Below, piece after piece: positions 1 to 64,000 of a stretch of DNA of 64,000 bases. Both the position numbers and the translations under genes were made by a program. Source of the DNA: Marinobacterium profundum (GTDB taxonomy: Bacteria > Pseudomonadota > Gammaproteobacteria > Pseudomonadales > Balneatricaceae); the NCBI RefSeq assembly GCF_001528745.1, contig NZ_BCNS01000018.1:62001-126000 (forward strand), written 5' to 3'. Each line of letters starts with the position of its first letter. Position 1 is the stretch's first letter. The notes under the pieces were generated by a model that was given only the letters and a program-made list of their open reading frames with translations, did no database searches and had not been told where the DNA came from.

Positions 1-1246
1 TGATCGCTATATCAAATACGCTGTTGTTGATGGCGTAGGTGCCTACCACGCAGAGCGACAGAATGGTCGGTGTCAGTATCGCCTTGGGGATACGGATGAT
101 CTTTACCACCATTCGCAGGGATGCAAGACCAATGGCCAGCAGTATCAGGTAGCAGAACAGCATGCCGGCAAAGACCGTAAATACCAGCTCACCATGTTCG
201 GCGAAGAGCATGGGGCCGGGTTGCAGACCCTGCAGTACCAGAGCGCCAAGCATGACGGCGGTAACCGCATCGCCTGGAATACCCAGGGTCAGCATGGGCA
301 GCAGCGCGCCGCCGGTACAGCCATTGGAGGCAGACTCAGCGGCGGCAACGCCTTGAAGCTCGCCCTTGCCGAAATTCTCCTTGTTCTTGCTGAAACGCTT
401 GGCTTCGTTGTAGGCCACGAAAGATGCGATGTCGGCACCGGCGCCGGGTATGGAACCAATAAAGCTGCCCAGGCCCGCTGAGCGCAGAATTGTGGGAATC
501 AGGCCCTTAAAGGTGCTCCAGCTTGGGATGATGCGACCGATGGCGCTGGCGCTGGACCGTGCGGCCTGGGTTTCGGATAGCGACTTGAAAGCTTCCGATG
601 CGGCAAAGAGGCCGATCATGATCGGAATAAAGGGCACGCTCATCAGCTCGTTAAAGCCGCCAGTGAAGCGCGGGTAGCCGCTCATGGGGTCCAGCCCCAC
701 GGTGGCGATCAGCAGGCCGATGCCGCCCGCAATCAAGCCCTTGAGCATGGAGTGGCTGGAGATACTGACGATGATGCTAAGGCCGAAAACAGCCAGTGCA
801 AAGTTTTCTGCGGCGCTGAACTTTAACGCAAAGTCGGCCAGTAGCGGCGCCATGAATATCAGGATGAGTATGCTGATGGTGCCACCGATAAAGGACGACA
901 GTGTCGCGGTGCCAAGGGTTATGCCGGCCTTGCCCTGGCGGGTCAGCTGGTAGCCGTCCAGCGCTGTGGCGGCGGCGGCGGGCGTACCCGGGATGTTCAG
1001 CAGAATCGCGGTGATGGAGCCGCCATAGATGCCACCGAAGTACACACCCGAAATCATCAGCAGTGCTGGCACCGGATCCATTCCGAAGGTAAAGGGCAGC
1101 AGTATAGCGACGCCCATGGTCGCTGTAAGGCCTGGAAGTATGCCGAGCAATACACCCAGAGTGACGCCAAGCACGGCGAATAGCAGTGACATGGGCTGAT
1201 CAAACAGCGCCAATACGCCGTTGATGAGCATGCTGAAATCTTGCAT
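1..1246 (-). CDS. tctA: Tripartite tricarboxylate transporter large permease TctA (partial, runs off left edge)
   Basis: Large membrane subunit of a TTT-family secondary transporter, which works with the periplasmic binding protein and TctB to import carboxylates. About 415 residues are visible and the C-terminus lies outside the window. The translation starts MQDFSMLINGVLALF and contains the glycine/proline-rich family signatures GILPGLTATMGV and IPGTPAAAATALDGY, with a repeated version (IPGAGADIASFVAY) in the second half, plus many hydrophobic segments. The ATG at 1246 is preceded by an AAGGAG ribosome site. It lies 34 bp downstream of tctB and is probably co-transcribed with it. The substrate cannot be read from sequence. 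Confidence 0.93.
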   Translation of the reverse strand, partial: MQDFSMLINGVLALFDQPMSLLFAVLGVTLGVLLGILPGLTATMGVAILLPFTFGMDPVPALLMISGVYFGGIYGGSITAILLNIPGTPAAAATALDGYQLTRQGKAGITLGTATLSSFIGGTISILILIFMAPLLADFALKFSAAENFALAVFGLSIIVSISSHSMLKGLIAGGIGLLIATVGLDPMSGYPRFTGGFNELMSVPFIPIMIGLFAASEAFKSLSETQAARSSASAIGRIIPSWSTFKGLIPTILRSAGLGSFIGSIPGAGADIASFVAYNEAKRFSKNKENFGKGELQGVAAAESASNGCTGGALLPMLTLGIPGDAVTAVMLGALVLQGLQPGPMLFAEHGELVFTVFAGMLFCYLILLAIGLASLRMVVKIIRIPKAILTPTILSLCVVGTYAINNSVFDIAI

Positions 1247-1280
1247 TTATATTCTCCTTGTCGAGCAGGAATCAGAAGGA

Positions 1281-1790
1281 TTAATCAAGTAATTCACCTT
1301 CTGGCAAGGGAACATTCAATCCGAAGTAAAAAACAACATAGATGAGACTGGTGATGGCCACGGCCACCAGCGGCGTCATGAGGCGATGGCGATAACCGAG
1401 CAGCCATATGAGACAGGTCATATATAAAGTGTTGGCGACTAGAAAACCGACCAGCGGGATCAGCACGAAATTCGCAACTGAAGCGACTATGCCGACGACG
1501 GATTTGATTTCGGTGCGAAAGTCTCGCAGGGATATTTTGGCCGTTGATGCTGCGTTCTTGGTGCGCAATATAAGTACGATTAACCCCAGGCAGAGTGCGA
1601 TTAGCAAAATGGCGTAGACAATGGGGAAGCGTGAGGGGCCAACATCGGTTTTTAACAGCGATGCCGGAAAGAACGATGCGGTAAAAAGTGCAAAAGACGC
1701 CAGTGCAATGGTGATCAGCGGTATGCTGAGCTCAAGCCAGCGGCTGTGAATCTGAAAGCCAGGACAGCTTTTTTCCTGTTGCGCGCTCAT
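1281..1790 (-). CDS. tctB: Tripartite tricarboxylate transporter small permease TctB
   Basis: Small membrane subunit of the same TTT transporter. The 169-residue protein has four hydrophobic segments (about residues 22-42, 55-77, 98-120 and 135-158), the usual size and topology of TctB, which is poorly conserved in sequence. The assignment rests mainly on its position between the binding protein and TctA. A strong hairpin separates it from tctC upstream. The start codon is ATG with no strong ribosome site; the next in-frame choices would shorten the cytoplasmic N-terminus. Confidence 0.85.
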   Translation of the reverse strand: MSAQQEKSCPGFQIHSRWLELSIPLITIALASFALFTASFFPASLLKTDVGPSRFPIVYAILLIALCLGLIVLILRTKNAASTAKISLRDFRTEIKSVVGIVASVANFVLIPLVGFLVANTLYMTCLIWLLGYRHRLMTPLVAVAITSLIYVVFYFGLNVPLPEGELLD

Positions 1791-1858
1791 GGGCGGTACC
1801 TTCTGTCTGCAGCCTGGTACGGATCTTATGCTGCCTGATTCTTATAGTGTCGTGTTTG

Positions 1859-1891
1859 CGCTTAAGGCCGGCCTGGGGCCGGCCTTAAGCG
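1859..1891 (-). terminator. Inter-cistronic hairpin between tctC and tctB
   Basis: A perfect 15-bp inverted repeat (arm CGCTTAAGGCCGGCC) with a 3-nt loop lies in the 157-bp gap between tctC and tctB. There is no long T-run after it, so it is more likely a partial terminator or an RNA-stabilising 3' structure than a full stop. That would give more binding protein than permease from one transcript, as is common for binding-protein-dependent systems. Confidence 0.6.
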
Positions 1892-1947
1892 TCAGATGCC
1901 CCGGCCCATGCAGATGCACAGAGACCGGGTTTTAGGAGGACTACCGC

Positions 1948-2916
1948 TTAGCTGCCCAGTCCCAGTTTCTTCATGAGGTCTTTGAAAAATACATCATCCC
2001 TGCTGATGGTTTTCTGAAACTCAGGCGCATCCAGGTAGGCATGGGTCAGGTTCATTTTGGCCAGCGCGCTCTTGAAGCCGTCATCGTTGGCGGTCTGTTT
2101 TACAGCGTCACGCAGAACCATCTGAATGTCTTCAGGTGTTTTCTTCGGAACGACGATACCGCGCCAGGTCATGATGCTCAGATCAACACCGCTTTCCTTG
2201 AGTGTCGGGATATCTTCGAAGCCGGCGATGCGCTCATCCGACATAATCGTCAGGATGCGAACCTTGCCGTTTTTAACGTGGTTGGCCACTTCAGCCGGGC
2301 TCACAGTAACCGCCTCAATGTGTCCGCCGAGCAGTGCTGTAACCGCAGGGTTGGCGCCATCGTAAGGGATGTGGCTGAACTGGGTGCCGGTCTTGTCGGC
2401 GAGGGCTTCAGCTGCCAAGTGCCAGATAGCGCCTGTACCTGAGTTGCCAATGCGGATGGCGCCGGGGTTGGCCTTGGCGTGAGCAATGAACTCGTCATAG
2501 GTCTGCCACGGGGAGTCGGCGTTAACTGAAATGGCGCTGGGTTCGGCGTTTAGACGGGCGATAGGGACAAAGTCCTCAGCCTGGAAAGTGACCATTCCAA
2601 GGTGCGGCAGCATCGCCAGTTCAACGGTACCCATGCCGATATGGTATCCATCGGCGCGAGCACGCACTATTTCAGACAGGCCTACAGCGCCACCGCCACC
2701 TGTCTTGTTCACGACGCCCATAGCTTCGGGGAGGTACTGTTTGGCGGCATCGGCAAAGGCCCGGGTTACCAGGTCGGTGCCGCCACCGGCGGAATAGGGC
2801 ACTATGACTTCAATCTGCTTGGACGGATAGCTGGCGGCGCTGGCGATCGAACCCAGTATAAAGGTGCTGGTGATAATTGCTTTGGCCAATGTGCTTACAA
2901 GCTTGCGTGATTTCAT
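1948..2916 (-). CDS. tctC: TctC/Bug-family periplasmic substrate-binding protein
   Basis: Periplasmic receptor that captures the substrate for the TctAB permease. The 322-residue protein starts with a signal peptide (basic MKSRK, hydrophobic core, SIASAAS cleavage region) followed by the typical Bug start YPSKQIEVIVPYSAGGGTD; the SAGGGTD loop contacts the ligand carboxylate in this family. Length matches the family. It is first in the tctCBA operon; the AT-rich stretch around 3130-3200 is the likely promoter region. Ligands of Bug proteins vary widely, so citrate or tricarballylate should not be assumed. Confidence 0.93.
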   Translation of the reverse strand: MKSRKLVSTLAKAIITSTFILGSIASAASYPSKQIEVIVPYSAGGGTDLVTRAFADAAKQYLPEAMGVVNKTGGGGAVGLSEIVRARADGYHIGMGTVELAMLPHLGMVTFQAEDFVPIARLNAEPSAISVNADSPWQTYDEFIAHAKANPGAIRIGNSGTGAIWHLAAEALADKTGTQFSHIPYDGANPAVTALLGGHIEAVTVSPAEVANHVKNGKVRILTIMSDERIAGFEDIPTLKESGVDLSIMTWRGIVVPKKTPEDIQMVLRDAVKQTANDDGFKSALAKMNLTHAYLDAPEFQKTISRDDVFFKDLMKKLGLGS

Positions 2917-3483
2917 ACTAACCTCTTGTTTTTATGGAGAGCCTATACTGGCTCATTGGCTGGCGGTCATAGCCTGCCGATGAGCCTTGCTCAGGTGTTG
3001 TGCATTGGCGAGATGTAACGGCGGTGAGTGCAGAAATAGTCTGGATTTTCAAAAGACTATCACCTGTGCTGTCCCGGTCTAAAGCTGTTCCAGCTTAGGC
3101 GTCAGCCGTCCCCCGTTCTCGCTGACAGCAATAATAGTATTGTATGACTTATAAAATCAAGCCATCTTGTAATTATTTGTAAGTATTTGTATTTTAACAG
3201 CGCCATTTCCAGCATGAGTATAGCTGCTCCCAGCGCTGTGTCGCAGCGGCTTCTGAGGTAGGCAAGCCCCGCCTGCATAGTGAGTTGCCGGGATCTTTAT
3301 CAGGTGGGTGACACTGCCTGTGTCAGCTAAGCGGTGTGGCCAGGTGTGGGCGGCCCATGTGAATGGAATGAATAGTGGAGTGTCCGGAGGGCATGAGCGA
3401 GAGGAAGGCGATGTACCGCTTGGCACTAGTGATCGCCTGATCGCCGAGGGCGCGGGTATGCCGAGCCCTCGGTTGGGGTGTTG
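2917..3483. other. Noncoding gap between purC and tctC
   Basis: 567 bp with no convincing gene on either strand. It must contain the tctC promoter, probably in the AT-rich part near 3130-3200. An 8-bp inverted repeat at 3444-3473 (arms CCGAGGGC / GCCCTCGG) lies just downstream of the purC stop and may act as a weak terminator, although it has no T-run. Confidence 0.5.
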
Positions 3484-4596
3484 TTATGCGTCTGTGTCGA
3501 TCAGGTTGTACTGATCGCGCAGGATGGCGATGATTTCCGCCTTTGGGTTCTGCGGCAGCTCGACGGGGGTGCCGGTAATTTTCTCGGCAATGGCGCGATA
3601 GGTTGCGGATACCTGCATCAGCACTTCCTGTGGCAGGGCGTTGTCCTGTGCCAGTGCCTGGCGCTCGCGCATGCGATCCTTGTTGAGCAGAATATCGGGA
3701 TCGGGAAAATGATTGAGCAGTAACTGGCGGAAGGCTTCCTTGGACTGCTCTACTACCTTGCCGGTCCGGTACGCCGCGCCGTCCCAGATGCGGGACGAGT
3801 CCGGCGTGCCGACCTCATCCATGTAGATCAGCTTCTCGGCGCCGCTACGGTCGGTGACGTAACCGAACTCGAACTTGGTATCGACAAAGACCTGATCCAG
3901 CTTGGCCAGCGCAGTGCTGATCACGCCAAAGCCGTCCCGCAGTAGTTCTTCGTAGCGCTCTATATCCTCGGCACTGCGGAAGTTGAAGGCCTGGTAGTGG
4001 TCGCGGATATCGTTGCGGGATACATTTACATCGTCCGCTTCCGGTACGCCAGGGATACCCTGCAGAATTCCTTTGGTAGAAGGGGTGATCAGCAGTTCAG
4101 GCAGCTGCTGGTCTTTCTGCAGACCATCGGGCAGCTCAATGCCACAGAAGCTGCGTTCTCCCTTGGCATAGGCGCGCCACATCGAGCCGGTAATGTACTG
4201 GCGGCCGATTGCTTCAATCATCACCGGGCGGGCTTTCTGCACTATCCAGACAAAGGGGTGGGGGATATCCAGAATATGGCTGTCGGCCAGGCCCTGCTCG
4301 CGGAACAGCTTGAACCAGTGGTTGGAGATAGCGTTAAGGGCGGCGCCCTTGCCGGGTACGCCCTGCATGCCGCCTTCGCCGTGCCAGATGCAGTCGAAGG
4401 CGGAGATGCGGTCACTGATTACCATGATGGCCAAGGGGGCGTCGGAGACAACGTCATAGCCTTTTTCTTCGATCAGGCGACGGCTATCCGCTTCGGTCAG
4501 CCAGTACACGGAGCGGACTTTGCCACTGTGGACAGGGCGATCGGTACGAATCGGCAGATCATTGTTCACGGCCAATACTTGGTTGGCAAGACTCAT
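3484..4596 (-). CDS. purC: SAICAR synthase (long form)
   Basis: Phosphoribosylaminoimidazole-succinocarboxamide synthase joins aspartate to CAIR using ATP in purine synthesis. The 370-residue protein belongs to the long PurC form found in some gammaproteobacteria such as Vibrio and Shewanella, not the ~237-residue E. coli form. Recognisable motifs are [11 protein letters not shown] near residue 23, [10 protein letters not shown] near 78, [12 protein letters not shown] near 152, KFEFGYV near 260 and [10 protein letters not shown] near 280. Monocistronic by spacing. No clear PurR box is visible in the upstream region. Confidence 0.95.
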
Positions 4597-5009
4597 GGCA
4601 AGTTGTCCTGTGTCGAGTTGGATAGAGTTAATAGTTGCAGATACACAAGCACGTTACGAGCAAATTCAAGAGCGCGAATGTAGCAGATCTGGCCGGCCCT
4701 GACATCCTGTTGCAGTGCCGTTGCCTCAGCACTGGACTTCATTGTGTATTGCCGGAGCGTGAAGATGAGGCTGAAGTGTAATGCAGGACTATAAGAGGCA
4801 GGTAAATCAACAAGAAAGCACTACGGTGGGGATGGCCATGTTTCAATCGCTTCGGAAGGTGTGACATCCCTGCTAGGTCGTGTAAGCGTGTTGCTTAGTG
4901 CATCCTACCTTACATGCAACTTCGACATTTTATTGTCTGTTGAATCGTAGTGATAACCGCACCTATGCGTTATTCTTGATTTCGAAGGATCAAAACATAA
5001 GGAACTACC
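4597..5009. other. Divergent noncoding region between purC and lipoprotein genes
   Basis: 413 bp without a credible ORF. It should hold the purC promoter (minus) and the promoter for the lipoprotein pair (plus). An AAGGA ribosome site lies just before the plus-strand ATG at 5010. No repeats or RNA gene recognised. Confidence 0.5.
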
Positions 5010-5678
5010 ATGCTTCGGACAGTGTGTATCTTAGGGATAAGCAGTACCCTGCTATCGGGATGCTTTAATGTTCATACATCGCAGGCGCCCATTGCAAGTA
5101 CCTATCCATTGACAGAACAGCAGAAAATGCAAGCCGCGCACCACTGGAATGTGTTGGCGCAGCATCAAGCGGACCAGCTGCTTACAACTCCCTTGCTTCG
5201 CGGTCGCCCCCTGTACATTGGCGGTTCGGGAGAATCCACGCCGTTTTCAGACACCTTTGATTCTCTTCTCACAAGTGAGCTTGTATCAAAAGGTGGAAGG
5301 GTCCAAACGACAGAGACAGGTGCAGCCAAGATTGGTTACAAGGTGCAGCCGATTAAACACAAGGATCGTGGCCCGATTAGGGCGCCAGAAGGTGCTTTAA
5401 CGACATTGGCAGCGGGTATAGCGGTAGCGACGGTTCCATTTAACAATTGGGCTGAGCCTGCCCTGGCCCTCATTCCACTCGCTGCAGCGGCTGACCTGTT
5501 TAGTGGCAGTTGGACTAGCGAAACAAACCAGGAAGTCGTTATTACAACTCAGGCGACTGTGGGTGATCAGATACTGTATTCCTCTTCCAATATTTATTAC
5601 ATCAATGGCGGCGACAGTGATCACTACTCAAAGAGTGATAAGCCTGCGCGAGCCCTTCGTGTAACGGATCAGTGGTAA
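5010..5678 (+). CDS. Putative lipoprotein of unknown function
   Basis: 222-residue predicted lipoprotein. The N-terminus (MLRTVCILGISSTLLSGC) has a hydrophobic segment ending in an LLSGC lipobox, so the mature protein would begin at Cys18. The rest has a central hydrophobic Ala/Leu-rich stretch (about residues 130-165) and a Ser/Tyr/Asp-rich end. I do not recognise the family. It lies 9 bp before the FlgO-like lipoprotein gene, which starts with its own ribosome site, so the two are almost certainly one operon and may work together in the outer membrane. Confidence 0.75.
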   Translation: MLRTVCILGISSTLLSGCFNVHTSQAPIASTYPLTEQQKMQAAHHWNVLAQHQADQLLTTPLLRGRPLYIGGSGESTPFSDTFDSLLTSELVSKGGRVQTTETGAAKIGYKVQPIKHKDRGPIRAPEGALTTLAAGIAVATVPFNNWAEPALALIPLAAAADLFSGSWTSETNQEVVITTQATVGDQILYSSSNIYYINGGDSDHYSKSDKPARALRVTDQW

Positions 5679-5687
5679 GGAGGCGTT

Positions 5688-6245
5688 ATGTCTATGATTT
5701 CTCACTACCGGAAAGGTCTTCTGACCGCCGGGCTGTCTATTCTCCTTCTTGGTACCGTTGGTTGCAGTACAAACAGCGTCGTGGCGTCTACTGACCCTGT
5801 TGTGGATTTGGAAGCGGTGGTCGCTAGTGCGGCACAGAAACTGGTATCCCAGCCTGGTAACTTTGTGCAGGGGAAACCATTTATCGCCACTAGTTTCGCG
5901 GATATTGATGACTTGAGCCAGTCTTCCACATTAGGGCGAGTTCTTGGCGAGCAGTTTTCGAGTGCGATGACTCAGGCTGGTCTACCAATGGTAGAGGTCA
6001 AGATGCGGGAGGCTCTGTTCATAAAAGAGGGAACAGGTGAGCTGCTTTTATCGCGGCAATTGCACAATATTGTACAAGCGCATGATGCGCAGGCTGTTGT
6101 CGTTGGAACCTACGCGATGGGGGGTAGCAACGTCTATGTAACCGTCAGGCTTGTTAGAACTTCTGATAACCTGATCCTTGCTGCTGACGACTTTATTATA
6201 CCGATCAACCGGGATATGCGCAGTCTATTGCCGAGACGTCGCTAG
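5688..6245 (+). CDS. FlgO-like outer-membrane lipoprotein
   Basis: 185-residue lipoprotein with lipobox LLGTVGC (lipidated Cys26). The mature region resembles the FlgO domain: a segment reading PFIATSFADIDDLSQSSTLGR, followed by GEQFSSAMTQ, VKMREALFIKEGTGELLLSR and a C-terminal stretch VVVGTYAMGGSNVYVTVRLV that describes a beta-rich fold. FlgO in Vibrio is an outer-membrane flagellar lipoprotein, but no flagellar genes are seen here and FlgO-domain proteins also occur outside flagellar loci. Function is therefore not assigned. Second gene of the pair with 5010-5678. Confidence 0.75.
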   Translation: MSMISHYRKGLLTAGLSILLLGTVGCSTNSVVASTDPVVDLEAVVASAAQKLVSQPGNFVQGKPFIATSFADIDDLSQSSTLGRVLGEQFSSAMTQAGLPMVEVKMREALFIKEGTGELLLSRQLHNIVQAHDAQAVVVGTYAMGGSNVYVTVRLVRTSDNLILAADDFIIPINRDMRSLLPRRR

Positions 6246-6580
6246 CCCTCGGTCTTCTAAGTAAGTTAAGTAAGGCTATCTGCACCTTGATCGAGGATGT
6301 GGTGCCGCTGACGGGGTAACGAAGAGTTATGACGTGAGGACAGGGAAGTCCGCATCGTTCAATAAGCAAGCGGCAAGCTCCGTTTGAGTATCTCAGTGAG
6401 CTATTGTGATGGCATCCGGCTATTTGTAAATGGGCGCCTCTATAGATAGGTGGTGGGCTGGATAGTAATTGCTGCCATATGTAGCAAATCTAGGCCGACA
6501 TTTATTACGCGGGCGCTCCAGTCCATTACTTTCAAAATTCCAACAAAAAAGGCCACCTTTCGGTGACCTTCGTTGTCGAT
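6246..6580. other. Noncoding flank next to attL
   Basis: 335 bp between the FlgO-like gene and the island's left boundary. Apart from the hairpin terminator at 6545-6568 it holds nothing I recognise. It would have been the sequence directly downstream of ssrA before the island inserted. Confidence 0.5.
6545..6568 (-). terminator. Original ssrA terminator, now displaced
   Basis: On the minus strand a 7-bp stem GGTCACC-GAAA-GGTGGCC (one U-G pair) is followed by TTTTTT, a classic intrinsic terminator. On the plus strand the same stem has a C-A mismatch, so it is built for minus-strand transcription. It sits 13 bp outside attL; without the island it would be immediately downstream of the ssrA 3' end. 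I infer that it is the native ssrA terminator, now about 6.5 kb from its gene. Confidence 0.75.
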
Positions 6581-6608
6581 ATTTGGTGGAGGTGGCGGGT
6601 TTCGAACC
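6581..6608. repeat. attL core (28-bp direct repeat)
   Basis: 28 bp identical to 13122-13149. It corresponds to the T-loop, T-stem and acceptor end of ssrA plus three flanking bases. Sequence diverges immediately on both sides, which marks the exact crossover segment. This copy is the island-left junction; no further ssrA sequence follows it. Confidence 0.92.
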
Positions 6609-6645
6609 TTTCATATTGCCCTACTTATCATATGGTTAGCTTCAG

Positions 6646-7620
6646 CTAGGCCGGAGTTGTGTCTTCTTTTTTTCCAAGCGTATCTACAGAGTCCCGATAT
6701 GATACGTGCCCCATTATTTTTGGCTTGTCTGCTGGAGAAATTTTATCATTCCGTAGCAAATGTTCATATGCGCGTATTCTATTTCTATATCTTTTTCCAA
6801 GCTTTGGTCTATTACTATTTACTAATAGGCCATGTACCTTCAAATGGTCTTTTCTATCTGAGTAGAACTCTTTTCCTGGTGCTAGCTTCCATCCAGCAGA
6901 TTCTATCTCATCTTTGATGGCGCTCGATAGCTGGGATGGTTTATTACCAGTTCCCGAAAAAACAATGTCGTCGGCGTATCGGGTGTATGTTAATTCGTAA
7001 TTTTTTGCGATTTCGCAAAGATTATTATCCACATTTTTAAATACAATATTAGAAAGGCATGGGCTCAACGGTGACCCCTGAGCAAGGCACGACTCGAAAG
7101 AAGATATTTTTGATATTAGATCTGCTGCTTTCTCGGAATATCCAATATCAATCAATCCGAGTCGGACTTTTTCTATTGTAGTAGAAGGGAAGAAGTCCTT
7201 TATATCAACTGAGTATACCCAATCTGAACCGCAGTGTTTTGACGCGGCTAATATATGTGACTTTTTCTTTACGAAACCATACACGCATTCATTAAAGTTA
7301 ACCGAGCTTGATATATGATGCGCCAACCACTTCTGTATTATTTTTATAGATACCCTTGGAGAGTGAATTATTCTTTTCTTTTTTCCAGTGCTAATAATAA
7401 ACGTGCGATAATATTTTTCAGGTTTATTAGTCATCGAATATATGAATGGTATGCTAAACCCAGTTAGAGTTGATAATACCTGTATTGATACAAGTGGGGG
7501 TAGCTTATTTTTAAATAGGCTTGCTATTTCGTTTTCTTTTGAATGTCTCGTTTCCTCATCTAGCGAGGAAATGAGCTGATCCAATGTTGTAAAAGAAAAA
7601 AGGAGTGGTGGAATATTCAT
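6646..7620 (-). CDS. Retron-type reverse transcriptase
   Basis: 324-residue reverse transcriptase of the size typical for retrons. Motifs in order: a basic RT1/2 region (KKKRIIHSP, 80-88), a retron NAxxH-like motif in the variant AASKH (125-129), catalytic VDIKDFF (138-144), QGSPLSPCLSN (181-191), catalytic YADD (215-218), and the retron VTG-type motif in the variant VHGLLVN (262-268), followed by a basic RYRNRIRAYEHLL thumb-like segment. There is no maturase or endonuclease domain, arguing against a group II intron. It is AT-rich unlike the chromosome. The ATG at 7620 has no clear ribosome site but a TATAAT hexamer lies just upstream. The gene follows a 167-bp gap with a strong stem-loop, the expected place for the msr-msd RNA that primes and templates msDNA synthesis. 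Last gene before attL. Confidence 0.9.
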   Translation of the reverse strand: MNIPPLLFSFTTLDQLISSLDEETRHSKENEIASLFKNKLPPLVSIQVLSTLTGFSIPFIYSMTNKPEKYYRTFIISTGKKKRIIHSPRVSIKIIQKWLAHHISSSVNFNECVYGFVKKKSHILAASKHCGSDWVYSVDIKDFFPSTTIEKVRLGLIDIGYSEKAADLISKISSFESCLAQGSPLSPCLSNIVFKNVDNNLCEIAKNYELTYTRYADDIVFSGTGNKPSQLSSAIKDEIESAGWKLAPGKEFYSDRKDHLKVHGLLVNSNRPKLGKRYRNRIRAYEHLLRNDKISPADKPKIMGHVSYRDSVDTLGKKEDTTPA

Positions 7621-7787
7621 AGCTTAATTATAGCAAAGTCGGTTGACTTTCGTTGATGACGGCAGTCTATTGGCTGACGTCCCGAAGGGGCGGAGGCCAA
7701 TAGACTGCCGGCCCTTCTGTGGTAAGCCTTCACTAATAGGCATGATGCACACCTGCGTGATCTTTTTCCACCACTCCCGGCCACATT
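7621..7787 (-). ncRNA. Candidate retron msr-msd noncoding RNA
   Basis: The only sizeable gap in the cargo operon lies directly upstream of the reverse transcriptase. On the minus strand it contains, in order, a small hairpin (arms GCCT/AGGC, 7726-7741), a perfect 15-bp stem with 21-nt loop (7660-7710), and a short AAAGTC/GACTTT hairpin (7635-7650). A long unbroken stem preceded by smaller hairpins is how msr-msd RNAs look. I could not find a convincing a1/a2 end-pairing repeat or a definite branching guanosine context, so the ends given are simply the gap limits. Confidence 0.6.
7660..7710 (-). other. Perfect 15-bp stem-loop, putative msd hairpin
   Basis: Arms CGGCAGTCTATTGGC (7660-7674) and its exact reverse complement (7696-7710) enclose a 21-nt GC-rich loop. 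No T-run follows on either strand, so it is not an intrinsic terminator. Position just before the reverse transcriptase start makes an msd template stem the best explanation. Confidence 0.7.
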
Positions 7788-8537
7788 TCACCACTTTTTT
7801 TTAGAGATAGCAAGCGCCCTCTCAATGTCTGAACTAGTGCGCGATGTGCCAGCAGGAACTATCTCTATGCCCAGAGCCGTGAGACTGTAGCCTGCATTTT
7901 TTGAGCGTGTTATGAATTTCTTCTTTCTCAGGTTATCTAGCATTGAATTTAGCCATTTTGGGTCGCAGTAGAACAGTTCGTGAAGATTAATTTCTACGTT
8001 TAAATCATCTAAAGATATTGGTTGTAGTATCTTTATTTTCTTGAGAATAAATGCCTTTGTTGGCTTTGTTTTTTCCGGTGAAACCCAAAGTATATTCTCG
8101 GGTTTCAAACTAGAAAGATTAATTAGTTCTTTGACTTTTCTTTCTATTTCGATCTTTTTGTCTATAGGGAAATTTCCAGTTTCTATTATTATTGTTTGCC
8201 TGTCTCTTTCGCCTGTTATCGATATCGATTCGACTGAATGTGGAAAATCTTGATGAATAATTGTTAAAAATGAATCTTCTAGATCTTGATGATTTGCCCC
8301 CTCTATTTTTATTGTTTCTATATCAATTTCAAGATCTTTAAATATCCTTCTTTTTAAGTATGATATTTGCCGATTAGATGCAGTGTTATTTTTGTACTCT
8401 TTAGAGGTAATATCAAATGATACATATATGACAACCTTCCCAGAGAGTGGGTTTGTTTTTACTTCACGAACGTATGGAAATTTCTTTCTAGAAAGAAATG
8501 ATTTAACAATGGATAGATCTTCAGAGTCCGAGCTCAC
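7788..8537 (-). CDS. Retron-associated protein with C-terminal winged-helix-like region (unknown function)
   Basis: 249 residues; family not recognised. The first two thirds appear to contain two alpha/beta units, each a hydrophobic strand, a charged helix and another strand (VVIYVSFDI with YLKRRIFKDLEID, then TIIIETGNF with IERKVKELINLS). Residues about 170-232 look like a winged helix: helices around ILKKIKIL, LHELFY and WLNSMLDNLRKKKFI, then ITRSKNAGYSLTALGIEI as the wing. GTG start at 8537 with a strong AAGGAGG site 7 bp away; it overlaps the end of the HEPN-like gene by 17 bp, implying coupled translation. Low GC. Possible roles are DNA-binding partner, msDNA sensor or antitoxin for the HEPN protein; none is shown by sequence. 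Confidence 0.75.
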   Translation of the reverse strand: MSSDSEDLSIVKSFLSRKKFPYVREVKTNPLSGKVVIYVSFDITSKEYKNNTASNRQISYLKRRIFKDLEIDIETIKIEGANHQDLEDSFLTIIHQDFPHSVESISITGERDRQTIIIETGNFPIDKKIEIERKVKELINLSSLKPENILWVSPEKTKPTKAFILKKIKILQPISLDDLNVEINLHELFYCDPKWLNSMLDNLRKKKFITRSKNAGYSLTALGIEIVPAGTSRTSSDIERALAISKKKW

Positions 8538-9009
8538 TCCATACCCTCCTTATTGTTTTGCAATATGCGGATGCTTTTGCAGGCCACTTCTCAGCGGTAC
8601 TTAGAGAGCATTCGTCGATGATGAAGCTATATGATTTTATATTAATTTTATAGTTTGGCTCGTAGTCTGCAATTTCTCTGATGTTTCGAGCAGTAGTAAG
8701 TATGGTCGCCAAGCTACCTATACTGCTCGTCACAGTATTTTTTAATTTGTATGCTTCACTAGATTTCAATAGTCCATTTAATTCTTGTTTTCTTATCTCT
8801 GCATGTATTCTTCTCTTAATTTTTCCAGAGAGGAGGCTTGGTATATTTGCGTGTCCTTTTTCATCTATTCCAACTTCAGAAAGCATTTCTCTAGCTTTCC
8901 AGTATACGCTATAGTAATAGCGATTGAAGGCGCTTCTACAGAATAGCTCTGCATCGTTGCCATTATTCTCGTTAGCTAGCTGTGTAAGTGCGTCACCAAC
9001 TATTTTCAA
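8521..9009 (-). CDS. HEPN-like domain protein, candidate retron effector
   Basis: 162-residue all-helical protein resembling HEPN-type proteins: an N-terminal helix with RSAFNRYYYSVYWKAREML (25-43), His53, a middle basic segment, and ARNIREIADYE (107-117), which matches the C-terminal 'R..ADY' pattern of several HEPN families. Many HEPN proteins are RNases in toxin-antitoxin, abortive-infection and CRISPR systems. The canonical R-x4-6-H catalytic motif is not evident, so nuclease activity is uncertain. TTG start at 9009 preceded by AGGGAG; the next gene overlaps its 3' end. It begins 26 bp after the integrase stop, suggesting read-through from the integrase transcript. AT-rich, like the other cargo genes. 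Confidence 0.7.
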   Translation of the reverse strand: MKIVGDALTQLANENNGNDAELFCRSAFNRYYYSVYWKAREMLSEVGIDEKGHANIPSLLSGKIKRRIHAEIRKQELNGLLKSSEAYKLKNTVTSSIGSLATILTTARNIREIADYEPNYKINIKSYSFIIDECSLSTAEKWPAKASAYCKTIRRVWSELGL

Positions 9010-9035
9010 CTCATAACTCCCTATCGAGCGTGTTT

Positions 9036-10124
9036 CTAATTACCGGTTGAAGCCGGTATCCATCTTCCATATGTTTTTCGGATCATTCCCCAATCCTTAT
9101 GTCCCATCTGTTGAGCCACCCAAAGAGGATTCTTACCAGCGGACAATAGCATTGATGCAAAGGTATGTCTTGTCTGGTACGGGTTCCTGTAAGTCACGTC
9201 TGCGGCGTTGAGCGCCGGTATCCAGAGGCGCTTACGAATGATGTGATCGCCGGCCCAGGGTGTGTCTGATGAGGGGTCATGAAAGACTCGCAATGACTGA
9301 CCATTGCAAGTCGCTTGGGCTTCTATAGCTTCCCGTGCCTTGGGCTGTAGTTCCACTGTTCGCAGTCCTGATACGGTCTTGGTCGTCTTTTCACGTTTCC
9401 GAACGATGGCAGTGCGGATATGGACTCTATTGTTTGGTAAGTCCACATCTTGCCAGCGAAGCGCAATCAGTTCAGATGTGCGAAGGCCTGACCAGAATGC
9501 AAACTGTATAAGGTTGCGGCACTGTCCCTCCAACTGGTTTAGTATTCGATTGATTTCATCCTGGTTGAAGGGCTGAGGTTCACGGGTTTCGGGCGAGAGG
9601 TAGCGGAATCGGTCCATTGGATTTTGTTCAATGATGCCATCATAGAAGGCGTCTTGCAGCGCTTGGCGTAGCGGGCCAAGCACATTGTTGATCCGCTTGT
9701 TCGAAATGTTTATCTCATCCAGCCAGTCATAGACATAAGAAACATTGAAATCTTCTAGCGTGATTTGGCCGAACGCCGGAATGAGATGGTAATAAATTGC
9801 ACTGTTATAATCTCTGATAGTACTGTGTTGGCAACGCATCTCTGCCTTCTTGATCCATTGTTTTAGAGTTTCCTCGACAGTGACGAGAGCGCTCTTGTTC
9901 TTTGAAAATTTCAGGGCGTTCTTGCTATTGGGAAAGTGCTTTCCATAGTCGAAGTTTCCCATCGCTATCTCGAATAGAATAGCTTCTCGCTTACGAACGG
10001 CTTCCCTCACTGCCGTTTTTGTTGGTTTAATACGTAGAGACTCGCGGCAGCGAGTCCCGTTAAAGTTGAAGTCAATCACGATGCTGTTTCCGCGTGGACG
10101 GACGCCTGGGAAGTCTATACCCAT
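9036..10124 (-). CDS. int: Tyrosine recombinase (island integrase)
   Basis: 362-residue phage-type integrase expected to catalyse recombination at the ssrA core. The N-terminus (PGVRPRGNSIVIDFNFNG) resembles the arm-binding domain of DUF3596-type integrases; a SAM-like core-binding domain spans about 80-170. The catalytic domain shows RTSELIALRW (first Arg), TRHTFASMLL (His-x-x-Arg box region with Arg/His), GHKDWGMIRKTYGRW with the final His and the nucleophilic Tyr. It overlaps the preceding small gene by 10 bp, so it belongs to the island's main operon. It sits in the middle of the island, with the cargo between it and attL, which suggests the cargo was inserted between integrase and attachment site. 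Confidence 0.95.
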   Translation of the reverse strand: MGIDFPGVRPRGNSIVIDFNFNGTRCRESLRIKPTKTAVREAVRKREAILFEIAMGNFDYGKHFPNSKNALKFSKNKSALVTVEETLKQWIKKAEMRCQHSTIRDYNSAIYYHLIPAFGQITLEDFNVSYVYDWLDEINISNKRINNVLGPLRQALQDAFYDGIIEQNPMDRFRYLSPETREPQPFNQDEINRILNQLEGQCRNLIQFAFWSGLRTSELIALRWQDVDLPNNRVHIRTAIVRKREKTTKTVSGLRTVELQPKAREAIEAQATCNGQSLRVFHDPSSDTPWAGDHIIRKRLWIPALNAADVTYRNPYQTRHTFASMLLSAGKNPLWVAQQMGHKDWGMIRKTYGRWIPASTGN

Positions 10125-10423
10125 TCTTTGATTTCTCCTTCAACCGGTGTGACGAAGAAATGAGTCGGCGTTTCAAAGAGATAGCAAATTATAGTCGCTC
10201 TCTTTGTATAGCCTTGCTTAGCCTTCTTTGCGCTGTGGAGCTTTTTGAAGCGGAATGCAAGCTCAGGCCTAATAGTCCAGTACCAGCTATACAAATAGTC
10301 ATTCTCGTTAAAGGAGTGGAGGTATTCGTCCGATCTTTCTTCATTGATTACGTAACCAAGGCACTTTGTTCCGCCGGGAAGGCTGAACTCTTTCTTCAAT
10401 CGCTCTTGTGCTAATCTATCCAT
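10115..10423 (-). CDS. Small conserved island protein between xis and int
   Basis: 102 residues beginning MDRLAQERLKKEF; a GGAGAGA ribosome site lies 5-11 bp before the ATG. Rich in aromatic and basic residues (ENDYLYSWYWTIRPELAFRFKKL), no transmembrane segment or recognised domain. It starts 12 bp after the excisionase-like gene and overlaps the integrase start, so all three are likely co-translated. Position suggests a role with recombination or its control, but that is only inference from context. Confidence 0.7.
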   Translation of the reverse strand: MDRLAQERLKKEFSLPGGTKCLGYVINEERSDEYLHSFNENDYLYSWYWTIRPELAFRFKKLHSAKKAKQGYTKRATIICYLFETPTHFFVTPVEGEIKEWV

Positions 10424-10435
10424 TTTTATCTCTCC

Positions 10436-10612
10436 TCAAACGCCTGTTAGAAGCCACTTTTCTAGTGCCTGGATGTTGATAAGAACGCGACCGTTAGGCG
10501 CCTTTATCCAGTGTATCTTTTCGCGCAATACACCTTTCTTTTTCAGAGCGCGTAGAGATTCTTGGGACATGCCTGTTTCTTCAGATATTTTCTGAATCGT
10601 TTTCCAGTTCAT
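10436..10612 (-). CDS. Excisionase-like helix-turn-helix protein (58 aa)
   Basis: Short gene encoding a 58-residue protein starting MNWKTIQKISEETG, with a helix-turn-helix (KISEETGMSQESLRALKKKG) and the segment KIHWIKAPNGRVLINIQALEKW, the pattern seen in excisionase/AlpA-type winged-helix proteins of phages and islands. Its ATG overlaps the stop of the preceding gene (ATGA, 10609-10612). It lies one gene upstream of the integrase. Expected role: recombination directionality factor, and possibly a transcription regulator of the island. Confidence 0.85.
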   Translation of the reverse strand: MNWKTIQKISEETGMSQESLRALKKKGVLREKIHWIKAPNGRVLINIQALEKWLLTGV

Positions 10613-10881
10613 CGGTTGATTTCCTTAAGACGTGCGAAAGCCTCCCGGTTCTTTTTCAAGAACAGGATGGGATCGGTAGTTAGGTTAAGTTTTAAAGTGT
10701 TTGGGCAGTTGCCCGAAGGGAAGATCTTAAAGTTTTCAGTCGGAGTCAGATGACTCGTAACCCGTAAACTTGTTTCCGAATCTAGCTGATAAAAATTGTT
10801 TTGTAAATAGTCTGGACCGGTCTCCAGTAAATATATTTTGGTGGTATTGGTGATCAAGGTAAAGCTGTCGCTTTGCGACAT
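10609..10881 (-). CDS. Island hypothetical protein (90 aa)
   Basis: Predicted 90-residue protein starting MSQSDSFTLITNTT with a GGTGAAG ribosome site directly upstream. The reading frame extends further upstream to 11070, but that part is proline/arginine-rich and runs through a GC-rich hairpin, so I take the internal ATG at 10881. No domain recognised. It is rich in Thr, Asn and Leu, and its stop overlaps the start of the excisionase-like gene, indicating translational coupling. Base composition is lower in GC than gpA upstream. Confidence 0.6.
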   Translation of the reverse strand: MSQSDSFTLITNTTKIYLLETGPDYLQNNFYQLDSETSLRVTSHLTPTENFKIFPSGNCPNTLKLNLTTDPILFLKKNREAFARLKEINR

Positions 10882-10930
10882 CTTCACCTTATTCCATTCT
10901 ATCTTGCTCCGTGGCGGTAAAGGATTGCCA

Positions 10931-10969
10931 CGACCGGTTCCTCCCCGCAAGCGGGGGCCCCTCCGGTCG
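10931..10969. other. Nested GC-rich hairpin in island
   Basis: Outer arms CGACCGG / CCGGTCG enclose an inner perfect hairpin CCCCGC-AA-GCGGGG. It lies in the 134-bp gap between two small island genes. It has no T-run, so a simple terminator is unlikely; an attenuator or a single-strand replication origin for the gpA system are alternatives. Confidence 0.55.
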
Positions 10970-11015
10970 AGTCCCTCCTTGACCTTAAGCTTGACCATCT
11001 GAGCGCTACTCGGGT

Positions 11016-11309
11016 TTAGTGCTCTGAGACAGGGGCGCCCGTATCGTTGAGCAGCAGGTAATCCCCGCACAGTTCAGTTTTTACCAGTTGCTCCATGCTA
11101 TCGGCGAAACGAACCAGGATTTCTATCTCGTCGTTCATGGTTAGCACACCACAGACGACCCCGATGGCTTCGATTGGAGGTGCTGGCAGCGTGTCCCGAT
11201 CTTCTAGGCGGATCACTTCCCTGTTAACCAATGCGAATGCCTCCTGGAGTTCAAAGCTCAGTTCCGGATTCCAGTCACCAACCGTTGTCATTTCGTATTC
11301 TTCGCCCAC
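11016..11309 (-). CDS. Small island protein downstream of gpA
   Basis: 97-residue acidic protein (MGEEYEMTTVGDWNPELSF...), GTG start at 11309 with a GGAG site; an ATG six codons further in is an alternative. No recognised domain. It follows the gpA-type gene by 40 bp, on the same strand. Small acidic genes in this position are common in P2-like elements, but I cannot assign a function. Confidence 0.6.
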   Translation of the reverse strand: MGEEYEMTTVGDWNPELSFELQEAFALVNREVIRLEDRDTLPAPPIEAIGVVCGVLTMNDEIEILVRFADSMEQLVKTELCGDYLLLNDTGAPVSEH

Positions 11310-11349
11310 TTTTCTATCTCCGATTTGTTCGGTTCTTCACTGCGTACAC

Positions 11350-13161
11350 TTATTGACACAAGTCCAAGACAGGCCGCATTCGCGCCCTGTGTCCGGAGTC
11401 CACAGGGGGCGAATGCGCTCCACCTGTGACTAATTTCCAAAGGCGAGTGCGGGTGACAATCCGCGTGCTATCAGCAAGCAGTCCGATGATGCGAGGTGCT
11501 TTCGGGTCGCCGTACACGGTAATCGCGTCTGTATCCACTTCGCCGGTTTCTGGGTCGAATGGTTGCTTGCGTTCATACAGTGACTGGATGGGTCGCAATA
11601 CCCGCCGCATGATCGGCCCGCCCATGACCATAACGAATGCAGCCCACTCCGAAGCATCAGCCGCCAGCGTTGCTTGCTGGACAACCACGGGGGAAGGGGC
11701 TTCTTGTTCAGATCGGGCGAGCCTTCGAAGTTCTCGCCAGACTGTGACGCTGGGGCCGCCGATAAACTGAAACTGGCGGATATTGAAGGTACTTGCCCAG
11801 GCGTCGATTGCCCTGGCAGACTCTTTCGCATCCTGACCGTTTTTATCAACGTCCAGGTACTCGCCGTCGATGTTCTTGGCGATGTACTTTGCGACGTAGC
11901 CGGCAGCACTGCCGCGATTTGGGTCTATAGCCTTTGCGGTGAAGCGATGTTTGGCAGCGCCTTTTTCGTCCGGATTGCTGCGCAGTGCATAGTCGTGAAA
12001 AATGCCGCGCACCTCGTCGCACTTGGATGGCTCCATGAACAACAGCAGGTGCCAATGCGGTGTGCCGTCGTGGTTGGGTTCCACAACACGGATGCCATAG
12101 ACATGCAGGCCATTGCGATGCAGTTTGGCGCGGATACATTGGAATAGGTTGGTCAGGTATTGGTGCGCTTGATCGGGAGTTGTGCCGTCGTATCGTGGGT
12201 TTTTCCCGCCGCGCTTTAGCCTGGCGTGCATCCGCGATGGTGTGGTGATGGTGTAAAACTCGCCGCAGTGTCCCAGGTGTTGTGCGACTAGCTCAAAGCC
12301 TTTTATTCTGGTCATCAATTCAGCCCGACGTACTGCGGGATTAGCGACGGACTTATCGTGTAGCTCCTTGAGGCTGAACTGGTCGCCAGCATCGTTCTCG
12401 ATATAGGTGTTTTCCAGGTACGCAGCATTGCGCTCTTTCTGGCGTTTTCTTGCCGCCTTTGTAAAGCGGCTGGAGTAGGCCGAGCGCTGCGAACAGACCA
12501 ACCCTATATCTCTAGCGATTGATTCGATGGTGCGCCGCTGTAGCCCCAGCACTTTACGCATCCACCACCGTTCGCTGCACATGCGCTTGATGCAGGGGTA
12601 AAGATCGCCCTGGAAGTCTTTCGGGCTTGGGGCTGTCAGCTTGTATTGCTGTACGAGGTTGCTGGTCCAGTCGAATGCCGCCGCTGAATAGCGGTTGTGT
12701 TCAGCCACAGTCGTGCACTCCTGTGCCCGCCTGCGGCAGAATCGCTTAATGTCGTCCAATTCGGCAGAGAGGTTCAGGTCTTGGATGGACAGACGGCTGT
12801 CGATACCGAGCAGACTGCGGTTAGCTTCGACGTAACTGCTTTCCTGAACAGCAAGGAGATAGCCACCGGCCAGCTCTGGCACCAGGGCTTCATGCTTGAG
12901 AAAGATGCGCTTGCGGAAGTCGTGGCACTCGTGGGTGCCATAGTCACGGAGCAGGTCACAGGCCGCATCAGCGGAATGCTGTGACGAAGTTGTGACGAGA
13001 TTGTGCCAAACCGGGGACCGGTGTGGACCATTGGAGACTAGTTGGGAATTCTGGGGAGGGGGACTACAGGCCGCATGGTTGCTGGCCTGTAGTGGTCTGG
13101 AGCGGTCTAGGCCGTTCCTGCATTTGGTGGAGGTGGCGGGTTTCGAACCCGCGTCCGCCAA
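11350..13161 (-). CDS. P2 gpA-family rolling-circle replication endonuclease
   Basis: Replication initiator that nicks its own origin and stays covalently bound to the 5' end. Up to 603 residues from the TTG at 13161. Family motifs: RRAELMTRIKGFE (278-290), TITTPSRMH (304-312), VYGIRVVEPNHDGTPHWHLLLF (354-375) with the metal-binding HWH at 369-371, and GYVAKYIAKNIDG (421-433) with the two catalytic tyrosines Y422 and Y426, equivalent to Y450/Y454 of P2 gpA. The region DAWASTFNIRQFQFIGGPSV also matches P2. The N-terminal ~65 residues are Pro/Ser/Asn-rich and unlike the family, and no ATG occurs before the conserved part, so the true start is unclear. The frame starts inside ssrA and crosses the attachment core. 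First gene of the island operon. Confidence 0.92.
   Translation of the reverse strand: MADAGSKPATSTKCRNGLDRSRPLQASNHAACSPPPQNSQLVSNGPHRSPVWHNLVTTSSQHSADAACDLLRDYGTHECHDFRKRIFLKHEALVPELAGGYLLAVQESSYVEANRSLLGIDSRLSIQDLNLSAELDDIKRFCRRRAQECTTVAEHNRYSAAAFDWTSNLVQQYKLTAPSPKDFQGDLYPCIKRMCSERWWMRKVLGLQRRTIESIARDIGLVCSQRSAYSSRFTKAARKRQKERNAAYLENTYIENDAGDQFSLKELHDKSVANPAVRRAELMTRIKGFELVAQHLGHCGEFYTITTPSRMHARLKRGGKNPRYDGTTPDQAHQYLTNLFQCIRAKLHRNGLHVYGIRVVEPNHDGTPHWHLLLFMEPSKCDEVRGIFHDYALRSNPDEKGAAKHRFTAKAIDPNRGSAAGYVAKYIAKNIDGEYLDVDKNGQDAKESARAIDAWASTFNIRQFQFIGGPSVTVWRELRRLARSEQEAPSPVVVQQATLAADASEWAAFVMVMGGPIMRRVLRPIQSLYERKQPFDPETGEVDTDAITVYGDPKAPRIIGLLADSTRIVTRTRLWKLVTGGAHSPPVDSGHRARMRPVLDLCQ
11375..11417. 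repeat. 17-bp inverted repeat near the end of gpA, candidate replication origin
   Basis: Arms 11375-11391 (CGCATTCGCGCCCTGTG) and 11401-11417 match as reverse complements at 16 of 17 positions around a 9-nt loop. It lies within the last codons of the gpA-like gene. Rolling-circle origins commonly adopt cruciforms, and P2-related phages keep their origin inside the A gene, so this is a candidate double-strand origin. It could also act as a structured 3' end of the coding region. Confidence 0.5.
13122..13149. repeat. attR core within ssrA (28-bp direct repeat)
   Basis: Identical to 6581-6608. It covers the 3' end of ssrA (13125-13149) and three bases beyond, so the insertion leaves the tmRNA gene intact. 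Sequence left of 13122 is island, right of 13149 is native ssrA. Confidence 0.92.
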
Positions 13162-13483
13162 TCCTCTGCCTTAAGATCTACATGCTTAGGCATCTCAATT
13201 AAATTAACCCGTCGCGACCCGAGAGCCAGGGTGCTGTGGGCGAGCCTCTTTAGTTTTAACCGTTCAGCTTGAGACAAAGCATCCAGGCGATTCTGTCTCC
13301 AATGACACCGCAAAACCTCTGAGTTACAGACACCTTAGAGAGCGGCGCTAGCGGCCTTAAGCTGCTAGAGCGTAGTTATCGTCGTTAGCAACTATAACTG
13401 TGTAGTGACGGATTTACGAGATTCACTACAAACTCGACATGCACCCAAGGGTTCGTAATCAGCGTCGAAGCCAAGTCACCCCC
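13125..13483 (-). ncRNA. ssrA: tmRNA
   Basis: Transfer-messenger RNA that rescues stalled ribosomes with SmpB. The 5' end GGGGGUGACUUGGCUUCGACGC and the 3' end with T-arm GGTTCGAAACCC, acceptor and encoded CCA pair to form the tRNA-like domain. The tag reading frame (13357-13389) reads ANDDNYALAA followed by TAA, as in pseudomonads. Length about 359 nt. A TATACT hexamer at 13496-13501 is a plausible -10 element. smpB lies 98 bp upstream on the same strand. The 3' end is the integration site of the island, so the native terminator is no longer adjacent. Confidence 0.97.
13357..13389 (-). other. tmRNA proteolysis-tag reading frame
   Basis: Codons GCT AAC GAC GAT AAC TAC GCT CTA GCA GCT then TAA encode ANDDNYALAA, the degradation tag added to stalled peptides. 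The last residues LAA are the ClpXP recognition element. Confidence 0.95.
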
Positions 13484-13581
13484 GTAGATGCGGCCAGTAT
13501 ACGGTTTTTCTAGCAGGAGTGGTATCTTTTTGCAGCCCGCAAAACGCAGCGTTTTTAACAGGCTGTAAAAAGAGGGGGAGG

Positions 13582-14055
13582 CTAGTGTGTAGCCAGTGCG
13601 CGCTGTTTCTCGCGTTCGCCTTCACGGTCTTTTTCGGTAGCGCGTTTGTCGTGCAGTTTCTTGCCTTTTACGAGGGCAATTTCGCATTTGACCCGGCCGC
13701 CTTTCCAGTACATGGCCAGCGCCACGCAGGTGTGGCCCTTGGCCTGGGTTGCGACTTCCAGCTTGTCGATCTGACGACGGTGCAGCAGCAGTTTGCGATC
13801 GCGCCTGGGGTCTGCAACCACATGGGTGCAAGCGCTGAGCAGTGGAGTGAAGTGAGCGCCCACGAGCCATGCCTCATCGTTTTTGAGGATGACGTAGGAG
13901 TCGACCAGTTGTGCGCGGCCCTCGCGCAAGCTCTTAACTTCCCAACCGGTGAGGGCGACACCTGCTTCGAATTTTTCTTCGATGCTGTATTCGTGCCGTG
14001 CCTTCTTGTTGAGACAGATTGTCGAGCTGGTGTTCTTGGATTTCTTGGTTGCCAT
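13582..14055 (-). CDS. smpB: SsrA-binding protein SmpB
   Basis: 157-residue partner of tmRNA that binds the tRNA-like domain and places it in the stalled ribosome. Signature stretches are [31 protein letters not shown] (around residue 38), HFTPLL and the C-terminal basic tail [21 protein letters not shown], which folds into the mRNA channel. Length matches the family. It lies directly upstream of ssrA on the same strand, the common arrangement. Confidence 0.97.
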
Positions 14056-14290
14056 GGTGGGCGATTATATCGATGCACTGTCGAGCTGGAAAGCAGGACC
14101 TTGAGTTTCGCGGCTGACAAATGCAAAAAAACAGCCCAGGTGGGGTAAAACGGTTGCCTGAATCCGGCAAAATAGGAAGAATGCCCCGTTTTGCGTTGTG
14201 AAGTTCGAGTGCCGGCACCGCTCAGGTGTTGCATTTATAGGTATCTGCATTCGCAGACAGCGCGATTTGATAGCTTTGATAGAGGCAAAT

Positions 14291-15655
14291 ATGCAGGAAC
14301 GGCAGTCGATACATGGTACCTGGGCCAACCGCTGGATCTTTATTCTGGCAGCGACCGGCTCGGCCGTCGGTCTGGGCAATATCTGGAAATTCCCCTACAT
14401 CACCGGAGAGAATGGTGGTGGTGCCTTTGTACTGGTCTATCTGGTCTGCATCCTGCTGGTCGGCGTGCCCATCATGATGGGCGAAGCGCTGATCGGGCGG
14501 CGTGCGCGCACTAACCCCGTCAATGCCATGAAGATCACCGCCAGCGAGTCGGGTCTTTCAACCGGTTGGCAGGCCATCGGCTGGATGGCGGCACTGGCGG
14601 GTTTCCTGATCTTCAGTTTCTACTCGGTGGTGGCCGGCTGGGTGCTGAACTATATCGCTGGCATGGTGCGCGGTGACTATATCGATATGGGGCGGGATCA
14701 GGCCGCAGCCCAGTTCGAACTGCTGCTGGCAGATCCCAAATTGATGCTGGTCTGGCATTCGGTATTTGTTGTGCTGGTGATGCTGGTCGTGGTCGGTGGC
14801 GTTAACAAGGGGATTGAGCGCGCTACCCGTATCATGATGCCGGCGCTTTTTGCCTTGCTGGCGCTACTGCTGGGCTACTCCTTTACGACCGGGCATTTCA
14901 CTGAGGGTCTGGAGTTTCTGTTCCATTTTGCGCCTGAAGATCTGACCTGGGACAGCGTGCTGGTGGCTCTGGGGCACTCCTTCTTCACGCTGTCCCTGGG
15001 GATGGGGGCCATTTTGGCCTACGGCTCCTATATGCCCAAGAATGCGTCTATTGGCGGCACCGTTATGACAATTGCCTTTCTGGATACTCTGGTTGCGCTG
15101 GCGGCGGGCATGGCGATTTTCCCTATCGTATTCGCCAACGAGCTGGATCCCGGCGCGGGCCCAGGGTTGATGTTTATCACCCTGCCGGTGGCCTTTGGTC
15201 AGATGCCAGGCGGTCAGCTGTTTGGCTTCCTGTTCTTCCTGCTGGTGGGTGTTGCCGCCTGGACATCGGCGATTTCGCTGATGGAGCCGGCAACGGCCTG
15301 GCTGGTTGAGCGGCTCAAGCTGGAGCGCCTGCCGGCCTGTCTTATTCTGGGTGCTGCGGGCTGGGCCATGGGGATTCTGAGTCTGGGGTCCTTCAACGTG
15401 CTGGCGGACTTCAAGCTCCTGGGGATGACCACCTTCGATTTTCTCGATTTCGTGACGGCCAATATCATGTTGCCGCTCGGCGGGCTCTTCCTGGCGATCT
15501 ATGTAGGCTGGTTTATGCAGCGCACGGCAATCATGGATGAGCTGGCGATGAAAAAGCCACTGCACTTTATTTTGTGGTACGGCGCGGTGCGATTCGTGGC
15601 GCCGGTTGCGGTGGCGATAATATTCGCGCTTAATCTGTATCAAAAATTGGCCTGA
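14291..15655 (+). CDS. Sodium-dependent neurotransmitter-symporter (NSS/SNF) family transporter
   Basis: 454-residue inner-membrane Na+ symporter of the LeuT/TnaT family, probably importing an amino acid. The N-terminal family signature ATGSAVGLGNIWKFPYITGENGGGAFVL forms TM1 with its unwound substrate/Na+ site; about 11-12 hydrophobic segments follow. I chose the ATG at 14291, since it gives the usual N-terminus (QSIHGTWANRWIFIL) and has AGAGG upstream; a longer frame exists to 14198. It stands between smpB and ratA, on the strand opposite smpB. The substrate cannot be deduced. Confidence 0.93.
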   Translation: MQERQSIHGTWANRWIFILAATGSAVGLGNIWKFPYITGENGGGAFVLVYLVCILLVGVPIMMGEALIGRRARTNPVNAMKITASESGLSTGWQAIGWMAALAGFLIFSFYSVVAGWVLNYIAGMVRGDYIDMGRDQAAAQFELLLADPKLMLVWHSVFVVLVMLVVVGGVNKGIERATRIMMPALFALLALLLGYSFTTGHFTEGLEFLFHFAPEDLTWDSVLVALGHSFFTLSLGMGAILAYGSYMPKNASIGGTVMTIAFLDTLVALAAGMAIFPIVFANELDPGAGPGLMFITLPVAFGQMPGGQLFGFLFFLLVGVAAWTSAISLMEPATAWLVERLKLERLPACLILGAAGWAMGILSLGSFNVLADFKLLGMTTFDFLDFVTANIMLPLGGLFLAIYVGWFMQRTAIMDELAMKKPLHFILWYGAVRFVAPVAVAIIFALNLYQKLA

Positions 15656-15669
15656 AGGACGCTTATCCG

Positions 15670-16101
15670 ATGACCCGTGTCGAGCGCAGCGCCCTGGTGC
15701 TGCATACAGCCGAGGAAATGTTTGACCTCATCAATGATGTCGATGCCTACCCGCAGTTTCTGCCCTGGTGTGCGTCCACGGAGCTGATCAGGTCATCGGA
15801 AGATGAGTTGGTGGCAACGCTGCACCTAGCCAAGGCTGGGCTGAAGTACAGCTTCACGACCCGCAATAGACTCGATAGGCCGGGGAGGATGATCATCGAA
15901 CTGGTGCAAGGGCCTTTTGCATCACTTAGCGGTGTCTGGACCTTCACGCCGCTCAGTGATGAAGCCTGCAAGGTGCATCTTGATTTGAGCTTTGATTTTG
16001 CCGGCAAGTTGACCGGAATGGCGATGTCCAAGGTGTTCAGCCAGGTGGCAACGACGCTGGTGGATGCCTTTGTGACACGAGCCGACAAGGTATACGGCTA
16101 A
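15670..16101 (+). CDS. ratA: RatA/Coq10-type START-domain protein
   Basis: 143-residue single START/SRPBCC-domain protein. Family pattern: VERSALVLHTAEEMFDLINDVDAYPQFLPWC at the N-terminus and a Phe/Leu-rich C-terminal helix (MSKVFSQVATTLVDAFVTRA). E. coli RatA was described as a toxin that blocks 70S formation; homologues in other organisms act as ubiquinone-binding Coq10 proteins, so the physiological role is uncertain. Followed 23 bp later by rnfH, its standard partner gene. Confidence 0.92.
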   Translation: MTRVERSALVLHTAEEMFDLINDVDAYPQFLPWCASTELIRSSEDELVATLHLAKAGLKYSFTTRNRLDRPGRMIIELVQGPFASLSGVWTFTPLSDEACKVHLDLSFDFAGKLTGMAMSKVFSQVATTLVDAFVTRADKVYG

Positions 16102-16124
16102 GTTAATTCAAGGACCTAATACAG

Positions 16125-16430
16125 ATGATTACAGTTGAAGTTGCCTTTGCGCTGCCCAACGAACAGAAAATCATATCGCTGCAAGTGGAAAGTGACTGTA
16201 CGGCGCATGATGCGGTGATCAAATCTGGCATAGTGGGGTTGTTTCCGCAGATCGATCCCGATCAGGCGCCCATGGGTGTTTTCGGCAAGGCGATTCGAAA
16301 TCCCCGGGAATATGTGATGCGTGATGGTGATCGGGTCGAAATTTATCGACCGCTGATCGCAGACCCCAAGGAAGCGCGTGCCAAGCGGGCCGCCAAGATG
16401 AAGGCGCAAAAGGGCTCCGGTCAGGATTAA
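16125..16430 (+). CDS. rnfH: RnfH-family ubiquitin-like-fold protein
   Basis: 101-residue protein of the RnfH/RatB family with a beta-grasp fold. Visible family elements are ITVEVAFALPNEQKIISLQV, GIVGLFPQID, GVFGKAIRNPREYVMRDGDRVEIYRPLIADPKEAR and a lysine/alanine-rich tail. Forms an operon with ratA. Precise function unknown; it was named for occurrence with rnf genes in some bacteria, which are not present here. Confidence 0.92.
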   Translation: MITVEVAFALPNEQKIISLQVESDCTAHDAVIKSGIVGLFPQIDPDQAPMGVFGKAIRNPREYVMRDGDRVEIYRPLIADPKEARAKRAAKMKAQKGSGQD

Positions 16431-16475
16431 GCCTGAAGCGGGTCTTTAAAAAACGGAAAGGAGCAGGTGGGAGCT

Positions 16476-16498
16476 CGGCAGCGACGGATGCGCTGCCG
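16476..16498. terminator. Hairpin between convergent rnfH and bamE
   Basis: An 8-bp perfect stem CGGCAGCG / CGCTGCCG with a 7-nt loop lies in the short gap between two convergent genes. No T-run on either side, so termination is only a guess from position. Confidence 0.4.
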
Positions 16499-16509
16499 TA
16501 AACAGGTCG

Positions 16510-16845
16510 TTACTGAGTGGCGACGGGGCGGTAGTCACCGCTGATGCGGCTCAGCTGATCGCCGCTGAAGTACAGGGATACACCTTCCTGGGTTCGGGCT
16601 TCTCCGCCCTTTTCCATGCTGTAGATGTAGTCCCAGCGATCTGGGCTGAAGGTATCGGTGATCAGTGGCGTGCCCATCACAAAGCGGACCTGATTTCGGG
16701 TCATGCCGGGCTTAAGCTGATTGACCATTTCCTGTGAAACGACGTTGCCCTGCGGGATATCAATCTTGTGGACGCCGGGGAACTCGGCACAGCCGGTGAT
16801 CAAAACGCTGGCGGTGATGCCGATAAGAAACTTCCGTATCTGCAT
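16510..16845 (-). CDS. bamE: Outer-membrane assembly lipoprotein BamE
   Basis: 111-residue lipoprotein subunit of the BAM complex that inserts outer-membrane beta-barrels. Signal peptide [19 protein letters not shown] with lipobox LITGC; mature region has [30 protein letters not shown] and [10 protein letters not shown], all characteristic of SmpA/OmlA proteins. The ATG at 16845 has a GGAAG site and gives a proper signal peptide; an upstream in-frame ATG at 16872 would add nine unlikely residues. Divergent from fur, as in many gammaproteobacteria. Confidence 0.95.
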
Positions 16846-16921
16846 TAAACTTCCACTATGGTGCATAAACAAAGATAATGAAGTCTAACATCCAAAATCG
16901 CGAACAGCATAGAGAAAGATT

Positions 16922-17347
16922 ATGGCGCTTGAAAATCAGGAACTGCGTAAAGCAGGACTGAAAGTCACCCTGCCCAGGGTCAAGATCTACCAGATTCTGG
17001 AGCGTGCCGGTGAAGGAGATCACTTTAGCGCTGAAGATATATACAAGTTGTTGATTGAACAGGGAGAAGACGTCGGCCTGGCAACGGTTTACCGGGTGTT
17101 GACGCAGTTTGAAACGGCAGGTCTTGTGTCGCGCCATCACTTCGAAGGCGGGCATTCAGTGTTCGAGTTGGCCAGTGATCAGCAGCACGATCATGTGGTC
17201 TGTGTACGTTGTGGCAAGGTGCGGGAATTTACCGATCCTGAGCTGGTGCGGCGCCAGAATGCGATTGCAGAAGATCTGGGCTTTCGCCTGACCGACCGCA
17301 CATTGTATCTGTATGGCCTGTGCAAGGATGGTTGCGAAAAGCGCTAA
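16922..17347 (+). CDS. fur: Ferric uptake regulator Fur
   Basis: 141-residue Fe2+-responsive repressor. DNA-binding winged helix in the first 80 residues (LKVTLPRVKIYQIL, LATVYRVLTQFETAGLV), then the metal-binding dimerisation domain with HHFEGGHSVFEL, QHDHVVCVRCGKV (HDH and the C-x-x-C zinc site) and a second Cys pair in CKDGC near the C-terminus. The 76-bp gap to bamE holds both promoters; GATAATGA at 16875 resembles half of a Fur box, a weak hint of autoregulation. Confidence 0.97.
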   Translation: MALENQELRKAGLKVTLPRVKIYQILERAGEGDHFSAEDIYKLLIEQGEDVGLATVYRVLTQFETAGLVSRHHFEGGHSVFELASDQQHDHVVCVRCGKVREFTDPELVRRQNAIAEDLGFRLTDRTLYLYGLCKDGCEKR

Positions 17348-17379
17348 GCGCTTTTTACAGGACATGAGTTACACACAGG

Positions 17380-17401
17380 AAAGCCGGTGAAAACCGGCTT
17401 T
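17380..17401. terminator. Bidirectional terminator between fur and recN
   Basis: A perfect 9-bp stem AAAGCCGGT-GAAA-ACCGGCTTT with a GNRA-type tetraloop lies between convergent fur and recN. A/T tracts at both stem ends allow use from either side. Confidence 0.75.
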
Positions 17402-17436
17402 CTTGCGTTTGAAAAGCTGTTAAGCCAGTGCAGGTA

Positions 17437-19104
17437 TTATCCGAAACCCAGCATTTCCCGGGCATGGGCGACGGAGCGCTCGGTGATGTCGATACCGCCC
17501 AGCATGCGGGCCACTTCCTGCACGCGATCGTTGCTGTCCAGGTTGCGAATGCGGGTGTGGGTATGCACATCGCCGGCAATTTTGCTGACGAAGAGGTGCT
17601 GGTGTCCCTGGGAGGCGACCTGTGGCTGGTGGGTTACGCAAAGGATCTGGGCGCGTTCGCCGAGCTCGCGCAGCATGCGGCCGACGACTTCGGCGATGGC
17701 GCCGCCTATGCCGACATCGACTTCGTCGAATATCAGTGTGGGGGTGGCGGATGTCTGTGCGGTAATGACCTGGATCGCCAGGCTGATACGGGACAGCTCG
17801 CCGCCTGATGCGACCTTGCCCAGTGGGCGTGCGGGCTGACCACGGTTGGCGCTGATCAGGAATTCCACCTCTTCCATCCCATAGGCGCCCTGGCGCTCCG
17901 GCGGCAATGGACTGAGGCTGACTTCAAAGCGGGCGTCATTCATGCCTAGCTCGTGCAGTTGTGCATCCACGGCCTTGCCGAGCAGTCGTGCCGCTTTTTG
18001 TCGGCCGCGACTTAGCCGCGCCGCGGCCTTGCTGTAGGATTCCCGCGCTGCGGTGACCGCCTGGGAAAGCAGATCGAGCTCTTCATCGGAGCGGCTCAGG
18101 GAGTTGAGCTCCTGCTGCAGTTCGCCGTGAAAACTCACCAGCGTTTCGGGCTTGATGCGGTGCTTGCGTGCTATGTCATAGATGCTGGAGAGGCGCTCTT
18201 CGACATCCTTCTGGCGCTGCGGGTTTACCTCAACCCGATCCAGATAGTGGCGAATCTCCTGGCTGGCTTCCTCTATCTGTATCTGCGCGCTGCCGAGCAT
18301 CTCGGCGGCCTGCTGCAGGGCTGGCGACTGAACGTCGAGAGAGTGCAGCAGCTGTTCGCAGTGTGCCAGCAGGCTCAGGCAGTTGGCCTGTTCGGCGTCG
18401 GCGGTGAGCTCCAGCAGCTGGTGACCGGTGTGCAGAATATCATCGGCATTGGTCAGGGTTTTCTGCTCTTCTTCCAGTGCGCTGAGTTCATCGTCCTGCA
18501 GCCCAAGCTGATCCAGTTCGTCTGTCTGGTAGCTGAGTAGCTGGATGCGGGCGGCCTGTTCCGCGCTTTGTTCTGTGAGGCTGCTTAGTTCCTGATCCAG
18601 CCGGCGCCAGCGCAGGTAGGAGTCACGTACCTGGTTGGCCTGTTTGCTCTGGCCTGCGTGTTCATCCAGCAGAATCCGGTGGTAGTCGCGCTTGAGCAGG
18701 CGCTGGTGCTCATGCTGGCCGTGGATATCCACCAGGTGACTCGCCAGAGTGCGAATGGCCGTGACCGGACAGGGCTGGCCGTTGATATAGGAACGCGAGC
18801 GCCCTTCGCGGGTGATTACCCGACGCAGGATGCAATCGCCTGCCTGGTCGAGATCTTGCTCCTGCAACCAGGCGGTGGCATCGGGAAGACCGCTGATATT
18901 AAAACTGGCGACAATCTCGGCGCGCTCGGCGCCCGTGCGTACCACGCCTGTTTCGGCGCGATCGCCCAGGGCAAGGGCGAGGGCATCGAGCATAATGGAC
19001 TTGCCGGCCCCGGTTTCACCGCTGACAACGGTCATGCCGGCGGCAAGTTCCAGGTCCAGGCTTTCGACAATGGCAAAGTTGCGGATCGTCAGCTGACTGA
19101 GCAT
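17437..19104 (-). CDS. recN: DNA repair protein RecN
   Basis: 555-residue SMC-like ATPase involved in double-strand-break repair. N-terminal MLSQLTIRNFAIVESLDLEL and Walker A SGETGAGKS (near residue 34), a long central coiled coil (about 150-370), then the C-terminal signature ASGGELSRISLAIQ and Walker B LIFDEVDVGIGG, followed by ILCVTHQPQVAS. Start chosen at the ATG encoding MLSQL because all family members begin there; an upstream ATG at 19128 exists. No clear LexA box was spotted in the short upstream region, but a TACTGTATAGGT-like segment near 19131-19145 is worth comparing. Confidence 0.97.
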   Translation of the reverse strand: MLSQLTIRNFAIVESLDLELAAGMTVVSGETGAGKSIMLDALALALGDRAETGVVRTGAERAEIVASFNISGLPDATAWLQEQDLDQAGDCILRRVITREGRSRSYINGQPCPVTAIRTLASHLVDIHGQHEHQRLLKRDYHRILLDEHAGQSKQANQVRDSYLRWRRLDQELSSLTEQSAEQAARIQLLSYQTDELDQLGLQDDELSALEEEQKTLTNADDILHTGHQLLELTADAEQANCLSLLAHCEQLLHSLDVQSPALQQAAEMLGSAQIQIEEASQEIRHYLDRVEVNPQRQKDVEERLSSIYDIARKHRIKPETLVSFHGELQQELNSLSRSDEELDLLSQAVTAARESYSKAAARLSRGRQKAARLLGKAVDAQLHELGMNDARFEVSLSPLPPERQGAYGMEEVEFLISANRGQPARPLGKVASGGELSRISLAIQVITAQTSATPTLIFDEVDVGIGGAIAEVVGRMLRELGERAQILCVTHQPQVASQGHQHLFVSKIAGDVHTHTRIRNLDSNDRVQEVARMLGGIDITERSVAHAREMLGFG

Positions 19105-19210
19105 GATGGTATTTACCTGTGTTTTCATACAGTACTTTTACTGTATAGGTCATTTCCATGGCCGTTGCAATCATCGCCGCGCCGCGCAGCAAATTTTTTC
19201 GGTGCTAACG

Positions 19211-19238
19211 GTTGAATCACCGGTGAATAACCCCATAT
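19211..19238 (+). promoter_or_regulatory. Sigma-32-type heat-shock promoter for grpE
   Basis: GTTGAA (19211-19216) and CCCCATAT (19231-19238) separated by 14 bp match the RpoH consensus CTTGAAA-N11-16-CCCCATNT. It lies 52 bp before the grpE start. Confidence 0.8.
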
Positions 19239-19289
19239 ACAGCAGCAGTAATGTTTTCAAACATCTTTGCGTTGAGGTGGGTAGCAGGA

Positions 19290-19868
19290 ATGGCAGAGCA
19301 AGAGAAAAATCCGGCGGATGAAATCCTGGAATCACCGGTAGCTGAAGAACAGAAGACAGACGCAGACGCTGCAACAGCAGATGCCGCAGAGCTGCCTGAT
19401 GCTCAAACCCTGGCTCAGGAACTCGAGACTGTCACCACTGAAATGGATGAGTTGCGCGATCAGTTGCTGCGCACCCAGGCCGACTTCATGAATGTTCGTC
19501 GTCGTGCCGAGCAGGACGTGGAAAAAGCGCACAAGTTTGGTGTCGAGAAGTTCGCCAACGAAATGCTGCCGGTGCTGGATAGCCTGGAGCGTGCGGTTGA
19601 AAATTTCGACAAGGAAGATGCTGCGACCCAGGCCATTCGTGAAGGTGTCGAGCTGACGCTGGGCATGCTGGTGTCGGGTCTGAACAAGTTCAAAGTCGAG
19701 TCTGTCGAGGCGCAGGGTGCGCCCTTCGATCCGGCCCTGCATCAGGCCATGTCGCTGGTGGATGCGCCTGATACGGCGCCCAACACCGTGGTCGCGGTGG
19801 TGCAGAAGGGCTACACCCTCAACGGTCGTTTGTTGCGCCCGGCGATGGTCATGGTTTCGAAAAGTTAA
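19290..19868 (+). CDS. grpE: Nucleotide exchange factor GrpE
   Basis: 192-residue DnaK co-chaperone that drives ADP release. Acidic low-complexity N-terminus, a long helix ([38 protein letters not shown], about 45-85) and the C-terminal beta domain with the signature [10 protein letters not shown] and [25 protein letters not shown]. The start at 19290 (MAEQEKNP) follows an AGCAGGA-like site; a longer frame to 19251 would overlap the leader. Preceded by a sigma-32-type promoter and followed by dnaK. Confidence 0.97.
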
Positions 19869-19890
19869 GCAGAGACTTTAGGGGCTGGCG

Positions 19891-19919
19891 CTTGAAACGG
19901 CGATATTCGGCCCTATATA
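19891..19919 (+). promoter_or_regulatory. Sigma-32-type heat-shock promoter for dnaK
   Basis: Perfect CTTGAAA (19891-19897), 13-bp spacer and CCCTATATA (19911-19919) in the grpE-dnaK gap. Gives dnaK its own heat-shock promoter 70 bp before the start codon. Confidence 0.85.
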
Positions 19920-19988
19920 GAACTGCAAGCAAGTTAATCGGATTTCGTGCCTTGCAACACAGGCACTGCAGAACTGGAGCAAAGAGAC

Positions 19989-21911
19989 ATGGGTAAAATT
20001 ATTGGTATCGACCTGGGAACCACCAACTCCTGTGTGGCGATCCTGGATGGCGACAAGACTCGTGTGCTGGAAAACGCCGAAGGCGACCGCACCACGCCGT
20101 CCATCATTGCCTACAGCGACGATGGCGAAATCCTGGTAGGGCAGCCGGCCAAGCGTCAGGCTGTAACCAACCCGACCAATACCCTGTTTGCCATCAAACG
20201 CCTGATCGGCCGTCGTTTTAAAGATGATGTCGTCCAGAAAGACATCAAGATGGTGCCGTATTCCATTGTTGAAGCCGACAATGGCGACGCCTGGGTTGAA
20301 GTTAAAGGCAAGAAGATGGCTGCACCCCAGGTGTCTGCCGAAATCCTGAAAAAAATGAAGAAGACCGCCGAAGACTACCTGGGTGAAGCGGTAACTGAAG
20401 CCGTTATCACAGTGCCGGCCTACTTCAACGATGCTCAGCGTCAGGCGACCAAGGATGCTGGCCGTATCGCCGGTCTGGACGTCAAGCGCATCATCAACGA
20501 GCCGACAGCCGCTGCACTGGCCTACGGTCTGGACAAGGGCAAGGGTGACCGCACCATCGCCGTATACGACCTGGGTGGTGGTACCTTCGACGTATCCATC
20601 ATTGAAATCGCCGATGTTGATGGTGAGCACCAGTTCGAAGTACTGGCTACCAACGGTGATACATTCCTCGGTGGCGAAGATTTCGACCTTAAGCTGATCA
20701 ACTACCTGGCGGCTGAGTTCAAGAAAGAGTCCGGCATCGATCTGCACCACGATCCGCTGGCACTGCAGCGTTTGAAAGAAGCCGCCGAGAAGGCCAAGGT
20801 TGAACTGTCCTCTGCCCAGCAGACCGACGTCAACCTGCCGTACATCACCGCCGATGCTACAGGTCCTAAGCACCTTAACGTCAAGGTGACCCGCTCCAAG
20901 CTGGAATCCCTGGTTGAAGATCTGGTCAAGCGCACTCTGGATCCATGCCGTATTGCCCTGAAAGATGCCGACCTGAGCGCATCTGCTATCGACGAAATCA
21001 TCCTGGTGGGCGGTCAGACCCGCATGCCTATGGTGCAGAAGTCCGTTGCCGAGTTCTTCGGCAAGGAACCGCGCAAGGATGTTAACCCCGATGAAGCTGT
21101 TGCCATTGGTGCTGCTATTCAGGGCGCCGTACTGTCTGGCGATGTTAAAGACGTACTGCTGCTGGACGTAACGCCGCTGACCCTGGGTATTGAAACCATG
21201 GGTGGTGTAGCTACAGGTCTGATCGAGAAGAACACCACTATCCCGACCAAGAAGTCGCAGGTGTTCTCTACCGCTGACGACAACCAGAACGCTGTCACCA
21301 TTCACGTGGTGCAGGGTGAGCGCAAGCAGGCGGCGCAGAACAAGTCGCTGGGCCGTTTCGACCTGGCAGATATCCCGATGGCGCCGCGTGGCGTGCCGCA
21401 GATCGAAGTCACCTTCGACCTTGATGCCAACGGTATCCTGAACGTGTCCGCCAAGGACAAGGCCACCGGCAAGCAGCAGTCCATCGTGATCAAGTCTTCT
21501 TCCGGCCTGTCGGATGACGAAATCGATCAGATGGTAGCGGACGCTGAGTCCCACGCTGATGAAGACCGCAAGTTCGAAGAGCTGGCTCAGGCTCGTAACC
21601 AGGGCGACGCCATGGTTCACTCGGCGCGCAAAACGCTGACCGAAGCCGGCGACAAGGCAACTGCAGAAGAGAAAGAGCAGATCGAGAAAGCCATTTCCGA
21701 ACTGGAAGAAGCCCTCAAGGGTGACAGCAAGGAAGGTATCGATACCAAGGTTGCTACCCTGACCGAAGCTATCTCCGGTGTGGCACAGAAGATGTATGCC
21801 GATGCCGCAGCAGAAGCTCAAGGCGAGCAGGCAGGTGAAGAAGCGTCCGGCAAGCCCGGCGAAGATGCTGTCGATGCAGAGTTTGAAGAGGTCAAAGACG
21901 ACAAGAAGTAA
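19989..21911 (+). CDS. dnaK: Chaperone DnaK (Hsp70)
   Basis: 640-residue Hsp70. ATPase domain begins [18 protein letters not shown] and includes [35 protein letters not shown] and the phosphate loop [11 protein letters not shown]; linker [16 protein letters not shown] leads to the peptide-binding domain, ending in an acidic tail [13 protein letters not shown] at 19989 with GAGCAAAGAGAC upstream is the standard family start. Works with GrpE and DnaJ encoded on either side. Confidence 0.98.
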
Positions 21912-21949
21912 GTCGTTGAGTAGCTTCGCAATACTCTGAAATGTGGCAG

Positions 21950-21967
21950 CGCGGGCAATAGCCCGCG
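21950..21967 (+). other. Hairpin between dnaK and dnaJ
   Basis: Perfect 7-bp stem CGCGGGC-AATA-GCCCGCG without a T-run. Likely an RNA structure that modulates read-through or stability between dnaK and dnaJ; no separate heat-shock promoter for dnaJ is evident. Confidence 0.5.
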
Positions 21968-22021
21968 TTGTCGTGTCCGGCTCCCGGTGGAGCCAACCGC
22001 TGCAACATGACAGACCCGCTT

Positions 22022-23149
22022 ATGTCCAAACGAGATTATTACGAAGTGTTGGGCGTGTCGCGAGACACGGCCGACCGCGATATCAAGAAAGCCTACCGGC
22101 GCATGGCGATGAAGTTTCACCCGGACCGTAATCCGGGTGATGCTGAATCTGAAGACAAGTTCAAGGAGGTCAACGAGGCCTACGAAGTACTGTCCGATGC
22201 GCAGAAAAAGGCCGCCTACGACCAGTATGGCCATGCCGGTGTCGAGCAGGGCGCCGGAGGCCAGGGTGGTTTTGACGGCGGCTTCTCCGATATTTTCGGC
22301 GATGTCTTCGGCGACATTTTTGGTGGTGGCGCTGGTGGTGGCCGTCGTCGCAGTTCCGTGCAGCGTGGTGCAGATCTGCGTTACAACCTGGATCTGAGCC
22401 TCGAAGATGCTGTGCGCGGTGTCGAGAAATCGATTCGTGTACCTACGCTGGTCGGCTGCGATCCTTGTAATGGTTCCGGCGCCAAGCCCGGCACCAGTGC
22501 CAAGGTCTGTGGTACCTGTGGCGGTAATGGCCAGGTGCGCATGCAGCAGGGCTTCTTCTCGGTCCAGCAGACTTGCCCGACCTGTCGTGGCGAGGGCAAG
22601 GTGATTTCCGAGCCCTGCGGCAGCTGCCGTGGTCAGGGTCGGGTTGAGCAGGTTAAGACGCTGTCGGTGAAGATTCCGCCAGGTGTGGATACCGGCGATC
22701 GTATTCGCCTTTCCGGTGAAGGTGAGGCGGGCAGTCACGGCGGCCCGGCCGGGGATCTGTATGTGCAGGTTAACGTTCGCCAGCATCCGATCTTCGAGCG
22801 CGACGGGCGCGATCTATACTGCGAGATACCGATCAGCTTCGTGGATGCGGCGCTCGGCGGCGAACTCGAAGTGCCGACCCTGAACGGTCGGGTCAAGCTG
22901 CGGGTTCCTGCTGAAACGCAAACCGGCAAGCTGTTCCGTCTGCGGGGCAAGGGCGTAACCCCTGTGCGCGGTGGTCCTGTGGGTGACCTGCTGGTGCGTG
23001 TGGTGCTGGAGACGCCGGTGAGCCTTACCAGTCGTCAGAAGGAGTTGCTGAAGGATTTCCAGAAGGATACCGAAGGCGGCAAGAAGCACAGCCCGAAAAA
23101 AAATTCGTTCTTTGATTCTGTTAAGCAGTTTTTCGAAGATATGACCTGA
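22022..23149 (+). CDS. dnaJ: Chaperone DnaJ (Hsp40)
   Basis: 375-residue class A J-protein that stimulates DnaK ATPase. J domain starts [11 protein letters not shown] with the HPD triad in KFHPDRNPG, followed by a Gly/Phe-rich stretch (about 75-115) and four zinc-binding CxxCxGxG-type repeats ([32 protein letters not shown]), then the C-terminal substrate-binding domain. Start taken at ATG 22022 as in the family; earlier in-frame starts exist. Same operon as dnaK by position. Confidence 0.98.
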
Positions 23150-23199
23150 TCAAACCGGGTGCCTGACAGGTACCCGTGTTTCGCATCCAAGGGGGAGCT

Positions 23200-24889
<1,690 letters not shown>

Positions 24890-24910
24890 GATCGGTGGTG
24901 AACATTGAGT

Positions 24911-24936
24911 AAAAGGGAGCCCTGAGGCTCCCTTTT
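24911..24936 (+). terminator. Terminator after dapB
   Basis: Perfect 11-bp stem AAAAGGGAGCC-CTGA-GGCTCCCTTTT, ending in a T tract. Closes the dnaK-dapB gene cluster. Confidence 0.85.
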
Positions 24937-25019
24937 CACTTTTAGGCGTCTGGATTCAAGTGACATTGTCGTTCTTGCGGGGCTGGGGAAAGAGGTGCCC
25001 GCAGGCAAGGAGGAGCTGT

Positions 25020-25337
25020 ATGTACAAGCTGTGTTTCTATGTACCGGATGAAAATCTGCAGAGCGTAAAGCAGGCGCTGTTTGATGCCGGTGTGGGTCGC
25101 ATTGGTGATTACGACAGCTGCTGTTGGCAAACCCTGGGTACGGGGCAGTTCCGGCCTCTTGCAGGCAGTGATCCGCATATTGGCCGTCAGGGTGAGCTGG
25201 AGCAGCTCAGTGAATGGAAGGTGGAAATGGTGTGTGACGACAGTTTGATTCGTCTTGCCGTGACCACCCTGAAGCTGGCACACCCCTATGAGGAAGTGGC
25301 GTTCGATGCCTGGCGCCTGGAGTCTTTTGACGATTGA
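25020..25337 (+). CDS. Small NIF3-insert/YqfO-like protein
   Basis: 105-residue stand-alone domain resembling the central insert of NIF3-like (YqfO) proteins: MYKLCFYVPDENLQSVKQALFDAGVGRIGDYDSCCWQTLGTGQFRPL then LEQLSEWKVEMVCDD and AHPYEEVAFDAWRL. The fold is a ferredoxin-like, PII-related domain. ATG at 25020 preceded by AGGAGC. Found alone between the dapB terminator and a c-di-GMP gene. Biochemical role unknown. Confidence 0.85.
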   Translation: MYKLCFYVPDENLQSVKQALFDAGVGRIGDYDSCCWQTLGTGQFRPLAGSDPHIGRQGELEQLSEWKVEMVCDDSLIRLAVTTLKLAHPYEEVAFDAWRLESFDD

Positions 25338-25368
25338 CAACGAAGCGGCAGGTTTTTTTGGCTGCTTA

Positions 25369-25382
25369 TTGATCTGGATCAA
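25369..25382 (+). promoter_or_regulatory. Perfect FNR/ANR-type box
   Basis: TTGATCTGGATCAA matches the FNR consensus TTGAT-N4-ATCAA exactly. It lies 192 bp before the GGDEF/EAL start at 25575 in an otherwise empty intergenic stretch, so a class II promoter starting near 25417 is possible. This would link c-di-GMP turnover to oxygen. Confidence 0.6.
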
Positions 25383-25574
25383 TAACACAGCAGGTAGCGT
25401 TCGACAGTCTGGCTGATGCCCTGCTACAAGGGCGTTTGTTCTTGTAACCGTTCGCTTTTTGGTTTTCTGCGCTGGCTGTTTGAGATAGCCGCTGGGGCCT
25501 GCCCGGATTTTACTGTGACGCGCAGCAACGGTTATATCCCCGCGTTATTTCACCTATTTACTGCTGGTCCAAAC

Positions 25575-27527
25575 ATGTCTTTTCGTACTGACGCTACCCT
25601 GATGCCCCGCTATCTGACTGTGGGCGTGATCGGTGCTGTTCTGCTCCTTTTGTTGGTGGTTCTGAGCGATCTGATGGGTAGCAATTATCTGGATAGCCGC
25701 GGCGCGCTCGATCTGGCGGCGGCGGTGATCTTGCTGGTGTCGCTGTTTTATGGCCGCTGGAACAAGGCACTGTTTGCACGCTACCAGCATGACATCAATA
25801 GGCGTGAGCTGGAGTTGACCCGCAACGCTCAGGCGCTGCAGGTTGCGGCACGGGTATTCGACGCTTCGCGGGAGGGCATTATCGTTTCTGATGCGAACAA
25901 CAGGATTCAGGCGGTCAATAGCGCTTACTGCGAGATCACCGGCTACAGTGCCGAGGATGCCATAGGCCGCAATCCGTCCTTTATGTCGTCGGGGCGGCAC
26001 GACGCGGGCTTTTATCGCCAGTTGTGGCACGAGCTTGAGCAGCAGGATTGCTGGCAGGGGGAGGTGTGGAACCGGCGCAAAAACGGCGAGCTGTACCCCG
26101 AGTGGTTATCCATCAACGTGCACCGCAATGCTGAGCATCAGATCGAAAACTATATTGCCACCTTCCGTGATATTTCCGAGCGCAAGCGAGCCCAGGAACG
26201 GCTGAGCTATCTGGCCAGCTACGATAGGCTGACCGACTTGCCTAACCAGCACTTGTTTGCGGAGCAGGTCAGTCAGGCCATCGTACAGTCGGGGGGCTTT
26301 GGGGAGCTTGTGTTTGCGGTTCTGTTGATCGATCTGGATCGCTTTCGCAATATCAATGACTCGCTGGGGCGCGAAATAGGCGATCGGGTCTTGCAGGGCG
26401 TCGCCGGTCGTCTGGTCGAGCTGATGCCGCAGGGTGGCATCTTGTGTCGCCAGGGTGGGGATGAGTTTGCCGTGCTGCTACCGGATGAGCCCTCGTTGCT
26501 CAGAGTCGGAGCGCTGGTTCAGACGCTGCTGACGCAGATCGCACAGCCGGTAACGCAGCAGGGGCAGGAGTTGATAGTGACCCCCAGTATCGGTGTGGCA
26601 GTTTATCCACAGGATGGTAATGACTATTCAACGCTGCTGCGCAATGCCGATGCCGCGCTCAGCTTCGCCAAGGCACAAGGGCGCAATCAATATCAGTTTT
26701 TCATGCCGGCGCTGAATCGTCGTGTATCGAAGCGGTTGCAGACTGAAAATGCCCTGCGTCAGGCGCTGAGCCGTAATGAATTGCGCCTGGTGTATCAGCC
26801 GCAATACTCTCTGTCCAGTGGTGGACTGTCGGGTTCTGAAGCCCTGCTGCGCTGGCATTCTGCCGTGCTTGGGCCTATAGGGCCAGCAGACTTTATTCCG
26901 CTGGCCGAGGAAACGGGTTTGATAGGTCCGATCGGTGACTGGGTACTACGCAGCGCCTGTGAGCAAGGCGCGCAGTGGCTCGCCCAGGGCATTGCAATGC
27001 CGCTGGCGGTGAATGTGTCGGCCTGCCAGTTTCGGCCAGAGCTGCCTGCCAAGGTGGCTCATGCGCTGCAGGACTCCGGCTTTGAGGCGCATCTGCTGGT
27101 GATTGAAGTGACCGAGACCGCGCTAATGCAGGATCTTGATCAAACGACGCAGCTGTTGCTGCAACTCAAGAAACTGGGGGTCACTGTGGCGCTGGATGAT
27201 TTCGGCACCGGTCATTCAAGCTTGGCATACCTGAAGCGCTTCCCGCTCGACAAACTGAAGATTGACCGCTCATTTGTCAGTGGTCTGCCGGAGGATGCGG
27301 ATGATAGTGTCATCATCAAGGCGATGCTGGATGTGGCCCGGCATATGGGGTTGAGTGTGGTGGCTGAGGGGATCGAGACGCTGCAGCAGCAGGACTTTCT
27401 GGCATCCCTTGGCTGTGAGACCGGACAGGGATACCTGTATGCCAAGCCGCTGAGTACGCGGCAGATGACGGCGCGCCTGGCGGCAGCAGCCATGTATGAA
27501 CCTCAGCCAGAATTGCGACAGGCGTAA
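25575..27527 (+). CDS. Membrane PAS-GGDEF-EAL cyclic-di-GMP protein
   Basis: 650 residues. Two transmembrane helices near the N-terminus (about 12-32 and 42-60), a PAS domain (about 85-195, VFDASREGIIVSDANNRIQAVN, ending FRDISERKRA), a GGDEF domain with intact RQGGDEF, and an EAL domain with SEALLRW, NVSACQF, DDFGTGHSSLAYLK and AEGIET. Both catalytic motifs look complete, so it could make or degrade c-di-GMP; EAL motifs look fully active. Start set at ATG 25575 because the 53 upstream in-frame residues are not protein-like. A perfect FNR box lies upstream. Confidence 0.93.
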   Translation: MSFRTDATLMPRYLTVGVIGAVLLLLLVVLSDLMGSNYLDSRGALDLAAAVILLVSLFYGRWNKALFARYQHDINRRELELTRNAQALQVAARVFDASREGIIVSDANNRIQAVNSAYCEITGYSAEDAIGRNPSFMSSGRHDAGFYRQLWHELEQQDCWQGEVWNRRKNGELYPEWLSINVHRNAEHQIENYIATFRDISERKRAQERLSYLASYDRLTDLPNQHLFAEQVSQAIVQSGGFGELVFAVLLIDLDRFRNINDSLGREIGDRVLQGVAGRLVELMPQGGILCRQGGDEFAVLLPDEPSLLRVGALVQTLLTQIAQPVTQQGQELIVTPSIGVAVYPQDGNDYSTLLRNADAALSFAKAQGRNQYQFFMPALNRRVSKRLQTENALRQALSRNELRLVYQPQYSLSSGGLSGSEALLRWHSAVLGPIGPADFIPLAEETGLIGPIGDWVLRSACEQGAQWLAQGIAMPLAVNVSACQFRPELPAKVAHALQDSGFEAHLLVIEVTETALMQDLDQTTQLLLQLKKLGVTVALDDFGTGHSSLAYLKRFPLDKLKIDRSFVSGLPEDADDSVIIKAMLDVARHMGLSVVAEGIETLQQQDFLASLGCETGQGYLYAKPLSTRQMTARLAAAAMYEPQPELRQA

Positions 27528-27546
27528 TGCTTGTCGGTGTTTTTGG

Positions 27547-27735
27547 TTACTGCGTCTGGCGCTCGCCCTGCTGCAGTCGTTCACGTACCTGATCTTCGCT
27601 TTGCTGTATCTTTTCCCTGATATGCTCCTTGCGCATCAGGGTCTGCTCGGTTTTCAGGGCCACGGCAGCATCGCAGCTTTTCATGCTCACTGCGCCTATC
27701 GCAATGATTGCCAGTACCATCATCAGCCGCAGCAT
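27547..27735 (-). CDS. Small predicted exported protein
   Basis: 62 residues: hydrophobic N-terminus (MLRLMMVLAIIAIGAV), then a charged helical region EHIREKIQQSEDQVRERLQQGERQTQ with coiled-coil character. No family recognised. It stands alone, convergent with the GGDEF/EAL gene. Composition and the signal-like start make a real gene plausible, but there is no further support. Confidence 0.45.
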   Translation of the reverse strand: MLRLMMVLAIIAIGAVSMKSCDAAVALKTEQTLMRKEHIREKIQQSEDQVRERLQQGERQTQ

Positions 27736-27877
27736 TCTTGTCTGCCCTGTTATTGTCTGAGTGCTCGAAACCCGCTCGCGCCGGTCGCGCCAAGTCCTGA
27801 ATATTAGCAGTCTGTCGGGTTTTTCCGCGGTAGATAGTCTTAGATCGGCATGGGACAGAGGGCGACCGGCAGTAATT

Positions 27878-28486
27878 TCAGAAGGCGTTGGCCTGGATAA
27901 AGCCGTGTATGCCGGTGAGGACGATCTGGGACGCCATCGCTGCCAGAATCAGGCCGGTGACCTTGCTGAGAATATTCAGCCCGGTGCGGCCCAAAAGGCG
28001 TTCCATGGCGGTGGCCATGTGCAGAAAGCCCAGCAGGCAGCCCAGAGCCGCCATCATGCCGGCGATGCCAAAGATCATGTTCAGCCCCTCTAACTCTGCG
28101 CCGTACACCAGAATAGCGCCTATGGTGGCGGGCCCTACGATGGTGGGCATCGCCAGTGGCACTACGGCGATATCGTCACGCTGCTCGTGGGGGAGTTCGG
28201 CATTGACGCGCACGCCATCGCGCACCAGGCTCACGCCGGACAAAAACAGCAGTACACCGGCGCCTACACGGAATGAATCCAGTGTGATGCCCAGGGCATC
28301 AAACATGGGGCTGCCGAAGAAAAACAGCATCAGGCAGATAAAGAAGGCTGCGAGAACCGCACGGTTGGCAATGGAGCGGCGCTCGGCGCGGCTGTCGTTG
28401 CGGGTCAGTGACAGAAACATCGAGACCACAAAAAAAGGTGCGAACAGGAACAGAAACTTGATCCAGGTGGTAACCAACAGGCTCAT
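27878..28486 (-). CDS. MarC-family membrane protein
   Basis: 202-residue integral membrane protein with six hydrophobic segments. Family pattern: FAPFFVVSMFLSLTRN, RRSIANRAVLAAF, VGAGVLLFLSGVSLVRDG, VPLAMPTIVGPATIGAILVYG. MarC proteins were once linked to multidrug resistance, but that was not upheld, and function is unknown. ATG at 28486 chosen over an in-frame TTG at 28501. Confidence 0.9.
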   Translation of the reverse strand: MSLLVTTWIKFLFLFAPFFVVSMFLSLTRNDSRAERRSIANRAVLAAFFICLMLFFFGSPMFDALGITLDSFRVGAGVLLFLSGVSLVRDGVRVNAELPHEQRDDIAVVPLAMPTIVGPATIGAILVYGAELEGLNMIFGIAGMMAALGCLLGFLHMATAMERLLGRTGLNILSKVTGLILAAMASQIVLTGIHGFIQANAF

Positions 28487-28684
28487 TGCTACAGGGCTCA
28501 AAAAGTTGGGAGGGGGCGCATCTTATCACGCTATACGGGTATACCTGTATCTATTGCAGGCGTAGCGGATCAGTATTACTGATGCCGCTGCAAAATAATT
28601 AACTGTCATTCATACCCCTGCGCGTTATCCTGCCCGATTTTATCGTCGCCTGTTTTCGCGGCGCCTTTATTGGATATCGCTGTC

Positions 28685-29587
28685 ATGTCGTCCCGTATCA
28701 CGCCCATTCTCTGTCTGACACTGGCCATGCTGCTGTGGGCCAGTGCCTTTATCGCCCTCAAGCTGGCGTTCCGCCATTACGATCCCATGGTGGTGCTGGC
28801 GGGGCGCATGCTGGTGGCATCATGCTGCTTTTTTTGGGTGCTGCGACGGTTGGGGCCTGTGAGCTACAGTGCCGGCGACTGGAAACTTATCGGCCTGCTG
28901 ATGCTGGCCGAGCCCTGCCTTTATTTCCTGTTCGAGGCCAGCGCGCTGCAGTACACCAGCGCGGCCCAGGCCGGCATGATCACCGCGTTATTGCCGTTGC
29001 TGGTTGCCCTGGGTGCCTGGTTCTTCTTGCGTGAGCGCTTGCGATTGCAAGCCTGGATGGGTTTTGCCCTGGCGGTCGCAGGCGCGCTCTGGCTGAGTTT
29101 TGCCGCTCAGGTATCGGATGTGGCGCCTAATCCGTTACTGGGCAACTTCCTCGAGTTCTGCGCCATGTTGTGCGCCATGGTCTATACCCTATGTCTTAAA
29201 CGGCTGTCATCACGCTATTCACCCTGGCTGCTGACGGCGCTGCAGTCGTTTTGTGGCACGCTGTTCTTTGTGCCAGCGCTGGCGGTGCCAGGGGTGGAAA
29301 TGCCGACCGTCTGGGTAACGGAGGCGGTACTGGCCATCCTGTATCTGGGGCTGGTGGTGAATATTTTTGCCTACGGACTCTTCAATCTCGGCGTGTCCTG
29401 GATTCCGGCCAGCCAGGCGTCGGCGTACATCAACCTGATTCCGGTGTTTACCGTTATCCTGGCCTATGTGCTGTTGCGCGAAACCCTGAATGTTCAGCAA
29501 CTGGCTGCTGCGGCGCTGATTATTGGCGGTGTGGTGTTGAGTCAGTGGCCCGAGTCGCGGTCGGCGACCCAGGCGGTGGCGGGCTGA
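28685..29587 (+). CDS. EamA/DMT-family transporter
   Basis: 300-residue inner-membrane protein with ten predicted transmembrane helices in two EamA repeats (first begins LAMLLWASAFIALKLAF, second GNFLEFCAMLCAMVYTLCLKRL). Likely a metabolite exporter or drug/metabolite transporter; substrate unknown. The ATG at 28685 gives the natural N-terminus; an upstream in-frame TTG at 28670 exists. The divergent 198-bp gap to marC holds the promoters. Confidence 0.9.
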   Translation: MSSRITPILCLTLAMLLWASAFIALKLAFRHYDPMVVLAGRMLVASCCFFWVLRRLGPVSYSAGDWKLIGLLMLAEPCLYFLFEASALQYTSAAQAGMITALLPLLVALGAWFFLRERLRLQAWMGFALAVAGALWLSFAAQVSDVAPNPLLGNFLEFCAMLCAMVYTLCLKRLSSRYSPWLLTALQSFCGTLFFVPALAVPGVEMPTVWVTEAVLAILYLGLVVNIFAYGLFNLGVSWIPASQASAYINLIPVFTVILAYVLLRETLNVQQLAAAALIIGGVVLSQWPESRSATQAVAG

Positions 29588-29610
29588 AGGCAGAGTGACA
29601 GTGCGCAGGC

Positions 29611-31404
29611 TTACTCGATTTCGATCAGTATCTCGCCCGGTGTAATGCGATCACCCTTGGCAACATTTACGGCCTTGATGGTTCCGGCAATTGGCGCCTG
29701 CACCTCGGTCTCCATTTTCATGGCTTCGGTTACCAGAATAGCCTGACCTGCCGTCACGGTATCGCCTACGCTGACCAGTACATCAACGATGTTACCCGGC
29801 ATGGCAGTGGTGACATGGCCGGGGCTCGTCGCCTTGGCACGGTCGCTGGCAGCGCCTGCCACGTAAAGGTTAAGGGGTTCAAACACCACTTCCTCGGGCA
29901 TGCCATCCAGCGTCATGAATATGTGTCGCTTGCCTGAGTCCAGAGTGCCGACACCGGTCACGGCGATCTCATAGGTTTCGCCGTGCAGGTCAATCTTGAA
30001 TTCGGTAGGAACGCCCTCACCACTCGCACGGCTCTTGCTCTCGATGCCTTGGAGTACTTCGGGCTTGAGCGTGCCGTCGCGGCGCTCGCTGAGGAACTGG
30101 CGGCCTATATCCTGGAACATGGCAAAGGTCAGTACATCTTCAGGGCTCTGGGCCAGGTCGCCGATCTCTTTTTTCAGGCGCGCCATTTCGGCGGGCAACT
30201 GGTCTGCCGGGCGCCCTTCATTGATTTCGCCATTGCCGATGGCCTGCTTCTGCAGTTCCTTGTTGACCTCCGCCGGGGGCTGGCCGTAACCACCTGCCAG
30301 ATAGCGCTTCACCTCGTTGGTGATGGTGTTGTAACGCTTGCCCGACAGCACGTTGAGTACAGCCTGGGTGCCAACGATCTGAGACGTTGGCGTCACCAGA
30401 GGCGGAAAACCAAGGTCTTCGCGCACGCGGGGAATTTCGGCGAAGACTTCGCGAATCCGCCCGAGAGCATTCTGCTCCTTAAGCTGGTTGGCGAGGTTCG
30501 ACATCATGCCGCCCGGCACCTGGTTTATCTGTACGCCGACATCCTCGCGGGTAAATTCGCTCTCGAACTGGTGGTACTTTTTCCGCACTTCGCGGAAGTA
30601 GTCACCAATTTCCTGCAGCAGCTCCAGGTCCAGCCCGGTATCCCAGGGGGAGTCGCGCAGCGCCGCTACCTGGGATTCGGTGGCCGGATGGCTGGTGCCC
30701 CAGGCGAAAGCCGAGATGGCGGTATCTATATGCTCGGCGCCGGCTTCGATGGCCTTTAGCTGGCACTGTGCGGCTATGCCTGCGGTGTTGTGGGAGTGGA
30801 TAAAGATTGGCAGTTTGACCGCCTTGCGGATAGCTTTCACCAGCTCGTAGGTGGCGTAGGGCGTCAGTAGCCCGGCCATGTCCTTGAGGGCTATTGAGTC
30901 TGCGCCCATTTTCTGCAGCGCCTTTGCCTGTTTGACGAACAGCTTGGTGGTGTGAGCCGGGCTGGTGGTGTAGCAGATGGTGCCCTGGGCGTGCTTGCCA
31001 GCTTTCTTTACCGCCTTGATGGCGGTTTCCAGGTTACGCAGATCATTCAGGGCATCGAAGACGCGAAACACATCGATGCCGTTGGCGGCGGCGCGTTCGA
31101 CAAAGGCTTCGACTACATCATCGGCGTAGTGGCGGTAACCCAGCAGGTTCTGGCCACGCAGAAGCATCTGCAGGCGGGTATTAGGCAGTGCGGCCTTGAG
31201 CTGGCGCAGGCGCTCCCAGGGATCTTCCTTGAGGAATCGCACGCAGGCATCAAAGGTGGCGCCGCCCCAGACTTCCAGCGACCAGTAACCTACCTGATCC
31301 AGCTTGTCGCAGATGGGCAGCATGTCTTCGGTACGCATGCGGGTTGCGATCAGGGACTGATGGGCGTCGCGCAGAATAACGTCGGTTACATTAACTTTGC
31401 TCAT
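29611..31404 (-). CDS. pycB: Pyruvate carboxylase subunit B / OadA-type carboxyltransferase with biotin carrier
   Basis: 597 residues. N-terminal carboxyltransferase TIM barrel (VTDVILRDAHQSLIATRMR, MLLRGQNLLGYRHYADD, GTICYTTSPAHT, IFIHSHNTAG with metal-binding His pair), a PYC/OADA middle domain, and a C-terminal biotinyl domain with the EAMKME biotin-lysine motif near residue 560. With PycA it forms two-subunit pyruvate carboxylase, making oxaloacetate for anaplerosis, as in Pseudomonas. No OadB/OadG membrane subunits are nearby, which argues against the Na+-pumping oxaloacetate decarboxylase. pycA lies 117 bp upstream on the same strand. Confidence 0.92.
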   Translation of the reverse strand: MSKVNVTDVILRDAHQSLIATRMRTEDMLPICDKLDQVGYWSLEVWGGATFDACVRFLKEDPWERLRQLKAALPNTRLQMLLRGQNLLGYRHYADDVVEAFVERAAANGIDVFRVFDALNDLRNLETAIKAVKKAGKHAQGTICYTTSPAHTTKLFVKQAKALQKMGADSIALKDMAGLLTPYATYELVKAIRKAVKLPIFIHSHNTAGIAAQCQLKAIEAGAEHIDTAISAFAWGTSHPATESQVAALRDSPWDTGLDLELLQEIGDYFREVRKKYHQFESEFTREDVGVQINQVPGGMMSNLANQLKEQNALGRIREVFAEIPRVREDLGFPPLVTPTSQIVGTQAVLNVLSGKRYNTITNEVKRYLAGGYGQPPAEVNKELQKQAIGNGEINEGRPADQLPAEMARLKKEIGDLAQSPEDVLTFAMFQDIGRQFLSERRDGTLKPEVLQGIESKSRASGEGVPTEFKIDLHGETYEIAVTGVGTLDSGKRHIFMTLDGMPEEVVFEPLNLYVAGAASDRAKATSPGHVTTAMPGNIVDVLVSVGDTVTAGQAILVTEAMKMETEVQAPIAGTIKAVNVAKGDRITPGEILIEIE

Positions 31405-31521
31405 TTTCTTTCCTCTGGGTACTGCCCGGCGGTTTGCTCAAGTGCCGCCTGCAGTACCAATTCTGAATTCAGGGCTCGCGTGTGGCCTGCGCTGCTGTTT
31501 TTACTGCAGCTTATCCGGGCG

Positions 31522-32937
31522 TCAGAGTCCGGCATGGGCGGCGATAGCGGCGGCGATGGCCAGAGCGATTTCGCTGGGGTGACGTTTTTCCGAATAATTC
31601 AGCAGTTCCGGATGGTTGGGAACAAAGCTGGTGGTGAATACACCGCTGCGAAAGTCCGGACTCTTGAGAATTTCCTGATAATAGGGCGCCGTAGTGCGAA
31701 CACCCTGCAGGCGCATGTCAGCCAGGGCCCGGGCGCCGCGATCCAGGGCGTCTTCCCAGTTCAGCGCCCAGACCACCAGTTTCAGACACATGGAGTCGAA
31801 GTAGGGCGGAATGGTGTAGCCGGTGTAGATGGCGGTATCGGTACGCACGCCAGGGCCGCCGGGGGCGTAGTAGCGGGTGATCTTGCCAAAGCTGGGCAGG
31901 AAGTTGTTTTTAGGGTCTTCTGCGTTGATGCGAAACTGCAGCGCATAGCCGCGGTGCTGAATGTCCTGCTGGCGGTATTGCAGCGGCAATCCGGCGGCGA
32001 TGCGGATCTGTTCGCGGACTATATCGACGCCGGTGATCTGCTCGGTAATGGTGTGCTCGACCTGCACGCGCGTATTCATTTCCATGAAATACACTTCATT
32101 GTTCGATAGCAGGAATTCAACGGTGCCGGCGTTTTCGTAATGCACTGCGCGGGCGGCCCGTACCGCCAGTTCGCCGACATAGGCGCGCTGCTCCGGTGTC
32201 AGCTGTGGGCTGGGGGCGATCTCGATCAGCTTCTGGTTGCGCCTCTGTATGGAGCAGTCACGCTCGAACAGGTGAATGACTTCACCCTGACTGTCGGCGA
32301 GTATCTGTACCTCTATGTGTTTGGGGTCCACGATGCACTTCTCGAGGAATACATCGGCCGAACCAAAGGCCTTGGTGGCTTCGGAAATAACACGGGGGTA
32401 CTGGGCGCGCAACTCGGTCGGGTTGTCGCAGCGGCGGATGCCACGGCCGCCGCCGCCGGAGGTCGCCTTGAGCATAATCGGATAGCCGATCTGCTCGGCC
32501 ACGCTGAGCGCCTGCTTGAGGTCGGCCAGGTTGCCGTTTGAACCTGGCGTGACGGGAATACCTGCGCTGATCATGCTGCTGCGCGCAGCGGTCTTGTCAC
32601 CCATGCGGGATATTACGTCGGCATTGGGGCCGACAAAGGCAATACCACGCTCGGCGCAGATGCGGGCGAAGTCGGCGTTTTCAGACAGAAAACCATAACC
32701 TGGGTGAATGGCGTCACAGCCAGTCTCCACCGCGAGACTGACGATGCGGCGCGGATCCAGATAGCCCGCGAGAGGGTCTGCTCCGGCGAAGTGAGCCTCA
32801 TCGGCACGCTTGACATGCAGGGCGTAGCGGTCAGGCTCGGTGAATATGGCGACCGAGCGGATACCCATTTCTGCGCAGGCTCTGACTATCCGTACGGCAA
32901 TCTCGCCACGGTTGGCGATCAACAACTTTTTGAACAT
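31522..32937 (-). CDS. pycA: Pyruvate carboxylase subunit A (biotin carboxylase)
   Basis: 471-residue ATP-dependent biotin carboxylase. Begins MFKKLLIANRGEIAVRIVRAC; contains HPGYGFLSENADFA, the ATP-grasp glycine loop KATSGGGGRGIRR, EKCIVDPKHIEVQILAD, RDCSIQRRNQKLIE and the catalytic FMEMNTRVQVEHTITE. Longer than AccC alone and paired with pycB rather than accB, so pyruvate carboxylase is the better call. Divergent from the LysR gene, a likely regulator. Confidence 0.93.
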   Translation of the reverse strand: MFKKLLIANRGEIAVRIVRACAEMGIRSVAIFTEPDRYALHVKRADEAHFAGADPLAGYLDPRRIVSLAVETGCDAIHPGYGFLSENADFARICAERGIAFVGPNADVISRMGDKTAARSSMISAGIPVTPGSNGNLADLKQALSVAEQIGYPIMLKATSGGGGRGIRRCDNPTELRAQYPRVISEATKAFGSADVFLEKCIVDPKHIEVQILADSQGEVIHLFERDCSIQRRNQKLIEIAPSPQLTPEQRAYVGELAVRAARAVHYENAGTVEFLLSNNEVYFMEMNTRVQVEHTITEQITGVDIVREQIRIAAGLPLQYRQQDIQHRGYALQFRINAEDPKNNFLPSFGKITRYYAPGGPGVRTDTAIYTGYTIPPYFDSMCLKLVVWALNWEDALDRGARALADMRLQGVRTTAPYYQEILKSPDFRSGVFTTSFVPNHPELLNYSEKRHPSEIALAIAAAIAAHAGL

Positions 32938-33150
32938 TGAGTTCCTCCGTCAGCGGGAGCGCACATGCGAAGATGATAGTGGTGCGTCAGTGACCGTTTT
33001 AAGGTAGTACAGGCACAATGTTAATTAAAAATTGATATTTTTTTGTTTTTGTATAATTTTTGGCTTATACATTGTGTCAAAATCGCCCCGCAAGGGGATT
33101 GTTCGGTGAGAATCCGGTCTTTGCCCGGTGTTAACTGTTGAGAGATTCGT

Positions 33151-34113
33151 ATGGCTTATTCACTGCCACAGCTGCTGAACCGGCTTTCATTTCGTCAGCT
33201 TCAGGTGTTTTCGACGGTTTACCGTCTGAAAGGCTATAGTCGTGCAGCTGCTGAACTGGGGCTGACACAGCCGGCCATCAGTGCCCAGATACGCCAGCTT
33301 GAACAGGCCCTGGGGCAACCGCTGTTCGATTACGTCGGCAAAAAACTCTATACCACCGCCGCCGGTGAGCAGCTGGCGAGCAGTGTGCGGCAGATATTTG
33401 GTGAGCTGGAGCAGCTGCAGATGCAGTTGTCCGAGCTTGAGGGAACTGTGTCCGGTACCCTCAGCCTGGCGGCGGTCAGTACAACCCAATATGTGGTGCC
33501 TCATCTGCTGTCGGGGTTTCTGAAGCAGTATCCCAAGGTTGAGGTCAAGATGAAGGTGGTTAACCGTGCCCAGGCCATCGAGCGCCTGGCGGAAAATCAC
33601 GATGATCTGGTGATCATGGGCATGGTGCCTGAGGATCGCTCGCTGACCTTTATGCCGTTTTTGGATAACGAGCTGATCGCGCTGGTGCCTGCGGGGCATC
33701 CATTGGGCAAGAAAAAATCGGTACCGCTGGCGACCTTTCTGGCGCAGCCGCTGCTGCTGCGCGAACAGGGTTCCGGCACCCGGCGGGCGCTGGAGTCTTT
33801 CTGCTCCGAGCACCGTTTGCCGCTCAATGGTTATATGGAGCTGGGCTCCAATGCGGCGATCAAGCACGGTGTGCTGGCAGGGCTGGGGGTGGCGGTGATG
33901 CCGCGTCTCAGCGTACAGCTTGAGCTGGATAACGGCCTGCTGCAACAGGCTCATGTGACCGGCTTTCCGCTACGTCGATCCTGGTGTACGGTCTATCCGC
34001 GCAGCAAGCATCTGACGCCTGTGGCCGAGGCCTTTGTGGCCTATGTGCGTGATAATCTGGCCCAGATCAAAACCCAGTTTGAAAACCTCTACGGCCCACG
34101 CGACCCAGAATAG
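33151..34113 (+). CDS. LysR-type regulator divergent from pycA
   Basis: 320-residue LysR regulator: N-terminal winged HTH (LSFRQLQVFSTVYRLKGYSRAAAELGLTQPAISAQIRQLE) and a C-terminal effector-binding domain resembling the CbbR/PycR type (GTLSLAAVSTTQYVVPHLL). Its divergent layout with pycAB over a 213-bp gap, containing an AT-rich core near 33030-33075, suggests it controls those genes, as does PycR in Pseudomonas. Confidence 0.92.
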   Translation: MAYSLPQLLNRLSFRQLQVFSTVYRLKGYSRAAAELGLTQPAISAQIRQLEQALGQPLFDYVGKKLYTTAAGEQLASSVRQIFGELEQLQMQLSELEGTVSGTLSLAAVSTTQYVVPHLLSGFLKQYPKVEVKMKVVNRAQAIERLAENHDDLVIMGMVPEDRSLTFMPFLDNELIALVPAGHPLGKKKSVPLATFLAQPLLLREQGSGTRRALESFCSEHRLPLNGYMELGSNAAIKHGVLAGLGVAVMPRLSVQLELDNGLLQQAHVTGFPLRRSWCTVYPRSKHLTPVAEAFVAYVRDNLAQIKTQFENLYGPRDPE

Positions 34114-34177
34114 TACAAGGGGGCTAAAGGCCTGTCTGGCTTTTCCGCAGTGGATCAGTGTTAAGTCCGACAGGCTG

Positions 34178-34732
34178 TTAGCAGGCCATGTACTTGCCCC
34201 TGGGCGTGTCCAGCTCGAGGTGGCGCAGTGGGAAGCGGTTGTTGCGACGGTCTTCGAAGTAGAATCTCAGGGCGTTGTGGATGGTCTGGAACGCCAGGTC
34301 CTCCCAGGGAATCTCCTCCTCGGTAAACAGTTCGACCTCCAGTGATTCTTCTCCCGGGCCAAATTCCGGCGTTTTCAGTTCGGCCAGATAGAGCATCTGT
34401 ACCTGATTGGCGTGAATGATGGACGTCACAGTGTAGAGCTCGCCAATGCTGACCTGGGCGCGGGCTTCCTCCAGCGTCTCGCGGGCGGCGGCCTGTTCCG
34501 TTGTTTCGCCATTTTCCATAAAGCCGGCCGGCAGCGTCCAGTAACCAATGCGCGGGGCTATGGCCCGCTTGCACAGCAGTACACGATCACCCAGTACCGG
34601 CAGGCAGCCGGCGATGATGCGCGGATTCTGGTAGTGGATAGTGCCGCAGCGGTCGCATACGTGGCGCGGGCGGTTGTCACCCGGCGGAATACTCTGGCTG
34701 ACGCTGTGCCCGCAATCGCTGCAATAATTCAA
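34178..34732 (-). CDS. Zinc-ribbon Nudix hydrolase
   Basis: About 184 residues. N-terminal zinc ribbon NYCSDCG...HVCDRCGTIHYQNP, then a Nudix box GFMENGETTEQAAARETLEEA. Architecture like a shortened NudC, so a dinucleotide pyrophosphatase role is likely but unproven. I favour the TTG at 34732 (start residue before NYCSDCG) because it follows AGAGGA and matches family starts; ATGs at 34759 and 34816 are alternatives that add non-conserved residues. Confidence 0.85.
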   Translation of the reverse strand: MNYCSDCGHSVSQSIPPGDNRPRHVCDRCGTIHYQNPRIIAGCLPVLGDRVLLCKRAIAPRIGYWTLPAGFMENGETTEQAAARETLEEARAQVSIGELYTVTSIIHANQVQMLYLAELKTPEFGPGEESLEVELFTEEEIPWEDLAFQTIHNALRFYFEDRRNNRFPLRHLELDTPRGKYMAC

Positions 34733-34874
34733 GACATGTCCTCTTCTGATTGCCTCCATTCTAATGGCAGGCCTTTGTCGGCGACAAGGCTGTTGGCTGC
34801 GGTGGTGTTTTGGCATTCATTTTTGGCCCTGCGCCGCGTTATCATGGCGTTACTATTCGTGAAAGAGTGACCTC

Positions 34875-35471
34875 ATGCTTGAGTTGCTGCGCCGCCGCCT
34901 GGCCGATTACCGGCCACGTCGCCTGTTATCGGAACGTCCCAATGCCAGTGTGCTGATCGCCCTGACGGACGAGGCTGAGCCGCACGTCATCCTTACAAGA
35001 CGTGCCTCCCATCTGTCGACCCATCGGGGAGAGGTCGCCTTTCCCGGTGGCAAGCAGGACGATACCGATCCAGATCTGCTCTTTACAGCCCTGCGCGAGG
35101 CGCAGGAGGAAGTGGGCCTGGAGCCAGGGTTGGTGGATGTGCTGGGGCCTCTGGGGCAAGTCATGTCCAAGCATCAGTTGCAGGTAACGCCCTGGGTCGG
35201 GATAGTGCCGCGGGATGTAATACTTACACCGAGCCCCGCGGAGCTTGAAAGTCTTTTCCGGGTGCCGCTGAGCTTCTTTATGGAAGATCGACGCCAGCGT
35301 ACCGATATAGTGCGTTTTCGGGGTATGACTCACTATGTGCCGGCCTACGAATATGATGGTTACGTTATCTGGGGTTTGACCGCCTACATGCTGGTGGAAC
35401 TGCTGAATGTCGGCTTTGACGCCGGTATCCCGATGAAGCCCCGGCCTGAACATGACCCTGGTGGTTATTAA
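34875..35471 (+). CDS. CoA pyrophosphatase (NudL-like Nudix hydrolase)
   Basis: 198 residues with the extended CoA-pyrophosphatase signature: LTRRASHLSTHRGEVAFPGGK followed by ALREAQEEVGL (Nudix). The family cleaves CoA and derivatives into phosphopantetheine and 3',5'-ADP. The C-terminus carries TPWVG and YVPAYEYDGYVIWGLTAYM, also typical. Likely a single-gene unit; followed by two small conserved genes. Confidence 0.92.
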   Translation: MLELLRRRLADYRPRRLLSERPNASVLIALTDEAEPHVILTRRASHLSTHRGEVAFPGGKQDDTDPDLLFTALREAQEEVGLEPGLVDVLGPLGQVMSKHQLQVTPWVGIVPRDVILTPSPAELESLFRVPLSFFMEDRRQRTDIVRFRGMTHYVPAYEYDGYVIWGLTAYMLVELLNVGFDAGIPMKPRPEHDPGGY

Positions 35472-35574
35472 CCTGATTTCTTCCGGGCAGGCGCAATGAT
35501 GCGGCATCCCTGTTTCGCGCAGTGACCCTTAGGGTTACTAACCGTATTTTGGTTGTGCAGAGTTTTGGAGACTT

Positions 35575-35766
35575 ATGGAAACGATTGAAAAAGAGCGGCC
35601 GATACGCAGCCCCTGTGTCGGTGCCTGCTGTCCCGGTGAGCGCAATCTGTGCACCGGATGTCTGCGCAATGCGATGGAAATCGCCGAGTGGGGTGTGCTG
35701 AATAATGATGAAAAGAGAGCGGTGCTGGCTTTGATTCGGCGGCGTGAAAAGGGTGAAGTCTGTTAG
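35575..35766 (+). CDS. DUF1289 small cysteine-rich protein
   Basis: 63 residues with the DUF1289 pattern SPCVGACCPGERNLCTGCLRNAMEIAEW, conserved Cys residues that probably bind a metal or Fe-S cluster. It ends 12 bp before the DUF77 gene, so probably one operon. Function unknown. Confidence 0.88.
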   Translation: METIEKERPIRSPCVGACCPGERNLCTGCLRNAMEIAEWGVLNNDEKRAVLALIRRREKGEVC

Positions 35767-35778
35767 GAAGCCTAAAGC

Positions 35779-36081
35779 ATGAACGTAATGATTGATCTGT
35801 GTGTTGTTCCGCTGGGTGTCGGGGTATCAGTGTCACCCCATGTGGCGGCCTGCCAACGGGTGTTTCAGGATGCGGGTCTGAGTCATCAGATGCATGCCTA
35901 TGGCACTAACGTGGAAGGGGAGTGGGAAGCGGTATTTGCCGCGGTGCGGCGTTGTCATGAGGTGCTGCACGACATGGGTGCGCCCCGCGTGTCGACCTCA
36001 ATGCGGGTGGGTACCCGTACCGACCGTGAACAGACTATTGCAGACAAAATTAGTAGCGTAGAGCAAAAGCTGGCGCAGTAG
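35779..36081 (+). CDS. MTH1187/YkoF-type thiamine-binding domain protein (DUF77)
   Basis: 100 residues, ferredoxin-like fold. Family elements VMIDLCVVPLGVGVSVSPHVAACQRV, HQMHAYGTNVEGEW and STSMRVGTRTD. DUF77 proteins bind thiamine or related pyrimidines in some species. Paired with the DUF1289 gene. Confidence 0.9.
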   Translation: MNVMIDLCVVPLGVGVSVSPHVAACQRVFQDAGLSHQMHAYGTNVEGEWEAVFAAVRRCHEVLHDMGAPRVSTSMRVGTRTDREQTIADKISSVEQKLAQ

Positions 36082-36137
36082 TTCAGATCTCTGGCCGGCG
36101 TCGCTGTCAGGTGTGAGCGGCGCCGGCCAGTGTGCGT

Positions 36138-37421
36138 TTATTCGTCTTCGTCGTTGTGCGGGCTCGAGTGATAGCGGAAAACCCGTGCCGTCTTGATCAG
36201 GTTGTCACTGATCTGCAAGGTTTCAAAGCGGTAGCTGTTCAGCTCCAGGCAGACATTGGCATCGGGAATGGATTCAAGGTTCTCGGTAATCAGGCCGTTG
36301 AGGGTTTTGGGCCCGTCGGTGGGCAGATCCCAGCCCAGGCTCTTGTTGACCTCGCGAATGTAGGCCGTACCTTCGATAAAGAAGCTGCCATCTTCCTGTG
36401 GGTGGATTTCCTGATTGCTGGCCTTGTTCTGGGCCGACAGTTCGCCGACGATTTCTTCCAGAATATCTTCCAGCGTAACTATGCCGAGAATATCGCCGTA
36501 TTCGTCCACCACCAGGCCAATGCGGCGGCTTTCGTTCTGAAAATTGAGTAGCTGGGTATGCAGCGGTGTACGTTCGGGTACGAAATAGGCTTCGCGCACC
36601 ACCTGTAAAATCGAGGCCTTGGTGACCTGGCCTTGCTGAATCAGCTGGGCAAGGTTGCGCATGTGCAGTGTGCCGACTGCCTTGTTGATGTCGCCGTGGT
36701 AAACCGGCAGGCGCGTATGGCTGGTGTGGGACAGTTGATGCAATAGCTGATCCAGATCGTGATCCAGGTCGATACCTTCGACTTCATTGCGCGGAATCAT
36801 GATGTCGCTGACGGTGACATCGTTCAGCTCGAGCACGCCGAGCAGCATGGACTGATTGGTCTGTGGCAACAGGGCGCCGGCCTCGTGCACCAGGGTGCGC
36901 AGCTCTTCGGTGCTGAGCAGGTGATTGTTGCCCTCGCCCACCTTGATGCCGAACAGGCGTAGCAGGCCGTTGGTAATGCTGTTAACGACCCATACCAGCG
37001 GGTAGGTGATCTTCAGCAGTGGCAACAGCACATAGGACGCCGGAAACGCGATGCGCTCGGGGAACATGGCTGCGACAGTCTTGGGGGAGACTTCAGCGAA
37101 AATCAGAATAATCAGGGTCAGGCCCGCTGTGGCGATGGCGATGCCGGCGTCACCCCACAGGCGTACCGCGACCACGGTCGCGATGGCGGAGGCGAGGATG
37201 TTGACGAAGTTATTGCCGATCAGGATGACGCCAATCAGTCGGTCGGGCCTTTCCAGCAGGCGGCTTGCCTTGCGAGCGCCGCGGTGCTTGTTCTTCACCA
37301 GGTGCCGCAGTCTGTAGCGGTTGAGCGACATCATGCCGGTTTCAGAGCTGGAGAAAAAAGCCGAACAAAAGATGAGGAAGATGAGAATCCCGACGAGGGT
37401 ACTTATCGATGCGTCTTCCAA
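36138..37421 (-). CDS. CNNM/CorC-like membrane protein with CBS pair
   Basis: 427 residues: N-terminal CNNM (DUF21) membrane domain with FSSSETGMMSLNRYRLRHL and about four TM helices, a CBS-domain pair (MIPRNEVEGIDLDHDLDQLL, RRIGLVVDEYGDILGIVTLEDILEEIVGEL), and a C-terminal CorC/HlyC domain (DGSFFIEGTAYIREVNKSLGW). Members of this family are implicated in Mg2+/Co2+ efflux; the 'hemolysin' label is historical. Confidence 0.92.
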   Translation of the reverse strand: MEDASISTLVGILIFLIFCSAFFSSSETGMMSLNRYRLRHLVKNKHRGARKASRLLERPDRLIGVILIGNNFVNILASAIATVVAVRLWGDAGIAIATAGLTLIILIFAEVSPKTVAAMFPERIAFPASYVLLPLLKITYPLVWVVNSITNGLLRLFGIKVGEGNNHLLSTEELRTLVHEAGALLPQTNQSMLLGVLELNDVTVSDIMIPRNEVEGIDLDHDLDQLLHQLSHTSHTRLPVYHGDINKAVGTLHMRNLAQLIQQGQVTKASILQVVREAYFVPERTPLHTQLLNFQNESRRIGLVVDEYGDILGIVTLEDILEEIVGELSAQNKASNQEIHPQEDGSFFIEGTAYIREVNKSLGWDLPTDGPKTLNGLITENLESIPDANVCLELNSYRFETLQISDNLIKTARVFRYHSSPHNDEDE

Positions 37422-37510
37422 GACGGGTGAACCTTAGACTAGCCAATAGGGCGTCCATTGTCTGGCCCGCCGAGGGGGCTGTCAAGCGAGCTGCACGGGA
37501 TTACATTCGG

Positions 37511-38305
37511 CTAGCCTGGCAGAAGGAATTCTATGACCAGTTTCGAGCCGAAAAATGCCAGCATCAGGGCGACAAAACCGCCGATGGTCCAGCGGATGGC
37601 GCGCAGGCTACGCCAGCCCAGCAGGCTGTGGCCAGCCAGGAGAATGGCATAGACAAACCAGGCCAGAATCGACAGCGTGGTTTTGTGAATCAAGTGCTGT
37701 GCAAAAAAATCGTCGACAAAGATGAAGCCGCTGATCAGTGAGGCTGACAGCAGAATGATGCCGGTCCAGAGCATTTCAAACAGCAGGCGCTCCATGGTCT
37801 GTAGCGGCGGCAGGCTGGCCACCAGACCACGGGTATGGTGCTGCTTGAGTGCGGTATTCTGCCGCCACAGCAGCAGCGCCTGCAGTGTTGCCAGAGTGAA
37901 AATGCTGTAGGCCAGTATCGACAGCAGTATATGTGCGATCAGGCCGGGGCCATAATTGCGGTGCAGGCTGGTGTCAGGATCCAGGGTCGCGGTAACAAGA
38001 GTAATGATGGCGACGGGAAATACGCCGATAAAGAGGTTGTCGATCTGTTGGCGTGAGCTGCTCAGCAAAACCAGCGCCGCCAGCAGCCAGCTGATCTGGC
38101 TGCCAACACTGAAAAAGCCGAGGTTGAGTCCAGTGCCCTGGTGCACTACGAGATATACAGCCAGTGCATGTACGATGACGCCGCACAGGCCCAGACCACG
38201 GATAAGGTTGCGTGTGGGTCGCTTCTGACCCTGCAATACTTGCCACTGCAACAGGGTTGCAGCCAGGTAAAACAGCACGGCAACAAGTATCGACGTCGGC
38301 AGCAT
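37511..38305 (-). CDS. CcsA/YpjD-like inner-membrane protein
   Basis: 264 residues with about eight hydrophobic segments. The C-terminal half resembles the CcsA/ResC cytochrome c assembly domain: AHILLSILAYSIFTLATLQALLLW and HLIHKTTLSILAWFVYAILLAGHSLLGWRSLRAI, with the haem-handling histidines. In gammaproteobacteria such YpjD proteins sit next to ffh, divergent as here, and their role is not settled. ATG at 38305 chosen; the frame extends to 38416 but with unrelated sequence. Confidence 0.88.
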   Translation of the reverse strand: MLPTSILVAVLFYLAATLLQWQVLQGQKRPTRNLIRGLGLCGVIVHALAVYLVVHQGTGLNLGFFSVGSQISWLLAALVLLSSSRQQIDNLFIGVFPVAIITLVTATLDPDTSLHRNYGPGLIAHILLSILAYSIFTLATLQALLLWRQNTALKQHHTRGLVASLPPLQTMERLLFEMLWTGIILLSASLISGFIFVDDFFAQHLIHKTTLSILAWFVYAILLAGHSLLGWRSLRAIRWTIGGFVALMLAFFGSKLVIEFLLPG

Positions 38306-38482
38306 CCGGGACCTCCATGGAAAGGCGCTAAGTGTGTCACAAAAAAGGGGGGCGTGAAATATGAGGTGCCGCCCTCCGGAGCCCTGCTGTATAATGCGCA
38401 TCCTTTGCAAGTTCAAGGCGTCTCCCTCGCCGCTTCAGGGGCCCGATTCGGCCCAGCCGGTGGAGAAAAACAGAGGCAGGAT

Positions 38483-39883
38483 ATGTTTGAAAATCTGACA
38501 GATCGGCTCACGAAAACGCTCAAGACCGTTACCGGTCAGGCGAAACTCACCGAAGACAACATCAAGGGCACGCTGCGTGAAGTGCGAATGGCGTTGCTGG
38601 AGGCAGATGTCGCGCTACCGGTGGTCAAGGAATTCGTTAACAGCGTCAAGGACAGGGCTGTCGGCCAGGAAGTCAGCAAGAGCCTGACGCCAGGCCAGGT
38701 GTTCGTCAAGATCGTCCAGGAAGAACTGGTCAAGATCATGGGCGAGGCTAACGAAAAACTTAATCTGGCTGCCCAGCCGCCGGCCATAGTGCTGATGGCG
38801 GGTCTGCAGGGCGCAGGCAAGACCACCTCTGTCGCCAAGCTTGCGCGCACCCTGCGCGAGCGCGACAAGAAAAAGGTTCTGGTCGTGTCGGCGGACGTAT
38901 ATCGCCCGGCGGCGATCAAGCAGCTGGAAATGCTGGCCAGCGAAGTGGAAGTGGACTTCTTCCCGTCCAGCGCTGATCAGGATCCGGTGCAGATCGCACA
39001 GGCGGCGATTGCCCACGCCAAAATCCAGCACCACGATGTGGTGCTGGTGGATACGGCGGGCCGTCTGCATGTCGATGGCGACATGATGGATGAGATCAAG
39101 CGTCTGCACAGTGCCATCAATCCGGTGGAAACCCTGTTTGTGGTCGACGCCATGACCGGCCAGGACGCCGCGACCACGGCCAAGGCGTTCAGTGATGTGC
39201 TGCCGCTGACCGGTGTGATTCTGACCAAGGCGGACGGTGATGCCCGTGGCGGTGCCGCGCTGTCGGTACGCTATATCACTGGCAAGCCGATCAAGTTTAT
39301 CGGTGTGGGTGAAAAGGTCGACGCACTCGAAGCCTTCCATCCTGATCGTGTTGCATCGCGTATTCTGGGTATGGGTGATGTCCTGTCCCTGATCGAGGAA
39401 GCCGAGCGCAAGATCGACAAGGACAAAGCCGAGAAATTTGCCCAGAAAATCAAGAAGGGCAAGGGCTTTGATCTGGAAGACTTCCGTCAGCAGATTCAGC
39501 AGATGAAGAACATGGGCGGTATGGCGGGCATGCTCGACAAGCTGCCGGGTATGGGGCAAATGGGCCAGATGGGTCAGGTTGCCGATGCCGCCAAGGCGGA
39601 AAAGGGTATGCATCAAATGGAGTCGATTATCAACTCCATGACGCCCGGCGAGCGCAGCAATCCCGATGTTATCTCCGGTTCACGCAAGCGTCGTATCGCG
39701 CTGGGCTCGGGTACTCAGATTCAGGATGTGAACCGCCTGCTCAAGCAGCACAAGCAGATGGCCAAGATGATGAAGAAATTCTCCACCAAGGGTGGCATGG
39801 CCAAAATGATGCGTGGCATGAAAGGCATGTTGCCGCCGGGCATGGGTGGCGGCGGAGGCGGTGGCGGCTTCCCCCGCATGTAA
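38483..39883 (+). CDS. ffh: Signal recognition particle protein Ffh
   Basis: 466-residue SRP54 GTPase that targets membrane proteins with 4.5S RNA. N domain FENLTDRLTKTLKTVTGQAKLTEDNI; G domain with LQGAGKTTSVAKLA (P-loop), DVYRPAAIKQLE, VLVDTAGRLHVD and TKADGDARGGAAL; C-terminal methionine-rich M domain with GMGQMGQMGQVADAA and a Gly-rich tail. The ATG at 38483 follows GAGGCAGGA-type sequence and gives the standard N-terminus. Confidence 0.98.
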   Translation: MFENLTDRLTKTLKTVTGQAKLTEDNIKGTLREVRMALLEADVALPVVKEFVNSVKDRAVGQEVSKSLTPGQVFVKIVQEELVKIMGEANEKLNLAAQPPAIVLMAGLQGAGKTTSVAKLARTLRERDKKKVLVVSADVYRPAAIKQLEMLASEVEVDFFPSSADQDPVQIAQAAIAHAKIQHHDVVLVDTAGRLHVDGDMMDEIKRLHSAINPVETLFVVDAMTGQDAATTAKAFSDVLPLTGVILTKADGDARGGAALSVRYITGKPIKFIGVGEKVDALEAFHPDRVASRILGMGDVLSLIEEAERKIDKDKAEKFAQKIKKGKGFDLEDFRQQIQQMKNMGGMAGMLDKLPGMGQMGQMGQVADAAKAEKGMHQMESIINSMTPGERSNPDVISGSRKRRIALGSGTQIQDVNRLLKQHKQMAKMMKKFSTKGGMAKMMRGMKGMLPPGMGGGGGGGGFPRM

Positions 39884-40061
39884 TGCGCCGTCGGTACTGC
39901 TTAATATATATCCACAAAGTACTTTTGTCGGGGCCCTGTTTGACGTAAAATCTCGGCCCTGATTTTGTAGGCCCGGTAGCTGCATGGGGTTAGTCCCGGT
40001 GTAGCCCGGATTTGAAACCGCGGGCGATCCTAAAACCCGCGCAAATAAAGGGACCATGCAC

Positions 40062-40313
40062 ATGGTAACAATTCGTCTGTCTCGTGGCGGCGCCAAAAAG
40101 CGTCCGTTTTATCACCTTACCGTAGCCGATTCTCGCAATGCGCGTGATGGTCGCTTTATTGAGCGCGTTGGTTTCTTCAACCCAGTTGCTCGCGGTCAGG
40201 AAGAAAGCCTGCGCGTCGATCTGGAACGTGTTCAGTACTGGCAGGAAAAAGGCGCTAGCCTGTCCGAGCGTGTTGCTCAGCTGATCAAAGAAGCAAAGAA
40301 AGCAGCTAAGTAA
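40062..40313 (+). CDS. rpsP: 30S ribosomal protein S16
   Basis: 83 residues: [41 protein letters not shown], typical S16. Start at ATG 40062; an ATG two codons earlier exists. First gene of rpsP-rimM-trmD-rplS, with its promoter in the 178-bp gap after ffh. Confidence 0.97.
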
Positions 40314-40337
40314 CGCAAGGTTGGGCCGGGTCGAAGG

Positions 40338-40865
40338 ATGGAAGATACAAGTTCTCTTATAACGCTGGGCAAGATTACAACTCTGTACGGCGTCAAAGGT
40401 TGGGTAAAGGTTCATTCCAGTACCGAACCGATGGAAAACATCCTGAACTATGCCCCCTGGCAGCTGAAAATCGGAAACGAAACAAAATTCGTCGAGATTG
40501 AAAGTGGTCGGGTTCATGGCAAAGGCCTGGTGGCCAAGCTGGCTGGAGTAGATGATCGGGATGTGGCGCGGCTTTACTGCGGTGCTGAAATTCTGGTCGA
40601 GCGCAGCCGCCTTCCTGAACTGGAAGCCGGTGAGTACTACTGGAGGCAGCTCGAAGACCTGCTGGTATATACCGAGTCCGGCCAGTTGCTGGGCAAGGTA
40701 GAGCATCTGATCGCAACGGGTTCCAACGATGTTTTGATCGTGCGGGGCACCGAAGAGAGTATCGATCGCCGCGAGCGTTTGATTCCCTACTTGCCCGATC
40801 AGGTGATCAAAGAAATTGATTTGGTTAAGGGTAGCATTCGGGTTGACTGGGATCCGGAGTTTTAG
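40338..40865 (+). CDS. rimM: 16S rRNA processing/maturation factor RimM
   Basis: 175 residues. N-terminal RimM domain (LGKITTLYGVKGWVKVHSSTEP) and PRC-barrel C-terminal domain (EYYWRQLEDLLVYTESGQLLGKVEHLIATGSNDVLIVRG). Assists assembly of the 30S head around S19. Position 24 bp after rpsP and 3 bp before trmD. Confidence 0.97.
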   Translation: MEDTSSLITLGKITTLYGVKGWVKVHSSTEPMENILNYAPWQLKIGNETKFVEIESGRVHGKGLVAKLAGVDDRDVARLYCGAEILVERSRLPELEAGEYYWRQLEDLLVYTESGQLLGKVEHLIATGSNDVLIVRGTEESIDRRERLIPYLPDQVIKEIDLVKGSIRVDWDPEF

Positions 40866-40868
40866 GCG

Positions 40869-41618
40869 GTGTGGTTTGGTGTAGTCACCCTCTTTCCCGA
40901 GATGTTTGAAGCCGTTACGGCTTACGGGGTCACGGGACGGGCGGTGCGCAATGGGCTGATTGACGTCCGGTGCTGGAATCCCAGGGATTATACTCTGGAC
41001 AAACACCGTACTGTCGATGACCGTCCCTATGGTGGCGGTCCTGGCATGCTGATGAAAGTTCAGCCATTGCGGGATGCGATACAGGCTGCGCGCAGCGCTG
41101 CTGGCGAAGGTGCGACGGTGATTTATCTGTCGCCCCAGGGGCGACGGCTGGATCATGTCGGTGCCTGTGAGCTGGCAGCAAGGCAGAAATTGATTTTGGT
41201 GGCGGGGCGTTACGAAGGTATCGACGAGCGCCTGCTGGAAACTGAAATCGATGAAGAGTGGTCGCTGGGAGACTTTGTCCTCAGCGGCGGCGAACTGCCG
41301 GGCATGACGCTGATCGACGCAGTATCCAGGCTTGTGCCTGGTGTGCTGGGTCATCAAAGCTCCGCTGCCGAAGACTCCTTTAGCGAGGGGTTGCTGGATT
41401 GCCCACACTACACGAGACCGGAACAGTTTGACGGAATGCAAGTACCCGAGGTGCTGCTAGGCGGCAATCACGAGGAAATCAGGCGCTGGCGTCTGAAACA
41501 GCAACTGGGCCGAACCTGGACAAGGCGCCCGGACCTGCTGGAAATCCTCGAGCTGAATCGCGAGCAGCAGACGTTGTTAAACGAATACATCCGTGAGACC
41601 CAGAGGTCCGACGGTTGA
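40869..41618 (+). CDS. trmD: tRNA (guanine-N1)-methyltransferase TrmD
   Basis: 249 residues; methylates G37 of tRNAs from S-adenosylmethionine. GTG start. Motifs: [71 protein letters not shown] and [15 protein letters not shown], which form the SPOUT trefoil knot. Operon position conserved. Confidence 0.98.
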
Positions 41619-41640
41619 GTACTCACTCTAGGAGCGAGCT

Positions 41641-41997
41641 ATGAGCGGCAAAATCTCTATCATTCAGCAGATCGAAGCTGAGCAGATGGGTAAGCAGATC
41701 CCTGAATTCGGCCCCGGTGATACCGTTGTCGTACAGGTTAAAGTAACTGAAGGCGCTCGTACGCGTCTGCAGGCATTTGAAGGTGTAGTGATCGGCAAGC
41801 GTAACCGCGGCCTGAACTCTGCCTTCACCGTACGTAAAATCTCCCACGGTGTGGGCGTTGAGCGTACTTTCCAGACTTTCAGCCCGACTGTTGACAGCAT
41901 TGGTGTCAAGCGTCGCGGTGACGTGCGTCAGGCCAAGCTGTACTACCTGCGCGAACGTAGCGGCAAGTCTGCACGTATCAAGGAAAAGCTGGGCTGA
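41641..41997 (+). CDS. rplS: 50S ribosomal protein L19
   Basis: 118 residues: [47 protein letters not shown] and the C-terminal [17 protein letters not shown]. Preceded by AGGAGCGAGCT. Last gene of the operon, followed by a terminator. Confidence 0.98.
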
Positions 41998-42019
41998 GCC
42001 TTGGCTCACTTCAGTTTCT

Positions 42020-42048
42020 AAAAGGGCGGCCCTCGGGTCGCCCTTTTT
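42020..42048 (+). terminator. Terminator after rplS
   Basis: Stem AAAGGGCG / CGCCCTTT with a GC-rich 10-nt loop, followed by TT; ends the ribosomal operon. Confidence 0.85.
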
Positions 42049-42161
42049 GCGTTCGGGCTTAAGTAGCTCTGTCGTTGGCCTGTTCGCCATTTATCGCTAT
42101 GATGCCTAGTATTAAAATCTCTGTAAGCCGGTACTGACAGACTACAAAAGGAACTGCAGCT

Positions 42162-43658
42162 ATGCGGAAGTTGTTTAGATTGCTGGGATTTTTACTGATA
42201 CCGGCGTTGATCGTCGGTGGTGCCTATGGATATTACTGGTACCAGGTAAAAACCTCCGCCGATCGCATGGTTGAGGCTGCGGCGCCCTTCGCTAAAATCA
42301 CCTATGCGCGTGTTGTGGCCGGGATCGATGGAAGTGCTGGCGTTGCTGGCGTGCAGATAACCCCTGTGGGTAGCAAGGATTCTGTGCTGATCGGGTCTGT
42401 GCTGTTCCAGGCGCCTGATCCGCTGTTTTACCTTGATGCCGAGAAGACCCTGCGCGAAGGCAACTGGCCCGAGCATATGGCGTTGTCGGTTACGGGTCTG
42501 AGTATGACTCTTGATGCCGACTATCTGGCGCAGTGGGAGGCCATGGGGCAGTCCTTTGCCGTGCCTCAGCAAGGTACCGGCTTTGAGGCTCTCGCCTGTG
42601 GTGATGTGCAGCGCTTTGACCTGGCAACGACCCGGGCCATGAAGTATCAGCGCCTGACCATGGATATGCTGGTGGCGATGGACTTTATGCCTGGCTCCCA
42701 GTCGTTGCGACTGCGCTCCGATGTCAATGTCGCCGATATGGCGAAAACCAGTTTTTATGTCGACCTGTCTTTGGCCAGTAATGTGCTTTCTATAGGTTCG
42801 CTGGTGCAGGCGCAGCCGTCGGTTGAGCGTGTCTCGCTGGATTACGCAGACCTGGGCTACAACGCCAGACGCAATCGTTTTTGTGCTCTGAGTGGTGGTT
42901 ACGCGCCGGCTGAGTATGCACAGCGACACAGTGAAATGGTGCAGGCCGAGCTGAGGCAGCTTGGCTGGTTGATGCCTGATCTGCTGGTTAAAGCCTATGC
43001 GGATCTGCAGCAGCCGCGGGCCATTTTACAGCTGGTAGCCGAGCCATCGCCGGGCTTTGGGGCTCAATCCATAGCAACGATTTCATCACCGGAAGACCTG
43101 CTTGGTTTGCTGAATGTTCAGGTGTCGGTTAATGGTGTGAGTCAGGATTTGAGTACGATCGACTGGTCGCTTGATCCAGGTGAGGCTATTGCCGCAGATG
43201 GTGCTGCTACTGAGGCTTTGCCGGATGGGGCGCTGGGCGCTGCAGTGCCGCAAACTGAAGAGCAGTCGGTCGCACTGCAGGAGCCGGAGCCCTTGGCCGC
43301 AGGCGTGGTTGAAAAGCGTGCGCCCGAGCAAGAAGACCTGGTGGTTGAACTAGAGCAGCCCAGGCCTGAGCCATCGTCGGTGACCACTATTATTGATCCT
43401 GATGTAATTCAGGTTATGCCGGGGATAGTGGTCAAGGCCAGAGCAGCGGAAAAAACCTACAAGCCCACGGCGGTGCAGCAGGTGCATAGCTATGCCGGAC
43501 AGAAGGTTAAGCTGCGAACCTATTTTGGGCGCCGTATCGAAGGCACCCTGGTGCGGGTGGCTGGGGGTAATCTGGAAGTAGAGCAGCGTCTGGACCGCGG
43601 AGTGGCAGTTTTCCCGATTGCGGCTGACAAGGTGGCAGAGCTGTCTGTCTGGCGTTAA
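42162..43658 (+). CDS. Membrane-anchored protein of unknown function (498 aa)
   Basis: One N-terminal transmembrane helix (about residues 5-25), then a mostly beta-like ectodomain up to about 320, an acidic Ala/Pro/Glu-rich linker (about 330-400), and a C-terminal segment (about 435-498) reading YAGQKVKLRTYFGRRIEGTLVRVAGGNLEVEQRL, resembling a small SH3/Sm-like barrel. I do not recognise the family. It occupies the rplS-xerD interval where related genomes also have uncharacterised genes, and ends 7 bp before xerD. Confidence 0.8.
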   Translation: MRKLFRLLGFLLIPALIVGGAYGYYWYQVKTSADRMVEAAAPFAKITYARVVAGIDGSAGVAGVQITPVGSKDSVLIGSVLFQAPDPLFYLDAEKTLREGNWPEHMALSVTGLSMTLDADYLAQWEAMGQSFAVPQQGTGFEALACGDVQRFDLATTRAMKYQRLTMDMLVAMDFMPGSQSLRLRSDVNVADMAKTSFYVDLSLASNVLSIGSLVQAQPSVERVSLDYADLGYNARRNRFCALSGGYAPAEYAQRHSEMVQAELRQLGWLMPDLLVKAYADLQQPRAILQLVAEPSPGFGAQSIATISSPEDLLGLLNVQVSVNGVSQDLSTIDWSLDPGEAIAADGAATEALPDGALGAAVPQTEEQSVALQEPEPLAAGVVEKRAPEQEDLVVELEQPRPEPSSVTTIIDPDVIQVMPGIVVKARAAEKTYKPTAVQQVHSYAGQKVKLRTYFGRRIEGTLVRVAGGNLEVEQRLDRGVAVFPIAADKVAELSVWR

Positions 43659-43665
43659 GGCGGCC

Positions 43666-44601
43666 GTGTCGGATATTGAAGGTGACGGCCGCTTGCGCCG
43701 GCGCTCGCCCCAGGAGGCCGATCAGCGCGATATAGAGCGGTATATCGATGCTCTCTGGCTTGAAAAGGGTCTCAGTGCCAATACTTTGGCGTCATACAGG
43801 CGTGATCTCAGTATTTTTGCCTGCTGGCTTAATGATCAGGGTGCGGCCTTGCTTGACGCGGACCGGGCGCTGCTGCGCCGTCATCTAGACTGGCGGCTCG
43901 AAGCCCGGCTCAAGGCCAGTTCCACGGCGCGTCTGCTGTCCTGTCTGCGTGGCTTTTATCGTTACTGGATTCGAGAAGAGCGCCTGGCAGATGATCCGAC
44001 GCTGCAGATCGACAGTCCGCGCCGTGCCCGGCCATTACCTAAAACTCTGACCGAAGCAGATGTTGAGCAGCTGCTGGCTGCACCGCCGCTGGATGATGCC
44101 CTGGGGCTGCGGGATAGGGCTATGCTGGAAGTGCTCTATGCCACCGGTCTGCGGGTGTCGGAGCTGGTCGGTCTGTCCTGTGGGCAAGTGAACCTGCGTC
44201 AGGGGCTGGTGCGGGTGATTGGCAAGGGTGACAAGGAGCGATTGGTTCCGCTGGGTGACGAGGCCGTGCACTGGCTGCAGCGTTATCTGCTACAGGCGCG
44301 TCGAGAACTGATTGAAACGGGTTCCGAGGTGCTGTTTCCCAGCCGACGCGGACAGCAAATGACGCGCCAGACATTCTGGCATCGGGTCAAGCTGCATGCC
44401 GTGACAGGCGGTATCGATAAGCCCCTGTCCCCCCATGTGCTACGTCATGCCTTCGCTACCCATCTGGTGAATCATGGCGCTGATCTGCGAGTGGTGCAGA
44501 TGTTGCTGGGTCACAGCGATCTTTCAACCACGCAGATTTATACTCAGGTCGCGCAGCACCGGCTGCAGTCCGTACACCGTCAGCACCATCCGCGGGGCTA
44601 G
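43666..44601 (+). CDS. xerD: Site-specific tyrosine recombinase XerD
   Basis: 311 residues; with XerC resolves chromosome dimers at dif. N-terminal core-binding domain (LEKGLSANTLASYRRDLSIFACWL), catalytic domain with TGLRVSELVGL (Arg), KGDKERLVPLG (Lys), LSPHVLRHAFATHLVNHGADLRVVQMLLGHSDLSTTQIYTQV (HxxR, His, Tyr). The GTG at 43666 is taken as start because it lies just after the preceding stop; the frame extends 48 nt upstream into it. Confidence 0.95.
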   Translation: MSDIEGDGRLRRRSPQEADQRDIERYIDALWLEKGLSANTLASYRRDLSIFACWLNDQGAALLDADRALLRRHLDWRLEARLKASSTARLLSCLRGFYRYWIREERLADDPTLQIDSPRRARPLPKTLTEADVEQLLAAPPLDDALGLRDRAMLEVLYATGLRVSELVGLSCGQVNLRQGLVRVIGKGDKERLVPLGDEAVHWLQRYLLQARRELIETGSEVLFPSRRGQQMTRQTFWHRVKLHAVTGGIDKPLSPHVLRHAFATHLVNHGADLRVVQMLLGHSDLSTTQIYTQVAQHRLQSVHRQHHPRG

Positions 44602-44680
44602 CAGCTGGGGTTCAGGGAACTTATTAGTGCCTGTCTCGTCTGAGAAGGTCTATAAACATCGACTGATATTGAGGGTTTTT

Positions 44681-45427
44681 ATGTATAAATCTATCCTGAG
44701 TGCCCTTATGGTGCTGGGCTTCAGTGGCACGTTGCAGGCAGCTGAGGCTGATGCCGGGATTACCGAAATCATTTCCCAGCAGTTGATGAAGGTCGATGCC
44801 CGTATTCCGGTGGAGTCCGTTACTGAAGCGCAGATGCCGGGTATCTATGAAGTTGTTCTGGGTACCGGTGAAGTGCTTTATGCCGATCCGAAAGGCGAGT
44901 ACTTCATGCTGGGTCAGCTCTACAAACTGAGTGATGACAAGGGTTTCGTAAACCTGACGGAAGCGCGTCTGAATACGCAACGGGTCGCGCTTATAGAGGG
45001 GGTCGATGCGAAAGATCGCATCTCTTTCAAGCCTGAGGGTGAGGTCAAGGCGACGATAGCGGTGTTTACCGACGTTGATTGTCCCTACTGCCGCAAGCTG
45101 CACGATGAGGTTCCCAAGCTGAATGCCATGGGGATTCAGGTGGATTACCTGGCCTTTCCGCGCGGAGGTGAGCGTTCCGAAGCCTTTACCAAGATGCAGT
45201 CGGTCTGGTGTTCGGCGCCGGATCAGCGTGCCGAGAACCTGACGAAGGTTAAGGGCGGTGAAACCATCACGGCTCTGGCCTGTGATTCGCCGGTAATGGA
45301 TCAGTTCGCGCTGGGGCAAAAGGTGGGCGTAACCGGTACGCCTGCGTTGGTATTTGAAGATGGTAGCCTGGTTCCGGGGTACATGCCGGCGGCGCGTCTG
45401 GCCCAGATGCTCGGTCTGGCACAGTAA
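44681..45427 (+). CDS. dsbC: Periplasmic disulfide isomerase DsbC
   Basis: 248 residues with signal peptide (MYKSILSALMVLGFSGTLQAAEA). N-terminal dimerisation domain, then a thioredoxin-like domain with the active site DVDCPYCRKLH (CPYC) and the cis-proline loop GVTGTPALVFEDG. Corrects wrong disulfides together with DsbD. Sits between xerD and hom as in pseudomonads. Confidence 0.96.
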   Translation: MYKSILSALMVLGFSGTLQAAEADAGITEIISQQLMKVDARIPVESVTEAQMPGIYEVVLGTGEVLYADPKGEYFMLGQLYKLSDDKGFVNLTEARLNTQRVALIEGVDAKDRISFKPEGEVKATIAVFTDVDCPYCRKLHDEVPKLNAMGIQVDYLAFPRGGERSEAFTKMQSVWCSAPDQRAENLTKVKGGETITALACDSPVMDQFALGQKVGVTGTPALVFEDGSLVPGYMPAARLAQMLGLAQ

Positions 45428-45631
45428 AACTGTTCCTGCAAGTGGCACGGTTTGTTCGTGTCACTTGCTGTCTGTTTGTCCTTCCCTGATCTGCCGTTCG
45501 GCAAATTCATCCTGCATCTTCTGTATATCCCTATCCAAGTCGGGTCCAACTCCCGTTATAATACTCACCCATTTTTACCGCGGATGACGAAAGGTCATCC
45601 GGTTCGACTCAACAGCGAGTGAGGTATTGAT

Positions 45632-46933
45632 TTGAAACCGGTTAAAGTTGGTATCTGCGGTCTTGGCACCGTAGGCTGCGGCACCTTCAATGTGCTTCAG
45701 CGCAATGGAGAGGAAATCAGTCGTCGTGCAGGCCGCGATATAGTCGTAGCCCAGGTGGGCGCGCGGCGTGAAAACCCGAACGCTGATACCCGCGGCATTG
45801 ACCTTACCGCCGACATTTTCGCGGTTGCGACCAACCCGGAAATCGATATCGTGGTTGAGCTCATCGGTGGCTATGATGTCGCCCGCAAGCTGGTGCTGAC
45901 GGCGATCGAAAACGGCAAGCATGTGGTCACCGCCAACAAGGCGCTGATCGCCGTGCACGGCAACGAGATTTTTGCAGCGGCGCAGAAGAACAACGTCATC
46001 GTGGCCTTCGAGGCGGCGGTTGCCGGCGGCATTCCTATTATCAAGGCGATCCGTGAAGGCCTGGCCGGCAACCAGATCAACTGGCTGGCGGGCATTATCA
46101 ATGGCACCGGCAACTTCATCATGAGCGAAATGCGTGAGAAGGGCCGTGACTTTGCCGATGTGCTGGCCGAAGCCCAGGCGCTGGGTTACGCCGAAGCCGA
46201 TCCTACTTTTGATGTGGAAGGTATCGATGCAGCGCACAAGCTGACCATCCTGGCTTCCATCGCATTCGGTATTCCGCTGCAGTTCGACAAGGCCTATACC
46301 GAAGGTATCAGCGCCATTACTCAGGACGACGTGACCTACGCCGACGAGCTGGGCTATCGCATCAAGCATCTGGGTATCAGCCGTCGTACTGACGCGGGTA
46401 TCGAGCTGCGGGTGCATCCGACACTGATTCCCAAGCCGCTGCTGCTGGCCAATGTCGAAGGTGTAATGAATGCGGTTATGGTCGACGGTGATGCCGTGGG
46501 TCAGACGCTGTACTACGGAGCTGGCGCGGGTGCGGAACCTACGGCGTCTGCCGTGGTGGCTGATGTGATCGACGTGGTGCGCATGCTGGATTCCGCGCAG
46601 GGCAACCGTGTACCGCATCTGGCCTTCCAGCCGAGTCAGCTTTCGGACCTGCCGGTGTTGCCGGTGGAGGACATTCAGACTGCTTACTATCTGCGCATTC
46701 ACGCTATCGAGCGTCCCGGCGTACTGGCCCATATCACTAAAATATTTGGTGATAGCGGTATTAACATCGAAGCCATAATCCAGAAGGAAACCACCGCCGA
46801 GCAAGTGCCGGTGATTATCCTGACGCAGCGGGTGAAGGAGCGGGTGATGAATGATGCTCTGGCTCAGATCGAGGCGCTGGACGATATCCTTGGCAAGGTA
46901 ACCCGCATCCGTGTCGAGTTGCTGAAGGATTGA
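45632..46933 (+). CDS. hom: Homoserine dehydrogenase
   Basis: 433 residues, monofunctional enzyme (no aspartokinase domain). TTG start at 45632 preceded by GTGAGGT. NAD(P) site VGICGLGTVGCGTFNVL, VTANKALIAVHG, catalytic domain EAAVAGGIPIIKAIREGLAGNQINWLAGIINGTGNFI, and a C-terminal ACT domain (RIHAIERPGVLAHITKIFGDSGINIEAIIQKE) for feedback by threonine. Followed 10 bp later by thrC. Confidence 0.97.
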   Translation: MKPVKVGICGLGTVGCGTFNVLQRNGEEISRRAGRDIVVAQVGARRENPNADTRGIDLTADIFAVATNPEIDIVVELIGGYDVARKLVLTAIENGKHVVTANKALIAVHGNEIFAAAQKNNVIVAFEAAVAGGIPIIKAIREGLAGNQINWLAGIINGTGNFIMSEMREKGRDFADVLAEAQALGYAEADPTFDVEGIDAAHKLTILASIAFGIPLQFDKAYTEGISAITQDDVTYADELGYRIKHLGISRRTDAGIELRVHPTLIPKPLLLANVEGVMNAVMVDGDAVGQTLYYGAGAGAEPTASAVVADVIDVVRMLDSAQGNRVPHLAFQPSQLSDLPVLPVEDIQTAYYLRIHAIERPGVLAHITKIFGDSGINIEAIIQKETTAEQVPVIILTQRVKERVMNDALAQIEALDDILGKVTRIRVELLKD

Positions 46934-46943
46934 GGAAACGAGC

Positions 46944-48338
46944 ATGAAATATATTTCGACCCGGGGTCAGGCGCCGGCACTCAATTTTGAAGAAGTGCTG
47001 CTGGCAGGACTGGCCAGTGATGGCGGGCTTTATGTGCCCGAAACACTGCCGACCTTTAGTACTGAAGAAATCGCATCCTGGGCGGCACTGCCGTACCACG
47101 AGCTGGCTTTCAAGGTGATTCAGCCCTTCGTCAGTGACTGCATCGATGATGCTGACCTGAAAAAAATGGTGGATGAAACCTACGCCGCTTTTGATCACAG
47201 CGCCGTGGCGCCGCTGGTACAGTTGGGCAGCAACGAATGGGTGCTGGAACTGTTCCATGGCCCGACGCTGGCATTTAAGGATTTTGCGCTGCAGCTGCTG
47301 GGCCGGCTGATGGATCATGTGCTGGCCAAGCGCGGCGAGCGTCTGGTTATCATGGGTGCCACCTCCGGTGACACCGGTTCCGCTGCCATCGAAGGCTGCC
47401 GTCACAGTGATCATCTGGATATCTTTATCCTGCACCCCAACAAGCGGGTGTCTGAGGTTCAGCGTCGCCAGATGACCACAGTGAAGGCCGATAACGTCTT
47501 CAATATTGCACTGGAAGGCAACTTTGATGACTGCCAGCAGATGGTCAAGGACAGCTTTGCCGATCAGAGCTTCCTCAAGGGGCTGAAGCTCGGTGCCGTC
47601 AACTCGATCAACTGGGCCCGCATCATGGCTCAGATCGTGTACTACTTTGCAGCCTCCCTGGCCGTGGGCGGCCCGCATCGTGAAGTCGCCTTTTCGGTGC
47701 CGACTGGCAACTTCGGCGATATCTTCGCAGGCTACCTGGCCAAGCAGATGGGTCTGCCCATCGCTCAGCTGGTGGTTGCTACCAACCGCAACGACATTCT
47801 GCACCGGGTTATTTCCGGTAACGACATGAGCCGCGGTGAGCTGGTGCACACGCTGTCACCGTCAATGGATATCATGGTGTCGTCCAACTTCGAGCGTTTG
47901 CTGTTCGATGTGTACGACCGTGATGGCGCGGCCATTTCTGATCTGATGGCGCGTTTTCGTACCGATGCCGTACAGCTCGACGCAGCGCGCTGGGCCAATG
48001 TCCGCGAGCTGTTCGACAGTCAGGCGGTAGACGACGAAACCACCTGCAAGCTGATTCGTGAGGTGCATGCGCAAACCGGCTATCTGCTGGATCCGCACAC
48101 CGCCATTGGTCTGCAGGCCGGGCGTGACCGCAACCGTGATCGCAGCATTCCGATGATCACCCTGGCCACGGCCCATCCGGTCAAGTTCCCGGAGCCGGTG
48201 GTCAAGGCGGGTCTCGAGTCGCCGCAGCTGCCAGAAGGCATGGCGGATCTGTTTGAGCGCCCCGAGCACTATGAAGTGCTGGCTAATGACCTGTCCGTGG
48301 TACAGGCATTCCTGGCCTCCCATGTTCACAAGGCGTGA
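46944..48338 (+). CDS. thrC: Threonine synthase
   Basis: 464-residue PLP enzyme making threonine from O-phosphohomoserine. Family stretches: YISTRGQAPALNFEEVLLAGLASDGGLYVPE, FHGPTLAFKDFALQLLG with the PLP lysine (FKDF), GATSGDTGSAAIEG, LHPNKRVSEVQRRQMTT and PTGNFGDIFAGYLAKQMG. Long (fungal-like, class II) form. Operon with hom. Confidence 0.97.
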   Translation: MKYISTRGQAPALNFEEVLLAGLASDGGLYVPETLPTFSTEEIASWAALPYHELAFKVIQPFVSDCIDDADLKKMVDETYAAFDHSAVAPLVQLGSNEWVLELFHGPTLAFKDFALQLLGRLMDHVLAKRGERLVIMGATSGDTGSAAIEGCRHSDHLDIFILHPNKRVSEVQRRQMTTVKADNVFNIALEGNFDDCQQMVKDSFADQSFLKGLKLGAVNSINWARIMAQIVYYFAASLAVGGPHREVAFSVPTGNFGDIFAGYLAKQMGLPIAQLVVATNRNDILHRVISGNDMSRGELVHTLSPSMDIMVSSNFERLLFDVYDRDGAAISDLMARFRTDAVQLDAARWANVRELFDSQAVDDETTCKLIREVHAQTGYLLDPHTAIGLQAGRDRNRDRSIPMITLATAHPVKFPEPVVKAGLESPQLPEGMADLFERPEHYEVLANDLSVVQAFLASHVHKA

Positions 48339-48407
48339 CAGTACCAGCGCCTGATGTGCTGAGGCCGATTTGCAGTGCCTGTGGCGCTGCCTATCGGCTG
48401 TAGCTGC

Positions 48408-49205
48408 ATGGATAATCTGTTCTTCCTCATTTCCAAAACCCTGTGGCTGGCGGTACAGCCGGATAACCTGCTGGTTCTGCTGCTATTGCTGGCGGCCTGG
48501 GGTGTCTGGCTAGGGCGTCGCTGGGGTCGGGTTTTGCTGGGTTTTCTGGCCCTGGCCATGTTGAGTCTTATGCTGCTGCCACTGGGTAATCTGCTGCTGC
48601 AGCCGCTGGAATCACGCTTTCTGCCTGCGGCACTGCCCGAGTCGGTGGCGGGCATTATGGTACTGGGCGGCGGCGAGGATGCCGACCTGAGTGCGCGCTG
48701 GGAGCAAAGCCAGTTCAACAGTGCGGCCGAGCGTCTGATGGTGCTGCCAGAGCTGATGCAGCGCTATCCTGACGCCCAGGTTGTGTTCAGTGGTGGCTCT
48801 GCCGCGGTGCTGGATGCACAGTACCGCGGCGCCGATGTGGCCCAGAACTGGCTGGCCACGCTGCCGGCATCCCTGTTCGAGCGGCCGGTGCTGTTCGAGC
48901 GAGATTCGCGTAATACCTGGGAAAATGCGCTCTTCAGCGCTCGCCTGCTGGGTGGCGTACCTGAGCAACCCTGGCTGCTGGTCACCTCGGCCTTCCACAT
49001 GCCACGCTCCGTGGGTATCTATCGACAGCTTGGCTGGCAGCTAGTGCCTTATCCGGTGGACTACATCAGCTCCGGGGATTTGGTGCGGGTGCAGTTCGCC
49101 CTCAATCTGCGTGATCTGGTGGTGGGCGTGCGAGAATGGACAGGTCTGCTGATTTACCACCTCACAGGGCGCACCACTGCGTTTTTCCCGGCACCCGAGG
49201 CCTGA
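48408..49205 (+). CDS. ElyC/SanA-type DUF218 membrane protein
   Basis: 265 residues: two N-terminal hydrophobic helices (about 12-30 and 38-60), then a DUF218 domain with GIMVLGGG, VVFSGGSAA, RDSRNTWENALFSARLLG and PWLLVTSAFHMPRSVGIYRQLGWQLVPYPVDY. ElyC of E. coli affects peptidoglycan/lipid II metabolism. ATG at 48408 chosen; a frame exists to 48375. It overlaps nothing and precedes recJ by 4 bp. Confidence 0.9.
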   Translation: MDNLFFLISKTLWLAVQPDNLLVLLLLLAAWGVWLGRRWGRVLLGFLALAMLSLMLLPLGNLLLQPLESRFLPAALPESVAGIMVLGGGEDADLSARWEQSQFNSAAERLMVLPELMQRYPDAQVVFSGGSAAVLDAQYRGADVAQNWLATLPASLFERPVLFERDSRNTWENALFSARLLGGVPEQPWLLVTSAFHMPRSVGIYRQLGWQLVPYPVDYISSGDLVRVQFALNLRDLVVGVREWTGLLIYHLTGRTTAFFPAPEA

Positions 49206-49209
49206 TGCC

Positions 49210-50949
49210 ATGACGGATATACAGATCGAACGGCGCCCGACGCCGGACAGCAGCCTGCCGGTTTTCAGTCAAACCCATGCCGTGCTGGCGCGCATCTATG
49301 CCGCCCGCGGCGTGCAATCGCTGGATCATCTGGGGCGTTCACTTGCAGAGCTGCTGCCGGATTCCGGCCTGCAGGGGCTGGATGCGGCGGTGGCCCGGCT
49401 GGTAAAGGCGATTAGCGCCGGCGAGAGCATACTGATTGTCGGCGACTTTGACTGCGATGGTGCCACCAGTACCGCAGTGGCGGTGCTGGCGCTACGCATG
49501 ATGGGCGCAGCCCAGGTGGATTACCTGGTGCCCAACCGCTTTGAGTACGGCTATGGCCTGAGTCCTGAAATCGTTGAAGTGGCCCGTCAGCAGAACCCGA
49601 ATCTGCTGGTGACGGTCGACAACGGCATCTCCAGTATTGAGGGGGTGGCCCGCGCCAATGCCTGTGGCATGGATGTGGTGGTGACCGATCACCACCTGGC
49701 CGGCAGCGAACTGCCGGCGGCCTGCGCCATCGTCAACCCCAATCAGCCGGGCTGCGGCTTTATTGCCAAGTCGACCTGCGGTGTCGGGGTGATTTTTTAC
49801 GTCATGATCGCGCTGCGCCGAGCGCTTAGCGCCAGTGGCTGGTTTGAACAGCGTAACCTGCGGGCGCCGAACCTCGCCAGTCTGCTGGATCTGGTGGCGC
49901 TGGGGACTGTGGCCGATGTGGTGGCGCTGGAGCACAACAACCGCGTGCTGGTGCACCAGGGTCTGCAGCGTATCCGGGCTGGCAAGGCGCGTCCTGGCTT
50001 GCGGGCGCTCATTGAGGTGTCGGGCCGCAGCCAGTCGCGTCTGGTAGCGAGTGATCTTGGCTTTGCCCTGGCGCCGCGCCTCAACGCCGCCGGCCGGCTC
50101 GAAGACATGTCTATCGGCATCGAATGTCTGCTCACCGATGATCCTGATCGTGCGCTGGAGCTTGCCCGTACCCTCGATGAGCTGAATCAGGAGCGTCGTG
50201 GTATTGAGCAGGAGATGCAGCAGCAGGCACTGCAATCGCTGGCACGGCTGGAGCTGGATGAGACAGCGTTGCCCGTGGGGCTCTGCCTGTACGATGAAAG
50301 CTGGCATCAGGGTGTTATCGGGATTCTGGCCTCGCGCATCAAGGAGCGGGTACATCGCCCGGTCATTGCCTTTGCCCCTGGCGACAATGGTGAGATCAAG
50401 GGATCGGCCCGCTCGATCAGCGGTTTTCATATCCGCGACGGGCTTGATGCCATAGCTGCGCGCTACCCCGGCTTGCTGCACAAGTTTGGCGGCCATGCGA
50501 TGGCGGCGGGCATGACGCTGGATGCGGCACGTTTTGACGACTTCAGTGCGGCCTTTGATGAGCAAGTGCGACAACAACTCGATGAAAAAGCCCTCACACG
50601 ACGTCTGCTGACGGATGGCGCATTGAGTGCCGCCGATCTGAGTATCGAGCTGGCGGAAGTGCTTCGAGAAGGCGGGCCCTGGGGGCAGCAGTTTGCGGAG
50701 CCACTGTTCGATGGTGAGTTTGGTTTGCTGCAGCAGCGCATTGTCGGGCAGCGGCATCTGAAGCTGGTTCTGATGGAGCCGGCCACCGGGCTCGCGATCG
50801 ATGCCATCTGGTTTAATATTGATACGGCACTCTGGCCAGACACCTCGGTGCAACGGGTACGGGTGGTGTATCGGCTGGACGTGAATGAGTTTCGCGGCCA
50901 GCGTAATCTGCAGCTGATGGTGGATCACCTCGAAGCGATCAGCGCATAA
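49210..50949 (+). CDS. recJ: Single-strand-specific exonuclease RecJ
   Basis: 579 residues; 5'-3' ssDNA exonuclease of recombination and mismatch repair. DHH-family motifs: LIVGDFDCDGATSTAVAVL, NRFEYGYGLSPEIVE, VTVDNGISSIEGV, VVVTDHHLAG (DHH), and the DHHA1 motif region HKFGGHAMAAGMTL, plus APRLNAAGRLEDMSIGIECLL. ATG start at 49210, 4 bp after the upstream gene. Confidence 0.97.
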   Translation: MTDIQIERRPTPDSSLPVFSQTHAVLARIYAARGVQSLDHLGRSLAELLPDSGLQGLDAAVARLVKAISAGESILIVGDFDCDGATSTAVAVLALRMMGAAQVDYLVPNRFEYGYGLSPEIVEVARQQNPNLLVTVDNGISSIEGVARANACGMDVVVTDHHLAGSELPAACAIVNPNQPGCGFIAKSTCGVGVIFYVMIALRRALSASGWFEQRNLRAPNLASLLDLVALGTVADVVALEHNNRVLVHQGLQRIRAGKARPGLRALIEVSGRSQSRLVASDLGFALAPRLNAAGRLEDMSIGIECLLTDDPDRALELARTLDELNQERRGIEQEMQQQALQSLARLELDETALPVGLCLYDESWHQGVIGILASRIKERVHRPVIAFAPGDNGEIKGSARSISGFHIRDGLDAIAARYPGLLHKFGGHAMAAGMTLDAARFDDFSAAFDEQVRQQLDEKALTRRLLTDGALSAADLSIELAEVLREGGPWGQQFAEPLFDGEFGLLQQRIVGQRHLKLVLMEPATGLAIDAIWFNIDTALWPDTSVQRVRVVYRLDVNEFRGQRNLQLMVDHLEAISA

Positions 50950-50999
50950 GTGTGGGGTCGTACTGGCTCCAGAATTTGTTGATAAAAGGAAATACGGGA

Positions 51000-51182
51000 A
51001 TGAATGATCTGACGCTGAATGAACTCAACACCCTGCTGGCGGTTTTCGCCAGGGCTGGCGTTGAAACGGGCGCAGGTGCCGAGGGTGAGCTGCTGCAGCG
51101 TCTGAGCCAGGCCCAGGCTGAGCGCGAAGAACTGGACAGCATGGACTTTGACGACTGCGCCGGCGGTGCCTGCAAACTATAA
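51000..51182 (+). CDS. Small protein with Cys-containing tail (60 aa)
   Basis: 60-residue acidic, helical protein (MNDLTLNELNTLLAVF...) ending DDCAGGACKL. Preceded by AAAGGAAAT. A GTG-started form from 50952 is possible but less likely. Two Cys near the C-terminus (C-x4-C) could bind metal. Family not recognised; located 50 bp after recJ. Confidence 0.6.
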   Translation: MNDLTLNELNTLLAVFARAGVETGAGAEGELLQRLSQAQAEREELDSMDFDDCAGGACKL

Positions 51183-51402
51183 TGCTGCTTAGCGCCACCT
51201 ATAGTCAGCAGCAATGGTTGGCAGATTGATCGTGCCGGTTTGTGCCGCTCGCTGACATTGTGCGGGATGCGGTATGGGTGGATCTCAGGGAAGAATACAG
51301 CCAGACTTGGCGGTGCTGATTGCCGCCGCAGCGCTTTGTCATCGCATCTAAGCATTGAAGTTGACCGTGCCTTTGTCGGGTCACGCAAGTCAGGAGCCAT
51401 TG

Positions 51403-54192
51403 ATGTCAGCAGGACGCAGCAATTTGTCTGCTTGTATAGCGCAAAGTCGGTTGCTGTGTCCGAGGCTGGCTCTGGTAACTGTGCCCGCTTTGATGCTGTT
51501 GCCTTCGACCTTGCGAGCGGCAGGCGTCCAGACGTTGCTTGATAATCCCGGGCCTGTGCCGGCTGTCCTGCTGTTGATGCTTGTGCTCATTCTGGCAGCG
51601 CTGGCTGCTGTCTGTTTTCACTGCTGGCGTCAGCAGGCGCAGTTGCGCGAACTTGAGGCCAGTCGCAATCGTTATAAAGCCATCTTCGATACGCTGCCTG
51701 AATCGGCTTCTATCAAAAACGCCCGTGGCCAGTATCTGGATTGTAATCGTGCTTTTGAGGCTTTCACCGGATTTGATGTTGCTGCGCTGCAGGGAAGAAC
51801 CAGTGGTGAAATATTCTCGGCGTCGGATGGGCAGCGCATTTCGGTGCAGGACCGCCAGGCGCTTGAGTCAGACGGGGTTTTCGCTGGCGAAGACTGGGTA
51901 CATAGCGTCGGTCGTCGACCGCGGCTGGTAAGTTTTTTGCGTACCCGCCTGCCAATTCAGGGGGCGCAGGAAAAGACGATACTGGTGATCGGCAGTGACA
52001 TTACCGAGCAGCGCCAGGAAGCCGTTATCACGCGGCTACAGAGCATGACACTGGACTGTCTGCTGCGCGGCATTGCCCTGCCCATCGTGCTTGAACGTCT
52101 TATTGAAACGGTTGAGCAGGCCTATCCTTGGCTGCTCTGTTCGGTCATGCTGCTCGATAAGGATCACTTGCTGCGCTCTACGGCTGCGCCCTCATTACCG
52201 GATTATTTTCGCGAAATATCAGACGGTCTGAGCGCAGCAGAAGGCGTTGGTGCCTGCGGTACGGCTGCCGCCACCGGCAAGCGCGTGCTTGTTGAGGATG
52301 CGCAGCAACATCCCTATTTCTCTGCTTTTGTAGAGGTTGTGGCACGGGCCAATATTGTAGCCTGCTGGTCGGAGCCCGTGTTTGACAGTCAGGGTGGAAT
52401 CCTGGGGACCTTCTGCTTGTATTCGCCTGAAGCAGGTGCGCCAACACCGGCGCAGATCAAGCTGCTGGAACAGGCGGCGCGGCTGGTGAGTCTTGCGGTG
52501 GAACGTAGCCGGCGCGAAGATCAGTTGCGAAAGCTGTCGCGGGCGGTGGAGCAAAGCTCCAGCATGGTGGTAATTACCGACGCCAGCGGCATTATCGAAT
52601 ACGTGAATGAAGAGTTCTGCGAAGTCACCGGCTACAGCGTTGAGGAGGTGCTGTGGCAGCGTCCGTCGCTGCTGAAATCCGGTGAGACTGACCCCGAGGT
52701 CTATCGCAATATGTGGCAGGCGTTGTTGGCGGGGGAGGACTGGCACGGTGAAATTCGCAATAGGCGCAAGTCCGGTGCGCTCTACTGGTCGGCACTGTCA
52801 CTGTCGCCGATTCAGGATGATAACGGCAACGTGACTCATTTTATCGGCATCAGTGAAGATATCTCCGCTCAGAAGCATTCCCAGGCGCAGATTGAGCAGC
52901 TGGCCTTCTATGATCCCCTTACCCAGCTGGGTAACCGGCGACTGTTCCGCGAGCAGCTGGATCAGGAACTGCGCAAGGTGCGCCGCACCGGCCAGCAGTT
53001 GGCGGTGTTCTATCTGGATCTGGACAACTTCAAGCAGATTAACGATACCCTCGGTCATGATATAGGTGACCGGCTGTTGCAGGCGATCGCCGGGCACCTG
53101 CGGGTGACGCTGCGCGAGACCGATATTATCGCGCGCCTGGGGGGGGATGAATTCATCATCCTGCTACCTCAGGTGACGGGCCTGGGGCAGGCCAAGAAAG
53201 TAGCGGAGAAACTGCTTAACGCGCTGCGCACGCCTATTCCTGTGGCCGGGCATGAGGTGCTGATTACCTTCAGTATCGGCATTACGCTAGCGCCGGATGA
53301 CGGTGATACCTGGTCTGTACTGATGAAAAATGCGGATCTGGCAATGTACCGAGCCAAGCGTCAGGGGCGCAACAACTACCAGTTCTTTACCCGTGAAATG
53401 AATGAAGAGGTGATGCGGCGGGCGCAGATGGAAGCCGAGCTGCGCACTGCGCTGGAAGGAGGGCACTTCAGTCTCGTCTATCAGCCGCAGTGGAATTTGC
53501 TGGGCGGTTTGCAGCTGGTGGGTATGGAAGCCCTGATTCGCTGGCACCATGCTGAGCGTGGCTGGATTTCACCGGCTGAATTCATTCCTGTGGCTGAGGA
53601 GTTGGGCCTGATAGTGCCGCTGGGTAACTGGGTTATCCGCGAAGCCTGTAGTGCCGGTTTTCATGTGGTCGAGCAGGGGCATGATGTCAAGGTGGCGGTG
53701 AACCTGTCGCTGCGCCAGTTCCGTGACCCGAACCTGCTGAATACGGTGCGTGAGGCGCTTCAGAGCAGCGGGCTTGAAGCACGCTATCTGGAATTCGAGA
53801 TTACCGAATCCATGATCATGGACGATATCAATCGTGTGCTTGAGATCCTGGGCGCGCTCAAGGAGTTGGGTGTAACGCTGTCGATCGACGACTTTGGTAC
53901 CGGCTATTCTTCGCTGAGTTATCTCAAGCAACTGCCGCTGGACCAACTCAAGGTGGATGCTTCCTTTGTGCGGGATATACCTCACGACCGCAACGACATG
54001 GAAATTACCGCCGCCGTTATCGCCATGGCTCACAAGCTGGGATTAAAGGTGGTGGCGGAGGGCATTGAAACCCCGGAGCAGCTGGCCTTCTTGCGCGAGA
54101 ACCGCTGTGAAATGGGCCAGGGCTACCTGCTGGCGCGCCCTATGCCGCTGGAATCGGTTATGCAGCTATTGGAGGTTGAACTGACCGACTGA
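51403..54192 (+). CDS. PAS-GAF-PAS-GGDEF-EAL cyclic-di-GMP protein
   Basis: 929 residues from ATG 51403 (an in-frame ATG at 51355 is possible). Hydrophobic segments near residues 25-40 and 52-72, PAS about 90-200 (RYKAIFDTLPESASIKN), GAF about 215-370, second PAS about 385-500 (AVEQSSSMVVITDASGIIEYVN), GGDEF about 510-670 with intact RLGGDEF, and EAL about 680-925 with GMEALIRW, VAVNLSLRQF, DDFGTGYSSLSYLK and AEGIET. Both catalytic domains look complete; the net activity cannot be predicted. Followed by a second c-di-GMP gene on the same strand after 101 bp. Confidence 0.93.
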   Translation: MSAGRSNLSACIAQSRLLCPRLALVTVPALMLLPSTLRAAGVQTLLDNPGPVPAVLLLMLVLILAALAAVCFHCWRQQAQLRELEASRNRYKAIFDTLPESASIKNARGQYLDCNRAFEAFTGFDVAALQGRTSGEIFSASDGQRISVQDRQALESDGVFAGEDWVHSVGRRPRLVSFLRTRLPIQGAQEKTILVIGSDITEQRQEAVITRLQSMTLDCLLRGIALPIVLERLIETVEQAYPWLLCSVMLLDKDHLLRSTAAPSLPDYFREISDGLSAAEGVGACGTAAATGKRVLVEDAQQHPYFSAFVEVVARANIVACWSEPVFDSQGGILGTFCLYSPEAGAPTPAQIKLLEQAARLVSLAVERSRREDQLRKLSRAVEQSSSMVVITDASGIIEYVNEEFCEVTGYSVEEVLWQRPSLLKSGETDPEVYRNMWQALLAGEDWHGEIRNRRKSGALYWSALSLSPIQDDNGNVTHFIGISEDISAQKHSQAQIEQLAFYDPLTQLGNRRLFREQLDQELRKVRRTGQQLAVFYLDLDNFKQINDTLGHDIGDRLLQAIAGHLRVTLRETDIIARLGGDEFIILLPQVTGLGQAKKVAEKLLNALRTPIPVAGHEVLITFSIGITLAPDDGDTWSVLMKNADLAMYRAKRQGRNNYQFFTREMNEEVMRRAQMEAELRTALEGGHFSLVYQPQWNLLGGLQLVGMEALIRWHHAERGWISPAEFIPVAEELGLIVPLGNWVIREACSAGFHVVEQGHDVKVAVNLSLRQFRDPNLLNTVREALQSSGLEARYLEFEITESMIMDDINRVLEILGALKELGVTLSIDDFGTGYSSLSYLKQLPLDQLKVDASFVRDIPHDRNDMEITAAVIAMAHKLGLKVVAEGIETPEQLAFLRENRCEMGQGYLLARPMPLESVMQLLEVELTD

Positions 54193-54293
54193 GTCACGGG
54201 CGGCGCCCAGGTTTTGCTGTCGCTGTCATGCGTCTGTCATTAAACGGGCATAGTCTGGCGGCCATAATGTCGCTAGCTCCCGGTGAATAACGC

Positions 54294-56063
54294 ATGCAGT
54301 CAAGCCTTCACACAGCGCCCCTGGCGAACGAACTCAGTGTGCTGGACAGCATCATTCGTGATGAAAATCTGACCCCCTATTTCCAGCCAATAGTCGATCT
54401 TCAGAGCGGTGAGGTGATTGGCCATGAGGCGCTGATTCGCGGCCCCCAGGACAGCGCTCTGCAGATGCCTGGGCCTCTGTTTGAAGCCGCTCTGGCCGAA
54501 GGCACCCTGGCTGAGCTGGAGTTGCTATGCCGACGCCTGGCATTAGAGCGTTTTGCTGAACTGAGGCCCGCCGGCCTATTGTTTCTGAATATTAATGCGT
54601 CTCTGCTCGGCCTGCCAGGTCACCCCCAGGGGCTGACGCTGGAGTGGCTCGAACAACTGCAGATTCCTCAGGCCAGTATCGTTATCGAGTTGTCGGAGCA
54701 GCATCCATTTGATCACTGCGGCCTGACGCAGACTGCGGTGCGCCACTATCAGGACATGGGTTTTGGTATTGCCATCGATGACCTGGGTTCAGGTTATTCT
54801 GGGCTGCGGCTCTGGTCAGAGCTGGAACCTGCCTACGTCAAGATCGACAAGCACTTTGTGCGTGGTATCGATCAGGACAGCGTGAAGCGCGAGTTCGTCA
54901 AATCCATTATCAATATAGGTAACAGCACCCGCTGTCGCATCGTTGCCGAGGGGATTGAAACTCGCGGCGAGCTGCATGCGCTGCAGCTACTGGGTGTTGG
55001 TTTTGGTCAGGGGTTTCTGCTTGGCAAGCCCCAGTCGCTGCCAGTGTCCGCGGCGGCGTGCCGTCATATAGCCATGACGTCGAGCCGGGCCAGTCGAGAC
55101 AATGAGCGGGCCGAGACCGCTGCCGTACTGCTCAGGTCTGCACCGGCGGTGGCCCTGGACGACAAGATCGATACCGCCAGTGTGCTGCTGCGCCAGCACC
55201 CGGATTTGACCCTTATTCCGGTACTGGATGAGGGGCAGCCTGTGGGTGTGCTGCGTCGACAGGAGCTGTGGGAACTCTATTCCAGCCAGTATGGACGGGC
55301 ACTCTATGAACATAGGCCGGTAAGTCACATTATGCAGCGTGATTTTCTGGCGGTTGAGGTTGGCATGCCGCTGGAGCAGGTGTCGCATTTGCTTACCGAG
55401 CAGGAGTCCAGCCTGGTGCAGCAGGATATTCTTATCGTTCAGGATGGCAGCTATCTGGGCATGGGCAATATACGCGACCTGCTGCGCACTATTACCGAGC
55501 TCAAGATTCGTACGGCCCGCTATGCCAATCCGCTGACGCTGCTGCCGGGTAATGTGCCGGTGAACGAGGAGCTCGATCGTCTCCTTGAGGGCGCCTGTGA
55601 TTTCCACGTAGCCTATTTCGACCTGAATCAGTTCAAGGCCTATAACGATCGCTACGGCTACGCCAGGGGTGATCGAGTGATAAGGCACTTGGGCGATCTG
55701 CTGGCTCGCCATGCCAGTGCGCCTGATACCTTTGTGGGTCATATTGGCGGCGATGACTTCGTGGTGATATTCCGGCACGGGCTTTGGAGGGGGGCCTGCG
55801 AGCGTATTCTGGAAGATTTTGGCCATTCTGTGCGCGAATTCTATGATCCGCAGCATCTGAAAGACGGCGGTATCTGGGCCCAGGGGCGTGAGGGCGGCCA
55901 TCAGTTCCATGAGTTACTGGGGCTTGCTGTCGGCGTGGTGCATCCCGATCCTTACCGCTGCCCCGGGTTTCAGGAGGTGGGGGAGCTTGCCGCCGAAGCC
56001 AAGAAGGCCGCCAAAACTACCCGCCTCGGTCCCTTGTATCTGTCCCCGCGCCGCGCGCTCTGA
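54294..56063 (+). CDS. EAL-CBS-GGDEF protein
   Basis: 589 residues, with an inverted domain order. EAL first (about 20-255; HEALIRG, NINASLLG, IELSEQ, DDLGSGYSGLRLW, VAEGIET), then a CBS pair (about 275-405), then GGDEF (about 410-585) in which the signature is IGGDDF. EAL has the main catalytic residues; GGDDF is a near-consensus form whose activity is uncertain. No transmembrane segment, so cytoplasmic; CBS domains may sense nucleotides. Lies just after the PAS-GAF-PAS-GGDEF-EAL gene. Confidence 0.92.
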   Translation: MQSSLHTAPLANELSVLDSIIRDENLTPYFQPIVDLQSGEVIGHEALIRGPQDSALQMPGPLFEAALAEGTLAELELLCRRLALERFAELRPAGLLFLNINASLLGLPGHPQGLTLEWLEQLQIPQASIVIELSEQHPFDHCGLTQTAVRHYQDMGFGIAIDDLGSGYSGLRLWSELEPAYVKIDKHFVRGIDQDSVKREFVKSIINIGNSTRCRIVAEGIETRGELHALQLLGVGFGQGFLLGKPQSLPVSAAACRHIAMTSSRASRDNERAETAAVLLRSAPAVALDDKIDTASVLLRQHPDLTLIPVLDEGQPVGVLRRQELWELYSSQYGRALYEHRPVSHIMQRDFLAVEVGMPLEQVSHLLTEQESSLVQQDILIVQDGSYLGMGNIRDLLRTITELKIRTARYANPLTLLPGNVPVNEELDRLLEGACDFHVAYFDLNQFKAYNDRYGYARGDRVIRHLGDLLARHASAPDTFVGHIGGDDFVVIFRHGLWRGACERILEDFGHSVREFYDPQHLKDGGIWAQGREGGHQFHELLGLAVGVVHPDPYRCPGFQEVGELAAEAKKAAKTTRLGPLYLSPRRAL

Positions 56064-56145
56064 TCGATATTCTTTCAATGCGGCCGCTATCCGGTGCCGC
56101 TGATGATCTCTGCTATAGTGTGCGTTTCGTAACGGGAGCGCAGAT

Positions 56146-56766
56146 ATGGCTGGCGGCTGGAAACCCCGTTTCGGTGTCGCTGATTTTCATATCAGCGCCG
56201 ACGAAGCGCTGCATCATGGCTTTTTCAAGCTTGACCGGGTCACGGTGACACACCGCTGTTTTCTGGGCGGAGAGGCGAGTATCCAGCGCGAGCTTTATCG
56301 GCGCCGGGATGCTGTCTGTGTTTTGCCCTATGATCCTGTGCTGCGCGCTGTAGTACTGATTGAGCAATTTCGTGTCGGTACCCTGGATCATCCGCGAGGC
56401 CCCTGGCAGCTGGAGCTGGTGGCCGGCCTGGTGGAACCGGGGGAGAGCACCATCGATGTCGCACACCGTGAAGCTGTGGAAGAGGCCGACCTGCAGCTGG
56501 GCGCTATCGAACCCATACTCCGCTTTACGCCAAGCCCGGGTGCCGCCCGCGAGTATATTGATCTGCTCTGTGCCCAGGTGGATGCCAGCCAGGCGGGGGG
56601 TGTACATGGCCTGGCGGAAGAGGGGGAGGACATTCTTGTGCATGTACTGTCTCTGGACGAAGCCTGTGCGCTGGTGCGGGATGGGGTGATCGATAACGCG
56701 CCGGCGATCATTGCGATACAATGGCTGCAAATGCACAGCCCTCGACTCGAACAGCAGTGGGTTTAA
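56146..56766 (+). CDS. nudF: ADP-ribose pyrophosphatase (NudF-like Nudix)
   Basis: 206 residues. Hydrolyses ADP-ribose to AMP and ribose 5-phosphate. Family features VLPYDPVLRAVVLIEQFRVG and the Nudix box GLVEPGESTIDVAHREAVEEA followed 15 residues later by the SPGAAREYI proline motif typical for ADP-ribose pyrophosphatases. First gene of the conserved nudF-yqiB-cpdA-yqiA-parE-parC order. Confidence 0.95.
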   Translation: MAGGWKPRFGVADFHISADEALHHGFFKLDRVTVTHRCFLGGEASIQRELYRRRDAVCVLPYDPVLRAVVLIEQFRVGTLDHPRGPWQLELVAGLVEPGESTIDVAHREAVEEADLQLGAIEPILRFTPSPGAAREYIDLLCAQVDASQAGGVHGLAEEGEDILVHVLSLDEACALVRDGVIDNAPAIIAIQWLQMHSPRLEQQWV

Positions 56767-56777
56767 CGGGAGCCGCC

Positions 56778-57215
56778 ATGAGACGCAAGTATGTACCCGA
56801 CCTGTCGCGGCAGATGGCCCAGTGTGAGGCCAACTACGCACGCATGATGAAGTTGCTGCCGGACCTGGATGTCTGCGATCATCGCGAATTCCAGGTGTAC
56901 TGGAAAGCGCATCAGGTCGTGGTGCGCCTCGAAGTGGAGGAGCGCTTCGCCTACACCTCCACTGTGCTGGTGAAGCAGCTGCACGAAGGCTCCAGCTGGC
57001 TGACAACCCCCACGCTCGTCGTGCGGCTGTACCATGATGCCACCATGGCGGAAGTCATCTGCCTGAAGAGCCGGCGGCAGCTATCAGGTGTTTACGGTTA
57101 TCCCAACCGTGACATGCACCATCCCGATGAGAAAGCGCAGCTCAATGGCTACCTGGGTGAGTGGTTGAACCACTGCCTTAATCACGGCCACCACAACGAA
57201 CCCGTCTTTGTTTAA
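56778..57215 (+). CDS. yqiB: YqiB-like DUF1249 protein
   Basis: 145 residues matching DUF1249: RRKYVPDLSRQMAQCEANYARMMKLLPDL, YTSTVLVKQ, VRLYHDATMAEVICLKSRRQLSGVYGYPNRDMHHPDEKAQLN. Function unknown; conserved operon partner of nudF and cpdA. ATG at 56778 is the family start. Confidence 0.92.
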   Translation: MRRKYVPDLSRQMAQCEANYARMMKLLPDLDVCDHREFQVYWKAHQVVVRLEVEERFAYTSTVLVKQLHEGSSWLTTPTLVVRLYHDATMAEVICLKSRRQLSGVYGYPNRDMHHPDEKAQLNGYLGEWLNHCLNHGHHNEPVFV

Positions 57216-57251
57216 AAAACGCTCTAAAAACTGCCTCAAGAGTTGTCTGAA

Positions 57252-58037
57252 ATGCCCCTTCGCCTGTTGCAGTTGAGTGACTGCCATCTGAGCCCGAATC
57301 CCGGCGGTCTGTTCCGTGGAATTGATCCTTTGTGCCACCTGGATGCCGTGGTTGCCGATGTGCGTCAGCGCTTTGTACAGGCGGATCTGCTGCTGCTAAC
57401 CGGCGACCTGACCCATCATGGTGCCCCCGATGCCTACCGGCGGCTGCTGGATTCTGTGGACGGCCTGGCCGCGCAGCGCCACTGGCTGGCGGGCAATCAT
57501 GATGTGGCTGCGTCTATGCGGGCGCTCGAGGCGCAGGAGCCCGCACTGGGCTGTAAACTGATCGACAGCGAGCACTGGCGAATTCTGCTGCTGGACTCCA
57601 GCGCAGATCCCGATGGCCGTGGGAGCGGCAGCCTGTCCGACGGCGAGCTTGATTGGTTGCGCCAGCAACTGCGCAGTGCCGGTCAACGCTGGGTGTTTAT
57701 CGCCTTGCATCACAATCCGGTAGCCCTTGGCAGTGCCTGGCAGGATGCCATTATGCTGGGTAATGCTCCACAGCTGTGGGCCATTCTCGATGGTTATCCA
57801 CAGGTGCGCGGGCTGATGTTCGGTCATGTGCATCAGCAGCAGCATCTGCATCGCGGCCAGATACAGCTGTTTGCTGCGCCCTCCACGGCGATGCAGTTTG
57901 AAGCGGGCTGCGAAAACTTTCAGCTTGAAACCGATGTCGCGCTGGCGCGGCCGGGGTATCGCTATTACGAGTTGCAGGATGATGGCCGCATAGAGGCCAG
58001 GCTGTGTCGCATAGCGTTGCCGGATTGCGTCAATTAG
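57252..58037 (+). CDS. cpdA: CpdA-type metallophosphoesterase (cAMP phosphodiesterase)
   Basis: 261 residues. Calcineurin-like motifs: LLQLSDCHL, LLLTGDLTHHGAPDAY, WLAGNHDV, ALHHNPV and GHVHQQQHL, the standard metal ligands. In E. coli CpdA hydrolyses 3',5'-cAMP. ATG at 57252 (MPLRLLQLSD) chosen over a TTG at 57243. Conserved context supports the call. Confidence 0.9.
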   Translation: MPLRLLQLSDCHLSPNPGGLFRGIDPLCHLDAVVADVRQRFVQADLLLLTGDLTHHGAPDAYRRLLDSVDGLAAQRHWLAGNHDVAASMRALEAQEPALGCKLIDSEHWRILLLDSSADPDGRGSGSLSDGELDWLRQQLRSAGQRWVFIALHHNPVALGSAWQDAIMLGNAPQLWAILDGYPQVRGLMFGHVHQQQHLHRGQIQLFAAPSTAMQFEAGCENFQLETDVALARPGYRYYELQDDGRIEARLCRIALPDCVN

Positions 58038-58083
58038 GCCCCTCCGGTATGGTTCCGCCATGTAATATCAGCAAGGAGCGGGG

Positions 58084-60631
<2,548 letters not shown>

Positions 60632-60671
60632 GATCGGGCAACGGCACCAGATGCACTGACGGAATTTTGAA

Positions 60672-62927
60672 ATGAGTACAGAATCCACTTTTGAGAACGG
60701 CGTTGAGCGCTTGTCGCTAAAAGCCTTCAGCGAGAAGGCCTACCTGGATTACTCCATGTACGTCATTCTCGACCGCGCATTGCCGCATATAGGCGATGGT
60801 ATGAAACCGGTGCAGCGTCGCATCATTTATGCCATGTCTGAGCTGGGGCTCAAGGCGACGGCCAAGTACAAGAAATCGGCCCGTACCGTCGGCGACGTGC
60901 TGGGCAAGTTCCACCCCCATGGAGACTCGGCCTGCTACGAGGCCATGGTGCTGATGGCACAGCCGTTCAGCTACCGTTACCCGCTGGTCGATGGCCAGGG
61001 TAACTGGGGCTCGCCGGACGATCCCAAGTCCTTTGCCGCCATGCGATATACCGAGTCGCGCCTGGCGCCCTATGCCGAGCTGCTGCTGCGCGAACTGGGC
61101 CAGGGCACCGTTGACTGGTTGCCCAACTTTGACGCCACCTTGCAGGAGCCTGCGGTACTGCCGGCGCGCCTGCCCAACGTGCTGCTTAACGGTACCACCG
61201 GCATTGCGGTGGGCATGGCGACGGATATACCACCGCACAACCTGCGTGAAGTGACCAGCGCCTGTCTGCATCTGCTGGACCATCCTTCGGCGGACGTGCA
61301 GTCGCTGTGCGAATTCATTCCGGGGCCGGACATGCCCACGGATGCTGAAATCATCACCCCGGCCCATGAGCTGCGCAAGCTCTATGAAACTGGCCGCGGT
61401 TCGGTGCGCATGCGTGCAGTCTATATCCGTGAACAGGGTGAGATTGTCATCACGGCGCTGCCGCATCAGGTTTCAGGCAACAAGATTCTGGAACAGATAG
61501 CGGCCCAGATGCAGGCCAAGAAGCTGCCGATGGTGGCGGATCTGCGGGATGAGTCTGATCACGAAAACCCCACCCGGCTGGTAATTATTCCACGCTCCAA
61601 CCGCGTTGATATCGACCAGCTGATGGCACATCTGTTTGCCTCTACCGATCTGGAACGCAGCTACCGCGTTAACCTCAACATGATAGGTATCGATGGCCGG
61701 CCCCAGGTGAAGGATCTGCGTCAGATCCTCACCGAATGGCTCAGCTGGCGAACTCAGGTGGTACGCCGTCGCCTGCAGTATCGTCTGGACAAGGTGCTGG
61801 ATAGGTTGCACCTGCTCGAAGGCCTGATGATTGCGTATCTCAATATCGACGAGATTATTGCCATCATCCGTTACGAGGAAGAGCCCAAGGCCGAGATGAT
61901 CCGGCGCTTCAATATCAGTGAGCGCCAGGCCGAAGCGATTCTGGAACTCAAGCTGCGCCACCTGGCCAAGCTGGAAGAGTTCAAGATCCGTGCCGAGCAG
62001 AATGAGCTGGAAGCCGAACGCAAGCGTCTTGAAGAAATCCTGGGATCAGATTCGCGGCTGCGCAAGCTGATCAAGGATGAGCTGAAAGAAGATGCCAAAA
62101 CCTACGGCGATGACCGCCGCTCGCCCATAGTGCAGCGTAATGAAGCTCAGGCGTTCAGCGAGAAGGATCTGCTCAGTGCAGATCCCGTGACCGTGGTGAT
62201 TTCAAAGCAGGGCTGGATTCGAGCTGCCAAGGGCCACGAGATCGATGCCGAAGGCTTGAGCTACAAGTCCGGCGACAGCTTCAAACTGGCCTGTGCCGGG
62301 CGCATGAATCAGCCAACTCTGCTGCTCGACTCCACCGGGCGCAGCTATACCCTGGATACTCATACGCTGCCATCGGCGCGGGGACAGGGCGAGCCTGTTA
62401 CCAGCCAATTGTCGTTGCCCAAGGGCGCGACCATCGAAGGCATGTTCTCGGGGCAGGATAATGACCGGGTGCTGCTGGCGTCCGATGCGGGTTATGGCTT
62501 TGTCGCCAAGGTGTCTGACCTGAGCAGCAAAACCAAAAACGGCAAGGCGGCGCTGACACTGCCGGAGGCGAGTCTGACCCTGATGCCCATTCTGGTGAAG
62601 GATGCGGCACGGGATCTGCTGGCGGCGGTGACCAATGAAGGCCGACTGCTGGTCTTCCCGGTGGCGGATCTGCCGGAGCTGGCGCGGGGCAAGGGCAACA
62701 AGATCATCAATATTCCGGGCGCACGGGCCAAGGCGCGGGAAGAGTATCTGACCGCGCTGGTGACGCTGGATCCGGACAAGACCCTGGTGGTGCATGCCGG
62801 GCGGCAGCATCTCAAGCTCAAGCCGGCGGAGATTGATCATTATCGCGGCGAGCGTGGCCGGCGCGGCAACAAGTTGCCCCGGGGCTATCAGCGGGTTGAC
62901 CGTCTGGAAGTGGAGGGCGACGAGTAG
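60672..62927 (+). CDS. parC: Topoisomerase IV subunit A ParC
   Basis: 751-residue breakage-reunion subunit. Starts with a short leader, then [37 protein letters not shown]. The quinolone-resistance region reads [19 protein letters not shown], i.e. the wild-type-like Ser and Glu are replaced or retained as D-S-A-C-Y-E; catalytic Tyr is in [15 protein letters not shown]. The C-terminal beta-pinwheel is short, as in ParC rather than GyrA. Forms topoisomerase IV with ParE from 58730. Confidence 0.98.
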
Positions 62928-62959
62928 CGGGCAACGCCTGCAAGCGCCCTGGTATCCGA

Positions 62960-62997
62960 AAAAGGCGCTGGCGACCTCTGTGTCGTCAGCGCCTTTT
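62960..62997. terminator. Bidirectional terminator after parC
   Basis: Long stem AAAAGGCGCTGGCGAC / GTCGTCAGCGCCTTTT (one mismatch) with a short loop, T tract on the parC side and A tract that becomes T on the opposite strand. Serves parC and the convergent gene at 63033. Confidence 0.8.
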
Positions 62998-63032
62998 GTA
63001 TGTCTGGCCTGTTGTGGAGCGTCCGACTGAGG

Positions 63033-64000
63033 TCAGCCGGTTTTGCTGATCAGATGACTGGCCTGGCGCTCCAGCAGTTCCTCGTAATCCTCACTCAGGC
63101 GATGGATCAGCACCTTGTCTTCGTCCTCGCGCCTGATATCGGCGTGTTCCAGCAAATTACCCTTCAGATCCGGAACTTCAGTCAGGGCAGTGTGGCTGAT
63201 CAGCTCGTTGCTCTGGGTGCTGCGGGTGAGGAACTGGACTTCTTCCAGCATCAGCGACGGTTTGAGGCAGTTGCCGCGCACCAGCGCTATATGCAGGTTC
63301 AGTACCGGCTGGAAACCGCGAATGCGGCGCTGGTTAAAAGTCCGATACAGCAGGGTGAAAAGCTTGGCGGCACAGAGTGCATTGGCACCGTGGGCGTCTT
63401 CCTCGGTGGGCTGGCGGAACCAGACGCGAATGTCGCCGTTGTTCTGGGGCTCGATGTCGCCACTGTAAATGGCGGCGATCTGGTGGGCGAACTGGCTGTA
63501 GTGGGTCAGCAGTTCGGCACGCTCCTGTTCATCGACATACTCGGCGTGACCGCTGGCGGTGTCGATCAGCAGCAGATAGCTGGCTTCCTGGGGCGTCAGC
63601 CGCAGTTCCAGCTCATGCTCAAAACTGTAGAGACCCAGCTGGGTCTCGCTGCGTTCGCGTAGCGGATTGGGTGCGCTGGGTTGCTGCGGTTCAGCTGCGG
63701 CGGGTTCGTCGTCGTCAATCTCCAAATCCTCGTCGATAAAACGGGCTTCATGCACGCGTTCCGACTCTTCCGGCTGGGGCGCCGAGGGCATGAAGCGGGG
63801 CATCAGTCGTTCTTTCACCGGCCGCAGCAGGTCCAGCAATCCATCGAAACCGGACTCGTCCCGCCGTTTGTCGGAGGCATGATCCTGGTCGTCGTATTGA
63901 TCGTTGTCCTGGTCAGGGTTAAATTCATCAGCCTCTTCCAGCGACTGATAGTCCTCGTAAGCAGCGTCCGATGCGCCTGCGTCTTCGGCCGGGAAATCGT
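63033..64000 (-). CDS. AhpA/YtjB-like protein (partial, runs off right edge)
   Basis: Open frame from its stop at 63033 to the window edge, so at least 322 residues; its start is outside. The first visible residues are strongly acidic and disordered (DDEPAAAEP, EDYQSLEEADEFNPDQDNDQYDDQD); the C-terminal domain contains TQLGLYSFEHELELRLTPQEASYLLLIDTA, SQFAHQIAAIYSGDIEP and RGFQPVLNLHIALVRGNCL. Related bacteria carry an AhpA/YtjB-type membrane gene next to parC/serB, which suggests this identity, but the match is weak by eye and the membrane part is not visible here. Confidence 0.5.
   Translation of the reverse strand, partial: DFPAEDAGASDAAYEDYQSLEEADEFNPDQDNDQYDDQDHASDKRRDESGFDGLLDLLRPVKERLMPRFMPSAPQPEESERVHEARFIDEDLEIDDDEPAAAEPQQPSAPNPLRERSETQLGLYSFEHELELRLTPQEASYLLLIDTASGHAEYVDEQERAELLTHYSQFAHQIAAIYSGDIEPQNNGDIRVWFRQPTEEDAHGANALCAAKLFTLLYRTFNQRRIRGFQPVLNLHIALVRGNCLKPSLMLEEVQFLTRSTQSNELISHTALTEVPDLKGNLLEHADIRREDEDKVLIHRLSEDYEELLERQASHLISKTG

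Follow-up and report, generated by a model that had tools for sequence, protein, structure and literature searches.

A probable msd template hairpin within a type IX retron of Marinobacterium profundum

The retron operon and the element that carries it

The stretch of DNA analysed here (hereafter the window) comprises 64 kb of a Marinobacterium profundum contig, and all positions refer to it. On the minus strand it contains an operon in the order HEPN – winged helix – ncRNA gap – RT, in which the three reading frames are intact and the three proteins match both type IX retron profiles and the protein chains of PDB 36ht (retron-Kva2). The first gene (8521-9009) encodes a putative effector or toxin, a HEPN RNase of 162 aa (PADLOC HEPN_IX, 3.7e-57; Kva2 HEPN, 36ht_I, 3.7e-19). 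It is followed by the gene of a 249-aa winged-helix (WH) protein (7788-8537; HTH_IX, 1.6e-68; Kva2 WH, 36ht_B, 2.5e-17) and by that of a 324-aa retron reverse transcriptase (RT) with a YADD active site (6646-7620; RT_IX, 6.3e-139; Kva2 RT, 36ht_A, 9.2e-74). The RT also matches many other retron RT profiles of PADLOC, as well as the Ec86 and Ec67 RTs in PDB, and can be placed in the retron clade with its YADD centre.

In the residue alignment, Y31-33, H53 and R111 of the HEPN protein correspond to the active-site residues Y40-42, H64 and R122 of Kva2, and they are invariant among seven aligned relatives. The Kva2 preprint (PMC13405049) describes an msdDNA tip held by the WH residues D190, N193, D197, R200 and K201. 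Four of these five are kept in the window protein, where N197, D201, R204 and K205 align with Kva2 N193, D197, R200 and K201, while D190 is replaced by K194. The presence of HEPN and WH genes in the RT operon, together with a HEPN active site of the non-canonical kind (YYY, H, R), agrees with type IX, and on these matches we assign the retron to this already described class.

The operon is located in a 6.5-kb mobile element (6581-13149) delimited by exact 28-bp direct repeats (6581-6608 and 13122-13149), the second of which overlaps the 3' end of the tmRNA gene (ssrA, 13125-13483). In addition, the element encodes a tyrosine integrase (9036-10124) and a phage gpA-type replication protein (11350-13161). 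An intrinsic-terminator-like site is found behind the RT gene (6548-6571, minus strand). In a congener (L058), this hairpin stands immediately behind the tmRNA gene, so the element has displaced the terminator of the host; the site is the original ssrA terminator, and the retron transcript probably now ends there. By DNA similarity, the retron was absent from the other genomes among the 99 sampled in the family, including the other six of the genus. In a congener (G692, contig C39), two copies of the ssrA attachment repeat (L064 and L060, at 140892 and 155666) were observed 14.8 kb apart, one of them at the tmRNA gene, and they probably delimit another, larger element in the same ssrA site.

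The hairpin and the structured ncRNA around it

The HEPN and WH genes overlap, and the only gap of the operon is formed by the 167 nt between the WH stop codon and the RT ATG. In this gap, the arms 7660-7674 and 7696-7710 form an exact 15-bp inverted repeat with a 21-nt loop on the minus strand. The original prediction had proposed this hairpin as the msd template upstream of the RT. Its coordinates were re-derived without any change; the location in the sole gap, the absence of a T-run beside the hairpin on both strands and the smaller hairpin ahead of it on the minus strand (AGGTGTG-CAT-CATGCCT, 7754-7738) were also corroborated. Perfect inverted repeats this long (15 bp or more, loop no longer than 25 nt) are infrequent, with only one other in the window (1859-1891) and none in eight shuffled windows. 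This second repeat has a loop of 3 nt and lies between the minus-strand genes 1281-1790 and 1948-2916, which resemble a tripartite tricarboxylate transporter pair.

The gap region folds as RNA with a z of -4.4, and the gap together with the a1 and a2 arms reaches -76.9 kcal/mol (z = -7.7). Read along the minus strand, the predicted ncRNA starts with the a1 arm GGAGTGGTGGAA (7766-7777), located 10 nt past the WH stop codon, and continues with the msr stem-loops (7730-7760), for which folding and covariation define an outer helix (UCAC/GUGA) and an inner one (AGGUGUG-CAU-CAUGCCU). Next comes the ACAGAAGG element (7713-7722), conserved in the alignment of related loci described below, and then the msd hairpin (7660-7710), the presumed RNA template of the msdDNA. 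A small conserved hairpin, AAAGUC-AACC-GACUUU (7635-7650), separates msd from the a2 arm UUCCACCACUCC (7602-7613), which is found within RT codons 3-7. The a1 and a2 sequences occur once each in the window. Msr hairpins and a long msd hairpin precede the RT gene, as in a retron ncRNA. Several G's are present near a1, and a further G at 7756 is invariant in the alignment; all of them are candidates for the priming (branching) guanosine expected next to the a1/a2 stem.

The mature msdDNA is predicted, by the Kva2 numbering (A1 = 7659), as a molecule of about 64 nt on the plus strand (7659-7722), with its GAAG tip at 7684-7687, and it folds as DNA at z = -6.7. The hairpin at 7635-7650 falls outside the msdDNA as numbered in Kva2; it was found in most type IX loci and is missing in some relatives.

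Scans of plasmids, viral contigs and genomes yielded another 36 loci that share the gene order and have a WH/RT gap (37 counting the window). The viral-contig relatives were retrieved with the HEPN signature AFNRYYY as query; the scan of viral contigs with the RT alone gave zero matches, as did blastn of the ncRNA against E. coli genomes. The HEPN_IX profile is rare: it was detected in one of 294 genomes of the order, that of the window itself; among 398 genomes of the phylum it was detected in three, one being that of the window and another a weak match.

An alignment of 36 loci (A5) was scored for a structure composed of a1/a2, two msr helices, the msd stem and the small 3' hairpin. Standard pairs occupied 92.6% of the cells, versus 34-43% when the structure was slid and 70.5% after shuffling. 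Compensatory double changes were found in 34 of 43 pairs, and the covariation score was 0.501 versus 0.161 (shuffled) and at most 0.099 (slid). None of 500 shuffles equalled the observed result. The comparison of homologous gaps that had been suggested together with the original prediction therefore gave compensatory changes both in the msd stem, with changes on both sides in all 15 pairs, and in a1/a2 (9 of 12 pairs). The inner msr helix was paired in 100% of the cells, with four double-change pairs, the outer one in 99.1%, and helix 5 (7635-7650) in 91.3%, again with four double-change pairs. The lower value of helix 1 (88.9%) is due to four Kva2-like loci whose a1/a2 columns are out of register in A5. 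It should be noted that the msd stems of several loci contain mismatches. The two msr helices and the msd stem were also recovered in an independent prediction by RNAalifold.

When a covariance model was trained on 35 homologous loci and the window was left out, it matched 7658-7760 on the minus strand with 84.9 bits (E 1.2e-18; next best E 3.6), and this was the only match in the 5.6-Mb genome. The model search originally envisaged was thus successful with our own model, but not with Rfam, where no retron family matched at gathering or permissive thresholds and only chance miRNA and snoRNA matches appeared, probably because type IX ncRNAs are missing from that collection. The covariance model and the 36-sequence alignment constitute a resource for type IX ncRNAs, and the locus provides a complete annotation of a retron whose ncRNA lacks an Rfam family.

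Where the tip is GAAG, it is separated by 30-31 nt from the junction in the ACAGAAGG element in nearly all loci. Other tips were observed in two ncRNAs, one with GAAT (L025) and one from Rhodopirellula with a GC-rich apex (L034); in these cases a different winged helix or trigger may be recognised.

The a1/a2 repeat inside the RT gene

The original prediction had found no clear a1/a2 repeat and named this as its weak point. The repeat does exist, which resolves that point: a perfect 12-bp pairing joins 7777-7766 with 7613-7602, and its score was matched by only two of 3000 shuffles. The repeat had been overlooked because a2 lies in the RT reading frame, beyond the gap, and this position explains why such repeats escape a reading restricted to the gap. 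The same arrangement was found in the 37 loci, in all of which a helix of about 9-18 bp pairs the beginning of the gap with the first RT codons and a2 starts 0-10 nt beyond the A of the RT initiation codon. The pairing was perfect or near-perfect in every case, with a G-U pair in a few helices and an internal mismatch in L019. Cognate arms scored a mean of 15.4, versus 9.5 for permuted partners, and none of 2000 permutations was as high.

A later RT start, which would leave a2 outside the gene, was considered and discarded, as 13 of the 37 RTs have no alternative ATG, GTG or TTG between a2 and the conserved LPP motif. In the window, the only candidate in that interval is a TTG at codon 13. In Ec86/Eco1, a2 ends a few nt ahead of the RT start codon, outside the gene. 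The location of a2 in the RT coding sequence in every type IX locus examined may be what is new here; it was less expected, as was the presence of the retron on an element in ssrA. A statement to that effect was not found in the accessible part of the Kva2 preprint (PMC13405049) or in the retron papers searched, which are a small share of the retron literature.

The position of a2 within the RT codons suggests a competition between the folding of the ncRNA and the translation of the RT, and it implies that the RT start could not be recoded without damage to the ncRNA. Folding of single sequences gave a lower accessibility of the RT start region in the presence of a1 in 34 of 37 loci (mean 0.33 vs 0.48); these predictions lean toward such a competition and are suggestive only. 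A tentative extension, which we regard as possible though rather doubtful, is that a folded (and processed) type IX ncRNA always excludes a translatable RT message, and vice versa, so that RT synthesis would be under autoregulation, either through the folding of the ncRNA or through binding of a1/a2 by the RT, balancing RT, ncRNA and toxin.

Comparison with known retrons and possible role of the hairpin

Retrons are bacterial anti-phage alarms. The closest known counterpart of the window retron is retron-Kva2 of Klebsiella variicola (type IX, PDB 36ht), with which it shares the identical order of HEPN, WH, ncRNA and RT, homologous proteins (E of 9e-74 for RT, 4e-19 for HEPN and 3e-17 for WH) and the conserved HEPN residues mentioned before. 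According to the preprint (PMC13405049), the Kva2 msdDNA has its tip at G26-A27-A28-G29 and its junction at T57-T58-C59-T60. Counting from 7659 on the plus strand, the window reads G26 A27 A28 G29 and T57 T58 C59 T60 exactly, so that the GAAG tip and the TTCT junction occupy equal positions in both retrons. However, the two are distant in sequence, as the WH value of 2.5e-17 indicates; the window msd stem is mispaired over a long stretch beneath the apex, WH D190 is a lysine, and the window retron rides on an ssrA-integrated element.

Types III-A and II provide the next-best RT profiles in PADLOC (RT_III-A, 7e-69; RT_II-A, 2e-58) and have in common the a1/a2, msr and msd plan, but their defining effector genes are absent from the window, which instead has the HEPN and HTH genes of type IX. 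Ec86/Eco1 (PDB 7v9u and others) is related through its RT (1e-28) and through an ncRNA closed by a1/a2 upstream of the RT; its effector differs from that of the window retron.

Taking together the gene content and order, the structure and covariation of the ncRNA, the a1/a2 pairing, the tip and junction, and the active-site and tip-contact residues, we consider that the hairpin is very probably (about 96%) the msd template of a type IX retron, a reading based on sequence comparison. The type IX proteins, the covariation and the match of a covariance model built out of sample all support what had originally been proposed for it.

A hairpin placed between the WH and RT genes of a single operon, with a very stable RNA fold and with promoter and terminator patterns in its vicinity at chance level, might also be expected of an mRNA processing or stability element, or of an attenuator, that is not reverse transcribed. 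This is very improbable here, given that the spacing of 30-31 nt from tip to junction, the GAAG tip conserved in the DNA strand, the msr hairpins and a1/a2 make up a complete retron ncRNA beside a retron RT, and that no T-run follows the hairpin. The lack of a T-run also led us to reject its identification as a terminator or attenuator as such.

The location of the operon inside a 6.5-kb integrated element could point to the inverted repeat as a remnant of recombination or transposition. The attachment repeats of the element (6581-6608 and 13122-13149) are far from the hairpin, however, and the hairpin is conserved at the same operon position across unrelated plasmids, prophages and chromosomes, which refutes that origin and leaves it a negligible probability. 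The absence of the retron from the other sampled genomes of the family could likewise reflect a passing acquisition, now defunct, with an ncRNA that survives without function. This explanation is very improbable, as the three frames are intact, all the catalytic and pairing features examined are preserved, and a1/a2 is perfect in the window although it varied freely across the family.

As the msd template of a type IX retron, the hairpin would take part in the following sequence of events. The minus-strand operon would produce the HEPN RNase, the WH protein, a structured ncRNA (a1, msr, msd, a2) and the RT; a1 and a2 would pair and close the ncRNA, and the RT would prime on an msr guanosine and copy the msd hairpin into an msdDNA of about 64 nt. 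The following steps are transferred from Kva2, the one member for which, in a single preprint (PMC13405049), the type IX mechanism and defence through tRNA cleavage by HEPN are described. In that retron, HEPN is kept as an inactive dimer by the RT, the msDNA and the WH protein. Activation comes from a phage protein that binds DNA and imitates the winged helix: once it has docked on the tip of the msdDNA, the complex opens up and tRNA is cut by HEPN (PMC13405049). By homology, the WH protein would grip the GAAG tip of the window msdDNA and, together with the RT and the msDNA, prevent the HEPN dimer from acting. A phage protein of that kind, on docking at the tip, would then free HEPN, which may cut tRNA and stop growth ahead of phage spread.

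Some of the related loci deserve a separate mention. Type IX retrons that closely resemble Kva2 are carried by four viral contigs (L008, L009, L010 and L050). Two of these, L008 and L009, have a P2-type phage portal-like gene immediately behind the RT gene, on the opposite strand, so the retrons seem to be prophage cargo. In L043 (406-1612), the HEPN and WH proteins are encoded as one continuous frame of about 400 aa, a natural fusion of the effector subunits. Finally, a Betaproteobacteria MAG (L030) contains a full-length type IX-like HEPN gene with no recognisable WH or RT gene adjoining it.
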